Under the pieces are notes generated by a model that was given only the letters and a program-made list of their open reading frames with translations, made no database searches and had not been told where the DNA came from. Below, one piece after another: positions 1 to 48,106 of a stretch of 48,106 bases of DNA (the first letter of the stretch is position 1; every line of letters starts with the position of its first letter). Position numbers and translations under genes: made by a program. Source of the stretch: Prosthecobacter sp. (lineage in GTDB: Bacteria; Verrucomicrobiota; Verrucomicrobiia; Verrucomicrobiales; Verrucomicrobiaceae); assembly GCF_014879935.1 (NCBI RefSeq), contig NZ_JACSRD010000086.1, forward strand, positions 1 through 48,106. The letters are read 5' to 3'.

Positions 1-1208
1 TGTCATCAACCGCCCCCGAAACCTCTCCCAAACCCGTCGTCCCCGCGGATTTGGAGATCAAAGACGCCCAGCTCATCTTCAACCATGTCTGGAAGCAGCT
101 CGAAGCCGATTACGGTCGCGAAAAACTGCGCTTCCCGAAGGAGCTGATCCTGCTCGGTGGTGCGCCGGGCGCGGGCAAGGGCACGAACACGGACTTCATC
201 CGCAAAGTGCGCGGCATTGATGCGCAGCCCATCGTCGTCAGCGCCTTGCTCGACACACCGGAGGCCCGCGAGATCAAAGCACGCGGCGGCATGGTGGGAG
301 ATCGCGAGGTCGTGGGCATCCTCATGCGCAAGCTGCTCGAGCCCGAGCAGCAAAACGGCGCCATCCTCGACGGTTTCCCACGCACCAAGGTGCAGGTCGA
401 GTGCCTCAAGATGCTCTTCGACAAAATGGTGCGCCTGCGCCGCGACTTCCTCGACACACCGGACGCGGCGCACTTCAAGCAGCCCATCTTCCACATCATG
501 GTGCTCTTTGTCGATGAGGCCGAAAGCATCGCCCGGCAGCTCAAGCGCGGCCAGGAAGTGCTCGCCCACAACGCCGAGGTGCGCAGCTCCGGCCTCGGCG
601 AGCTTTGGGAAGAACGCGCCACCGACTTCGATCCCGCACTCGCTCGCAATCGCTACAAAGTCTTCAAAGAGAAGACCTACGACGCGCTCGTCTCGCTGAA
701 GGAGATCTTCCACTACCACTTCATCAATGCGCAGGTGCCGCTCGAGGTGGTGCAGGAAAACATCATCAAGGAGCTCGAATACCAAAGCTCCCTCGAGCTC
801 GATCCGCGCACCTTCGACCTCCTGCGCAAGCTCCCGCTCGCCAGCGAGATCATCCGCCACGCGCGGCAAGACCTCGTGCGCCGCCTCGATGCCTACAAGG
901 TCGAAAAACCCGAGCTCATGCAGGACGTCGTTAGCTTCATTGAGAAAAAGATGATGCCCATCATCGTCCGCCACGCCATCTCCGGCCGCGCCGACATCAA
1001 CACCGAGGACAAGCTCTTCCACGACCCCGAAGCCCTCGCCATCCTCATCGACATCTTCTCCGAACGCGGCTTCCACGCCAAGACCGATCTCCACGTCATC
1101 GAGATCCCCGACCGCTTCGACCTTCAAACCGGCAAGATCGAGTGCCGGAAGAAAAAAGTCTTCCGCATCGCCGTGCAGTTCAAAGGCTCGGAGATTCGCC
1201 GTGGCTGA
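1..1208 (+). CDS. adenylate kinase-like nucleoside monophosphate kinase with long C-terminal extension (first base of start codon missing)
   Basis: Probable P-loop nucleotide kinase of the adenylate kinase fold, transferring a phosphate between nucleotides. The sequence shows a Walker A loop GGAPGAGKGT about 50 residues in and the adenylate kinase signature DGFPRT about 70 residues later. The window opens with TG-TCA-TCA in this frame, so the true start is probably an ATG whose A lies one base outside; an internal TTG at 51 is less likely. With about 400 residues it is nearly twice the length of a normal Adk (around 215). The second half, from roughly residue 220, is Arg/Glu-rich and matches no domain I recognise. 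The stop overlaps the start of the next gene. A dedicated adk is normally found elsewhere with ribosomal genes, so this is probably a paralogue; its substrate is unknown. Confidence 0.8.
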   Translation, partial: SSTAPETSPKPVVPADLEIKDAQLIFNHVWKQLEADYGREKLRFPKELILLGGAPGAGKGTNTDFIRKVRGIDAQPIVVSALLDTPEAREIKARGGMVGDREVVGILMRKLLEPEQQNGAILDGFPRTKVQVECLKMLFDKMVRLRRDFLDTPDAAHFKQPIFHIMVLFVDEAESIARQLKRGQEVLAHNAEVRSSGLGELWEERATDFDPALARNRYKVFKEKTYDALVSLKEIFHYHFINAQVPLEVVQENIIKELEYQSSLELDPRTFDLLRKLPLASEIIRHARQDLVRRLDAYKVEKPELMQDVVSFIEKKMMPIIVRHAISGRADINTEDKLFHDPEALAILIDIFSERGFHAKTDLHVIEIPDRFDLQTGKIECRKKKVFRIAVQFKGSEIRRG

Positions 1209-1908
1209 TGAGCAAGGAGAGGCTTGTCATTTGCCTCGCGAGTCATACGTTCGCCCCATCATGGTCGCCCTAGCTTCCAAATCCGTGAAAACCGCCCGGC
1301 GCAGTGCTTCGCCGAGGTCGCGCCAGACTGGTGTCGCGCAGCAGGAGTCGCGTCCCATCCCGCCGCCGCAGCCCTTTCGCTTCACGGTGAAGGATTACTA
1401 CCGCCTCGGCGAGATCGGCATCCTCAAGGAAGACGACCGCGTGGAGCTCATCCAAGGAGAAATCATCATGATGCCGCCCATTGATCCAGGACACGCCGAA
1501 AGCACGGACAACACTCAACAAAAAATACAGAAGAAGCTCGGCTCAGAGTTTCGTGTCCGCTGCCAACACCCCGTGCGCTTGGATAGCCGAAGCGAGCCGA
1601 TGCCAGACCTGGCGGTTGTGCGCCAGAAATCCTACAAGGACTGTCATCCAAGCGCGGATGACACCCTGCTCATCATTGAGGTCTCCAATTCCTCCTTGCG
1701 AGAGGATCTCGGTCGCAAGAAGCACCTCTATGCCGCCGCGGGCATTCCGGAATACTGGGTGGTCGATTTGAATGCGCGAGTGCTGCATGTCTTTGCCCGT
1801 CCGAAAGGTGGTGACTACCTCGATCATCGCATTCACGAGGAAAAAGAGACCGTTCAAAGTGCTACGCTGAAGCCGCTGAAGCTGAAGGTGTCGGAGCTCC
1901 TGCCTTGA
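1201..1908 (+). CDS. Uma2 family endonuclease (DUF820)
   Basis: Member of the Uma2/DUF820 family, PD-(D/E)XK-fold putative restriction-type endonucleases that are abundant in cyanobacteria, planctomycetes and verrucomicrobia; their biological role is mostly unknown. After an N-terminal basic stretch of about 55 residues come the typical FTVKDYYRLGEIGILKEDD opening, the VELIQGEI strand, MPDLAVV (the catalytic Asp), LIIEVSNSS (the catalytic Glu) and the Lys-containing GRKKHLYAAAGIPEYWVVD motif. All expected catalytic positions are present, so it looks intact. The GTG start at 1201 is preceded by GGAG at 1190-1193 with 7-nt spacing and overlaps the upstream gene by 8 bp; an ATG at 1261 is the alternative and lacks a ribosome site. 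The stop overlaps the tgt start (TGATG), so the three genes appear translationally coupled. Confidence 0.88.
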   Translation: MADEQGEACHLPRESYVRPIMVALASKSVKTARRSASPRSRQTGVAQQESRPIPPPQPFRFTVKDYYRLGEIGILKEDDRVELIQGEIIMMPPIDPGHAESTDNTQQKIQKKLGSEFRVRCQHPVRLDSRSEPMPDLAVVRQKSYKDCHPSADDTLLIIEVSNSSLREDLGRKKHLYAAAGIPEYWVVDLNARVLHVFARPKGGDYLDHRIHEEKETVQSATLKPLKLKVSELLP

Positions 1909-3590
1909 TGCCTCCCTCCCGTCTCGATTTCCAGCTTCAAGCGCGTGCCAGCGGCTCGCGGGCACGGGCGGCGACGTTTCGGACGTTGCATGGGGTGATT
2001 CAGACGCCGCTGTTCATGCCGGTGGGCACCCAGGCGACGGTGAAGGCGCAGACGCCGGAGTCGCTGGCGGCATCGGGATCGCAGATTTTGCTGGCGAACA
2101 CCTACCACCTGCTGCTGCGGCCGGGGCCGGAGGTGTTTGAGAAGATGGGTGGAATTCATCGCTTCATGAAATGGCCCGGCTCGGTGCTCACGGACTCGGG
2201 TGGCTACCAAATTTTCTCGCTGCCGCATTCGCGGTCGATGACGGAGAAAGGCGCGGTGTTTCAAAGTTATGTCGATAACCGCCGCATCCTGCTGAGCCCG
2301 GAGCTGAGCATTCAAACGCAGCGCAGCATCGGCAGCGACATCATGATGGTGCTCGACCAGTGCATTCCGAGCACGGCGGATGAAAAGACGGCGCGGAAGG
2401 CCCTGCAGGTCACGCAACGCTGGGCCGCCCGCAGTCTCGCGGCACGAGAGGACTCGCCGCAGTCGCTTTTCGCCATCGTGCAGGGCGCGTTGTATCCGCA
2501 TTTACGGAAGGAGAGCGCCGCCGGGCTGGTCCCGATGCCATTTGATGGCTTCGCCATTGGTGGACTGGCCGTGGGTGAGGAAAAACATCAGCGCGAGGAC
2601 GTGTGCGAGCTCACCGCCGCGATGCTGCCGGAGGATCGGCCGCGTTATCTGATGGGCGTGGGCATGCCAATCGACCTGCTTGAGGCTGTGCATCGCGGGA
2701 TGGACATGTTTGACTGCATCATCCCCACACAGGTGGCGAAACGCGGCACGGCCTTCACCTCACGCGGCATCGTCGAGTTGCGGCGCAGCGTGTATAAATT
2801 CGCCGATGCGCCGCTGGATGCCGCCTGCACCTGCCCGGTGTGCGCCACGCACTCACGGGCCTATTTGCATCATCTCACGAAGACGCAGGAGACGCTCGGC
2901 TGGACGCTCATCGGCCAGCACAACATCCACTTCTACCACCAGCTCATGCGCGAGATCCGTGCGAGCATTCTTGAGGACCGCTTCCTGCCGCTCTACCACG
3001 AGAAGCGGGCGATCCTGGCCGAAGAGGATCTCGATCATCCGGTGAAGCCGCCGAAACGCGGTCAAAGCTCCACGGTGAGTGAAATTGGCCGTTACGAATT
3101 GCATGGTTCGTCGATCCGATTGATCGACTCCGGTGAGATCATTCCGACTGCGATTCAGGACAGCCTGCCGGAGCTGGCAAAACTGATTCACGAGAAGACC
3201 CAGGAGCCGCTCATTGTCTGGGATGTCGGTCTTGGTGCAGGCGCAGCCGCTATCTCCGCCATTCTAGGGTATGAAGCCGCAGTGCAGAAGCAGCCGGTAC
3301 GGCCGATGCATCTCATCAGCATCACGGACGACCTTGACGCTCTCAGACTGGCGCTCAGCCACAAGAAAATCTTCTCCTGGCTGCGTCACGGAGCCGCGGA
3401 CACGCTGCTGCATCGTGGCGAGTGGACATCGCGATTCTGCAAAGGTTTGAGCTGGTCGCTCGCAAAGAAGGATGAGCGGCCAAAGCCGGAATTGATCCTC
3501 CACACGCCTATTCCTGGACAGGAACACGACCTGACCGGCCATGTCTGTCCTGTGATTGACCTGCTTGCGCCACCGCCAGGCCCCCGCTAG
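1908..3590 (+). CDS. tgt: queuine tRNA-ribosyltransferase with C-terminal MnmC-like methyltransferase domain
   Basis: The N-terminal 375 or so residues are a complete bacterial tRNA-guanine transglycosylase, which replaces G34 with preQ1 in GUN anticodons. Visible motifs are VLTDSGGYQIFSL (active-site Asp), VQGALYPHLR, IGGLAVGE, MFDCIIPTQVAKRGTAFT (nucleophile Asp region) and the zinc site CTCPVC followed by a distant His. Normal Tgt ends at about 375-380 residues; this one continues for about 185 more. The extension resembles the methyltransferase half of MnmC (WDVGLGAGAAA as motif I, then HLISITDD), another wobble-base modifier, but I do not find the usual DPFSP-type catalytic motif and it ends in a Pro-rich tail, so the domain may be truncated or decayed. 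ATG 1908 overlaps the Uma2 stop. Confidence 0.93.
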   Translation: MPPSRLDFQLQARASGSRARAATFRTLHGVIQTPLFMPVGTQATVKAQTPESLAASGSQILLANTYHLLLRPGPEVFEKMGGIHRFMKWPGSVLTDSGGYQIFSLPHSRSMTEKGAVFQSYVDNRRILLSPELSIQTQRSIGSDIMMVLDQCIPSTADEKTARKALQVTQRWAARSLAAREDSPQSLFAIVQGALYPHLRKESAAGLVPMPFDGFAIGGLAVGEEKHQREDVCELTAAMLPEDRPRYLMGVGMPIDLLEAVHRGMDMFDCIIPTQVAKRGTAFTSRGIVELRRSVYKFADAPLDAACTCPVCATHSRAYLHHLTKTQETLGWTLIGQHNIHFYHQLMREIRASILEDRFLPLYHEKRAILAEEDLDHPVKPPKRGQSSTVSEIGRYELHGSSIRLIDSGEIIPTAIQDSLPELAKLIHEKTQEPLIVWDVGLGAGAAAISAILGYEAAVQKQPVRPMHLISITDDLDALRLALSHKKIFSWLRHGAADTLLHRGEWTSRFCKGLSWSLAKKDERPKPELILHTPIPGQEHDLTGHVCPVIDLLAPPPGPR

Positions 3591-3603
3591 TCATGCGGCC
3601 CTC

Positions 3604-4206
3604 ATGTCCACCATCGTTGTCACCCAGAAAAACGGCGTCGCCTGCATCGGCGCTGACACGCTCAGTTGTCTTGGCTCGCTGCGGCAGAAAGCACAGCATG
3701 TCGTGAACAAGACGAAGATCACCAAGGTCGGCGACACCTTCATCGGTCTCACTGGCACGTCAGCCAGTTTGGTGGTGATGAACAGCTACTTCGCCAATCC
3801 GGAGCGCCCGCGCGACTTTTCCTCGTGCGAAACGATCTTTGAAACCTTCCGCCACGCGCATCACTGGCTGAAAGCCGAGTATTTCATGGCTGCGATGCCG
3901 GACAAGGGGGAGGAATACGAAACGACGCAGTTTTATGGGCTGATGGCCAACCCGCACGGCATCTTCGCGATCTACTCGTATCGCTCCGCGCAGCAGTTCC
4001 ACAAATTCTGGGCCGCAGGCTCCGGACGGGACTACGCGCTCGGCGCGATGCAAACGGCCTATGACAAAGGCAAGACAGCGGAGGAAATTGCCCGTGCAGG
4101 TCTCGAAGCCGCCGCCGAGTTCGACAGCGCCACCAGCTCACCTTTTGAGATTCACAATATCCCGCTGCTCTCGGCTGAGAAACCCAAAGCCAAGCGCAAG
4201 AAATAA
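3604..4206 (+). CDS. HslV/proteasome-like Ntn hydrolase with N-terminal Ser
   Basis: Ntn-hydrolase fold resembling HslV and other proteasome-type beta subunits. It begins STIVVTQKNGVACIGAD, the equivalent of TTI(V)-(R)NG-GDG in HslV, continues with KITKVGDTFIGLTGT, and has a C-terminal block AAGSGRDYALGAMQTAYDKG plus EEIARAGLEAAAEFD that mirrors the GSGG.YALAAA and helix segment of HslV. The residue after the initiator Met is Ser rather than Thr, so the nucleophile would be Ser (as in CodW) or Thr3. At 200 residues it is somewhat longer than HslV (about 175) and carries a Lys-rich tail. No hslU ATPase is adjacent. The start at 3604 is chosen because it places the nucleophile at position 2; an in-frame upstream ATG at 3556 would bury it. 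It follows tgt by 13 bp. Confidence 0.75.
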   Translation: MSTIVVTQKNGVACIGADTLSCLGSLRQKAQHVVNKTKITKVGDTFIGLTGTSASLVVMNSYFANPERPRDFSSCETIFETFRHAHHWLKAEYFMAAMPDKGEEYETTQFYGLMANPHGIFAIYSYRSAQQFHKFWAAGSGRDYALGAMQTAYDKGKTAEEIARAGLEAAAEFDSATSSPFEIHNIPLLSAEKPKAKRKK

Positions 4207-4236
4207 CCTTTCCGCCCCTTCTTCTTCGATCCAACC

Positions 4237-6252
4237 ATGAAGCGTCTCGTTCTCCCCTTCATTCTCGTTTCCTCCGTCTTCGCGGATGGTCCCAAAGACA
4301 ACCTCGCCGACAACGTGCGGCCGGTTCCGCCTCCAGGAGTCGCAGTTCCGGATGCAGATCGAGCCAGACTCACGGAAGGCTTGAAAAAGCTGCGCGCAGC
4401 CATCGACGATGCTGCCAAAGCGCAGGCGAAACATCCGCTGCTGGCCGATTTGCTGCCGGATCTGGAGATCTACCACAAGGCGGTCGATTGGGCGCTGCGC
4501 TACAACGAGGTTCACAAGCTCACCGAGCTGAAAAGCGGTGACGAATTGATCGCGGAAGGCCTGCAACGCGCCGAGCAGTTCAAAAACGGCCAGACGCCAT
4601 GGACGAAGCAGAAAGGTCTCGTGGTGCGCGGCTATCGCTCGAAGATCGACGGCTCCGTGCAGCCCTATGGCATGGTGATTCCCGAAAGCTACGTCGGCGC
4701 TCCGTCGCGTCTCGACATCTGGTGCCACGGACGCGGCGAAACCTTGAGCGAGCTTGGTTTCCTTGATCAACGCCGCAAACAAACCGGCCAGATCTCGCCC
4801 AAAGGCGCTCTCGTGCTGCACCCGTATGGCCGCTATTGCTGCGCGAACAAGTTCGCGGGAGAGATCGATCTGCTCGAAGCCATCGATCACGCGAACAAGT
4901 TCTACGCCATCGATGAAGACCGCGTGATCGTGCGCGGCTTCAGCATGGGCGGTGCGGCAGCGTGGCAGTTCGCGGTGAACTACGCGGAGAAATGGTGCGC
5001 GGCGAATCCGGGCGCCGGTTTCTCCGAGACACCGGAGTTCCTCGGCGGATTCCAGGCGGAGGATGTCAGTGGCGCTCCTTGGTATCAGAAGAAGCTCTGG
5101 CATTGGTACAACGCCACGGACAACGCGCTGAACCTCGAAAACTGCCCGACGGTGGCCTACAGCGGCGAGATCGACAAACAGAAGCAGGCTGCCGACATGA
5201 TGGAGAAAGCGCTGCGGGGCGAAAACGTCGATCTTCTGCACATCATCGGCCCGCAAACCGCGCACAAGATTCATCCCGACTCGCTGATCGAGATCGAAAA
5301 GCGCCTCGCGAGCATTGCCGCTCTCGGGCGTGTGCGTGCGCCGACTGAGGTGCATCTCTCGACCTGGTTCCTGCGCTACAACCGCATGCACTGGGTCGTC
5401 GTGGACGCTTTGCAGGAGCATTGGGTGCGTGGCCGCATCCATGCACGCGTCACCGGATCGTCAGAAGTCACGATCAAGCTGCAAAACATCACCGCTTTCA
5501 CGCTCGACATGGCCAGCGGTCATTGCCCGCTGTCGCTGCTGGTGAAGCCGACGGTCGTCATCGATGGCCAGGTGATTGAAGTCACGCGTCCAAAGCTGGA
5601 CCGTTCCTGGCAGGTGCATTTCCAGCTCAAGAACAGCAAGTGGGTGCAGACGCTGGGCAACGAGGAAGCGGAAAAACTCGTGAAGAAGCACGGGCTGCAA
5701 GGCCCGATCGACGACGCCTTCATGGACAAGTTCCTCTTTGTGAAGCCGACGAAGGCCGGACTGAGCGAAAAGGTCGATTCCTGGGCCAAAGCCGAGCTCG
5801 AACGTGCGCAATTCGAGTGGCGCAGGCAATTCCGTGGCGATGCGCCGACCAAAGACGATGCTGCCGTCAACGACGCCGACATCGCCGCCAACAACCTCGT
5901 GCTGTGGGGCGATCCGCAGAGCAATGCCGTTCTCGCAAAGATTGCCGACAAACTGCCGATCCAGTGGTCGAAGGACAAGCTCGTGGCCAACGGCAAGACG
6001 TATGATGCAGCGACGAACGCGCCTGTGCTGATCTACCCAAACCCGCTCAATCCGGCGAAGTATGTGGTGATCAACAGCAGCTTCACCTATCGCGAGTATG
6101 ATTACCTCAACAACGCCCGTCAGGTCGCCAAGCTGCCGGACTGGGCGGTGATCGATGTCACCAAGCCGAAGACCAGCCAGGCCCCGGGCGGAGTCGCGGA
6201 TGCCGGTTTCTTCGGCGAAAACTGGGAATGGAAGCCTGCTCCGACGAGATGA
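4237..6252 (+). CDS. secreted alpha/beta hydrolase (prolyl oligopeptidase/PHB-depolymerase-like)
   Basis: Exported protein with a short signal peptide (MKRLVLPFILVSSVFADG). A helical N-terminal segment (about residues 40-115) is followed by an alpha/beta hydrolase domain: oxyanion-hole HGRGE near residue 164, nucleophile elbow GFSMGG with Ser236, a probable acidic residue in YSGEID near 310, and a catalytic His in TAHKIH near 347. The remaining 300 residues form a C-terminal region with beta-sandwich character and a mixed region I do not recognise. Family knowledge places such proteins as esterases or peptidases acting in the periplasm or outside the cell; the substrate is unknown. Homologous architectures are common in planctomycetes and verrucomicrobia. 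Start at 4237 is supported by the signal peptide. Confidence 0.82.
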   Translation: MKRLVLPFILVSSVFADGPKDNLADNVRPVPPPGVAVPDADRARLTEGLKKLRAAIDDAAKAQAKHPLLADLLPDLEIYHKAVDWALRYNEVHKLTELKSGDELIAEGLQRAEQFKNGQTPWTKQKGLVVRGYRSKIDGSVQPYGMVIPESYVGAPSRLDIWCHGRGETLSELGFLDQRRKQTGQISPKGALVLHPYGRYCCANKFAGEIDLLEAIDHANKFYAIDEDRVIVRGFSMGGAAAWQFAVNYAEKWCAANPGAGFSETPEFLGGFQAEDVSGAPWYQKKLWHWYNATDNALNLENCPTVAYSGEIDKQKQAADMMEKALRGENVDLLHIIGPQTAHKIHPDSLIEIEKRLASIAALGRVRAPTEVHLSTWFLRYNRMHWVVVDALQEHWVRGRIHARVTGSSEVTIKLQNITAFTLDMASGHCPLSLLVKPTVVIDGQVIEVTRPKLDRSWQVHFQLKNSKWVQTLGNEEAEKLVKKHGLQGPIDDAFMDKFLFVKPTKAGLSEKVDSWAKAELERAQFEWRRQFRGDAPTKDDAAVNDADIAANNLVLWGDPQSNAVLAKIADKLPIQWSKDKLVANGKTYDAATNAPVLIYPNPLNPAKYVVINSSFTYREYDYLNNARQVAKLPDWAVIDVTKPKTSQAPGGVADAGFFGENWEWKPAPTR

Positions 6253-6268
6253 GCGTTGCTGCCGATGT

Positions 6269-6328
6269 TGTAGCGCGGAATTCCGATTCCGCGACGCACC
6301 CTCCGCGGAATCGGAATTCCGCGCTACA
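6269..6328. repeat. REPIN-like palindrome: two inverted REP hairpins
   Basis: Two 25-bp arms, 6269-6293 and 6304-6328, are perfect reverse complements separated by 10 bp. Each arm also contains its own 8-bp hairpin (CGCGGAAT, 4-nt loop TCCG, ATTCCGCG). A pair of inverted REP units is the organisation of a REPIN. It lies in the 83-bp gap between two plus-strand genes, where it could terminate or stabilise transcript ends. A related single hairpin is at 16433-16453. Confidence 0.8.
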
Positions 6329-6335
6329 GGGCGGC

Positions 6336-7109
6336 ATGTTGCGACCGGTGTTTGCCGCCGGCTGCTGCGTGCTGGTTTTGAGCCTCGCTTTCTTCGTCAA
6401 TGCACAGCCCGCGAAGATCGAAACAGCGTTCACGAACAGCCTGGAGATGCCGTTTGTGCGTGTGGCGAGCATCAACGCGCTGGTCTGCCGGTTCGAGACG
6501 CGAGTGAAGGACTACCAGACCTTCGTCACGGCGACAAACACCGAGTGGCCGAAGCCTGAGTTCCCGCAAACGGCCGATCATCCGGCTGTGAACGTGAGCT
6601 GGCAGGACGCGAAGGCGTTTTGCCAGTGGCTGGGGCAGAAGGAGGGGCGCAAGTATCGTCTCCTCTCCGATGCCGAATGGAGCGTGCTGGCGGGTCTGAA
6701 GGAGAACCAGGACGTTTCACCGATGCTGCAGCCGCCAAGCACCGGACATTTCCACTGGGGACAGCGCCCCCTGGCCAAGGATGTCGGCAATTTCTGCGAC
6801 GAGGCCTTCGGCAAAAAGTATCGCGCCACCTACGACGCGAAGTGGCTCGAAATCGACGACGGTCATGCCGACACGGCCCCTGCGGGCAGTTATCCGGCCG
6901 ATGCGAACGGCCTGTTCGACTTCGCCGGCAACGTCTGGGAGTGGGTGGACGGGTGGTATGACCCGCCGAAGAACACCCTGCGCATCGTCCGAGGCGGTTC
7001 CTTCCGTGCCGGTGGGGAAAAGCGTCTGCTGGCGTCGTTTCGCGGCCCGGATCCCTACAACGTGCGACTCGACAGTGTCGGGTTTCGCATCGTGTGCGAA
7101 AAGGAGTGA
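6336..7109 (+). CDS. secreted formylglycine-generating-enzyme-fold (SUMF1) protein, apparently lacking the catalytic Cys pair
   Basis: Contains a FGE-sulfatase domain: NVSWQDAKAFCQWL, YRLLSDAEWSVLAG, GNVWEWVDGWY, RGGSF and a terminal VGFRIV. True formylglycine-generating enzymes carry two active-site cysteines in the segment before the final GFR; here the equivalent stretch (LLASFRGPDPYNVRLDSVGFR) has none, so FGE activity is unlikely. The fold is also used by EgtB, PvdO and many secreted proteins of unknown role. ATG 6336 is chosen because it begins a hydrophobic signal peptide (LRPVFAAGCCVLVLSLAFF, cleavage near AQPA); the reading frame extends upstream through the palindrome, which is unlikely to be coding. 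The mature protein is about 235 residues, short for the family. Confidence 0.82.
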   Translation: MLRPVFAAGCCVLVLSLAFFVNAQPAKIETAFTNSLEMPFVRVASINALVCRFETRVKDYQTFVTATNTEWPKPEFPQTADHPAVNVSWQDAKAFCQWLGQKEGRKYRLLSDAEWSVLAGLKENQDVSPMLQPPSTGHFHWGQRPLAKDVGNFCDEAFGKKYRATYDAKWLEIDDGHADTAPAGSYPADANGLFDFAGNVWEWVDGWYDPPKNTLRIVRGGSFRAGGEKRLLASFRGPDPYNVRLDSVGFRIVCEKE

Positions 7110-7110
7110 C

Positions 7111-7491
7111 TCACACCATCATCGGCGGCTGCATATCAAACGCAGGGATGCGCGTGAAGACGCCGCGACCGTCGAGCGTGGTGCCGAAGAAGGAACCGGT
7201 GGCAGTGCTCTCGGTCTTGATCACGTGGTAGGAGTTGTAGCTGAAGGTCTCGCCGGGCGAGAGATTCGGGAACTGGCCGACCACGCCGTCGCCTTCCACC
7301 ACCATCGTGTCGCCATCGGTGTCACGCACGATCCATTTGCGGCCGAAGATGCGCACCGTCTCCTCCGAGCCGTTGTGGATCGACAGGTGATACACAAAGG
7401 GGTGCGGACGTTCCGGTGGAGCAGGCCGGGTGGGGTCGTAGGCGATGCTGTCCACCTTGACTGTGAGTCCTGGCAGCGGGTCAAAATGCAT
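7111..7491 (-). CDS. apaG: ApaG/DUF525 domain protein
   Basis: Complete ApaG-domain protein of 126 residues, the usual length. Recognisable blocks are HPFVYHLSIHNGS, VRIFGRKWIVRDTDG, VEGDGVVGQFPNLSPGETFSY and the glycine-rich GSFFGT. ApaG has an immunoglobulin-like beta fold; its biochemical role is not well settled, although it is linked with Co2+/Mg2+ phenotypes and ApaH in enterobacteria. No apaH is nearby. It converges with the upstream plus-strand gene with a single base between the stop codons, leaving no room for a dedicated terminator. Confidence 0.92.
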   Translation of the reverse strand: MHFDPLPGLTVKVDSIAYDPTRPAPPERPHPFVYHLSIHNGSEETVRIFGRKWIVRDTDGDTMVVEGDGVVGQFPNLSPGETFSYNSYHVIKTESTATGSFFGTTLDGRGVFTRIPAFDMQPPMMV

Positions 7492-7637
7492 GTGGCATGT
7501 TAATTCATGGCGAAATGCCTACAAGCAAGGCTTTGCAGAAATCCAGCTCCACCGTGCCCGTGCGACACATCCGCCGGGCCGTCAAAATGCGATGCTCGAA
7601 CTGGCAAAAAGCGCGATGGCCTCCTACTGTCGCGAGA

Positions 7638-8450
7638 ATGTCATCTCCCCCCGTCGTTCTCACCATCGCAGGTTCAGATTCCTCCGCCGGAGCGGGTGTT
7701 CAGGCCGACTTGAAGGCGATCTCAGCACTCTGCGGCTACGGCTTGAATGCGCTGACCAGCGTCGTGTCGGAAACGCCCGGCATCGTGTCGCAGGTGCGGC
7801 TGCTGGACGCGGATTTCATCGCCGATCAGATGCGGGTGCTGTTTGAAGGCTTTCCCGTGGCCGCGGCGAAGACCGGCATGCTCGGCGGCCGTGAACAGGT
7901 GCTGGCGGTGACGCGGACGTGGAAACAGCACGCCCAGGGCCGCATCCCGCTCGTCGTCGATCCGGTCATGGTGGCCACGAGCGGCGGCAAACTGCTGGAA
8001 GACGAAGCCGTGCGCACCTTGATCGACGAATTGCTCCCTCTGGCGACCTTGATCACGCCGAACATGGATGAGGCCCGGGTGCTGTGGGATCGCGACGTGA
8101 CGACGGTGGAGGACATGGAAGCCTGCGCCCGGAAGCTGAGCGCACGTTTTGGCACCGCCGTGCTGGTCAAAGGCGGCCATTTGCGAGGCGAGGCGGCAGA
8201 CGTGCTTTGTCATGCCGAATCCATCACCTGGCACACGGCGCCGCGAACGGCCGGTGTCCACACTCATGGCACGGGTTGCACGTATTCGGCCGCCATCGCC
8301 ACCTGTCTGGCTCGCGGCATGACTCTGAATGACGCGGTGGCCGAGGCGAAGCAGTTCGTGAGCCGGGCGATCGCACAGCATTTCGCGTGGCAAAGTGCTG
8401 GCGCGGGTGTCGTTCATGCTCTCAATCATCTCCAGCAGACCCCCGCATGA
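7638..8450 (+). CDS. thiD: hydroxymethylpyrimidine/phosphomethylpyrimidine kinase
   Basis: ThiD phosphorylates HMP and HMP-P in thiamine biosynthesis. The 270-residue protein has all family marks: LTIAGSDSSAGAGVQADLK at the N-terminus, ALTSVVSETPG, KTGMLGG, VVDPVMVATSGG, LITPNMDEA, VLVKGGH and the anion-hole motif HGTGCTYSAAIA. The start is ATG 7638; the frame is open further upstream but those residues do not belong to the family. No TPP riboswitch motif is visible in the 146 bp separating it from the divergent apaG, and no other thi gene is adjacent. Its stop overlaps the start of the next gene (ATGA at 8447), suggesting coupled translation with the S41-like protein, an unusual partner. Confidence 0.95.
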   Translation: MSSPPVVLTIAGSDSSAGAGVQADLKAISALCGYGLNALTSVVSETPGIVSQVRLLDADFIADQMRVLFEGFPVAAAKTGMLGGREQVLAVTRTWKQHAQGRIPLVVDPVMVATSGGKLLEDEAVRTLIDELLPLATLITPNMDEARVLWDRDVTTVEDMEACARKLSARFGTAVLVKGGHLRGEAADVLCHAESITWHTAPRTAGVHTHGTGCTYSAAIATCLARGMTLNDAVAEAKQFVSRAIAQHFAWQSAGAGVVHALNHLQQTPA

Positions 8451-9544
8451 GAAGCGCCGCCGCCATTTTGATCCTCACGACCTCCGGATTCGCCGCCAGC
8501 GGCCCGGAATCGCAGGACATCAGCCAGGCGGGCATCCAGACGGCGTTCCGCATCCTGCAGAAGGAGTACATCCGCAGCAACGACCTCACCTTCGATGTTT
8601 TGAACCGGGCCGCCCTGGCCGGACTGCTGCAGCGGCTCGATTTCGGCGCGGAGTTGATTCCGAAGAAGCTCGAATCTGTGCCGAACGCGCTCAAAGGCGT
8701 GCAGGCAGAGCTGCTCACGCCGCAGATCGCCTATCTGCGCCCGCAGGCGATCACGAACCAGGAAGTGACCGAAGTGGAGCAGCAGTTGCGCCAGTTTGCC
8801 GAAGCCAAGGTGACGCATCTCATCCTTGATCTGCGCACACCAGCGCCTCCGGGTGATTTTGATGAAGCAGCCGCCTTGCTGAGCCTGTTTGTGCCCAAGG
8901 GCGAGACACTCTTCAAGATGAAGCAGATGGGTCAGAATTCAGCGGAGAGTGAAGTCAACCGTCGCGATCCGCTTTGGACGCAGCCGCTGCTCGTCCTGGT
9001 GGACGATGAGACGAACAACCTCGGCGAAACGATCGCCGCCGTGCTGCGGCAGCGGAAACAGGCGCTCTTGATCGGCACGGCCACACGCGGCGGAGCCGTG
9101 CGCTACGAGACGGTGCCGGTGGATGCCGAATGGTCGCTGCGCTTCGCCCGTGCCGAGGTGTTGCTGGCTGACGACAGCTCCGTGTTCAAGAAGGGCTTGA
9201 AACCGGATTTCGCAGTCGCCATGACGCCCACGGCCAAACGCCTCGCCTTCGAGGCAAGTCGCGAAAAGGACGTGAAAAGCACCATCACCGACCGCCCGAG
9301 GTCCCGCTTCAACGAAGCGGCGCTCGTGGCCGAAAAAAATCCCGAGCTCGAGACTTACATCCGCCGCTCAGCCGGCGAACCACTGCCTGAGGATGCGCCG
9401 AAACCGTCGGACACCGTGCTGCAACGTGCCGTGGACGTGATTCAGGCACGCAGCCACTTTCAATCGGCGAAGATCGACTGGAAACGCAAGGCTCCGGTCA
9501 ACCATGAACCACCCGCGATGAAGGCGATTCCTGTGAAGCCATGA
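8447..9544 (+). CDS. secreted S41 (tail-specific protease) family protein, probably non-catalytic
   Basis: A 365-residue protein with a weak signal peptide (RSAAAILILTTSGFAAS). The middle resembles the C-terminal processing peptidase fold: IAYLRPQAI, VTHLILDLRTPAPPGDFDEAAALLSLF (the LDLRxNxGG strand of S41 enzymes, here LDLRTPAPPG), and LLVLVDDETNNLGETIAAVLRQ followed by LLIGTATRGGAV. In active S41 enzymes the second block reads roughly VNxxSASASE with a catalytic Ser; here that position is Asn-Asn-Leu-Gly, so the nucleophile seems lost. A PDZ domain is not obvious. It overlaps thiD upstream and the IF-1-like gene downstream by ATGA junctions. Function is unknown; a binding or scaffold role is possible. 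Confidence 0.72.
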   Translation: MRSAAAILILTTSGFAASGPESQDISQAGIQTAFRILQKEYIRSNDLTFDVLNRAALAGLLQRLDFGAELIPKKLESVPNALKGVQAELLTPQIAYLRPQAITNQEVTEVEQQLRQFAEAKVTHLILDLRTPAPPGDFDEAAALLSLFVPKGETLFKMKQMGQNSAESEVNRRDPLWTQPLLVLVDDETNNLGETIAAVLRQRKQALLIGTATRGGAVRYETVPVDAEWSLRFARAEVLLADDSSVFKKGLKPDFAVAMTPTAKRLAFEASREKDVKSTITDRPRSRFNEAALVAEKNPELETYIRRSAGEPLPEDAPKPSDTVLQRAVDVIQARSHFQSAKIDWKRKAPVNHEPPAMKAIPVKP

Positions 9545-9753
9545 TGGAGATTCCCCAGAAGATCGAAACGACAATCACGATCCAGGAGGTGCTCAGCCCG
9601 CGCACCTGCCATGCCTCGCTGCCCAATGGCAAGATCGTCTTCGGTTTCATCTCCAAGGACGCTCCCGAGTTTCAACTCGAAGTCGGCGGAAAGGCGCGCG
9701 TGCAGATGGATGTGGCCGATTTTTCCCGTGCCGAGATGCTGAACGCGGCATGA
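9541..9753 (+). CDS. IF-1-like small OB-fold protein
   Basis: A 70-residue protein whose length and pattern resemble translation initiation factor IF-1 or an S1 domain: ITIQEVLSPRTCHASLPNGKIVFGFISKD corresponds to the IF-1 strands V-EVLPNA-FRVELENG-EVLAHISGK, and VGGKARVQMDVADFSRAEM to the GDKVKVELSPYDLTKGRI end. It lacks the final basic TYR/R tail typical of infA, so it is more likely a paralogue than the essential factor. ATGATG offers two starts (9541 or 9544); 9541 overlaps the upstream stop as ATGA and is preferred. A nucleic-acid-binding role is inferred from the fold only. Confidence 0.65.
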   Translation: MMEIPQKIETTITIQEVLSPRTCHASLPNGKIVFGFISKDAPEFQLEVGGKARVQMDVADFSRAEMLNAA

Positions 9754-9777
9754 GGCAGGCCGGACCGACCTGCCTCA
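9751..9777. terminator. bidirectional stem-loop between convergent genes
   Basis: A 9-bp perfect stem (TGAGGCAGG / CCTGCCTCA) with a 9-nt loop sits between convergent genes and includes the stop codon of the IF-1-like gene. There is no T-tract, so termination strength is uncertain. Confidence 0.5.
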
Positions 9778-9792
9778 CCGCATCACAGCGGC

Positions 9793-11238
9793 TCAACTGA
9801 TCTCCGGAACCACGAAGGGCTCGCGATACTTGTCTTTCAGCATGCCGTTGGCGGCATCGTTGTCGCTGAAGCGCTCGGCTTTGCCATCCATCTTCAAAAC
9901 GGGGCCGAGGGTGAGCTTGTCCTTGGCCAGATCGACCTCGTTCTTCGCCAGATGCTCCTTCATGCGCTCAAAGGTCTCCGCGGCAAACCTGTCACCTTTG
10001 ATCATTTCGAGAATCGCGTCCGGGTTCTGCTTCTCGCCGAGGCGATGGCTGATGTTGCCGGTGTGGCAGAGAGCGCTGGAGAGATGACCTTCCAGGATGT
10101 CCGCGTGCAGATCGTCCACGCGGCGGCTGCGGCAGGCGTTGATGAAGTTTTTGAAGTGGTCTTCGCTGCCAGAGAATTTCTTGATCTCCTTGCCGTCCTT
10201 GTCCAGCACCTGGGCGCTGCTGTAGCTGCTGACGACCACGGTGCCGCCTTCGCATTCGACGATCACGCCGACACCAGCGCCTTTGTACTTGTCCATGTCC
10301 TTGCCATCCTTCGCGGACGGCAGACCACGCACTTCAAAGATCAGCGGAGCCTTCTCGTAGCCGTGGTAAATGATCTGCGTGTTCGCGGTCTCGCCATCGT
10401 CTTCATAGCCGAGACGGCCACCGACGCTCCACACGGTGGGAGACAGCTCCATCTCACCGAGGAACCAGCGGGCAATGTCCATCTGGTGGATGCCCTGGTT
10501 GCCGAGATCGCCATTGCCGTAGTCCCAGGTCCAGTGCCAGTCGTAGTGCAGCTTCTTGCGGGTGAGTGGCTTCTTCGGTCCCGGTCCGCACCACAGGTCG
10601 TATTCGACGCTTTCCGGCACCGGTTGCTCGCCCTCGGTCTTGCCGATGCTGTTGCGGCGCTTGTAGCAAAGTCCGCGGGAGACAAGGACTTTGCCGAGAT
10701 TGCCATCCTGCACGTATTTCACCGCCGCCGCCAGGCCTTCACGGCTGGAACGGGCCTGCGTGCCGGTTTGCACGATCTTCGAGTGCTTGCGTGCCGCGTT
10801 GACGATCTGGCGGCCTTCCCACACGCAATGGGACACGGGTTTCTCGACATAGACATCCTTGCCAGCCTGGATTGCCCAGATGGCGGCCAGCGCGTGCCAG
10901 TGATTCGGCGTGGCGATGCTCACGGCGTCGATGGACTTGTCGTCAAACACACGCCGCATGTCGGTGTATTGCGTCACCTTGATTTTTTCCTTGTCCAGCG
11001 CCTGCACGTGCTTGCTCATCACGTTGCTGTCCACGTCGCAGAGAGCAGCCAGCCGGACGCCTTCGTTCTTGAGGCCTTTGTAGCCACTGATGTGTCCGGC
11101 ACCCCGGCCGCCAAAGCCGATCACGGCCATGTTGATGGTGTCACCCGGGCTCTTCTGCGCCCAGGAGGTTTTGGCGATGTAGAAAACGCCGGTGGAAGCG
11201 GCGACGGACTGGGTGAGAAAGCGACGGCGGTTGGTCAT
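9793..11238 (-). CDS. Tat-exported Gfo/Idh/MocA family oxidoreductase
   Basis: NAD(P)-dependent sugar or polyol oxidoreductase family, in a secreted form frequent in planctomycetes and verrucomicrobia. The N-terminus MTNRRRFLTQSVAAS is a twin-arginine signal, implying export of a folded, cofactor-loaded enzyme. A Rossmann glycine motif (VIGFGGRGAGH) follows near residue 40, then AALCDVD, the family signature VEKPVSHC near 135 and the probable catalytic His/Asp block GNQGIHQMDIARWFLG near 245. Length (481 residues) fits the exported subfamily. The start at 11238 is chosen for the Tat signal; the frame opens 75 bp further upstream without a plausible signal. It is divergent from a sulfatase, suggesting shared use in degradation of sulfated sugars (inference). 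Confidence 0.9.
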   Translation of the reverse strand: MTNRRRFLTQSVAASTGVFYIAKTSWAQKSPGDTINMAVIGFGGRGAGHISGYKGLKNEGVRLAALCDVDSNVMSKHVQALDKEKIKVTQYTDMRRVFDDKSIDAVSIATPNHWHALAAIWAIQAGKDVYVEKPVSHCVWEGRQIVNAARKHSKIVQTGTQARSSREGLAAAVKYVQDGNLGKVLVSRGLCYKRRNSIGKTEGEQPVPESVEYDLWCGPGPKKPLTRKKLHYDWHWTWDYGNGDLGNQGIHQMDIARWFLGEMELSPTVWSVGGRLGYEDDGETANTQIIYHGYEKAPLIFEVRGLPSAKDGKDMDKYKGAGVGVIVECEGGTVVVSSYSSAQVLDKDGKEIKKFSGSEDHFKNFINACRSRRVDDLHADILEGHLSSALCHTGNISHRLGEKQNPDAILEMIKGDRFAAETFERMKEHLAKNEVDLAKDKLTLGPVLKMDGKAERFSDNDAANGMLKDKYREPFVVPEIS

Positions 11239-11318
11239 GGGGTCATGAAAAACGCCATCTGCACCGAAGCCTTTCCTTTTTGACAAAGCTGCAAGCGCTT
11301 CTTCGTTAGCCATCCGCC

Positions 11319-12791
11319 ATGCTTCGTCTCCTACCGATCATCTCCCTGCTTTTCATCAGTTCGCTTCACGCAGCGACCCGGCCCAATGTTCTCTTCGTGC
11401 TCTGCGATGACCTGCGGCCTGATGCGCTGGGTTGCTACGGGTCGAAGCACGTCAAGACGCCCCACATCGACCGCCTCGCCAGCGAGGGCGTCCGTTTCGC
11501 AAACACGTTCTGCACCACGTCACTCTGCTCGCCCAGCCGTGCCTCCATCCTCAGCGGGCTCTACGCCCACACCCACGGCGTCACCGACAACTTCACCGAA
11601 TATCCGGCGTCGATGCCGAGCTTTCCCGGCATCCTGCACGACAGCGGTTACGCCACAGCCTATTTCGGGAAGTACCACATGGGCGAAAACAACGACGAAC
11701 CGCGTCCCGGATTCGACGTCTTTGTGACCCACAAGGGCCAGGGCAAGTACTTCGACACCGAATGGAACCTCAACGGCAAAAAACGCGAGGTCATCAAGGG
11801 CTACTACACCACCGTCGTGACTGATCTGGCGATGGACTGGCTCAAGCAGCAGAGCCCGGACAAACCGTGGTGCGCCTTCATCGGCCACAAGGCCCCGCAC
11901 AGCTTCTACACACCGGAGCCGAAGTATGAGCATGCTTTCGATGACGTGCGCGTCCCCTACCCTGCCACCGCCTTCCACCTTGATGACAAGCCCGCCTGGA
12001 TGAAGCAGCGCCTCTATACCTGGCACGGCATCTACGGCCCGCTGTTTGAGTGGCGGAAAAAGTTCCCGGATGACCGTCCGGAGGCGGTGAGGGATTTCGA
12101 AAACATGGTCCACGGCTACTGGGGCACCGTTTTGAGCGTGGATGACAGCATCGCACGCCTGCGCGAATGGCTGGAGGAGACCAAGCAGCTCGACAACACC
12201 ATCATCGTCTTCATGGGCGACAACGGCCTGCTCGAAGGCGAGCACGGCATGGTGGACAAACGCACCGCGCATGAGCCCAGCCTGCGCATTCCGATGGTGG
12301 TGCGTTATCCCGGCCTCGCGAAGGCGTCCAAGGTCGTCCCGCAGCAGGTTCTCACCGTCGATGTGGCCGCCAGCATGCTGGAACTCTGCGGCGCTCCCGC
12401 CTTGCAGAAAACGCACGGCAAGTCGTGGGTGAAACTCGTGCAGTCGGGCGATCCCGACTGGCGCACGAGCTGGTTCTACCACTACAACTACGAGAAGCAG
12501 TTCCCCTACACGCCGAATGTCCGTGCCGTGCGCACCGACGACTGGAAGTACATCCATTACCCGCACGGCGATGGCAGTCCGGACAAGCATCTGGCCGAGC
12601 TTTACGACCTGAACAACGACCCTGGCGAAACCAGGAACCTCATCAACGATCCCAAGCTCGCCGGGAGAGTCGCCGAACTCCAGGCTGAGCTGACGAAACT
12701 CATGCAGGCGACCGGATTGACTGCCAAAACCGACACGATGCCCGTGGACCAAGGCGTGAAGAGCGAACTCCCAGACGCGAAGATCCGGTGA
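11319..12791 (+). CDS. secreted sulfatase (FGly type, CSPSR)
   Basis: Family S1 sulfatase that hydrolyses sulfate esters in the periplasm or outside. A signal peptide ([17 protein letters not shown]) is followed by [14 protein letters not shown] (metal-binding Asp pair), [19 protein letters not shown] and the formylglycine signature C70-S-P-S-R with ASILSG. Later come YFGKYHMGE, the metal site [12 protein letters not shown] with Asp-Asn, and a C-terminal DUF4976-like end ([13 protein letters not shown]). All key residues are present and the 490-residue length is usual. Maturation needs Cys-to-FGly conversion. The gap to the divergent oxidoreductase is 80 bp. Substrate is unknown, but GEHG-type enzymes often act on glycosaminoglycan or algal sulfates. 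Confidence 0.94.
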
Positions 12792-12845
12792 TTGGCATCT
12801 TGCCGAGAGCCTCTGCCGTTCGGGAACTTTCATGGCGTTCCTACT

Positions 12846-13067
12846 TCAAGGGGCTTTCGACTTCTCGCGAGGGGCACAGATTGTTCCAACGGTTCCGCCC
12901 ACAACGGCCCCGAAAACAATCAGAAGCGGCCAGAGCAGCGGCCCGCCCACGTCACCCGACAAGCCCGCCGCGACAAACAGAAGCAGCGGAACCAGACACC
13001 CACAGCCAAGGGATCCACGCAGACACCCTGACGCACGTCGTCGTTTCGGCGCGCGACTCGGCTGCAT
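12846..13067 (-). CDS. small putative membrane protein
   Basis: A 73-residue reading frame on the minus strand with a basic N-terminus (QPSRAPKRRRASGCLRG) and two hydrophobic stretches (CLVPLLLFVAAGLSG and LLWPLLIVFGAVVGGTVG), fitting a small inner-membrane hairpin protein. It lies in a 449-bp gap that otherwise holds no convincing gene. The start could be ATG 13067, an adjacent GTG, or TTG 13121; none has a clear ribosome site. The overlapping plus-strand frames here are Arg/Pro-rich and look like shadows. Not assigned to any family I know. Confidence 0.42.
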   Translation of the reverse strand: MQPSRAPKRRRASGCLRGSLGCGCLVPLLLFVAAGLSGDVGGPLLWPLLIVFGAVVGGTVGTICAPREKSKAP

Positions 13068-13240
13068 CACGGGTCGATGTCGTCGCTCATGCGCAGTGGA
13101 TGTTGTTGTGCAGGACGCCAATCAATGGCCAGGCAGCGGCCCAAGGTTGGTCAATGAGGCGCAAAACTTGGCCAGCAAGAAGATAACTTCTTGTAAACAC
13201 GACAGACAATGAGACACCGTCTCATCTCTTCCCAGCCGTC

Positions 13241-14854
13241 ATGAACCGACTTCTCGTTCCCATTCTTGGCCTCGCCGGACTTTTGTCCGCCCAAAGCTTG
13301 CCAGATGCTCCACAGCCCCCTCCGGCCGCACCATCACCTCCTGCACCCGCCCCGAAGCCTGTGACGTCCGATCCTGGGTCTGTCTCCGCGGCGACCTCGC
13401 CTCCAGCTTCGAATGCCCCGCTTCCGCCGATCCAACCAGCGCCAGTGAAAGTGCCTGTCGTGCCGACTTTGCCCACGGGAGCGCCGCCAAACATCATCGT
13501 GATGCTCATCGATGACATGGGCTGGACGGACCTCGGCTGCTACGGCTCGAAGTACTACGAGACGCCGCACATCGACCAGCTGGCGAAGGACGGCATGCGC
13601 TTCACGCAGGCCTATTCCGCCTGCACCGTGTGCTCGCCCACGCGTGCGGCCATGATGACGGGGAAATCCCCTGCCCGCCTGCACATCACGGACTGGATCG
13701 CCGGCCATGTGCCGGACAACGGACGCCTCGTGATCCCGAAATGGACGATGCACCTGCCTTTGGAGGAGGAAACGATCGCCGAACGGCTCAAAACACGTGG
13801 ATACGCCACCGCGAGCATCGGCAAGTGGCATCTCGGCGAGGATGCGTTTTATCCGACAAAACACGGCTTTGACGTCAACATCGGCGGCACGCATGCCGGA
13901 TCGCCGCCGAGCTACTTCTCGCCTTACAAGATCGCCACGCTGCCCGACGGACCGAAGGATGAGTTCCTGCCGGACCGCCTGACGACCGAGGCGGTGAAGT
14001 TCATCGACAAGAACCAGGCGAAGCCCTTTTTCGTCTATCTGCCCCACTACGCCGTCCACACGCCGATCATGGGCAAGCCGGAAGTCGTGGCGAAATACCA
14101 AGCCAAACCGGCGGCGGGCGGCCACAGCAATCCGGTTTATGCCGCGCTCGTGCAGGGCGTGGACGACAGCGTCGGCACGCTGCGGGCCAAATTGAAGGAG
14201 CTGAACCTCGACCAGAACACGCTCTTCGTCTTCACCAGCGACAACGGCGGCCTGAGCCACCTCGTGCGGCCGGACGGCTGGACACGCGGCCCCACGGACA
14301 ACAGCCCGGCCCGTCTCGGCAAAGGCAGCGCCTATGAGGGTGGCGTGCACGTGCCGCTGATCGTTTCCTGGCCTGCGCTGGTTAAACCCGGCACCACCTG
14401 CGACGTGCCAGTCATCACTTACGACCACGTTCCCACGCTGCTCGCCGCCACGCAGACGCCGCTGAAGGAAGGCCAGGTCGTCGATGGCGAGTCGCTGCTG
14501 CCTCTGCTCGGCCAGACCGACACGCTGGCCCGTGAGGCGATCTACTGGCACTACCCGCATTATCATCCTGGCAGCGCCCGTCCTTACAGCGCCATCCGTG
14601 AAGGCGATTGGAAACTGATCCTCTTCCACGAGGACAAACACGTCGAACTCTACAACCTCAAGCTCGACGCCGGCGAGGCCGACAACCGGGCTCCGTTCGA
14701 ATCGATCCGTGCGATGCAACTCCGCGACAAGCTGAACGCCTGGCTTGAAGCCACGGGAGCGCAGATCCCCGAGACGAATCCGAAATACGATCCCGACAAG
14801 CCGCTCAACGAGCCGAAGAAAGGCAAAGGCGAGGGCAAAAAGAAGGCGGAGTAG
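13241..14854 (+). CDS. secreted arylsulfatase (FGly type, CSPTR) with Pro/Ala-rich linker
   Basis: Second S1 sulfatase. A signal peptide (NRLLVPILGLAGLLSA) is followed by about 60 residues rich in Pro and Ala, a flexible linker, before the catalytic domain PNIIVMLIDDMGWTDLGCYG. The formylglycine signature is C131-S-P-T-R with AAMMTG; IGKWHLGED, VYLPHYAVHTP, FTSDNGG and GGVHVPLIVSWP complete the arylsulfatase-A-like pattern. A Lys/Gly-rich tail ends the protein. All metal and catalytic positions I can check are present. It is transcribed toward a second Tat oxidoreductase 125 bp downstream. It probably works with the other sulfatase on a sulfated glycan (inference). Confidence 0.94.
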   Translation: MNRLLVPILGLAGLLSAQSLPDAPQPPPAAPSPPAPAPKPVTSDPGSVSAATSPPASNAPLPPIQPAPVKVPVVPTLPTGAPPNIIVMLIDDMGWTDLGCYGSKYYETPHIDQLAKDGMRFTQAYSACTVCSPTRAAMMTGKSPARLHITDWIAGHVPDNGRLVIPKWTMHLPLEEETIAERLKTRGYATASIGKWHLGEDAFYPTKHGFDVNIGGTHAGSPPSYFSPYKIATLPDGPKDEFLPDRLTTEAVKFIDKNQAKPFFVYLPHYAVHTPIMGKPEVVAKYQAKPAAGGHSNPVYAALVQGVDDSVGTLRAKLKELNLDQNTLFVFTSDNGGLSHLVRPDGWTRGPTDNSPARLGKGSAYEGGVHVPLIVSWPALVKPGTTCDVPVITYDHVPTLLAATQTPLKEGQVVDGESLLPLLGQTDTLAREAIYWHYPHYHPGSARPYSAIREGDWKLILFHEDKHVELYNLKLDAGEADNRAPFESIRAMQLRDKLNAWLEATGAQIPETNPKYDPDKPLNEPKKGKGEGKKKAE

Positions 14855-14861
14855 GTTCCAA

Positions 14862-14950
14862 GTTTCAGGTTTCAGGTTTCAGGTTTCAAGTTTCAGGTTC
14901 GAGGTAGGCGGGCAGCCGATCTTGAAACTTTGAACCTGAAACATGAAACA
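14862..14950. repeat. GTTTCAG tandem repeat with inverted complement
   Basis: Directly after the sulfatase stop there are about five copies of a 7-bp unit GTTTCAG (with one GTTTCAA variant) at 14862-14899, then about 20 bp of unique sequence, then complementary CTGAAAC/TTGAAAC units at 14921-14950. The two blocks could fold into a long imperfect hairpin. It sits just upstream of the next oxidoreductase gene and may terminate or be a slipped-strand repeat. Confidence 0.75.
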
Positions 14951-14979
14951 CGGCCTCCGAGGCGCGTTCTAGTTGGACC

Positions 14980-16422
<1,443 letters not shown>

Positions 16423-16432
16423 AGCAACTGGA

Positions 16433-16453
16433 GCGCGGGCCTCCGAGCCCGCA
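16433..16453. repeat. REP-like hairpin related to the palindrome at 6269
   Basis: GCGGGC, loop CTCCGA, GCCCGC forms a stem 13 bp after the oxidoreductase stop. It shares the flanks AGCGCGG and the TCCGA loop with the arms of the REPIN-like element, while stem bases AA/TT are replaced by GC/GC, so pairing is kept. Confidence 0.6.
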
Positions 16454-16600
16454 GCACTCCGCCAAGAGCTTTCGCTCCACTTTTGCAATCGCCTCCACCA
16501 CACCGCCGACCCCGTGCTTTCAGTGGCGCAGACCACATCCATTCACGTCTTCCACTGACGATCCACTGCGGACTCGGAGGTCAGCGCTTGTCTCTACATT

Positions 16601-16775
16601 GGGTCCTTCCCTGATAAGATGGAGCCACCGCGACAGCGGTGGCCTTCAAGCAGGGAGGCCTGGAAGGAAGCATTGACAGACCGCGACCGCGCTGGTGCCC
16701 GTAGGGCACGCAGGAGATAGGCGTCCATGCTTCACGAAGGGCTGACGTGAAGCCGAACCGAATCCGCAGCCCTGG
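16601..16775. ncRNA. candidate structured RNA with H-type pseudoknot (strand uncertain)
   Basis: The 418-bp gap 16423-16840 has no convincing gene. Within it I see TCCTTCC (16604-16610) pairing with GGAAGGA (16662-16668); CCCTG (16609-16613) with CAGGG (16651-16655), which shares two bases with the former; an 8-bp hairpin GCCACCGC-GACA-GCGGTGGC (16624-16643); a 6-bp hairpin GTGCCC-GTA-GGGCAC (16695-16709); and GCTTCAC (16729-16735) with GTGAAGC (16747-16753), whose loop contains AGGGCTG (16738-16744) able to pair with CAGCCCT (16767-16773). The last two 7-bp helices form a compact pseudoknot with connecting loops of 2, 2 and 13 nt. No known RNA class is recognised. Confidence 0.35.
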
Positions 16776-16808
16776 TGATCCTCTGGCAGCAGTGTTGGCT
16801 CACTCCTT

Positions 16809-16826
16809 GGAAGACCGGCATCTTCC
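16809..16826 (-). terminator. stem-loop downstream of the C39-like peptidase gene
   Basis: GGAAGA, 6-nt loop, TCTTCC, 14 bp beyond the stop of the minus-strand peptidase gene. No T-tract follows, so this is a weak candidate. Confidence 0.35.
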
Positions 16827-16840
16827 GCCATGAAATCTAC

Positions 16841-17458
16841 TCACTTCACCTTCTTGATCACCCGTACCGCGTAGATCTTCGCCGTCAGTTCGCTGAGCTT
16901 CACCGGTTTCGTGTCATCACGCAGCGGATCACGCGCGAGGTATTCATGGCCTTCCTTGCCGACAATCACGCACCAGTGCTGGATGCCGCCGATGAGGAAA
17001 TACTTCACGACGGGATACGCGCCGCGTTCCAGGGCGTCGTCCAGGAGCGAATGCTTCGTGACTGGGTGGTATTCGGCCGTCAGGCAGTGATCGGTCACTT
17101 TAGGGATGGCGTTCCAGACCACCCAGCCTTGGGGCAGAAAGCCGTCGGCCTTCTTCAAACGTTCATTCAGTTCCTTCGGCGTCAGTTTGACACCGAGATC
17201 CGAGCAGGCCATCGCCACACTCGTCACGAGGCAGCCGTGACTGCCCAAGGTGCAGTCGGATGGGCCGAGTTGGTCGTTCGCCCAGCGTTTGTCCTTCTGC
17301 AGCAGCGTCTTGCCGCTGTCAGGGAGGCGAATATGCAACTCACGTCCACCTTTCGAGGCAATCGCGGGCGCGAGACGTGCCCAGCAGGTCCGCAGCAACA
17401 CACAACTGGTCGCGGTGGTCACCAGTGCGATCAAACCGATGACCGGCCAGCGGCGCAT
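16841..17458 (-). CDS. membrane-anchored or secreted C39-like cysteine peptidase
   Basis: A 205-residue protein with an N-terminal hydrophobic segment (RRWPVIGLIALVTTATSCVLL) and a papain-like peptidase_C39_2 domain: LLQKDKRWANDQLG (oxyanion Gln), HGCLVTSVAMA (catalytic Cys about residue 76), LTPKELNERLKKADGFL, and GGIQHWCVIVGKEG followed by YLARDP (probable catalytic His and Asp). The triad appears intact. Such proteins cleave peptides outside the cytoplasm; the substrate is unknown. The start could be TTG 17470, overlapping the upstream gene's TGA, or ATG 17458; I prefer the ATG, with AAGGAG about 14 nt upstream inside the preceding gene. It forms an operon with the His-rich lipoprotein. 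Confidence 0.78.
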   Translation of the reverse strand: MRRWPVIGLIALVTTATSCVLLRTCWARLAPAIASKGGRELHIRLPDSGKTLLQKDKRWANDQLGPSDCTLGSHGCLVTSVAMACSDLGVKLTPKELNERLKKADGFLPQGWVVWNAIPKVTDHCLTAEYHPVTKHSLLDDALERGAYPVVKYFLIGGIQHWCVIVGKEGHEYLARDPLRDDTKPVKLSELTAKIYAVRVIKKVK

Positions 17459-17466
17459 GCGCAGGA

Positions 17467-17658
17467 TCAATGCTCCTTTTTCGCCTCGTGCTTCTCCTCT
17501 TTCGCGTGAGGATCGGCATGGGAGTCGCCATGACCTTCACCGTGGGCCTTGTGCATGCCTTCATGCAACACCTTGGTTTCCTCGAAAGAGTGCTTGTCAC
17601 AGGAAACGGAGGCGAGGATGAAGGCGGCGGCGCAGAGAAAAATCGGAGCGGTTTTCAT
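17467..17658 (-). CDS. small His-rich putative lipoprotein
   Basis: A 63-residue protein starting with a lipoprotein-like signal (KTAPIFLCAAAFILASVSC); the Cys at residue 20 could be lipidated although the lipobox (S-V-S-C) is not canonical. The mature part is rich in His, Lys and Glu (HEGMHKAHGEGHGDSHADPH), which suggests metal binding. I know no family for it. It directly precedes, and nearly overlaps, the C39-like peptidase gene, so a joint envelope function is likely. ATG 17658 is the only start that gives a signal peptide. Confidence 0.68.
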   Translation of the reverse strand: MKTAPIFLCAAAFILASVSCDKHSFEETKVLHEGMHKAHGEGHGDSHADPHAKEEKHEAKKEH

Positions 17659-17769
17659 GGAGGTTCGAGGCCGCCATCCTATCGCCCGAAACCCCTCGCG
17701 CAAATGGCAAATCAAGCGCGTAGGCGCGTTCACCAGAACGCGAAACCACGGACGCAAACACCCGCCCAA

Positions 17770-17787
17770 CCCGCTCTGGCGAGCGGG
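17770..17787. terminator. stem-loop one base after the acyl-CoA synthetase stop
   Basis: CCCGCTC, loop TGGC, GAGCGGG, a perfect 7-bp stem, begins one base beyond the TAG of the minus-strand gene. It resembles a REP unit used as a transcript end; no T-tract. Confidence 0.45.
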
Positions 17788-17788
17788 C

Positions 17789-19891
17789 CTACTGACGCAC
17801 CACGACCCGTGCGTCCAGCGCCACAACACCTTCGGCCGAGGTGAGCAGCGGGTTGATGTCCAGCTCCACGATGCGCCGTTCCTGATGCACCAGACGTGCG
17901 AAGCGGACCAGCGCCTCCTCCAGTGCCGCAAGGTCGGCAGGTGGACGGCCGCGCACACCTTTCAGCACCTTGAAAATCTTCGTCTGCTCGATCCAGCGGC
18001 GTGCCAGGGCACGATTCAGCGGCGGCAGGGCCAGCGCACGGTCCTGCAGCACCTCCACCAGCGTGCCACCGGCCCCAACCAGCAGCACCGGGCCGAATTG
18101 AGGGTCGGTGCTGGCTCCGAGGATCAACTCGGTGCCCTGCCCCGTGATCATCCGCTGCACCGTCACGCCCTCAAATGCCGCGACGTCGTGTTTGGCAGCC
18201 ACATTCGAGCGAATCGTCCGCCACGCCTGACGCACAGCATTCGCATCCCGCAGATCGAGCATCACGCCGCCGCAGTCGCTCTTATGCGTGATGGTGGCGG
18301 ACAGCAGTTTGACCACGACAGGAAATCCGATCGCCTCCGCAGCCGAGACGGCAGCATCCTCGTCGTAAGCCGCACGGGTTTCGACAATGGGAATGCCGGC
18401 GACTTGCAGCAGTTGTTTCGCCTCCAGCTCCGTCAACAGCGTGCGGCCGCTCTTCAGCACGGCATCGATCATGTCGCCCACCACCGGCAGTTCCTCGCCT
18501 TCGTGCTCGGCATGCGCCTCGCGGGTTTCGCTCAGCCATAGCAACCTCAACCGGTGCTCGCGCATGCGCACGAAGGCCAGCGCGGCCTCGTCTGGATAAT
18601 CATACGTGGGAACACCGGCCGCATTCAGGATGCCGCGGCCTTCATTCACACTCTGGGCGCCCATCCAGCTCGCCAGCAGCGGCTTGCCGTTCTCCTTCAC
18701 GACATTCACCAGTTCCCGGGCCGTGGCGGTGGGATTTGTCATGGCCTGCGGCGTCAGAATGGCCAGCACACCGTCCACAATCGCGTCATTCTTCGCCACA
18801 CGCAGCGCGGTGGCAAAACGGGCCGCGTCCGCGTCTCCCAGCACATCCACCGGATTGTGATGGCTCCACGATTCCGGCAACACCTCGTCCAAGGCATCAA
18901 GCGTCTCGTCGGAAAGCGGTGCCACCTCGCCACCGCCGAGCACGAGCGCATCCGTCGCGAGCGCTCCAGGGCCGCCCGCATTCGTGACAATCGCCAGACG
19001 GGGCCCGACCGGAAGCGGCTGCTTCGCCAGCACCTCCGCCATGTCGAAAAGCTCCTCAATGGTGTCCACACGCAGCACGCCGCTTTGCCGCAGAGCCGCA
19101 TCCAGCACCGCATCGCTGCCCGTCATCGCGCCCGTGTGAGACGCCGCAGCCTTCGAGGCCTCCGCCGTGCGGCCGACCTTGATCACCACGATCGGTTTGT
19201 GCGCCGCCACCTCACGAGCGGCTTCGAGAAACGCCGTCGCATCCCCACCGACCGATTCCATGTACATCACGATGCTCTGCGTGTGCGGATCGTTGCCAAA
19301 ATGCCGGATCAAATCGCCCCAGCCCACGTCCGCCATCGCTCCGGTCGAAACGAACGCACTGAAGCCGACATGCTGGTCGTGGCTCCAATCGAGGATGGCC
19401 GTGCAAAGCGCCCCGCTCTGGCTCAGGAAGGCCACGCGCCCAGGACGAGCCATGCTGCTGGCAAAGGTGGCGTTCAAACCCGTGTGCGGATTCATCAGAC
19501 CGAGACAATTCGGCCCGATCAACCGCACGCCATGCCGTTTCGCCGCCTCCAGTGTCTGTTTTTCCAGATCTGAGCCCTGTGCGCCGGTTTCCTTGAATCC
19601 AGCCGAGATCACGACCACCGCTTTCACACCCGCCACACCGGCATCTTCGACAATTTGCGGCACGGTTGCCGCCGGAGTCACCACCATCACCAGATCCGGC
19701 ACCTCCGGCAGCGCGGCGATGTTTGGGAACGCCTTCACACCGAAAACCTCCGACCGCTTCACGTTCACCGGAAAGACCTTGCCGCTGAACAACCGCAGAT
19801 TCTCCCAAATGGCCCGCCCGACGCTGCCCTCCCGCTCGGTGGCTCCGATCAAGGCGACGCTGTGAGGCTGGAAGAAGGAATGGAGAGACAT
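17789..19891 (-). CDS. ADP-forming acyl-CoA synthetase (acetate-CoA ligase), fused alpha and beta subunits
   Basis: A 700-residue NDP-forming acyl-CoA synthetase, interconverting acyl-CoA + ADP + Pi and acid + ATP + CoA. Domains in order: CoA-binding ([22 protein letters not shown]), Rossmann-like ligase domain with [12 protein letters not shown] and [16 protein letters not shown], the phosphorylated His252 in [11 protein letters not shown], and from about residue 480 an ATP-grasp_5 beta half ([62 protein letters not shown]). No GNAT domain, so it is not a Pat-type acetyltransferase. Single-chain forms occur in many bacteria; the acid substrate is not evident. It is a single gene, with a hairpin at its 3' end. 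Confidence 0.93.
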
Positions 19892-19957
19892 CGTGTGATA
19901 CTACGAGTGGAGTGGGCGAAGTCTCAGCACATGTTGCTCACAAGTTGGCTCAACCTG

Positions 19958-20386
19958 TTATTGTCCACGCACCGGCTTCGTCAGTGTTGGCACCGGAGTG
20001 TCGCCGTGCATGATTGGCGGCAAACTGTCGATAGAACACGGCAGTCCACGCGCCTTGCGCTCCTCAGCATGGCGATTCATCCACTGATCAGCGAGATCAC
20101 TTTGTCCATGCCTCGAATACCATTCAATCAAGCCAAGCATGTACTCCATGTCGCCCTTCTGCGCTTCAACCAAGGCTTTGTCAAAATCAGCCTCATCGTA
20201 AAGCAATGTCTTGGATCCCTTTGGAGGCAGCAGCAATCGCCTGCCTGATGGTGATAGCGTGGAAGCATTCTCAACAGCAACCACCTGTGGCTCTTCAGGC
20301 TCTCGTATGGAAGTAAACAGCCAGCAGTTCAGCGCTGTGGCACCAAGAACCAGCACGGCAAGCATGATGAACTGCGAATACTTCAT
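19958..20386 (-). CDS. membrane-anchored hypothetical protein
   Basis: A 142-residue protein with an N-terminal transmembrane or uncleaved signal segment (MLAVLVLGATALNCWLF) followed by a hydrophilic domain. The part DFDKALVEAQKGDMEYMLGLIEWYSRHGQSDLADQWMNRHAEERKARG resembles a single Sel1/TPR-like helical repeat. No family recognised. It ends 66 bp upstream of the acyl-CoA synthetase start and is probably transcribed with it or separately; its base composition is slightly more AT-rich than its neighbours. Confidence 0.62.
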   Translation of the reverse strand: MKYSQFIMLAVLVLGATALNCWLFTSIREPEEPQVVAVENASTLSPSGRRLLLPPKGSKTLLYDEADFDKALVEAQKGDMEYMLGLIEWYSRHGQSDLADQWMNRHAEERKARGLPCSIDSLPPIMHGDTPVPTLTKPVRGQ

Positions 20387-20454
20387 GATCTCATTATAAG
20401 ACGAACTGGAAGAAATTTGAAGAGGCTTTGTTCCAACCTCAACTTCAAGTCAGA

Positions 20455-20616
20455 TCATCGTTCCCCTCCCCCCGCACAACACGACCCACAGGTCACATAG
20501 CAGTCATCGCAGATGGTCTCGTCTCCGAATTTCGACGCGCCCGGCCTGCCGCAGCATTCACAGGCAGGTTGAATTGATCCACGGCTTCCATTACTCCCGT
20601 GAATCGAGAATCTCAT
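20455..20616 (-). CDS. small zinc-ribbon protein, copy B
   Basis: A 53-residue frame, starting 26 bp inside the end of the toxin-like gene. It carries CECC, ICDDCY and CGSCC, i.e. three Cys-x2-Cys knuckles typical of a small zinc-binding protein. It is closely similar to copy A at 21543-21704 from residue 18 onward (shared blocks GASKFGDE, ICDDCYV, CGSCCAG) and has exactly the same length. The first 17 residues differ and derive from the toxin gene's 3' end in another frame, so the start is less sure than the zinc-ribbon core. Function unknown. Confidence 0.66.
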   Translation of the reverse strand: MRFSIHGSNGSRGSIQPACECCGRPGASKFGDETICDDCYVTCGSCCAGGGER

Positions 20617-21280
20617 CCAGCACGCGCGCCGCTAGTTCCATGCATACGGCGGCGACGGCGTTCCAATCATGCCAGCGTGGCGCGAGGTTCTTGTATTCGG
20701 CAAGATTCGTTCCTTCCAGATCGAAGGGCTGGGGCGTGGCGAGCTGGATGGCGAGCTGTTGCAGAGGCGATTCGCCGCCGGGTTGGGGATAGAGCGCGTC
20801 AAAGGAGCGCAGCGCCTCCACCGCCGCTGGCAGGCCGAGATGAACAGCCATCGCCACGAGGTCCACATAGTCGCGGGTGGCGTTGCGACGCAAGATGAGC
20901 ACGGCCTTGATGCGCAGCATTTCCGCCGGTGTGGGCAGGCACAGCGTGTCTCCAGCCACCGCGATCTCCTGCGTCTCCAGCGGTGCCTCGCGAATAAGCT
21001 GGCGGATGCCCGTCTCGATGCCATCCAGGCTGCCGAGGATGAGCACCGGTCGGTTCACCCGCGCCGTGAGCCAGCCTGCCACGGACTCGAGATCCGCCAG
21101 GACTTCATCGAAGCGCTGCCGCAAATCCGGAATGACATGGTCCGCATCACGCGAAAAGCGATGCTGTGCATGCACAGCGGCAGCCGTCCCGCCCACAAGC
21201 ACGGCATGCGGCACGATCTGCTGCAACCGCGTGGCGGCGGAGAGCACTTCATCCCACGGTGGCAGAGAGTCGCTGGACAT
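20591..21280 (-). CDS. nucleotidyltransferase AbiEii-type toxin
   Basis: A 229-residue protein resembling the AbiEii/AbiGii nucleotidyltransferase toxin family (type IV toxin-antitoxin and phage-exclusion systems). Visible are HAVLVGGTAAAVHAQHRFSRDADHVI (the GG-x-A...S-x-D-x-D nucleotidyltransferase motif), PAEMLRIKAVLILRRNATRDYVDLVAMA (the Lys and DY-D-L region) and an otherwise helical C-terminus. The nucleotidyltransferase core seems intact. The start overlaps the upstream putative antitoxin by 32 bp, the usual arrangement. Such enzymes transfer nucleotides to tRNA or other acceptors; the actual target here is unknown. Confidence 0.78.
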   Translation of the reverse strand: MSSDSLPPWDEVLSAATRLQQIVPHAVLVGGTAAAVHAQHRFSRDADHVIPDLRQRFDEVLADLESVAGWLTARVNRPVLILGSLDGIETGIRQLIREAPLETQEIAVAGDTLCLPTPAEMLRIKAVLILRRNATRDYVDLVAMAVHLGLPAAVEALRSFDALYPQPGGESPLQQLAIQLATPQPFDLEGTNLAEYKNLAPRWHDWNAVAAVCMELAARVLDEILDSRE

Positions 21281-21488
21281 ATTTGTTCCAAAAGCTCAGG
21301 CGCTGGGCGTTTTCCTGACGCGGCTCGCGGGTGAGACTGCCACACACGCGGCGGATTCGCTCCCTCACCTCTGCATCGCGATGCGCCGCACGCCGCAACG
21401 CCACCCAATCACGCCAGCCTCCACGGCGGATGATGTCATCCACGGCGGCGGGCGTGAACTCCTGAGACTGGAGGTGGCGGTGCTGCAT
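21249..21488 (-). CDS. putative antitoxin/partner of AbiEii-like toxin
   Basis: A 79-residue basic protein (EFTPAAVDDIIRRGGW, DWVALRRAAHRDAEVRERI, QRLSFWNKYV) that immediately precedes and overlaps the nucleotidyltransferase gene. Small helical proteins with a DWxxLRRAA...RI pattern ending in ...FWxxYV are commonly found beside such nucleotidyltransferases, which supports an antitoxin or specificity-factor role; I cannot see a classic HTH. ATG 21488 is chosen; the frame also opens at 21539 with a less plausible N-terminus. Confidence 0.62.
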   Translation of the reverse strand: MQHRHLQSQEFTPAAVDDIIRRGGWRDWVALRRAAHRDAEVRERIRRVCGSLTREPRQENAQRLSFWNKYVQRLSATVG

Positions 21489-21542
21489 GATAGCCGGAGT
21501 ATCGCCACCGCAGGCCGGAATGGCAACGGCCAAAGTCATGCC

Positions 21543-21704
21543 TTACAGCTCCTCACCTGCACAACACGATCCACACGCCACGTAGCAGTCATCGCAGATG
21601 AACTCGTCGCCAAACTTCGACGCGCCCGGCTTGCCGCAGCGGTCGCAGGCAGGTTGTGGTTGCTCCGAGGCGGGCGTGGGTAGGATGGGCTCGTTCTCGC
21701 TCAT
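21543..21704 (-). CDS. small zinc-ribbon protein, copy A
   Basis: A 53-residue protein, SENEPILPTPASEQPQP followed by a zinc-binding core with CDRC, ICDDCY and CGSCC. Its start codon complement CAT (21702-21704) overlaps the ATG of the divergent secreted protein (21703). An upstream in-frame ATG at 21740 would overlap that gene even more. Its nucleotide sequence closely matches copy B at 20455-20616, and the two copies bracket the toxin-antitoxin cassette. No family recognised; similar Cys-rich micro-proteins occur in planctomycetes and verrucomicrobia. Confidence 0.75.
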   Translation of the reverse strand: MSENEPILPTPASEQPQPACDRCGKPGASKFGDEFICDDCYVACGSCCAGEEL

Positions 21705-22929
21705 GCTTCGACTTTTCCTCTCCTGCCTCATCCTTGCCACGATTGCCAGTGCTCAAAACGCCGACCCATTTCCCAAGCCGCCGAATGTGAAGGGCATCCA
21801 GGTGCAGATGACGGATGATGCGCTGGCACTGGGGATTCATCATGCGACGATCAATGTAAACATCACGGCGCTGTATTCACCGAAGTCACAGCCCGCCAAA
21901 GGCGAGTTCGTGTGGAATGAGAACTACCTCGCGTCGCTCGACCAGCAGATCAAACCCCTCTCGGATGCAGGCGTGGTCGTTTACCTGATCATCATCGCTT
22001 ATCCGTCGAAGAATCCGGCGATCAACGCGGTGACGCTGCATCAGGCGCACCGGAAGGATCTCAAGTTCACCGTGGGTGCGCCGAACACAACGAACGGCTT
22101 CTTTTCCGCGGTGATCGGCATGCTGGCGGAGCGTTGGAGCGGTGCTCACCCGGAGCATGGCCGTGTGTGGGGCTGGATCATCGGCAACGAGGCCAATTCG
22201 CACTTCCTCTGGAACAACCTGGGCCTCGCGCCACTCGAAACGGCCGCTTCAGAGTATGAAAAGGCAGTGCGGCAGGCGCAGCAGGCGATTCGCCGGCATT
22301 CGCAGCAGGCGCGGGTGTATTTGTCCTTCGATCATCACTGGAGCATCGGCATGCACAATGTCAGCGCGCAGGAAGCGGTGCCAGGACGCGACTTCCTCGA
22401 CACCTTCGCGCGTCTGGCCCGCGAGCGAGGCGACTTCGACTGGAACATCGCCTGGCATCCCTACCCGGAGAACCTGGGCAATCCACGTGCCTGGGCGGAT
22501 CCGAACGTGACGCACGATGACAGCACGGTGAAAGTGACCTTCAAGAACCTCGACGTGCTGCCAAAGCACCTCGAAAAGCCCGAACTGCTCTTTGCCGGCA
22601 AGCCGCGACGCATCATCCTGAGCGAGCAGGGCTTTCACACGCTGCTGACGCCCGATGGTGAAAAGCTCCAGGCGGCCGCGTTTGCCTACGCCTGGGAGAA
22701 AGTGCTGACGCTGCCGACGATTGACGCCTTCATCTACCATCGTCATGTCGATCATGCGCACGAGGGAGGTGTTCGTTTCGGCCTGTGGCGGAACAAGCCG
22801 CACTCCGTCGTCGAACCGCACAGCACGAAGCTGATCTACGATCTGTTCAAGAAGGCTGGCACAGCCGAGTGGCGTGCGGCGGCCGATGCGCTGCTGCCGG
22901 TGACCGGTTTGAAGGCGTGGAGTGAGTGA
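21703..22929 (+). CDS. secreted DUF5722-like protein (putative TIM-barrel glycosidase-like)
   Basis: A 408-residue exported protein: signal peptide LRLFLSCLILATIASAQN, then VKGIQVQMTDDALALGIHHATINVNI, VVYLIIIAYPSK, FTVGAPNTTNGFFSAVIGMLAERW, VWGWIIGNEANSH (NE pair as in barrel glycosidases), VYLSFDHHW, DFDWNIAWHPYPENLGNP and RRIILSEQGFHT (second acidic residue). This layout fits DUF5722, a family with a GH-like barrel. The NE and SEQ positions suggest catalytic acids, but activity is unproven. An ATG at 21685 is an alternative start. It is followed after 21 bp by a membrane acyltransferase, perhaps an operon modifying or degrading an exopolysaccharide. Confidence 0.8.
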   Translation: MLRLFLSCLILATIASAQNADPFPKPPNVKGIQVQMTDDALALGIHHATINVNITALYSPKSQPAKGEFVWNENYLASLDQQIKPLSDAGVVVYLIIIAYPSKNPAINAVTLHQAHRKDLKFTVGAPNTTNGFFSAVIGMLAERWSGAHPEHGRVWGWIIGNEANSHFLWNNLGLAPLETAASEYEKAVRQAQQAIRRHSQQARVYLSFDHHWSIGMHNVSAQEAVPGRDFLDTFARLARERGDFDWNIAWHPYPENLGNPRAWADPNVTHDDSTVKVTFKNLDVLPKHLEKPELLFAGKPRRIILSEQGFHTLLTPDGEKLQAAAFAYAWEKVLTLPTIDAFIYHRHVDHAHEGGVRFGLWRNKPHSVVEPHSTKLIYDLFKKAGTAEWRAAADALLPVTGLKAWSE

Positions 22930-22950
22930 ACGCCTCTGCTGAAGCCTCGT

Positions 22951-24108
22951 ATGTCATCGCCTACCGATCGCATCCACGCCTTGGACAACCTCCGGGCGGC
23001 CATCATGTTCATGGGCATCACGCACCACTCAGCGCTGGCCTTCACCGTCACCCCGCTGCGGTGGATGATCCAGGACCGGAGCACCAGTTTCGGCTTCGAT
23101 GCGATGGTCGCGGCCGGCGAAGGCTTTCGCATGCAGATGTTCTTCCTCCTGGCCGGATTCTTTGGCCGAATGCTGATGGGACGTATGAGCTTGAAAGGCT
23201 TCCTGTGGCAGCGGGGACAGCGGATCGGCGCACCGTTCGCCCTCAGCCTGGTCACGCTCGTTCCGGTCTCAAACTTGATCTGGAGCTGGGGGGCGAATGC
23301 GCAGAGATGGGCGTTTCCCAGCACGACTTCGGACTGGCTGGGCCTGTTCAGCACGCCGGGCCATCTCTGGTTTCTGGAGATGCTGATCATCCTCCAGGCT
23401 GGTGCCGCAGTCTGCGTGTGGACAAGATACCCCGCACCGTCCCGCAGCCGGTGTCACCGGCTGGATGCGGCCTTTGACTGGCTGGTGGCGCATCCCTGGC
23501 GTCTGTGGGCTCTACTGCCAGCGACGGTGCTTTTGATGTGGCCGAGTCCGGCGCCCGGCCAGGTGCTGGCCAAAGGTGCGAGCTTCTGGCTGCCGGTCCA
23601 CGCGGTCAGTTACTACGGACTGTTTTTTGTCCTCGGCTGGTGGCTGCACCGTCGCCCAGGGGCGCTGGAAAGACTCTCTGCCGGATTCAAGGGGCACCTG
23701 TCGCTCAGTCTTCTGTCTTTCCCTGCGTTCGGCCTCGCGCTGCTCATGCGGCCAGCTCCCGATGATCCTTGGTTCATCGCGTTCAAGGTGTTCACCTTGC
23801 TGGCGGCATCACTGTTCGCATGGGCCACCGTTTTTGCGATGACGGCCTGGTTCATGCGTCATGCGAACTGCCATCGGCCACTGATCCGTCATCTCTCGAA
23901 CTCGTCCTACTGGTGTTATCTCGTGCACCTGCCGTTGGTTCTCTGGCTTCATGGCGTCACGGCCCCCTGGAACATCAATTGCTGGATGAAATTCGGTTTC
24001 GTGGTGCTGGTCACCACGGCGGCTTCATTGCTGTCCTACGAGTGCTGTGTCCGACGCACCTGGCTTGGCTGGCTTCTGAACGGCCGGAAGCAGGCGGCGG
24101 CCGCGTGA
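22951..24108 (+). CDS. integral membrane acyltransferase (acyltransferase 3 / OpgC-like)
   Basis: A 385-residue polytopic protein of the acyltransferase_3 family. The opening RIHALDNLRAAIMFMGITHHSALAF has the characteristic ALDxLR and a His in helix 1 used for acyl transfer. About ten hydrophobic segments follow, among them FFLLAGFFGRMLM, LWFLEMLIILQAG, YYGLFFVLGWWLHRR, AWATVFAMTAWFM and SNSSYWCYLVHLPLVLWLH, the last being a conserved element in OpgC/MdoC-like enzymes. Such proteins O-acylate or succinylate periplasmic glucans or surface sugars. It is probably co-transcribed with the DUF5722-like gene and is followed by a rho-independent-type hairpin. Confidence 0.88.
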   Translation: MSSPTDRIHALDNLRAAIMFMGITHHSALAFTVTPLRWMIQDRSTSFGFDAMVAAGEGFRMQMFFLLAGFFGRMLMGRMSLKGFLWQRGQRIGAPFALSLVTLVPVSNLIWSWGANAQRWAFPSTTSDWLGLFSTPGHLWFLEMLIILQAGAAVCVWTRYPAPSRSRCHRLDAAFDWLVAHPWRLWALLPATVLLMWPSPAPGQVLAKGASFWLPVHAVSYYGLFFVLGWWLHRRPGALERLSAGFKGHLSLSLLSFPAFGLALLMRPAPDDPWFIAFKVFTLLAASLFAWATVFAMTAWFMRHANCHRPLIRHLSNSSYWCYLVHLPLVLWLHGVTAPWNINCWMKFGFVVLVTTAASLLSYECCVRRTWLGWLLNGRKQAAAA

Positions 24109-24111
24109 TGG

Positions 24112-24133
24112 AGGCGCCGCATGCGCGCCTTTT
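24112..24133 (+). terminator. intrinsic terminator after the acyltransferase gene
   Basis: AGGCGC, 7-nt loop, GCGCCT followed by TTTTG, 4 bp after the stop. The remaining 270 bp to the AraC gene hold no gene or motif I can support. Confidence 0.6.
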
Positions 24134-24407
24134 GTCGTGGTCTGATACAAAAATCGCACATGCGTGTCCTGATATGACGAGTGCGATGCGGCATCTGAGT
24201 GGTGGCACGCATGTTGCGGTTCCGGCAGTCACCCCCAAAACACCTCCAATGAACGACCTGTTCCCTCGCACCTTCTGACCGGCCCGGCCCGCGCCTTCGC
24301 GCCCATGCTGGATTCGCACAGCGGTCCGGCACCCCCCTCTCTCTTCGCAGCCTGAATGAGCGGCGCAAGGGCCAGCAACCCGTCGGGTCGAGTCCAGAGC
24401 AAAGACG

Positions 24408-25280
24408 ATGATACGCATTGTCGAAAAGCCCCCGCCCATCGCGACCACTGAACTGGTGGCATGCGGCATCGTGCGCGGGCCGGATTTCGGCTGTGAATGG
24501 CATCATCATCCCGAATGCGAGATCACGCTGGTGGTGAAGGGCGGCACGGAGCGGCTGGTGGGCAACCGGATCACACCCATCACACCCGGGGACCTGGTGT
24601 TCCTCGGTGCGAACGTGCCGCACGACTACCGGAACCAGGCCACGGCGGATCATGCGGCGTCTGACGAGGTGGAGGCCATCGTGGTGCAGTTCCTGCCACG
24701 CCTTCCCGGCCAGGAGGACTGGTTGCACCGCTCCTCAATGAAGCCGGTGCAGCGCCTGTTCGAGCGGGCCGCCCAAGGGCTGGAGGTGCATGGCATCACG
24801 CGGCTGACCGCCGCGCGCATCATGCATGACATGCCGCGGACCCAGGGCATGAAGCGGGTCATCCTCCTGCTGCAGTTGCTGGATCTTCTGGCCAACTCCG
24901 AGGAGGTGAATGAGATCTCATCAGCCGCGATGCCTCTGCCAAGACCAGGATCCGGAGACCGCCTCGGTGTCGTCTGTGACTACATCGAGGCTCACCTGCC
25001 GGAGCCCATCTATGTGGAAGAACTCGCCGTCATGGTGGGGCTTGGCAGAAGCGCCTTCAGCCGCCTGTTCAAGCGCGGCACAGGACGCAGCGTGCCGCAG
25101 TATGTGAATGACCTGCGAATCGCCCGCGCATGCCTGCTGCTGGTCGGGACCGACCTCACCGTGAGCCAGATCGCGATGGACTGCGGTTTCGTGTCGCCGG
25201 CTCATTTCCAACGTCAGTTTAGAGAGCATCAACATTGCACACCGCTGGCTTACCGAAGCCAGATGAGCTCGAAATCGTGA
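24408..25280 (+). CDS. AraC family transcriptional regulator with N-terminal cupin
   Basis: A 290-residue regulator. The N-terminal cupin (CEWHHHPECEITLVVKGGTERLVGNRITPITPGDLVFLGANVPHDY) probably senses a sugar or related ligand and contains the HHH/PHD positions. The C-terminal two-HTH AraC domain (VVCDYIEAHLPEPIYVEELAVMVGLGRSAFSRLFKRGTGRSVPQYVNDLRIARACLLL, then VSQIAMDCGFVSPAHFQRQFREH) is complete. It lies immediately upstream of the giant PEP-CTERM gene in the same direction, with dyad symmetries between them, so regulation of that gene is a reasonable guess, not shown by the sequence. Confidence 0.94.
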   Translation: MIRIVEKPPPIATTELVACGIVRGPDFGCEWHHHPECEITLVVKGGTERLVGNRITPITPGDLVFLGANVPHDYRNQATADHAASDEVEAIVVQFLPRLPGQEDWLHRSSMKPVQRLFERAAQGLEVHGITRLTAARIMHDMPRTQGMKRVILLLQLLDLLANSEEVNEISSAAMPLPRPGSGDRLGVVCDYIEAHLPEPIYVEELAVMVGLGRSAFSRLFKRGTGRSVPQYVNDLRIARACLLLVGTDLTVSQIAMDCGFVSPAHFQRQFREHQHCTPLAYRSQMSSKS

Positions 25281-25285
25281 TGCCA

Positions 25286-25302
25286 TGTGCATTCAGTGCA
25301 CA
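25286..25302. promoter_or_regulatory. dyad TGTGCA-N5-TGCACA
   Basis: A perfect 6-bp inverted repeat with a 5-nt spacer starts 6 bp after the AraC stop and about 90 bp before the giant gene. It is a possible operator; without a known binding protein this is speculative. Confidence 0.35.
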
Positions 25303-25374
25303 AATAGCGTCTTCTTTGCGCGATTTGGGGACTGCATGAACGGAAGGATGGTCCCCCATGTGCTTAGAGAAGCG

Positions 25375-25390
25375 GAGCTGACGTCAGCTC
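25375..25390. promoter_or_regulatory. 16-bp perfect palindrome directly upstream of the giant gene start
   Basis: GAGCTGACGTCAGCTC is a perfect palindrome ending 3 bp before ATG 25394. It covers the place where a ribosome site should be and includes the only GGAG-like sequence. It could be an operator or, as RNA, a structure that sequesters the start site. Confidence 0.5.
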
Positions 25391-25393
25391 ACT

Positions 25394-28300
25394 ATGAAAC
25401 ACTTCTCATTTGTCTCTGATTGGCTTCTTGAATCACGGGAATGCGCCAAACGGCTGATGAACCTTGGATCGAAACGTACGATCTGTTTTTTTCGCCGCGA
25501 CTTTCACTTTCCAATCACCGCCGTCTTGCTGGCCTGCCTCTCGCTGTGGAGCACGCGGGTCACTGGAGCAACGATCTACTGGGACGGAGCAAACACGGGA
25601 GATGTGAACAACGTTCTCACCGGAGCCAATCTCGGTGGAGACGGCACTTGGGACAATCTGACGACCTCCAACTGGTGGGATGGCCTTTCAGCCAGTGACG
25701 TGCCGTGGAACAACTCAAGCATGGACACCGCTGTTTTCTGGGGTTCGGCGGGCACGGTCACGCTGGGTGAACCCATCACGGCGGGTGCGCTCCAGTTCAA
25801 GACCTCCGGTTACACACTTGATGGCAGCAGCCTTGCCCTCGCGGGCACGGGTGCCATCACGGCGGAGCTTGGCACCTACACCACTATCTCATCCCAGCTC
25901 AATGGCACCAACGGGCTGACTCTGGCTGGAACGGGCTCATCCGGGCGCGGAACGGTGAGACTCACCAATGACTCCAACAATTACACGGGAACCACCTCGA
26001 TCAACAGCGGCACCCTAATCATCACCAACGACGGCCAGCTTGGCAATGCCACCAACGCGGTGGTGATCAATGGCGTGCCGACTGCGGGACTTGCCGGTGG
26101 CAGCCTCCTTCTGGCAGGCAGCACCACCGCCTCTGGGTATGCCACCGCCGGCGTCACTCTGGGGGCTTCCCGCAGCCTGACCATGATCGGCGGTGGTGTT
26201 GGTTACGCCAATGGCACTCCCCCGGGCAGTGGCTCTGCGCTGGTCAGCGTTGGGAACAACACCATCGCCGGACAGTTCACCGCGACGCCAACGACCCTTG
26301 GACTCGCCACAGGTGCCGTTTCCGGTTTCGGGGCTCTGACCCTCTCCAATCTCTCCGTCACCGGCACGCCGGTGACTAATTTTGTGAACTTCGGCTCCAA
26401 TGGCAGCATCGGCGGATATCGGATCTATGGCGTTCTCTCTGGGACAGGCAGCATCAATAAGACCGGGGGTGGCACCCTCATCTTGGCACCCACGGTCGCG
26501 ACGGGTTTTTCGGGGACGATTCGTGTGACCGCCGGCTCCGTGCGAGTTTCAAATCTACAGGATCTAGGCACCAATGTGGGCACAGGCCTGAACAGCTTGT
26601 TTGATCTCAGTGGTGGCGTATTCGAAGTCCGCGCCGACACCTTTGATGCCAGCACCAAGGGGTTTGCCTCGCGTGCCGCTTCCACGCTGTTTGTGGACCA
26701 TGCCATCGGCAGCTCCGCGATCAATGGCACCGTCACCTTTGGAAATTTTATCGGCGGTGCCAACACGGTTGCCACCTTCAACTCGCGCAACGGTTTTAAT
26801 ACGACCTTTAACGCTTCCACTGCCACACCCACCTCAAGCGCCACCAGCTTGGGAATCACCAACAGCGGCAATGGTCTGGTGACCATCATTGGCAACGTCT
26901 GGGGGCAGACGGTCGCCGCGAACACATTGACAGTCACCGCCACGGGCAACATCGAGTTCACCACGGGCATCACCGCCACCGCAGCAAACACGACCAATCA
27001 GTTCATCAAGGCTGGAACCGGCACATTGACCATTTCGGGGGTGGCCTCCACCTTTGTCAGTCCTACCTCCGTCAATGCCGGAACCTTGGCGATCACCGAC
27101 TTCCGCTCGCTCACATTGGCATCCACGCAGAACATCAACCTCGGTGCCACGACCGTTGCTGCGACGCTGAGCATCGGCACCACCACGGCTTCCACTGCGG
27201 CCGGCCTCACCGCCGCCGCCAACCGCGTCATTAACTTGGCAGGCACCACTGGCGGGGCGACGATCAATGCCAACCAGGCCTTCGCGGCCCCGGTGATACT
27301 CACCGCGCCATTCGCGGCCACGGGAGTGGGTGCCAAGACCCTGACCTTGGGCGGCACGAGCACGGGCGGTTCGGATGCGACGCCCAACACCATCAATGGC
27401 GCGATTGGGAATGCCGCAACAGCCTTCGCACAAACGGCGAACTCGGCGAGCGGTGCCACCGTCCTCACATTCGCGAGCACAACCGGAATCGTGGTAGGTC
27501 AACATGTGGCTGGGACGGGTATCGCGGCGGGCACAACGGTGACCGGCGTCACGGCGACCACGGTAACTCTCAGCCGGGGCACCTCGGCGGCTCGAACCAC
27601 AGAATCGTTGAATGTTTCAAATGGCGGCGGTGCGGCAGTCTCACTCACCAAGGCCGACGCCGGCGCCTGGCAGCTCGCCGGGGTGAACACATACACCGGC
27701 ACCACCACCATCACCAATGGCACCTTGAAGATCAAGGCCAACGCCGCCGCATCGACGATCATCGCGGATGCCTCCGCCATCACCTTCGGCTCCAACGCCG
27801 TCACGCTCACCGCAGGCGGCACGCTGGAGTTCATCGGCATCTCCGGTTCAGCCACCACGGAGACCCTGGGTGCCCTCACTCCCACCGCAGGTGCAGGCAA
27901 AGTCGTTTTGACCAGCGGTGGAGCCGGCGCGGCGGCGAATCTCACCTTCTCCTCCTTGGGCGCGACAACCGCAGCATCGAGCGTGAACTTTTTGACCTCA
28001 GGAGGCGGCGGCGGGGTGATAACGCTGACAGGGCAGGCGGCCACCACGGCGACGACGCTGCCAGGCACGGCGAACTTCCTGGGCCATCTTTATGTGAACG
28101 GGGCGGATTTTGCCGCCATCAACGCCTCCGCACAGGTCTTCACCCCGACGTATGGCACCACGGCGGGATTCGTGCTTGGCGGATCAGCGCTCACGGCTGC
28201 CAGTCACAACTGGGTTGATGCTGCCATCGCCTCCCAGGCGGCGGTTTCCGTCACGTCTTTGAAAATGACCACGGCCAATCTAACCCTGGCGGGAAACCTC

Positions 28301-31300
28301 ACGCTGAGCACAGGCGCACTGCTGCAGACAGGGGGAAGCGCGACGATCGATGGCACGGCTTCAGGCAAACTTATTGTTGGAGGAGCTGCGGGAACCAACA
28401 TCGCCATTCGCGTGAACGGCGCGTCTGACACGCTGACGCTCACTTCAAATGTGAACATCGGCTCCGTACAGACGGGCGGCCTCACCAAGAACGGCGCAGG
28501 CACGCTGGTCATCGCCGGAACAAACGCCCAGACCGGCGCCACCACGATCAATGAAGGCACAGTCCAGCTCTCCGGGGCCAGCGCCCGCTTGAGCGCCAGC
28601 AGTGTTGCCACCGTCCTCCGTCAGGGAGCAACCCTCGACCTCAATGGACAGTCCACTGGCGTGGCCATCGGATCGTTCGATGGCGCAGGCACGGTTACGA
28701 ATAGCGGCAATGGCACCGGTGCTGCGGGAACGCTCGTTCTCGGCAACGCCACGACGGGCGCAGGCATCTTCTCCGGCGTCATTCAGGATGGCATCGAAGA
28801 GGTTGATGGGGTGACCAGAGTCAGCGTGACCAACGTCAGTCTGACCGGCACGACAGGCAGCCCGACTTGGAGCGGACTGAACACCTACTCGGGTGTGACC
28901 ACGATCGGAACCGGATTGGCGACCACTGCGAAGCTCGTGAACGTCACCAACCTTGCCAATTACGGCTCCGCCAGCAGCATCGGCAAAGGCAATTTGACTC
29001 TCAGTGATGCCAACAACGCTGGCAGCCTCGTTTTGGGCGGACTCGCGACGGCAGGCATCGCCTACACCGGCACCACCTCGGTGAGCATTGACCGCCTCTT
29101 CACCTTGAACGGAGGCTTTGCTGGCGCGGGCGGTCAAATCGCCAACAACTCAGCCAACAACTCAACGCTGATCATGAATGGTGTCAGCACAAGCAGCAAC
29201 AACCGGCTCTTCTTCGGCGCGGGTGCGACAGTGGCCCAGACACTGACTCTTGGCGGCAGTTCAACAGGTGACAATCTGTTTAACATCAGGATCTCGGACA
29301 ATGGCCTGCTCGCCACAAGCCTCAACAAGATCGGCGCCGGCCTGTGGATTCTTGGGAATGCTGGCAACGATTACACGGGGACCACCACGATCGGCAGCAC
29401 CACCCTCGCTGGTGGTGTGCTGCAAGCGCAGGATGGTTCCACACTCCCGAACGCCAGCTATCTCCTGCTCGGCAGCGGCACGACTGGCGGAGGTGTCTTC
29501 CAGACCACCGGCAGCTTCACGCGCAGCATTGGTACATCGGCAGCGGCCAATACGGTCACGCTCGGAGCAGCCACCGCGACCTCGGCGGCCATGGGGTTTT
29601 CGGCCGGAAACAGCAAGCTGACCATCGCTTTTGGTGGCTTGGCATCTCCCACGGCTCTGACATGGGGGAGCGGTGGCTTCATGGGGGTCTCGGGCACATC
29701 GACCGGAGCCTTCGTTCTGAATTCGGTCTATTCGCTGGATGAAGTCGAGGTTCGCAATGCCATCAATCTCAATGGGGTGACGCGCACCATTCAGGTGGAT
29801 GACAACACCAGCACCTTCACCGACTTCGCCACCATCACCGGCGTCATCAGCAATGGCACGGGCACAGCGGGCCTCACCAAGACGGGCGCCGGCATCTTGC
29901 AACTCCTTGAGGCCAACACCTACAACGGCCCGACATCTGTGACCGCAGGCACGCTGGTCGTGACCTCGCTGGGCAGCAGCACGGGGAGCGGTGGCACTAG
30001 CATTGGCATCGCGGGTGTCGGCGTGGACACCCTCGCCCAGGCCCTCATCCTTGGCAACGGCAGCACCACGGCGGGCCTGCTGAACTATGTGGGTCCTGGG
30101 GAAATCAGCGACCGCTACATCCAGATCAACACCACCACCGGCAGCACGCAGATCATTGCGGACGGCTCCGGGCCGCTGGTGCTGTCAAATCTTAACAACG
30201 GTGCAGCAGGTGCCAAAACTCTCTTCCTGCGCGGTGCCAATACCTTCGCCAACGAGATCAGCAGCAACCTGTCCGACAACGGTGGGGCCTTGGGCATCTC
30301 GCACGACTCGGCCGGGACCTGGATTCTCTCCGGCAGCAACAGCTACACCGGCACAACCACCCTCAGCCTCGGAATCTTCGGTGTCGGAAGTGATTCCGCC
30401 TTCGGTGGATTCGGGGGCACACCCGGCACGCTGTCGATCACCAATGGCACCTTCTTCGCTTCCGGTGGGGATCGCACGATTCGCAACAACGTCACCTTTT
30501 CTGGAACGAACAGCACCATCGCAGCCTTCGTGGGCGAAAACAGCCTTACCTTCACCGGCAATTGGGCAGATGGCACCACCACGAGCTCAGGTCGTTTTCT
30601 CCGCAACAACATCGTCAGCGGCAAGACCCTGACCCTCAATGGCAACTACGTTTACACCACCGTCACCAGCAGCGTCAGCGGCGGGGTGGCGATTGATGGA
30701 TCGGGCGACACCATCATCAATGGCAACATCAGTCAAAATCCAGGCATCACCGGCAACACCTCCGCCGGTCTGATGGGCGTGGTTTACGTGGGCACAGGAA
30801 GCCTGACGCTGGGCGGCACCGGCAACAACTATCTGGGAGAGACCCGGATCTCCAATGGCACGCTGAAGCTGGGGGCCAGCGAGGTCATTCCGGAAACCGT
30901 GGTCACCGCGGCGGCCACCACCACGGCAGCCTCGTCGGCATCCACCACGGTCACGGCTCCCACCGCGAGTCTTTATCCTGGCATGACGATCATCGGCGGC
31001 AGCGCGCCTGCCATCATCAGCTCCATCACCAACGCCACCTCCTTTGTCGCCAGCGTGGCCCAGACGATCAGCAGCGGGACGAACCTCACCTTCAGCATCA
31101 ACCGGGGCAACGTGGTGCTCAACCCCGCCACCGGTGTCACCGCAACCTTTGACCTCAACGGATTCAATGAGACGATCAGCGGCCTCACCGCCACCTCCGC
31201 GGGCAATTCAGTGATCACGAACACCGGGGCCAGCCCCGCCACGCTCATCTTTGGGTCCAGCAACGCGGCCGTGAACATCAACAGCACCGGCGGCGGTGCC

Positions 31301-34300
31301 ACCACCATCACCAACACCGGCGGCGCACTGTCGCTCACCAAGATCGGCACGGGCACAGCCACCATCGGCAGCGGTCAGACGCTGACCTACACCGGCGCCA
31401 CCACGGTGACTGGAGGCACGCTGACCATTGCATCCGCTGTCAATCGTACCACCGCGCTGAGTGTCACTGGCTCTGGCAGCATCCTCAATCTCAACGGCCT
31501 CATCAGCGCCCCGGCCTCGATCAGCAGCGTGACCGTGGGTGCGGGAGCGTTCCTGAGCTTCCTCGATGGCGTGGGCACGCCGCTCTCGAGTCTGGGCACC
31601 TTGAATCTGGGCGCGGGCTCTGGCATCGCCACCCTCAGCCTGGATGTGGGCACCACCTCCGACACGCTCACCACCAGCGTCGCCGCGGCCATCGCCAACA
31701 ACATCAGGATCAACATCGGCGCGGGTGCTGGCCTCCTCGACAACACCGCCTACGATCTGCTCGTGGCTCCTAGCGGCCTGGGCTTGCTCAGCAATTACAT
31801 CCTGGGCAGCCAGCCCCCTGGATACTCGACCGGCACCTTGAGCATGGTCGGCGACACCAAGCTTGTTTACACCAGTGGCGCGGCGGTCGTCGGCAGCCTC
31901 TACTGGAACAACACCCAGGGCACCGGCAGTTGGGCCACCAACATCAGCGGTCTGACGAACTTCACCACCGATCTCGCCGGCACCACCGACGGCACCTACA
32001 TCCCGGGCCCTGCCACCACGGTGATCTTTGGCACCACGAACCCCACCACGCTGCCAGGCACCTCTTTCACCACCACGCTGGATGCCAGCTTCACCGTCGC
32101 CGGCCTGCAATTCACCGCAAATCCAACTGGCGTCACCGCCTGGACGATCAACGCCGGCACTCCCTCCACCAGCAGCCTGACCATCAATGCGGACGGCATT
32201 TCGGTGGCCAGCAACGCGGGCGTTGTCACCCTGAATGCTCCGGTCATCCTCGGCGCGGCCCAGACGTGGAGTGTGAATGGCGGCGGGGCCAATTCATCCC
32301 TCGTCATCGGCGGAGCCATCACCGGTAGTGCGGCAGCCACACTGGCCATCACCAGTTCCGGCACCTCGGGTGTGGTCAGCATGAATGCGGCCACGGGTCT
32401 CAACACCTACAGCGGCACGACCACGGTCAGCGGCGGAGGCATTCTCCAGGGCGGCGCCACCAACAGCTTCAGCACCAACTCGGACTTCGTCATCAACGGC
32501 ACCGGCGTCCTGCGCTTGAACGGGATCAGCAACACCATCCGCTCTCTTTCTGGCTCGGGCACGGTGCAAAACAATCACGCCAGCACTGCGGCCACCCTGA
32601 CCGTCGGTGGCAGCAATGCGAGCACCACCTTCAGTGGCTCCATGGTCAATGGCGGCGCGGGCACCCTGGGCCTCACGAAGGTGGGCACTGGCCTGCTGAC
32701 GCTCGGCGGCGCCAGCATCTACACAGGCACCACCACGATCCAGGGCGGCGGCCTGCGGATCACCGGATCGGTCAACAACAGCCCCACTGGAGCGGGTGGC
32801 ACTACCAGCATTGGCAACACGGCGGGGATGTCCGGTTTGGTGATCATGCCTTCCGGAGGAAGCCTCACCACCACCAGCATCACGGTGGGCAGCACTGCGG
32901 GTGGCACCGGCAGTTTGGTGATTCGCGGCGGTGCGGTCACCACGACCACCACCGCGACCAACACCGGCATCAGTGTAGGCACAGGCGGCTACGGGTCTCT
33001 TCTCATCTCAGCGGGATCGCTCACCGTGAATCGTGTGAGCCTCTACAACAGCGCCGCCGGCACGGGCGTCCTGCAAATCTCGGGCGGCACTTTGACGAGC
33101 ACGGAGCACATCATCCTGAGCAACCTCCGCACAGAATTCACCGTCACCGGCGGAAGTGTGATCCATAACGCCGCCTCGCAAGGCCTGAACATTGGCTACA
33201 ACCTCTCGGGCACCACGGTGATGAACATGGCGGGCGGCAGCGTGGATAACACCGGGCGCCTCGTCTCGTTTGGGCTGCTCTCCACCGAAAGCCCCACCGG
33301 CATCCTCAACCTGGGCGGCGGCACCCTCATCACCAACGCGTTCACGGTTGGCACCACCGTTGCCGCCACCATCAACTTCAACGGCGGCACCTTGCGGGCG
33401 GCGATTGACTCCACCTCGTTCCTCCCGTCCAGCAGCAGGCTCAACACTTACGTGAATGGAGCCTTCGGCACGTTTGCGGGCGGCGCGGTCATCGACACGA
33501 ACGGCAGAAGCATCACCATCGCTTCCAGCCTGCTTTCTCCCGTTGGCAGCAGCGGCGTCAGCGGCCTCACTCTGGGCACCGTCGGCAGCGGCTACATTGG
33601 CGCCCCTTACGTGGAGATCGTCCGAGGTGCCGGGGACACCACCGGCAGCGGGGCCACCGGTTATGCCACGATTGATACCGACCCTGCCAGCCCCACCTAC
33701 GGCCAGGTGACCAGCGTGGTGCTCACCAACCCCGGCATGAACTACACCGCCACGCCCACAGTGAATCTCGTTGGCGGCCTGGGGGCGGGCGGAACCGCCG
33801 CGGTCATCACGGCATCGGGCCTTGCGGCGAACACCTCCGGCGGCCTCACTAAAAACGGAGCGGGCACTCTCACCCTCACCGGGGCCAACACCTACAGTGG
33901 CGGCACAGTGGTAAGCGCTGGCACCTTGACGGTGGGCACGGGAGGCACACTGGGGGCCAGCACTGGCAGCCTGGCGGTGAACAACCCGAACACGGGAGCA
34001 GGAACTGCCGTCGTCCTCAATCTCGCCGCCGCCGTGGACACCACCGTCGGTTCCCTCAGCGGAACGCTTGCCACGCCGGGCAGCGGTGCCAACACCGCTA
34101 CGATCAACAGCCAAACCAACCGCAATTTCACCGTCAATCAAACAGCTGATGGCACTTATGCGGGGGTAATCGCAGGCGGAGGCAGTCTGACTTTGGGAAG
34201 CCTCAGCACCCACACGCTGACGCTCACTGGCACCAACACCTATACCGGAACCACGACTGTCAGTGCAGGCTCTCTTCAGGTCGGCAATGCTGGCACGGGC

Positions 34301-34888
34301 AGCACCGGCACCGGGGCCGTCACGGTCCAAAGCACCGGCGTTCTCCTCGGCACGGGCGTTGTGCAGGGCTCCAGCTTCACCGCACAGAGCGGCTCCGCCG
34401 TCCAAGCCGGTGATGGCACCGCCCAGTCCAACTATGGCACGCTCAACTTCATGCCAGCATCGGGTGCAGGCAGCTTCGATTTTCAGTCTGGCAGCACCGT
34501 GGTGTTGGGCATCGATCCAAGCGGCACCTCAGACCTGCTCAACTTCATTGGCACTGGTGCGAACACATTGCTGTTCAACAGCAATCTCGCAGTCACTGCC
34601 GTTGGCTTCACTCCCGCGACCGAGCAGATCTTCAACCTCCTCGACTGGTCAGGTCTCGCCACCGCGCCAGCATTCGACACTCGTTTCAACTACACCGGAC
34701 CTCTCCTTGGCAACGGTGATGAAGCCGGCGGACTCGATCTGCCGGACATCGCCGGCTCTGGCTACGCCTGGGACATCAGCAACTTCATCACGAACGGCAG
34801 CATCGCCATCGTGCTCGTGCCTGAACCTTCACGCCTGACGCTGGTTGGCCTGTGCCTTGCTCTGCTTCTGATCAAACGCCGACGTTAA
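25394..34888 (+). CDS. giant autotransporter-associated beta-strand (PATR) repeat protein with PEP-CTERM anchor
   Basis: A 3164-residue surface protein. A long N-terminus (about 57 residues) ends in a hydrophobic signal (FPITAVLLACLSLWSTRVTGA). The body is low-complexity, Gly/Thr/Ser/Asn/Ala-rich, and contains at least thirteen PATR-type repeats with the pattern N-x-Y-T-G-T-T-x-I-x-x-G-T-L (e.g. NTYTGTTTITNGTLKI, NSYTGTTTLS, NTYSGGTVVSAGTLTVG), expected to form a right-handed beta-helix. The end VPEP, a hydrophobic helix and RRR is a PEP-CTERM sorting signal processed by exosortase, so it should be anchored or released through that system. No outer-membrane beta-barrel is present, unlike true autotransporters. 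I see no cysteine between the signal and the C-terminal helix. Possible adhesin or matrix protein. A second start exists at 25457. Confidence 0.93.
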   Translation: MKHFSFVSDWLLESRECAKRLMNLGSKRTICFFRRDFHFPITAVLLACLSLWSTRVTGATIYWDGANTGDVNNVLTGANLGGDGTWDNLTTSNWWDGLSASDVPWNNSSMDTAVFWGSAGTVTLGEPITAGALQFKTSGYTLDGSSLALAGTGAITAELGTYTTISSQLNGTNGLTLAGTGSSGRGTVRLTNDSNNYTGTTSINSGTLIITNDGQLGNATNAVVINGVPTAGLAGGSLLLAGSTTASGYATAGVTLGASRSLTMIGGGVGYANGTPPGSGSALVSVGNNTIAGQFTATPTTLGLATGAVSGFGALTLSNLSVTGTPVTNFVNFGSNGSIGGYRIYGVLSGTGSINKTGGGTLILAPTVATGFSGTIRVTAGSVRVSNLQDLGTNVGTGLNSLFDLSGGVFEVRADTFDASTKGFASRAASTLFVDHAIGSSAINGTVTFGNFIGGANTVATFNSRNGFNTTFNASTATPTSSATSLGITNSGNGLVTIIGNVWGQTVAANTLTVTATGNIEFTTGITATAANTTNQFIKAGTGTLTISGVASTFVSPTSVNAGTLAITDFRSLTLASTQNINLGATTVAATLSIGTTTASTAAGLTAAANRVINLAGTTGGATINANQAFAAPVILTAPFAATGVGAKTLTLGGTSTGGSDATPNTINGAIGNAATAFAQTANSASGATVLTFASTTGIVVGQHVAGTGIAAGTTVTGVTATTVTLSRGTSAARTTESLNVSNGGGAAVSLTKADAGAWQLAGVNTYTGTTTITNGTLKIKANAAASTIIADASAITFGSNAVTLTAGGTLEFIGISGSATTETLGALTPTAGAGKVVLTSGGAGAAANLTFSSLGATTAASSVNFLTSGGGGGVITLTGQAATTATTLPGTANFLGHLYVNGADFAAINASAQVFTPTYGTTAGFVLGGSALTAASHNWVDAAIASQAAVSVTSLKMTTANLTLAGNLTLSTGALLQTGGSATIDGTASGKLIVGGAAGTNIAIRVNGASDTLTLTSNVNIGSVQTGGLTKNGAGTLVIAGTNAQTGATTINEGTVQLSGASARLSASSVATVLRQGATLDLNGQSTGVAIGSFDGAGTVTNSGNGTGAAGTLVLGNATTGAGIFSGVIQDGIEEVDGVTRVSVTNVSLTGTTGSPTWSGLNTYSGVTTIGTGLATTAKLVNVTNLANYGSASSIGKGNLTLSDANNAGSLVLGGLATAGIAYTGTTSVSIDRLFTLNGGFAGAGGQIANNSANNSTLIMNGVSTSSNNRLFFGAGATVAQTLTLGGSSTGDNLFNIRISDNGLLATSLNKIGAGLWILGNAGNDYTGTTTIGSTTLAGGVLQAQDGSTLPNASYLLLGSGTTGGGVFQTTGSFTRSIGTSAAANTVTLGAATATSAAMGFSAGNSKLTIAFGGLASPTALTWGSGGFMGVSGTSTGAFVLNSVYSLDEVEVRNAINLNGVTRTIQVDDNTSTFTDFATITGVISNGTGTAGLTKTGAGILQLLEANTYNGPTSVTAGTLVVTSLGSSTGSGGTSIGIAGVGVDTLAQALILGNGSTTAGLLNYVGPGEISDRYIQINTTTGSTQIIADGSGPLVLSNLNNGAAGAKTLFLRGANTFANEISSNLSDNGGALGISHDSAGTWILSGSNSYTGTTTLSLGIFGVGSDSAFGGFGGTPGTLSITNGTFFASGGDRTIRNNVTFSGTNSTIAAFVGENSLTFTGNWADGTTTSSGRFLRNNIVSGKTLTLNGNYVYTTVTSSVSGGVAIDGSGDTIINGNISQNPGITGNTSAGLMGVVYVGTGSLTLGGTGNNYLGETRISNGTLKLGASEVIPETVVTAAATTTAASSASTTVTAPTASLYPGMTIIGGSAPAIISSITNATSFVASVAQTISSGTNLTFSINRGNVVLNPATGVTATFDLNGFNETISGLTATSAGNSVITNTGASPATLIFGSSNAAVNINSTGGGATTITNTGGALSLTKIGTGTATIGSGQTLTYTGATTVTGGTLTIASAVNRTTALSVTGSGSILNLNGLISAPASISSVTVGAGAFLSFLDGVGTPLSSLGTLNLGAGSGIATLSLDVGTTSDTLTTSVAAAIANNIRINIGAGAGLLDNTAYDLLVAPSGLGLLSNYILGSQPPGYSTGTLSMVGDTKLVYTSGAAVVGSLYWNNTQGTGSWATNISGLTNFTTDLAGTTDGTYIPGPATTVIFGTTNPTTLPGTSFTTTLDASFTVAGLQFTANPTGVTAWTINAGTPSTSSLTINADGISVASNAGVVTLNAPVILGAAQTWSVNGGGANSSLVIGGAITGSAAATLAITSSGTSGVVSMNAATGLNTYSGTTTVSGGGILQGGATNSFSTNSDFVINGTGVLRLNGISNTIRSLSGSGTVQNNHASTAATLTVGGSNASTTFSGSMVNGGAGTLGLTKVGTGLLTLGGASIYTGTTTIQGGGLRITGSVNNSPTGAGGTTSIGNTAGMSGLVIMPSGGSLTTTSITVGSTAGGTGSLVIRGGAVTTTTTATNTGISVGTGGYGSLLISAGSLTVNRVSLYNSAAGTGVLQISGGTLTSTEHIILSNLRTEFTVTGGSVIHNAASQGLNIGYNLSGTTVMNMAGGSVDNTGRLVSFGLLSTESPTGILNLGGGTLITNAFTVGTTVAATINFNGGTLRAAIDSTSFLPSSSRLNTYVNGAFGTFAGGAVIDTNGRSITIASSLLSPVGSSGVSGLTLGTVGSGYIGAPYVEIVRGAGDTTGSGATGYATIDTDPASPTYGQVTSVVLTNPGMNYTATPTVNLVGGLGAGGTAAVITASGLAANTSGGLTKNGAGTLTLTGANTYSGGTVVSAGTLTVGTGGTLGASTGSLAVNNPNTGAGTAVVLNLAAAVDTTVGSLSGTLATPGSGANTATINSQTNRNFTVNQTADGTYAGVIAGGGSLTLGSLSTHTLTLTGTNTYTGTTTVSAGSLQVGNAGTGSTGTGAVTVQSTGVLLGTGVVQGSSFTAQSGSAVQAGDGTAQSNYGTLNFMPASGAGSFDFQSGSTVVLGIDPSGTSDLLNFIGTGANTLLFNSNLAVTAVGFTPATEQIFNLLDWSGLATAPAFDTRFNYTGPLLGNGDEAGGLDLPDIAGSGYAWDISNFITNGSIAIVLVPEPSRLTLVGLCLALLLIKRRR

Positions 34889-34904
34889 TCCCCCCAATAA
34901 CCCC

Positions 34905-35807
34905 ATGAACAACCCGCTCTACCTCAACGGCCGCTTTCCAGCGGTCAATTTCCAGGAACTCGACGAAGTTCCGGGCGTGCGCACGGTCGCCGTCCATCTC
35001 ACTCCAGCCGTGGCCAAACGCCTGCTGGAGCGCAACGTGCACAACCGCAAGATCTCTGAGAAAGTCATCCTGAAATACATCGCCGAAATCAAGGCCGGCG
35101 AATGGCGGCTGACGCCCGGCGGCATCGGTTTCGATGATCAAGGTGCCCTGGTCGATGGGCAGCACCGTCTGCACGCCATCGTGCGCTCCAATCAAACCGT
35201 GCCACTGCTGGTGACCTTGGGCCTGCCTTGCACCAGCCAGGAAAAAGTGGACCGCCAGCGCCGCCGCTCGCTGTTTGATGCCTTTTTCGTTTCCGGCATC
35301 GCCACCCAGCGCCAGGAGGTGGAAATCGCCACCTGCCTCACCCGCCGGATGCTGCGCAGCGACAGCGGAGTGGTTCCCAGCGACGCACTGGTGAAACAAA
35401 CGCTCGATTGCCACCTGGAGCACATCCGCAGGGTCATCGCCCTGATGAAAGGCGACAACAAAAGCCGCCGCGGCCTCAGTCAGGCCTCCTTCCTGGCCGC
35501 GGCCGTGCTTTATCACGAGATCGCGCCGGAGAAGTGCGCGGAATTCCTTCTCGGCATCCGCACGGGCGAAATGCTGACCCAGGATCATCCGGCCATGCGC
35601 CTGCGAAAGCTGCTCCTCGGCGAAACGTCACTCACATCGATGCCTCGTGGCGGAGCCAATCAAAGCTACATCTTCCGCCGCTCGATCTTCGCCATGCAGG
35701 CACACCTGGAAGGCCGGAACATCGCAGGATTGCGTGAGCAGGACGATTTCAACGCGCCACGAGGCACCCGCCGGCCCCAGCTCAAGCTGATGACGGCCGC
35801 CGCCTGA
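34905..35807 (+). CDS. DGQHR-motif (ParB/Srx-like) protein
   Basis: A 300-residue soluble protein with the ParB-like signature: NRKISEKVILKYIAEIKAGEWRLTPGGIGFDDQG then LVDGQHRLHAIVRSN, known mainly from phage and mobile-element proteins. After this, about 180 residues are helical and of unknown function (RQEVEIATCLTRRML, RGLSQASFLAAAVLYHE, LLLGIRTGEM-type segments). There is no obvious HTH, so it is unlikely to be a chromosome-partition ParB; DNA or nucleotide binding is inferred from the motif. It begins 16 bp after the giant protein's stop and may be co-transcribed with it, an unexpected pairing. A terminator follows. Confidence 0.8.
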   Translation: MNNPLYLNGRFPAVNFQELDEVPGVRTVAVHLTPAVAKRLLERNVHNRKISEKVILKYIAEIKAGEWRLTPGGIGFDDQGALVDGQHRLHAIVRSNQTVPLLVTLGLPCTSQEKVDRQRRRSLFDAFFVSGIATQRQEVEIATCLTRRMLRSDSGVVPSDALVKQTLDCHLEHIRRVIALMKGDNKSRRGLSQASFLAAAVLYHEIAPEKCAEFLLGIRTGEMLTQDHPAMRLRKLLLGETSLTSMPRGGANQSYIFRRSIFAMQAHLEGRNIAGLREQDDFNAPRGTRRPQLKLMTAAA

Positions 35808-35809
35808 AC

Positions 35810-35845
35810 GCCAAAAACAAACAGCCGGGTCTTTCGACCCGGCTG
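35810..35845. terminator. intrinsic terminator (strongest for the minus strand)
   Basis: A 10-bp perfect stem CAGCCGGGTC / GACCCGGCTG (35822-35831, 35836-35845) with a 4-nt loop (GAAA as minus-strand RNA). Read on the minus strand it is followed by TTTGTTTTT, terminating the peroxidase gene; it can also act between the convergent genes. Confidence 0.8.
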
Positions 35846-35875
35846 GCTGTGTGAATCCTCGCTTTCAGCGCTCAA

Positions 35876-36898
35876 TCACGCTTTCGGCGTCTCGGCCGTG
35901 CTTTCAGGCAGCTTCGGAGCCTTGATGTATTCGGTCGGCAGATCGCCTTTCAGAGCCTTGAGGAAGGTGACGATGGAGGTCGTTTCCTCCTCGGTGAGCT
36001 GCTTGCCGAGCTGGTGGTCGGCCATCTTCTTCACCATCTCTTCGAGCGACTTCACCGAGCCGTCATGGAGATACGGGCCGGTTTCGGTCACATTCCGGAG
36101 GCTGGGCACTTTGAAGAAGCCCTTGTCGCCCTCGTTCTTGGTGGCCTCGGCACGTCCGCTGTCCTTGAGGTCGGGCCAGGCCTTCACCAGGCCGAGTTTC
36201 TGATACATCATGCCGCCGACAGGGGCGCCGTTGTGGCAGGTGACGCAACCGGTCTTGGCAAAGGTGGCGAAACCTTTCTTCTCGTCGGCTGTCATGGCGT
36301 CCTTGTTGCCCTTGAGGAAGGTGTCCCATTTCGAGGGGGTGAGCAGCTTGCGCTCGAAGGCGCCGACCGCCTTGCCGAAGTTGTTGTAGTTCACCGGGTC
36401 AGCCTCGCCAGGAAAGGCGGCTTTGAAGGCATCCACGTAACCGGGCATGCTCTTGAGCACCTTCACGACGAAATCCGCGCTCGGGGCGCCCATTTCGACC
36501 GGATTGAGCACGGGCCCCTTGGCCTGCTCCTCGACGCTCGGCGCACGTCCGTCCCAAAACTGGGCGACATGCAGCGCGGCATTGTAGGTGGTGGGGGAAC
36601 TGCGGCCGCCAAGCTTGCCTTCATGACCGGGGGAGAACGGCAGGTTGTCGTTGCCGTATTTGTCGAGGATGTGACAGGAGTTGCAGGACATCTTGCCGTT
36701 CTTCGAGATGCGGGTCTCAAAGTAGAGCATGCGACCGAGATCGACCTTGGCGTCGGAGATTTCGTTGTCCGGCGAGGGTGCCAGTGAAGGCAGCGGCTGG
36801 AACATGGGAAGGAAGGCTTCCGTGAGATCAGCCTGCGCAAAGGCAGAGACGGCGCCAAACCCTGCTGCAAGGGCGAGTATGCGAGTGGTGAGTTTCAT
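35876..36898 (-). CDS. periplasmic di-haem cytochrome c peroxidase (CCP/MauG family)
   Basis: A 340-residue exported protein with signal peptide KLTTRILALAAGFGAVSAFAQA. Two haem-c motifs are present: C72-N-S-C-H and C218-V-T-C-H. The surrounding blocks (DLGRMLYFETRISKNGKMSCNSCHILDKYG, SPTTYNAALHVAQFWDGRA, FKVPSLRNVTETGPYLHDG) are typical of bacterial cytochrome c peroxidases, which reduce H2O2 with electrons from small cytochromes. The 36898 start is supported by the signal peptide; a much longer upstream frame is spurious. The gene is divergent from the ABC-type permease. Confidence 0.94.
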   Translation of the reverse strand: MKLTTRILALAAGFGAVSAFAQADLTEAFLPMFQPLPSLAPSPDNEISDAKVDLGRMLYFETRISKNGKMSCNSCHILDKYGNDNLPFSPGHEGKLGGRSSPTTYNAALHVAQFWDGRAPSVEEQAKGPVLNPVEMGAPSADFVVKVLKSMPGYVDAFKAAFPGEADPVNYNNFGKAVGAFERKLLTPSKWDTFLKGNKDAMTADEKKGFATFAKTGCVTCHNGAPVGGMMYQKLGLVKAWPDLKDSGRAEATKNEGDKGFFKVPSLRNVTETGPYLHDGSVKSLEEMVKKMADHQLGKQLTEEETTSIVTFLKALKGDLPTEYIKAPKLPESTAETPKA

Positions 36899-37004
36899 TG
36901 GGGTGGGAGGATGCGTTTTGTGCGCGTGCATCATACGTCGCACGCTGAAACGTGGTTTCAAGCGATTGCCCATGAGACAACTTCTCAGGCGGTTGAGTCC
37001 GCGA

Positions 37005-37034
37005 TTGACGGAAACACTCCCAGCCCCGTACTCT
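37005..37034 (+). promoter_or_regulatory. candidate sigma70-type promoter for the permease gene
   Basis: TTGACG (37005-37010), 18-bp spacer, TACTCT (37029-37034). Expected transcription would start about 7 nt later, at or next to the ATG of the small upstream ORF at 37042. Confidence 0.4.
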
Positions 37035-37041
37035 GGCGACC

Positions 37042-37116
37042 ATGTTCGCGGCAACCCATGTGCTCCAGCCTCTGGCAGGAACAATTGCAGAACGACGGAA
37101 CGAGGCCGACTCATGA
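37042..37116 (+). CDS. 24-codon upstream ORF coupled to the permease
   Basis: A short frame (MFAATHVLQPLAGTIAERRN...) of 24 residues that ends with TCATGA, overlapping the permease ATG at 37113. It may be a leader peptide for translational coupling; it has no family and no ribosome site. Alternatively it is just untranslated leader. Confidence 0.35.
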   Translation: MFAATHVLQPLAGTIAERRNEADS

Positions 37117-38834
37117 CCGTCGCATCTGCCACGCATATTCTCGCCCGCGCACACTGGCGGATGCTGGTGCATAAGATGCGTTTCGGATTGCGTGAAAACC
37201 GGCTGCTAAGCCTGACGGTGGGCGGCTTTCTCGTGTTTTATGGCGTGGCATCCTATCTGCTGGTCTCACGGGGGCTGGAATTTGTGTCCAAAGTGCCGCT
37301 GATCGGTCCGCTGCTGACAGAGCGGCTGGTTTTTCTGCTCTTCTTTTTCTTTTTCGTGATGCTGGTCATCTCAAACGCCACCATCACAGGCATGGGCCTG
37401 TTTCGGCGGAAGGACATGGAGTGGCAGATCGCCCTGCCGCTGCCCCCACGCAGCCTGGTGCTGTGGAAAACGCTGGAAGGCATGCTGCTGGCGAGCTGGG
37501 GCCTGCTGGTGCTGAGTGCGCCGATCCTTCTGGCTTTGTCACGCACTTACAAGGCGGATGCGACCTTCATGCTGGCGGTGCTTCCAGCACTGCTGTCCCT
37601 CGTGACCATTGCAGCGAATGTCTCCACCTGGCTGCTGATCGCGCTGGTGAGGTGGGCGCGGCGCTGGATGTGGAAGCCGGTGATCGTCATGGTGATCATC
37701 GCACTGCTGCGGACACTGCCCGGATGGAATGAAGGCCTGGAGAGGCTGAACTCCGGGGATTTGACGTCGAGCCTGAACCAGATCCTGCAGCACACGGAAA
37801 TCTGCATGCATCCACTGCTGCCGAGCTCCTGGGTGGCGGAAACCATCCAGGCGGCAGGACGCGGCATCGGCGACCGCACTGTGTTCTTCAATCTCGTGCT
37901 CTGCGCCCACGCCTTGATGAGCATTGTCATCACCGCCCGCGTCGCCAGCACGTCTTTCCATCCTGCCTGGAACCGCATCATGAGCGCCGCGCCTGGTGTC
38001 GCCGGAACCCGCCTCCAGCCGACGATCGGGTCGGAGCAGCGCCGTGGCACGGAAACGCTGCGGTGCCTGCTGGCTCTGGACCGCGCCTCTTTTGCCGTGC
38101 TGGTCAAAGAGGTGCGCACCTTTCTCCGGGAACCGGTGCAGTGGGGCCAGACGGCGATCATCTTCGGCCTGCTCCTGATGTATTCCATGAACCTGCGCAA
38201 GCTGGGCTACGATCTGCAAAGCCCGTTCTGGATCACTGTGGTCAGCCACCTGAACCTGCTGGTCTGCTGTCTGGCGCTGTCCACGCTGACGACACGCTTC
38301 ATCTACCCGCAGTTCAGTCTGGAAGGGCAGCGTTTGTGGATCCTGGGCCTGTCACCACTGCCACTCCACCGTGTGCTGGCCCTGAAATTGCGCCTCAGTG
38401 CCGGAGTGCTGGCTTTGATCATGCTGCTGCTGGTGGTCGTCTCCGGCACCTCACTGTCACTGCCGTGGCAGCGCATCGTGTTCTTTGGCGCGACGATCTT
38501 GATGATGAGCTACGGCCTGACGTCGCTGGCCTTGTCCCTGGGAGCCTTGGTGCCAAATTTCCGTGAGTCCAACCCCGCCCGCATCGTTTCCGGCTTCGGC
38601 GGCACCGTCTGCTTGATCGCCAGCTTCATTTACATCGTCGGCGGCATGGCGCTGAGCTTGATTCCGTCCTGGCAAAATCTACGGCAGGATGCCACCACGT
38701 TAGTCACCTATGATCCACGTATCGAACTCGCGACGCTGGCCGGGATTGCGTTGCTGACCGCCCTTTTTGGCGGCCTGCCCTACTTTTTTGCCAAGAAGCA
38801 GACGAAAAATCTGGAATATTTAAGACACCTGTAG
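37113..38834 (+). CDS. ABC-2-like transporter permease, large (putative ABC exporter)
   Basis: A 573-residue polytopic membrane protein with many hydrophobic segments (LVFLLFFFFFVMLVISNA, LLVLSAPILLALS, FMLAVLPALLSLVTIAANVS, LALIMLLLVVVSGTSL, LLTALFGGLPYFFA). Two halves can be traced: NRLLSLTVGGFLVFYG...RKDMEWQIALPLPPRSLVLWK and LDRASFAVLVKEVRTFLREPVQW...SLEGQRLWILGLSPLPLHRVLALK; the MEWQIALPLPPR and GQRLWILGLSPLP blocks are alike and typical of the putative ABC exporter family. An ABC ATPase gene, normally next to it, is missing. ATG 37113 overlaps the end of a 24-codon ORF. It is probably an exporter subunit of unknown substrate. Confidence 0.85.
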   Translation: MTVASATHILARAHWRMLVHKMRFGLRENRLLSLTVGGFLVFYGVASYLLVSRGLEFVSKVPLIGPLLTERLVFLLFFFFFVMLVISNATITGMGLFRRKDMEWQIALPLPPRSLVLWKTLEGMLLASWGLLVLSAPILLALSRTYKADATFMLAVLPALLSLVTIAANVSTWLLIALVRWARRWMWKPVIVMVIIALLRTLPGWNEGLERLNSGDLTSSLNQILQHTEICMHPLLPSSWVAETIQAAGRGIGDRTVFFNLVLCAHALMSIVITARVASTSFHPAWNRIMSAAPGVAGTRLQPTIGSEQRRGTETLRCLLALDRASFAVLVKEVRTFLREPVQWGQTAIIFGLLLMYSMNLRKLGYDLQSPFWITVVSHLNLLVCCLALSTLTTRFIYPQFSLEGQRLWILGLSPLPLHRVLALKLRLSAGVLALIMLLLVVVSGTSLSLPWQRIVFFGATILMMSYGLTSLALSLGALVPNFRESNPARIVSGFGGTVCLIASFIYIVGGMALSLIPSWQNLRQDATTLVTYDPRIELATLAGIALLTALFGGLPYFFAKKQTKNLEYLRHL

Positions 38835-38840
38835 TATCTA

Positions 38841-38868
38841 GAGACTGGAAATAATTTCCATCAGTCTC
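38841..38868 (+). promoter_or_regulatory. leader stem-loop directly before the next start codon
   Basis: GAGACT...AGTCTC (38841-38846 and 38863-38868 region) encloses an inner GGAAAT/ATTTCC stem. The hairpin ends 1-2 nt before ATG 38870, with no separate ribosome site, so it may terminate the previous transcript or control translation of the following gene. Confidence 0.45.
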
Positions 38869-38869
38869 A

Positions 38870-39553
38870 ATGATCACCCGTAAAGCTCCCGTCCACGCCT
38901 CGGCTCCCGGTCACCTCGATGAGAATCTCCTCGTCTTCGACGAAGCTCCTGAATTCATGGATGGAGCCCCCGCCATCGCCCCGCTGGACAATGTGGATCT
39001 CAAAGTCAAAGCTGCCCAGGAACAGCTCATCCAGCTACGCCTCCAGCAGGAGGAAATCGAGAGGCAGAAGCAGCATCTGGAGGCGCTTCGCATCAAGCAA
39101 GAGCGTTTTGTCGCCGGAAAACGCGATCTTTTGGACAAGCTGAGCCGCTCCAACAGCCACGTCGAACGTGAACTTTACGATGCTCAGAAGCGGGTGGAGG
39201 AACTCTCCAGCACCCATGACGAATTCCACCGGCATCTGGAAATTCTAAAATCTCTCCAGCCTGAGAAGTGGCACCGCTCCCAGGTGAACGAAGAACTCGA
39301 CAGCGCGCTCGCCGCCATCGAAGACGCGGAAAATGACTTCGCCAAAGGTATCCGCCGCCTGCAGGCGATGGCACCTCAGGAGCCGGTGTCCAGCGGGCCG
39401 GTCCACCTTGATGATGTCGATGCTCCGGTTCTGCCATCCTTTCTCTCGCACTCGGACGACATGACGACCTGGATGCGCCGCGGCCTGGCTTTCTCCCTGC
39501 CGATGATCGCCACCGTGCTCGTCGCGATTGTCCTGATCCGCCTGATGTTCTGA
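38870..39553 (+). CDS. coiled-coil protein with C-terminal membrane anchor
   Basis: A 227-residue protein with a disordered start, a long coiled coil from about residue 45 to 150 (KVKAAQEQLIQLRLQQEEIERQKQHLEALRIKQER... heptad-like), a Pro/Asp linker and one C-terminal transmembrane segment (LAFSLPMIATVLVAIVLIRLMF). It is thus a tail-anchored cytoplasmic coiled coil, perhaps structural. I know no named family. It is followed 42 bp later by another small protein with a C-terminal anchor, suggesting a two-gene unit. Confidence 0.78.
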   Translation: MITRKAPVHASAPGHLDENLLVFDEAPEFMDGAPAIAPLDNVDLKVKAAQEQLIQLRLQQEEIERQKQHLEALRIKQERFVAGKRDLLDKLSRSNSHVERELYDAQKRVEELSSTHDEFHRHLEILKSLQPEKWHRSQVNEELDSALAAIEDAENDFAKGIRRLQAMAPQEPVSSGPVHLDDVDAPVLPSFLSHSDDMTTWMRRGLAFSLPMIATVLVAIVLIRLMF

Positions 39554-39595
39554 GCCTTCGGAACCCGGCCTGAATCCTCCCACCTCCCGCAAGCC

Positions 39596-39976
39596 ATGGC
39601 TCTTTTCTCCGGCAACCGTAAAGTTCGTTCCCGTCGTCCGCAAAACGCGCTCGATCTGCGAAGCGAGCCCTCGCCTCGCGGCAAAACGCGTCACCTGGCG
39701 AAACGCTCGGACGAACTGAACAGCCAGATTCATCGCCTGGAGTGCTTCATCGCCGACGCCCCCCGCCTGCAACGTCAGCAGCGCCTCTCCAACGTGAACA
39801 TGGTGCCGCCGATGGATCTGCCTTCACCCGTGCGTCGGAACCGCCGCCTCCCGATCGCGCAGCAACGTGCCCGCCGCGGGGAACGCCTGCGCATGCTCAC
39901 CGAGGGGATCTTCGTGGTCGGAGCCATTGCAGCCGTCGTTGGATGGCTCAACCAATGGCTCCACTTCTGGAACTGA
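39596..39976 (+). CDS. small basic protein with C-terminal membrane anchor
   Basis: A 126-residue, very Arg-rich protein (RKVRSRRPQNALDLR, RRNRRLPIAQQRARRGERLR) with a single C-terminal hydrophobic segment (GIFVVGAIAAVVGWLNQWLHFW). The basic cytoplasmic part could bind DNA, RNA or acidic membrane lipids. No family recognised. It follows the coiled-coil tail-anchored protein and precedes a strong bidirectional terminator, so the pair likely forms a short operon. Confidence 0.7.
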   Translation: MALFSGNRKVRSRRPQNALDLRSEPSPRGKTRHLAKRSDELNSQIHRLECFIADAPRLQRQQRLSNVNMVPPMDLPSPVRRNRRLPIAQQRARRGERLRMLTEGIFVVGAIAAVVGWLNQWLHFWN

Positions 39977-39992
39977 GGCGGAAACAATTTCC

Positions 39993-40034
39993 AAAATGAA
40001 AAAGCCGGACCACGAGGCCCGGCTTTTTCATTTT
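39993..40034. terminator. strong bidirectional intrinsic terminator
   Basis: A 16-bp perfect stem AAAATGAAAAAGCCGG / CCGGCTTTTTCATTTT with a 10-nt loop lies between convergent genes; A/T runs on both sides make it functional in both directions. Confidence 0.92.
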
Positions 40035-40056
40035 TTAAACTCTTCTCCAGCAAAGT

Positions 40057-40965
40057 TCAAGCCTTGCCCCAGCGCTTCAGCAGCGTGGTGGCCATGTCGG
40101 CCGGCGAATCGGAGACGGCGATCCCGCATTCGGCAAGAATGCGCTTTTTGGCGGCTGCGGTGTCATCCGCGCCACCGATGATGGCACCCGCATGGCCCAT
40201 GCGGCGTCCGGGAGGTGCTGTGGCACCCGCGATGAAGGCCGCGATTGGCTTTTTGCAGTAATCTTTGGCCCAGAGACCGGCTTCCACCTCGGCATTGCCG
40301 CCGATTTCGCCGATCATGATGATCGCTTCGGTTTCCGGATCGTCATTGAACATCTTCAGCACGTCGAGATGATTCGTGCCGTTCACGGGGTCACCACCGA
40401 TGCCGACGCAGGTGCTCTGGCCGTAACCACGTGTCGTGAGCTGCCACACGGCCTCATATGTGAGCGTGCCAGAACGGCTGACGACACCGACATTGCCGCG
40501 CTTGTGGATGTAACCTGGGGCGATGCCGATTCGGCAGCCGCCGTGGGATTTTTCACCGTGACCGGGGGTGACCAGCCCAGGGCAATTCGGGCCGATCAGA
40601 CGCGTCTTGCTGCCCTTCATGGCCGATTTGACGCGAATCATGTCATTGACCGGAATGCCTTCGGTAATCGCGACCACGAGATCAAGACCGGCATCGACAC
40701 CTTCAAGGATGGCATCAGCCGCAAAAGGCGGCGGCACGAAGATGACGCTAACAGTGGCTCCGGTTTCCTTCGCAGCTTCGCTCACAGTATCAAAAACGGG
40801 CACCTTTTTGCCGCTGTGCTCGAAAACCTGGCCGCCTTTGCCCGGAGTGACACCGGCGACGAGTTGGGTGCCGTAGTCGATGGAGGCCTTCGCATGACGG
40901 GAGCCGAAGTCCCCAGTGATGCCTTGAACGAGGATGCGGGTGTCAGTTTCAACGAGAATGGCCAT
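40057..40965 (-). CDS. sucD: succinate-CoA ligase [ADP-forming] alpha subunit
   Basis: The alpha subunit of succinyl-CoA synthetase, catalysing the substrate-level phosphorylation step of the TCA cycle. The 302-residue protein shows the CoA-binding start [37 protein letters not shown]-type block, [48 protein letters not shown] and the phosphohistidine loop [13 protein letters not shown] (His258). The partner sucC, usually adjacent and upstream, is not in this window; the next gene upstream on the strand is dgkA. It ends at a strong terminator shared with the convergent operon. Confidence 0.96.
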
Positions 40966-41056
40966 CGGAGTGCTGGAGTGTGAGAAGTTTGGGGGCGGAG
41001 AAAGCCGCGCATCATAGGAGTGAGCCCCGTTGCGTCAAGGCGGGGGCCGAACATTC

Positions 41057-41425
41057 TCAAAACAACCGCAAGAGCCTGGGAAAAAACACCATCAGCCCCA
41101 CGGCAGACGCAGCCAGCGCCGCCATCAGAACCGCAGCGGCCGCCACGTCCTTCACGCGACGGATCGCCTCCTCCCTGGCGCTGCTGACGCGGTCTGAGAG
41201 CACCTCGATGGCCGTGTTCAACAACTCCGCCGCCCATACCAAGCCAGCGGCGAGGATCACGGCGCACCATTCGAAGTTCGTGATTCCAAAGCCAATTCCT
41301 GCCACGACCACTGCGGCGCTCGCGATCGCATGCACCTGCACATTGCGCTGGGTTTTCACCGCCCAGAACAGACCCGCCAGCGCAGGCCCGAAACTGCGGC
41401 ATACCAGTGAAAACCAGCGCAACAT
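41057..41425 (-). CDS. dgkA: diacylglycerol/undecaprenol kinase
   Basis: A 122-residue integral membrane lipid kinase with three hydrophobic segments. Family marks: AVKTQRNVQVHAIASAAV, the core LVWAAELLNTAIEVLSDRV with the catalytic Glu pair region, and RVKDVAAAAVLMAALAAS. It phosphorylates diacylglycerol or undecaprenol for lipid recycling or cell-wall carrier supply. Length and topology fit the Gram-positive/undecaprenol-type as well as the E. coli type; which one cannot be told. It lies 15 bp after a secreted protein of unknown function on the same strand, with which it is probably co-transcribed. Confidence 0.9.
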   Translation of the reverse strand: MLRWFSLVCRSFGPALAGLFWAVKTQRNVQVHAIASAAVVVAGIGFGITNFEWCAVILAAGLVWAAELLNTAIEVLSDRVSSAREEAIRRVKDVAAAAVLMAALAASAVGLMVFFPRLLRLF

Positions 41426-41440
41426 GGGAACGCGTGACGG

Positions 41441-42517
41441 CTACTGCGAACCGATGGGTTTTTCCACCACAGGAGCCGTGCCGGGCTCCGACACACTCTC
41501 AACCGTCTCGCGGAAATCTTCCAGCCAGCCCGCGGCATCCGGGTGATTCGGGTTGGCCTGGATGACCTTCAGCATCTCCGCCAGCGCATTGACGGCATTA
41601 AGGCCATTGGTCACCAGATAGCTGTTTTTTTCCCATTGGAGGCGCGGGCCTTCCTCTTTGTAATAAATGCCGAACTCCGTGTCACTCATCACTGCCTTGC
41701 GGATCGACATCGACGCATTGATGCGCGCGTCCCACTGGGCGGCGACCTCCGTCGGCCGCTCCTGCAAGTAGTAGGGCAGGATGGCCTTTGTGTAGATGCC
41801 ATCGATGTCGAGAGGGCTGTATTCCCAGTCCTTTTTGTCGAGATAGTCCTGCAGCAGGTAGGCTTTGGCAAAATCACATCCTTGCACCGGCTGGCGCAGG
41901 AGCCCGTTCAGCGTGCCGCCAGGTCCGCCACCGCCACCACCGCCCCGACGTCCTCCACCTGGAGGCCCTTTGCTGTCTTTCGCTTCCACGGCTCCCGAAG
42001 CCGTGTGTTTCGTGGATTCCTGCACAGCAGCCACTGCCTTCGCCACGAAGGCCTGCAACGCCACCACCAACGGTCCCATCTTTTTCGTTTCCTTGACGTC
42101 CTGCGCCTGAATGGTCATCACCAGATACTCCAATTGCAGCATCAATCCCTTCTTGAAGTCATCATCCTTGAGGCGCTCCTCATTGCGATCCCGCCATTCC
42201 ATGAAATCCGTCTGCTTCAGGTCCTTGCGGTCAAAATTCTCCAGCTTGTAGCAGTCGAGGTACAAACCGACAGCAGCCGCCTCGCTGGCCATTCCTTCGC
42301 GGAATTTCGTCAAGGCGGTGCTGAAAAGGCCATTCCGCCCCTGCCCGATCAGCGTCTCCGCTTTTTCCAGTTCCTTGAGGATGTGCGCGGTCTGAGCCGG
42401 AGTCAGCAGCACCTGGGACTTCGCCGGTGCCGTGGGGGGAGTATCAGCCGGAGTTTGCGCGAGGATCGGACTGGCCAGCATCGTGGCAGCCAGGAACAGA
42501 GATGAGGTGGATTTCAT
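41441..42517 (-). CDS. secreted hypothetical protein with Gly-rich linker
   Basis: A 358-residue exported protein, signal peptide KSTSSLFLAATMLASPILAQ. Two helical regions are separated by a Gly-rich linker near residues 185-205 (GPPGGGRRGGGGGGGPGG). The N-terminal half has LLTPAQTAHILKELEKAETLIGQ and a coiled, Asp/Lys-rich segment; the C-terminal half contains LLRQPVQGCDFAKAYLLQDYLDKKDWEYSPLDIDGIYTKAIL. No family recognised; proteins of this kind occur in verrucomicrobia without known function. It is the first gene of a probable operon with dgkA. Confidence 0.75.
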   Translation of the reverse strand: MKSTSSLFLAATMLASPILAQTPADTPPTAPAKSQVLLTPAQTAHILKELEKAETLIGQGRNGLFSTALTKFREGMASEAAAVGLYLDCYKLENFDRKDLKQTDFMEWRDRNEERLKDDDFKKGLMLQLEYLVMTIQAQDVKETKKMGPLVVALQAFVAKAVAAVQESTKHTASGAVEAKDSKGPPGGGRRGGGGGGGPGGTLNGLLRQPVQGCDFAKAYLLQDYLDKKDWEYSPLDIDGIYTKAILPYYLQERPTEVAAQWDARINASMSIRKAVMSDTEFGIYYKEEGPRLQWEKNSYLVTNGLNAVNALAEMLKVIQANPNHPDAAGWLEDFRETVESVSEPGTAPVVEKPIGSQ

Positions 42518-42659
42518 GATTGAGGGTCAGTAAACACGGCAAAACGCTCGTGGGCTCACAAAAAAGCACCGCTGGCGAAAATCTTTGTCTCAACGTGCCA
42601 CGGCGCTCAAACTTGGACTTGGCTGAACAAAGTCACCGGCTAACAGTCCCATCCCCTCC

Positions 42660-42965
42660 ATGAAAAACCTTCTGCTCGCCTTGATCGTCGCTGTGTTCAC
42701 GCCCGCTTTCGCAGGCGACAAGCCCGTCACCTACACAGCGGAGATGAGCGGGATGATCTGCGCCGGGTGCAAAGATCACGTCACCACCGCTTTCAACAAA
42801 CTCGACGGTGTTTCCAACGTGAAAATCGTCCCGGGCGACAAGCCGGGCACGCAAAAAGTCACCGTCACATCATCCTCCACCGCCATTACCAAGGAGGAGG
42901 CAGTCGCCGCCCTCGGCGCCTCCGCCTCCACTTACGTCGTGCATGCATGGACGAAGTCAGAGTGA
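42660..42965 (+). CDS. exported heavy-metal-associated (HMA-like) domain protein
   Basis: A 101-residue protein: signal peptide KNLLLALIVAVFTPAFAGD, then a ferredoxin-like HMA fold with the metal-binding motif GMICAGC (Cys-x2-Cys), VTTAFNKLDGVSNVKI and VTVTSSSTAITKEEAVAALG. This is the CopZ/MerP pattern but in a periplasmic context, so it may bind copper, mercury or another soft metal. No metal ATPase is adjacent. It is transcribed divergently from the dgkA operon, 142 bp away. Confidence 0.85.
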   Translation: MKNLLLALIVAVFTPAFAGDKPVTYTAEMSGMICAGCKDHVTTAFNKLDGVSNVKIVPGDKPGTQKVTVTSSSTAITKEEAVAALGASASTYVVHAWTKSE

Positions 42966-43064
42966 CGCCGCACAACTCTCTTCAGCATCGCAGGCAAAAT
43001 CAGCTTGCCAGTGCCCGTGACTGCGCCACTATCCGCGCTCCCCTTTCCCCGGGAGTCCCAATTT

Positions 43065-43155
43065 GGACAGGTGTCAGAGTGGTCTAATGAGCACGCCTGG
43101 AAAGCGTGTGTACCCTAATCCGGTACCGAGGGTTCGAATCCCTCCCTGTCCGCCA
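43065..43155 (+). tRNA. tRNA-Ser (anticodon GGA)
   Basis: Acceptor stem GGACAGG/CCTGTCC (43065-43071, 43145-43151), anticodon loop CTGGAAA giving GGA, a long variable arm typical of Ser tRNA, T arm GGGTTCGAATCCC and encoded CCA at 43153-43155. The 280 bp after it contain nothing I can assign. Confidence 0.96.
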
Positions 43156-43438
43156 CCCTTCAGGCGTTGAGCAAAGCAGCATGGTGTCGCAGGAAGCGAG
43201 ACGGCACCCTATGACGGTGGAAGCCAGCAACTTCGCGACAGCAGGTTAGGTGAACCGTCTCCTCTTTTCCCGACTGCAACAACGGGCTGTGGCAACAAAA
43301 TGAGGCGAACAGATCGCAATGTCTGACAACATCAAAAGTTGTCCTCTGTTCGAGCAACTTATGCTCAAAGAGTTTTCACCAACACAGCGATGATATTTGC
43401 CCTTTCAGAGCTGCCGTGACAAAAACAAAAAAAGAAAT

Positions 43439-43515
43439 TGGCGCACCCGTCAGGATTCGAACCTGAAACCTTCTGATCCGTAGTCAGATGCTCTAATCCG
43501 TTGAGCTACGGGTGC
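43439..43515 (-). tRNA. tRNA-Arg (anticodon ACG)
   Basis: On the minus strand: acceptor GCACCCG/CGGGTGC, anticodon stem TCTGA/TCAGA with loop CTACGGA giving ACG (read as ICG after deamination), T loop GGTTCGAATCC and encoded CCA (43439-43441). Confidence 0.96.
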
Positions 43516-43626
43516 GTTGGCTTTTAGCCTTTCCCGCTGCCGGGAAGCGGCGGGCCATGAGACTAGACCAGCGACGGCCTTTGTCAATGAGCGTGACATA
43601 TTTTATTCGCGATGCGGCGATACGAA

Positions 43627-45048
43627 TCAGCGGGACTGTTCAAAGGCATGCGCGACTTGCAAGATGGTGGATTCATCGAGCGGCTTGCCCACGATCTGCA
43701 AGCCCACCGGCAGTGAAACACCGTCCACCGCTGCTTCGCCGCAAGGCACGCTGATGCCGGGGAGCCCAGCTAGGTTCACGGGTATTGTAAAAACGTCTTC
43801 GAGATAAGCGGCCAGTGGATTGTCCTTCAACTCACCCAGTTTATGGGCAGGCATCGGACTCGTGGGCGAGACGATGACATCGACCTTCTTGAAGGCGTCG
43901 GTAAAGTCATTGCGGATCAGCGTCCGGGCCTTCTGGGCTCGAATGTAATAGGCATCGTAGTAGCCGGAACTGAGCACGTAGGTGCCCAGCAGGATGCGGC
44001 GCTTGACCTCGGAACCCAATCCCTCGGCGCGAGATTGGGTGTAGTGTTCCATCAAGTCCGATGCGCTGGCGCTGCGCCGACCATAGCGAACGCCGTCAAA
44101 ACGCGCGAGGTTCGCGGAAGCCTCCGCCGGAGCCAGTACATAGTAGGTGGCTACTCCGAGCTCGGTATGAGGCAGACTGATCTCCTCAATGATCGCTCCC
44201 AGGGATTCAAGCTGACGGATGGCCGCCTGCACGCTGGCTGAAACACCCTCGTGAATGCCGCTGATGTAATACTCCTTGGGTAGGCCGATCCGAAGGCCCT
44301 TGATGTCTCCGCCAAGGGCTGCGGTGAAATCGGGCGTTTCGACCTTCAGCGAGGTGGAATCGTGCGGATCGTGACGGCAGAGATGGTTCAAAAGGAGGGC
44401 GGAATCCGCCACTGTGCGGGTCACAGGCCCGATCTGATCAAGAGAAGAGGCGAATGCGACCAATCCGTAGCGGGAGACACGTCCGTAGGTCGGCTTGATG
44501 CCGACACAGCCGCACAAGGCGGCAGGCTGGCGAATGGAACCGCCAGTGTCGGAGCCCAAGGCGGCCACAGCGAGACCTCCCGCGACTGCGGCAGCGCTAC
44601 CGCCACTGGAACCACCCGGCACACGGGAGAGATCTCGGGGATTGCGCGTGATGCCGAGCGCTGAGTTCTCTGTGGATGATCCCATGGCAAATTCGTCCAT
44701 GTTCAGCCGTCCGAACGGCACGGCCCCGCCGGCCCGCATCCGCTGAATGGCACCAGCATCGTAAGGAGCGCGGTAGTTCTCGCTGAGAATCTTGGAGCCA
44801 CAGGTGCATGGCTGGCCCATGACATTCATGTTGTCCTTCACAGCCACCGGAATGCCCCCCAACGGCAGGCTGATATCCGCCCGATCCGCTTCAGCAAGAG
44901 CGGAATCGAGATCCCAGGACAAATAGGCACCGATCTCGGAATTTCGAGATTCGATGGCCTTGGCGACGTCTAGCACGATGTCGCGAGGCTGAATCTCGCG
45001 GGCGGCAAGTTGCTTTCGAAGTGTGGTGATGGGGGCGGAGGCGAGCAT
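43627..45048 (-). CDS. gatA: Asp-tRNA(Asn)/Glu-tRNA(Gln) amidotransferase subunit A
   Basis: The 473-residue amidase subunit, releasing ammonia from glutamine for transamidation of misacylated tRNA. The amidase-signature catalytic residues are visible: Lys71 ([10 protein letters not shown]), the cis-Ser in [15 protein letters not shown] (Ser147) and nucleophile Ser171 in [16 protein letters not shown]. Further family blocks are [18 protein letters not shown] and GVKPTYG-like [27 protein letters not shown]. It follows gatC by 24 bp. gatB is not in the window. The gene ends close to the tRNA-Arg gene. Confidence 0.97.
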
Positions 45049-45072
45049 GGCCAGCAGGTCAGAAAGAGGCGT

Positions 45073-45363
45073 TTATTCGATCACTTTGGGAATCTGGAAC
45101 TGATCGGCACTGCGTTTGGGCGCATTGGACAGAGCTTGCTCCTGGGCGAGCCCGGGACGGGCTTCGTCGGCTCGAATCACGTCATAGACAGGCATGGCAT
45201 GGGCCGTGGGCTCGACGGAGCCGAGGTCATAGCGCGTCAAGGTGTCGATATAACTGAGAATCCCGTCGATCTGAGCGGCGTAGCGCGCCGCCTCGTCTTC
45301 GGTGAGCGTTAACCGTGCAAGTCTGGCCACGTGATTGATGTCGATCTGATGTGCTGCTGGCAT
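45073..45363 (-). CDS. gatC: Asp-tRNA(Asn)/Glu-tRNA(Gln) amidotransferase subunit C
   Basis: The 96-residue GatC, a chaperone-like subunit linking GatA and GatB. Recognisable segments: INHVARLARLTLTEDEAARYAAQIDGILSYID, and the C-terminal MPVYDVIRADEARPGL (the family's LR.D...), then ALSNAPKRSADQFQIPKVIE. The start at 45363 is preferred; the frame extends upstream through the terminator hairpin and is unlikely to be coding. It is the first gene of the gatCA operon. Confidence 0.94.
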   Translation of the reverse strand: MPAAHQIDINHVARLARLTLTEDEAARYAAQIDGILSYIDTLTRYDLGSVEPTAHAMPVYDVIRADEARPGLAQEQALSNAPKRSADQFQIPKVIE

Positions 45364-45400
45364 GTGTCCGCCCTTTGCCAGCGGGACGGGAGCTTTGCAA

Positions 45401-45434
45401 ACAAAAGGCGCAGACTGCAAACAGTCTGCGCCCT
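45401..45434 (-). terminator. intrinsic terminator after the TIGR04073-like gene
   Basis: An 11-bp perfect stem GGCGCAGACTG / CAGTCTGCGCC (45407-45417, 45422-45432) with a 4-nt loop; on the minus strand it is followed by TTTTGTTT. It separates this gene from gatC. Confidence 0.88.
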
Positions 45435-45456
45435 TCAAAAACTCTGGTTGCGAGGA

Positions 45457-45876
45457 TTACCAGCCCTGTGTGCGAGAATACGGACTCTCCGAACGATAGC
45501 CCAGTTCAGGAGCGAACTGGGTGTATCCCCACCAGTTGTCGAGCACCTCCTTGTGATGGTAAGGCTCACGATAGGTCATCTTCCAGCTTGGCACCGGGAA
45601 GGTTGCCGTCTCATAGAGGCCATAGACAGCTCTCACGAGCGTGCGCTTGGTGCCTTCAATCAGGAAATCAGAGGCAGCGGCAACTGCACCATCAGATTGG
45701 TTGCTCCGACGCCAGGTGGTGGGGTATTCCATCCACCCAAAAAGCAGATTACCAACACCACGGCTCAGCTTGCGGCTCCATGTGTTGTGATGACCAGGAG
45801 GAGACTGGATGTCTCCAAAAGCGACGCTGGTCAGGGCCAGCGCAGTGAGGGCGAGGAGGAAGAAGCGATTTTTCAT
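45457..45876 (-). CDS. exosortase system-associated protein, TIGR04073-like
   Basis: A 139-residue exported protein with signal peptide KNRFFLLALTALALTSVAFG. The mature part has KLSRGVGNLLFGWMEYPTTW and a C-terminal Trp/Tyr-rich segment, resembling TIGR04073, a family found with exosortase/PEP-CTERM systems in verrucomicrobia. The assignment is by remembered pattern and moderately sure. It would connect with the PEP-CTERM giant protein at 25-35 kb; no exosortase gene is in this window. A promoter-like pair lies just upstream and a clear terminator just downstream, so it is a single-gene unit. Confidence 0.65.
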   Translation of the reverse strand: MKNRFFLLALTALALTSVAFGDIQSPPGHHNTWSRKLSRGVGNLLFGWMEYPTTWRRSNQSDGAVAAASDFLIEGTKRTLVRAVYGLYETATFPVPSWKMTYREPYHHKEVLDNWWGYTQFAPELGYRSESPYSRTQGW

Positions 45877-45889
45877 GCTACAAAGCGAT

Positions 45890-45918
45890 GATTAACAAAT
45901 TCAGGCACTGTTTGGCAA
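45890..45918 (-). promoter_or_regulatory. candidate promoter of the TIGR04073-like gene
   Basis: On the minus strand TTGCCA (45913-45918), 17-bp spacer, TTAATC (45890-45895), about 14 nt before ATG 45876, in an AT-rich stretch. The rest of the gap up to 46145 holds no convincing gene. Confidence 0.45.
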
Positions 45919-46145
45919 CCATTAAGTTCAGCTTTTTCAATGATTTCGGTGATTCACTCACTGCCGGCGAAAAACGAGGGGCTGATGATGCAGTTCCGCC
46001 CGCGCTTTTTAAGGCGTCAGAGAATAGGCGGGTCTCTCGATCACATTGCGCGGTGCCACTTCACTTCATATGGGGGTGACCGTAGAGGTCGCAGCCCAGC
46101 GTCCCGCCAGTGCCAAAGCGCCTCTACTGGGTGTCTGCCCGTAGA

Positions 46146-46349
46146 TCAGTCCTTGCACTTGATCTGGTTGCGCATGCCACGCCACTTGGCGCGGTGCTTG
46201 GTTGCCCACTCGTTTAGAGCGAACTCCAGGCCGATGTCCCTGTCCTCTTTTTCACTCACGAGCCATTTCAGGCGCTGAATCTCCTCCTGTTCGGCCAGAA
46301 ATTCGCCATAGGGCGTGCCTTGCAGTGCTTGTGTCGGGATTGAGGGCAT
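46146..46349 (-). CDS. small conserved-looking hypothetical protein
   Basis: A 67-residue protein, TQALQGTPYGEFLAEQEEIQ followed by LKWLVSEKEDRDIGLEFAL and NEWATKHRAKWRGMRNQ. The pattern W..SE...RDIG.E.AL.EW...HR..WR is one I have seen in short bacterial proteins of unknown function, so it is probably real. It is charged and helical, with no signal or membrane segment. ATG 46349 is the only start. No operon partner. Confidence 0.6.
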   Translation of the reverse strand: MPSIPTQALQGTPYGEFLAEQEEIQRLKWLVSEKEDRDIGLEFALNEWATKHRAKWRGMRNQIKCKD

Positions 46350-46512
46350 CCGGCTCGATAGGGCGGCAAAGCCAGGGCTTCAAGCGTCACCTGACCTCGA
46401 AAAACTCCTGCGCAAGGTCCCCTGGAAACACGATTTTTTCGGCTGGTGGAAGAAAGCAAATGACAAGGAATGATGGTCCCTTATATAGTCGCCGTTTCAA
46501 ATCACGTTCCAC

Positions 46513-46587
46513 GCCGAAGTAGCTCAGAGGTAGAGCAGCGCATTCGTAATGCGCGGGTCGCGGGTTCAATTCCCGCCTTCGGCTCCA
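46513..46587 (+). tRNA. tRNA-Thr (anticodon CGT)
   Basis: Acceptor GCCGAAG/CTTCGGC (46513-46519, 46577-46583), anticodon stem GCGCA/TGCGC with loop TTCGTAA giving CGT, T arm GCGGGTTCAATTCCCGC and encoded CCA (46585-46587). The downstream gene starts 15 bp later. Confidence 0.96.
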
Positions 46588-46601
46588 CGAACAGTGCAAC
46601 C

Positions 46602-47648
46602 ATGACCCAGCCGAGCAACGCTGACAACCATGCGCCACGCCGGAGCCGGACCCGGCGGCGGGAGGCCATGGTCAATGCCATCGCCACCATCCTGGGTTGC
46701 ATGGCTCTGGTGGTGATGATTGCCACCGTGGTGCGGGTGGTGATGGTGAAACTCTGGGAATCAGCCCGGGTCAATCCCGCTTACGTGGAGTCCGTCTATG
46801 ACGACGAGAAAAGCCGCCGGTGGTCTGGAAAAACCACCACCGAGCCCGCCTTGCTGGACGAAACCACCCACGAGCCACCAAAGCCCGCGTCCGCCTCCCC
46901 GGTCCAGAGCGGTTCAGTGGCGACGGCCAATGCATCCCTCCTCACGCTGCGTCCAGGACCTGCACCAGTAGAACCTACGGCAAGCTCCATCCAGAACATC
47001 GAAAGCAAGCGCTCCCAGATCGAGAGCACGCTGCGCCAGTTCTTTGAATCGGCTGATGTGGGGCAGAAACTGGCGTTTGTGCGTGATCCCGGGCGGGTGC
47101 GCCCGCTGATGGAGCGCTACTACCGGAGCCGCCAGTCGCCGGCGTTGGAATGGAAGAGCCTCGGATGGGTGCTGCCGGTGGAGGAGCCGGGATTTCGTCT
47201 CGGCTATGCGCAGGCCATCCTCGCGAATTCAGAGCCCGTCAGTGTCATCATGGAGGAACTCGCCGATGGCTCCTTTCGAGTCGATTGGGAAAGCTCCGTG
47301 CGCTATGGCGAACTCGACTGGGGTGAGTTCATCAAAACCCAGCCAGCCTCTCCCAAGCTCTTCCGTGTGATCGCTTCCAAACCCCGGCATGCTCCGGTAG
47401 GCACGCCTCAGGACAGCGAGGTGCTGGAAATCAAGCACCCCGACGACGCGGACATGATTTACGCCTACTTCGACCGCAAGGACCCGAAGTTTCAGCCTTT
47501 GATCCAGCAACTCCAGACGGGGAACTGGAAGGATGTCCCATTAACTCTGCGACTCTGCTATCCGGGTCCCGCAGGCAGCGGCAAAAGCGCACGGATCGCC
47601 GATGTCGAAGGCAAGGGATGGCTGATTTTGCACGGAACCAGGAGCTAG
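46602..47648 (+). CDS. single-pass membrane protein of unknown function
   Basis: A 348-residue protein: basic N-terminus (HAPRRSRTRRREA), one transmembrane helix (AIATILGCMALVVMIATVVRVVMVKLW), a Pro/Ala/Thr-rich linker and a C-terminal domain of about 180 residues (VGQKLAFVRDPGRVRPLMERYYRS, GSFRVDWESSVRYGELDWGEFIK, ADMIYAYFDRKDPKFQPLIQQL). This architecture recurs in verrucomicrobia without known function; I know no named family. ATG 46602 starts 15 bp after the tRNA-Thr gene, so the transcript may begin at or run through the tRNA. The frame is open upstream through the tRNA, which is not coding. Confidence 0.78.
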   Translation: MTQPSNADNHAPRRSRTRRREAMVNAIATILGCMALVVMIATVVRVVMVKLWESARVNPAYVESVYDDEKSRRWSGKTTTEPALLDETTHEPPKPASASPVQSGSVATANASLLTLRPGPAPVEPTASSIQNIESKRSQIESTLRQFFESADVGQKLAFVRDPGRVRPLMERYYRSRQSPALEWKSLGWVLPVEEPGFRLGYAQAILANSEPVSVIMEELADGSFRVDWESSVRYGELDWGEFIKTQPASPKLFRVIASKPRHAPVGTPQDSEVLEIKHPDDADMIYAYFDRKDPKFQPLIQQLQTGNWKDVPLTLRLCYPGPAGSGKSARIADVEGKGWLILHGTRS

Positions 47649-47651
47649 ACA

Positions 47652-48106
47652 GTGAGCAAAACGAAGAGCACCCAGAAAAAGGCGGCCCAGGGAAAGGCCA
47701 GGCCTAAAACTCCAGCACGGACTCAAGCCAAGCCAGCCCCCAAGGCGAAGAAGGCTCCACTAAAGCCCGCTCCGAAAAAGAAACCCAAGCCCCTGCCACC
47801 AAAGAAAGTCGCGCCTGCCAAGAAGGCGGCTTCAGCCAGAAAGCCGACATCGGACGGCAAGCCGCTGAAAAAGCCCTTCCCCGCGAAGGCAGTTACAAAG
47901 GCACCGGCACCCTCTGTCGCCAAGAAACCAGTCGCCAAGGCCCCTGCGAAGCCAGTCAAACAGCCGGCCAAGCCTGCACCTGCCACCAAAGCTCCCGTGG
48001 CCAAGGCGGCTCCGCCCCCTCCCGCTTCCAAAGCCCCGGCAAAAGCTGTCGCTGCGCCGAAATCCCTCTCCGCACCGAAGGCTGCGGCCGTGCCAACAGC
48101 TCCGCC
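47652..48106 (+). CDS. Lys/Ala/Pro-rich protein, histone H1-like N-terminus (truncated by window end)
   Basis: From GTG 47652, 3 bp after the previous stop, the frame stays open to the window end (at least 151 codons). The translation is almost only Lys, Ala and Pro (SKTKSTQKKAAQGKARPK, then many AKxPxKP units), like the histone H1/HU-type tails of bacterial proteins. In verrucomicrobia such tails can precede a DksA/TraR-type zinc finger or other domain; the C-terminus is outside the window, so the function cannot be told. Nucleic acid binding is inferred from the charge. Confidence 0.6.
   Translation, partial: MSKTKSTQKKAAQGKARPKTPARTQAKPAPKAKKAPLKPAPKKKPKPLPPKKVAPAKKAASARKPTSDGKPLKKPFPAKAVTKAPAPSVAKKPVAKAPAKPVKQPAKPAPATKAPVAKAAPPPPASKAPAKAVAAPKSLSAPKAAAVPTAP

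What the first reader, a model, noticed from the sequence alone, without database searches (positions are those of the whole stretch)
16601..16775. Possible unknown structured RNA with a compact pseudoknot
In a gene-free gap several perfect helices fit together: 7-bp and 5-bp outer pairings, hairpins of 8 and 6 bp, and two interlocking 7-bp helices (16729-16735/16747-16753 and 16738-16744/16767-16773) forming an H-type pseudoknot with loops of 2, 2 and 13 nt. Such density is unusual for random intergenic DNA and fits no RNA class I recognise.
Basis: partly seen in the sequence, partly recalled or inferred. Interest (0 to 1): 0.6.

Follow-up and report, generated by a model that had tools for sequence, protein, structure and literature searches.

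The report
Fossil guide-RNA end of jumping gene
The folded stretch is the left-over guide-RNA end of an IS110-type jumping gene that had landed in a repeated palindrome and then lost its enzyme gene; the RNA fold is real but of a known kind, and this copy is probably dead.

Summary
The located helices exist and exceed chance, but the RNA class is known. Window 16587-16792 (+) is the 5' noncoding end (LE) of an IS110-group insertion sequence: most of its bridge RNA (bRNA/seekRNA). It is ~70% identical to the sequence upstream of the one intact recombinase of this subgroup found in the same genome (C35). A covariance model built from four copies finds 12 in 6 of 386 genomes of the order. The target-loop stem and two hairpins covary. 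In relatives the guides can be read: the left target guide fits the own left flank in ten copies at 8-10 of 10 letters, and for six representatives the true assignment beats the 719 others. The window copy starts exactly where the core CT interrupts a ~161-bp REP-pair palindrome (16430-16588); its guides spell that palindrome's end (CCGCG-CT-CC). Recombinase gene, right end, right donor guide and the 3' half of the donor-loop stem were not found, so this is a truncated, almost certainly inactive relic. The proposed H-type pseudoknot is not conserved: one helix excludes the covarying target-loop stem. Verdict: a real structured RNA, an ordinary decayed member of a known kind. No Rfam 15 family matched seven related loci.

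The parts
16430..16588 (.). REP-pair (REPIN-like) palindromic repeat that served as insertion target; terminal REPs 16430-16452 (+) and 16566-16588 (-), the latter cut at the core CT
   Evidence: Inverted arms 16432-16454/16566-16588, 87% complementary; 39 REP matches in the genome at 2 mismatches or fewer, 0 for the control pattern; six other pairs among the exact matches span 152-164 bp, against 161 expected here. Unpaired REPs occur too.
16587..16588 (+). core dinucleotide CT: left junction of the IS110 element
   Evidence: Repeat reads GGTCCGCG-CT-CC elsewhere; window reads GGTCAGCG-CT-TGTCTC. CTTGTCTCT starts the block in 10 homologous copies.
16587..16792 (+). remnant of IS110 left end carrying most of a bridge RNA
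   Evidence: 70% identity over 212 aligned columns (16586-16791) to the LE of the C35 element, E 5e-13; covariance-model hit 16662-16792, 122.7 bits with R1 and 99 bits with R2, both built with this copy among others.
16604..16668 (+). 5' stem-loop of the bRNA; covarying 8-bp hairpin 16624-16631/16636-16643
   Evidence: 98.8% of cells paired over 10 sequences; 2 of 8 pairs with two-sided changes (UA/CG/GC and AU/GC/GU), 5 never vary. The outer helix was not tested.
16667..16733 (+). target-binding loop: stem 16667-16677/16723-16733, apical hairpin 16695-16700/16704-16709
   Evidence: Stem 92.4% of cells paired, 11 of 12 pairs with changes on both sides; hairpin 90.9%, 3 of 5.
16684..16693 (+). 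left target guide (CGACCGCGCT)
   Evidence: 7 of 10 identical to own left flank plus core, 8 of 10 to the repeat sequence; ten homologous copies 8-10 of 10 to their own flanks.
16713..16716 (+). right target guide (GGAG, complement of CTCC)
   Evidence: By eye: predicts CT-CC, the end of the REP; the three homologues whose right end is visible (C35, G194, G069 C46) have guide GUAG and sequence CTAC there.
16738..16744 (+). 5' half of the donor-loop stem (partner missing)
   Evidence: 9 of 10 homologous copies have a 5-7 bp partner 3' of AGACAAG at the matching place; the window has none there.
16756..16764 (+). left donor guide (AACCGAATC) beside the conserved AAGCCG motif
   Evidence: Homologues: ACCATATC, ACTCTATC and ACCTTATC each recur at their own right end, ending in the C of CT (by eye); the window's predicted right end, ACCGAATCT, does not occur on the window's plus strand.
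16793..16840 (+). flank without clear homology up to the neighbouring gene; right donor guide AGACAAG and recombinase start are missing
   Evidence: Local homology ends at 16791, alignments are loose beyond 16792; no recombinase piece in the window, best tblastn E 0.21 and elsewhere.

Best explanation
A relic of an IS110-group insertion sequence. Shown by sequence: the LE of an element whose bridge RNA guides read CCGCG-CT-CC begins at the terminal CT of a REP-pair palindrome; most of the bridge RNA gene survives, while the recombinase gene, the right donor guide, the 3' half of the donor-loop stem and a recognisable right end are missing. Inferred from work on IS621 and ISEc21: when alive, the circular form transcribed this RNA from a promoter formed across the joined ends, the DEDD recombinase bound it, the first loop paired with the palindrome and the second with the element's own ends, and strands were exchanged at CT. 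Inferred: a deletion removed the rest, and today the RNA has no function.
For: Homology to the LE of an intact IS110 element in the same genome (recombinase domains PF01548 and PF02371) and to the LE of related elements. Covariation of the target-loop stem and hairpins with shuffle and slide controls. Left guide against own flank for six representatives: true assignment best of 720, 42 of 48 non-core matches; without the window 37 of 40, best of 120. LE begins exactly at the CT of a genome-wide REP-pair repeat. No recombinase at the locus, no right donor guide and no stem partner. Guide logic, core CT, LE position and REP targets agree with Durrant et al. 2024, PMC11208160 (sections 5, 7 and 12 read).
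Against: The surviving target loop is well kept (10 of 11 stem pairs, one U-C mismatch), which could mean continued use rather than recent decay. The window's own flank matches its guide at only 7 of 10 positions. In the three G069 copies the guide reads CG, not CT, at the core; in G194 and in the distant L022 I saw no left-guide match by eye. The right boundaries of C35, G194 and G069 C46 were placed by guide match, and all three read ATCTAC there, so they are not an independent test of the right target guide. The window's right junction was not found, and no relative with an empty site was found: in the loci fetched neither neighbouring gene keeps its partner.
Confidence: 0.93

Rival explanations
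1. Non-autonomous element or trans-acting bridge RNA: the solo copy is still transcribed and served by the C35 recombinase, or titrates it.
For: An intact recombinase of the same subgroup exists in the genome; bridge and seek RNAs work in trans in published assays (PMC11208160 and PMC11187229, passages); the target loop is nearly intact.
Against: No right donor guide, no closed donor-loop stem, no recognisable right end; no second copy of this version found in the genome; guides differ from those of C35; no sigma-70-like site in 16400-16900 (consensus scan only).
Confidence: 0.04
2. An independent cis-regulatory or small RNA of unknown class with an H-type pseudoknot.
For: Helix density above chance; an interlocked 7+7 bp pair in 1 of 2000 shuffles. 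The pseudoknot's covariation score exceeds 500 of 500 shuffles on A8 and 498 of 500 on A10.
Against: Its helices pair in only 54-58% of cells; pairs with two-sided changes are as in shuffles on A8 (3 of 14 versus mean 3.3), and on A10 a slide of -3 scores higher. One helix clashes with the covarying stem. The four other places with enough flank (C35, G001, G194, G069 C46) all lie before an IS110 recombinase gene, one of them with an internal deletion.
Confidence: 0.02
3. A host RNA beside which IS110 elements happened to insert.
For: The block lies outside the recombinase reading frame.
Against: Copies share the block from CTTGTCTCT onward while the sequence upstream of it mostly differs (G001 and one G085 copy have like flanks), and loop letters change in step with those flanks.
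Confidence: 0.01

Closest known systems
Bridge RNA of IS621 / IS110 group (Durrant et al. 2024, PMC11208160)
   Same: In the LE upstream of a DEDD recombinase; a target loop and a donor loop each with left and right guides that include core CT; REP target. (The order 5' stem-loop, target loop, donor loop is as I recall it for IS621.)
   Different: No Rfam 15 model reaches its gathering score on the seven related loci tested. The window copy lacks the recombinase, right donor guide, donor-stem 3' half and a recognisable right end.
seekRNA of ISEc21 / IS1111 and IS110 types (PMC11187229)
   Same: Noncoding region upstream of the IS110-type transposase, needed in cis or in trans for transposition.
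   Different: Only the start of the abstract and passages were seen; no sequence comparison made.
IS110 element at G000:C35:21642-22634 (same genome)
   Same: About 70% nucleotide identity in the LE, same target-loop helices and motifs.
   Different: Different guides; intact recombinase; at this divergence not a recent copy.
IS elements targeting REP sequences (PMC1525189, search listing with start of abstract only)
   Same: Insertion into bacterial REP palindromes.
   Different: Nothing further compared.

Membership tests
IS110-group bridge RNA | encoded in the LE upstream of a PF01548/PF02371 recombinase | tested here: met
   Met for the homologues: C35 with both Pfam domains, G001 and G194 by similarity to its protein. 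At the window locus itself the recombinase is absent.
IS110-group bridge RNA | target-binding loop: stem, two guides, apical hairpin | tested here: met
   11 of 12 stem pairs with two-sided changes; the window has 10 of 11 pairs of 16667-16677/16723-16733.
IS110-group bridge RNA | target guides match flanks including the core CT | tested here: met
   Left guide: best of 720 assignments, window 7 of 10 to flank and 8 of 10 to the repeat; right guide predicts CTCC (by eye). Exceptions: core letter differs in three G069 copies; no match seen in G194 and L022.
IS110-group bridge RNA | closed donor-binding loop with left and right donor guides | tested here: not met
   Right guide and stem partner missing in the window; present in 10 and 9 of 10 homologous copies respectively. 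Hence a truncated member by descent, not a complete bRNA.
IS110-group bridge RNA | transcribed and bound by the recombinase | not testable with these tools
   No RNA data.
Any Rfam 15 family | reaches a curated score | tested here: not met
   window at gathering scores: only three tRNAs, elsewhere; 16420-16860, nothing up to E 10; seven related loci, nothing at gathering scores.
H-type pseudoknot RNA of a new class | both helices conserved with covariation | tested here: not met
   54-58% of cells paired. A8: 3 of 14 pairs with two-sided changes, as in shuffles, though the covariation score exceeds all 500. A10: 4 of 14, score reached by 2 of 500 shuffles, but a slide of -3 scores higher and +3 equals it. 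The two-sided changes lie mainly in helix 2.

The most novel reading that the evidence does not exclude
A solo bridge RNA with a nearly intact target loop for the genome's own REP-pair repeat is still made and is used in trans by, or held against, the resident C35 IS110 recombinase.
Probability: 0.04. Interest if true: 0.55.

Novelty: new member of a known kind. Interest (0 to 1): 0.25.

Why it matters
It settles an 'unknown structured RNA' as a fossil bridge RNA, shows that such relics can be recognised by guide-target matching after the enzyme gene is gone, and gives a small, guide-annotated bridge RNA subfamily on which no Rfam 15 model scored in the loci tested.

Tried and rejected
Known Rfam classes: none. 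Plasmid records: four records, short weak matches only. Public genome contigs by the C35 recombinase: two distant loci, L014 and L015, which entered only the recombinase comparison and, for L014, one reading of the upstream sequence and one model scan (no hit). Weak DNA hits in other genomes: L048 lies in what I read by eye, from memory, as a release-factor gene; L049 scored 14.3 bits, E 0.11, and was left open. Empty-site search: of 27 other loci around relatives of the gene at 16841-17470, 8 show the upstream neighbour and none the oxidoreductase gene; of 29 other loci around oxidoreductase relatives none shows the gene at 16841-17470 or its upstream neighbour. Loci reach 1.5 kb to each side, some are cut by contig ends, and of 43 genomes with an oxidoreductase match only 30 gave a locus, the window's own among them. 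Right junction: CTCC at 16803-16806 could be the second core plus flank, but no right-end sequence precedes it; not claimed. MAFFT alignment A5 with more distant IS110s was too poor to use. In A4 the G194 row is one column off in the stem, so model R1 understates it. In A10 three of ten sequences fail in several stem pairs, which I put down to a shift of the G069 rows; hence 80% there and 92% in A8, which is fitted to the model. G194 was left out of A10 and of the guide permutation because its LE start resembles the end of a neighbouring transposase element. The permutation used six representatives of the eleven copies tabulated. In one search the G194 protein was read in a wrong frame (14 stops), so the remnant search rests on C35, G001 and G029; the same file served. 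The model searches over many genomes scored only 8-10 candidates per genome with stricter filters, and the protein search up to 5, so weak copies may be missed. Weak R2 hits in G080 (E 0.044) and G617 (E 0.0013) showed no recombinase and are unproven.

Full report
Observation. The segment lies between two convergent genes, a GFO/IDH/MocA oxidoreductase ending at 16422 and a 209-codon frame on the other strand ending at 16841 with no Pfam hit. The density is unusual: in 16601-16775 five perfect helices of at least 7 bp against a shuffle mean of 0.46, none of 2000 shuffles reaching five; for helices of at least 6 bp the excess is milder (7 against 1.8; 0.4% of shuffles and 2% of 799 window pieces reach it). 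Fold z -2.69.

What it is. A DNA search of 19 genomes (own genome and 18 relatives) matched only the own genome, twice: the window itself and contig C35, 70% identical. Next to the C35 copy, on the same strand and about 90 nt beyond the matched block, starts an intact 332-aa protein with both IS110 domains. It is the only strong match to that protein in the genome; the other, on C217, is weak (25% identity, E 5e-4). The same block precedes the related recombinases of genomes G001 (49% protein identity) and G194 (40%). A covariance model built from these four copies (R1) found 12 places in 6 of 386 genomes of the order. Eight of the 12 were not in the model: two in G085, three in G020, three in G069. 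Of the 12 places, three have a recombinase downstream (C35, G001, G194), one has a recombinase with a large internal deletion (G069 C46), seven lie within about 210 nt of a contig end, in several of which the first codons of a recombinase can be read by eye, and one, the window, has none. R2, built from all 12, gave the same 12 places plus two weak hits (G189, G080) in 372 genomes of the order; in 318 genomes of the phylum three matched, own, G020 and, weakly, G617. The G189 hit reads by eye like a much decayed relic of the G020 type; no recombinase was found near it.

Structure. On the model-fitted alignment A8 (12 rows, 11 distinct) the target-loop stem has two-sided changes at 11 of 12 pairs and 92.4% of cells paired, the apical hairpin 3 of 5 and 90.9%, the third hairpin 2 of 5 and 80%. 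The covariation score is 0.621 against 0.213 in shuffles (0 of 500 as high) and at most 0.160 for slid partners; the count of further pair types did not exceed shuffles, 208 of 500. On a plain MAFFT alignment (A10, 10 rows) the 8-bp hairpin at 16624-16643 and the stem together give 11 of 19 pairs with two-sided changes (0 of 500 shuffles), score 0.411 against 0.217 in shuffles and at most 0.241 when slid; further pair types again do not exceed shuffles, 485 of 500. On A8 the number of pairs with two-sided changes equals chance (3 against 3.3), though the score, 0.169, exceeds all shuffles; on A10 the score, 0.130, is reached by 2 of 500 shuffles, but a slide of -3 gives 0.202. The first pseudoknot helix uses 16729-16733, which belong to the covarying stem, so both cannot form. 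The 5' strand of the second is the 5' half of what in the relatives is the donor-loop stem: nine of ten homologous copies pair it, over 5-7 bp, with a segment beyond AGACAAG (G069 C46 does not at that place), and the window lacks that partner.

Guides. [quoted passage not shown] Here, ten letters after the ACCG motif match the last eight letters of the left flank plus core at 10, 10, 9, 10, 9, 9, 9, 8, 8, 8 of 10 positions in C35, G001, G085 (2), G020 (3) and G069 (3), and at 7 of 10 in the window. In the three G069 copies the last core letter differs. Two G069 copies with different flanks have correspondingly different guides. With six representatives, one per guide type and the window, the true assignment beats the other 719. 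I saw no such match in G194, whose LE start seems replaced, nor in the distant L022. By eye: the right target guide reads GUAG in C35, G194 and G069 C46, whose right ends read CTAC, but these boundaries were themselves placed by guide match. The left donor guides ACCATATC, ACTCTATC and ACCTTATC recur at their own right ends, ending in the C of CT. AGACAAG is complementary to the LE start CTTGTCT in ten copies, and in the more distant G029 the pair is GCTAACAAG / CTTGTTAGC.

Insertion site. Position 16430-16452 and, inverted, 16566-16588 are the two ends of a REP-pair repeat. The pattern occurs 39 times in the genome at up to two mismatches and 0 times as the reversed control. Six other pairs among the exact matches span 152-164 bp; other REPs stand alone. 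In the window the second palindrome runs ...GCGGACTCGGAGGTCAGCG-CT and then turns into LE sequence where the repeat has CC; completing it would give 161 bp. The window's guides read CCGCG-CT-CC, the end of this repeat. IS110 elements are known to insert in REP sequences (PMC11208160, section 5; PMC1525189, search listing).

Why a relic. Local homology stops at 16791-16792 (loose alignment beyond). The right donor guide and donor-stem partner are missing, the predicted right end ACCGAATCT does not occur on the window's plus strand, and no recombinase piece is found in the window with the C35, G001 and G029 proteins (best E 0.21, elsewhere). Shown: homology, covariation, guide-flank matching, insertion point, truncation. 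Inferred: the past mechanism (from IS621 and ISEc21) and the present lack of function; no transcript data exist here. The reading of IS621's life cycle comes from sections 5, 7 and 12 of PMC11208160 and passages; PMC11187229 was seen as start of abstract and passages only. The papers listed by my searches did not show, in title or start of abstract, one on solo bridge RNA relics of this group; most were not opened, and that is no proof of absence.

Verdict. Observation confirmed; class known; this copy truncated. Interest 0.25: tidy, instructive, not surprising.

Noticed in passing
window 16430-16588; own genome C7, C55, C213 and others: A family of REP-pair (REPIN-like) repeats of about 160 bp, ends GGAGCGCGG[GA]CCTCCGAG[CT]CCGC, 39 REP matches in the genome at up to two mismatches.
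   Followed up: partly
L064 (G069:C46) 1003-1397, minus strand: IS110 copy with complete bridge RNA but a recombinase lacking roughly 190 internal residues; a possible non-autonomous derivative.
   Followed up: no
L161 (G189:C878:3119-3248, minus strand): Much decayed piece resembling the G020-type bridge RNA (GTCTGTCCCATGCCCGGCCGTGAAGCC), no recombinase found nearby.
   Followed up: partly
L062 545-631 (minus) and 1468 on (plus): The start of the G194 LE copy shares TTTGTCCACCTTGCCTAG with the end of a neighbouring transposase-like element (that gene was not scanned), so its LE start seems replaced.
   Followed up: no
L020, L022, L024-L026 upstream of the recombinases: More distant IS110s of the order show a similar stem-plus-loop layout with other motifs (e.g. 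AAGTCCGAGCAGCATC).
   Followed up: no
window 1943-2032: ARAGORN calls a tRNA-Arg (tcg) that Rfam's tRNA model does not list at its gathering score.
   Followed up: no
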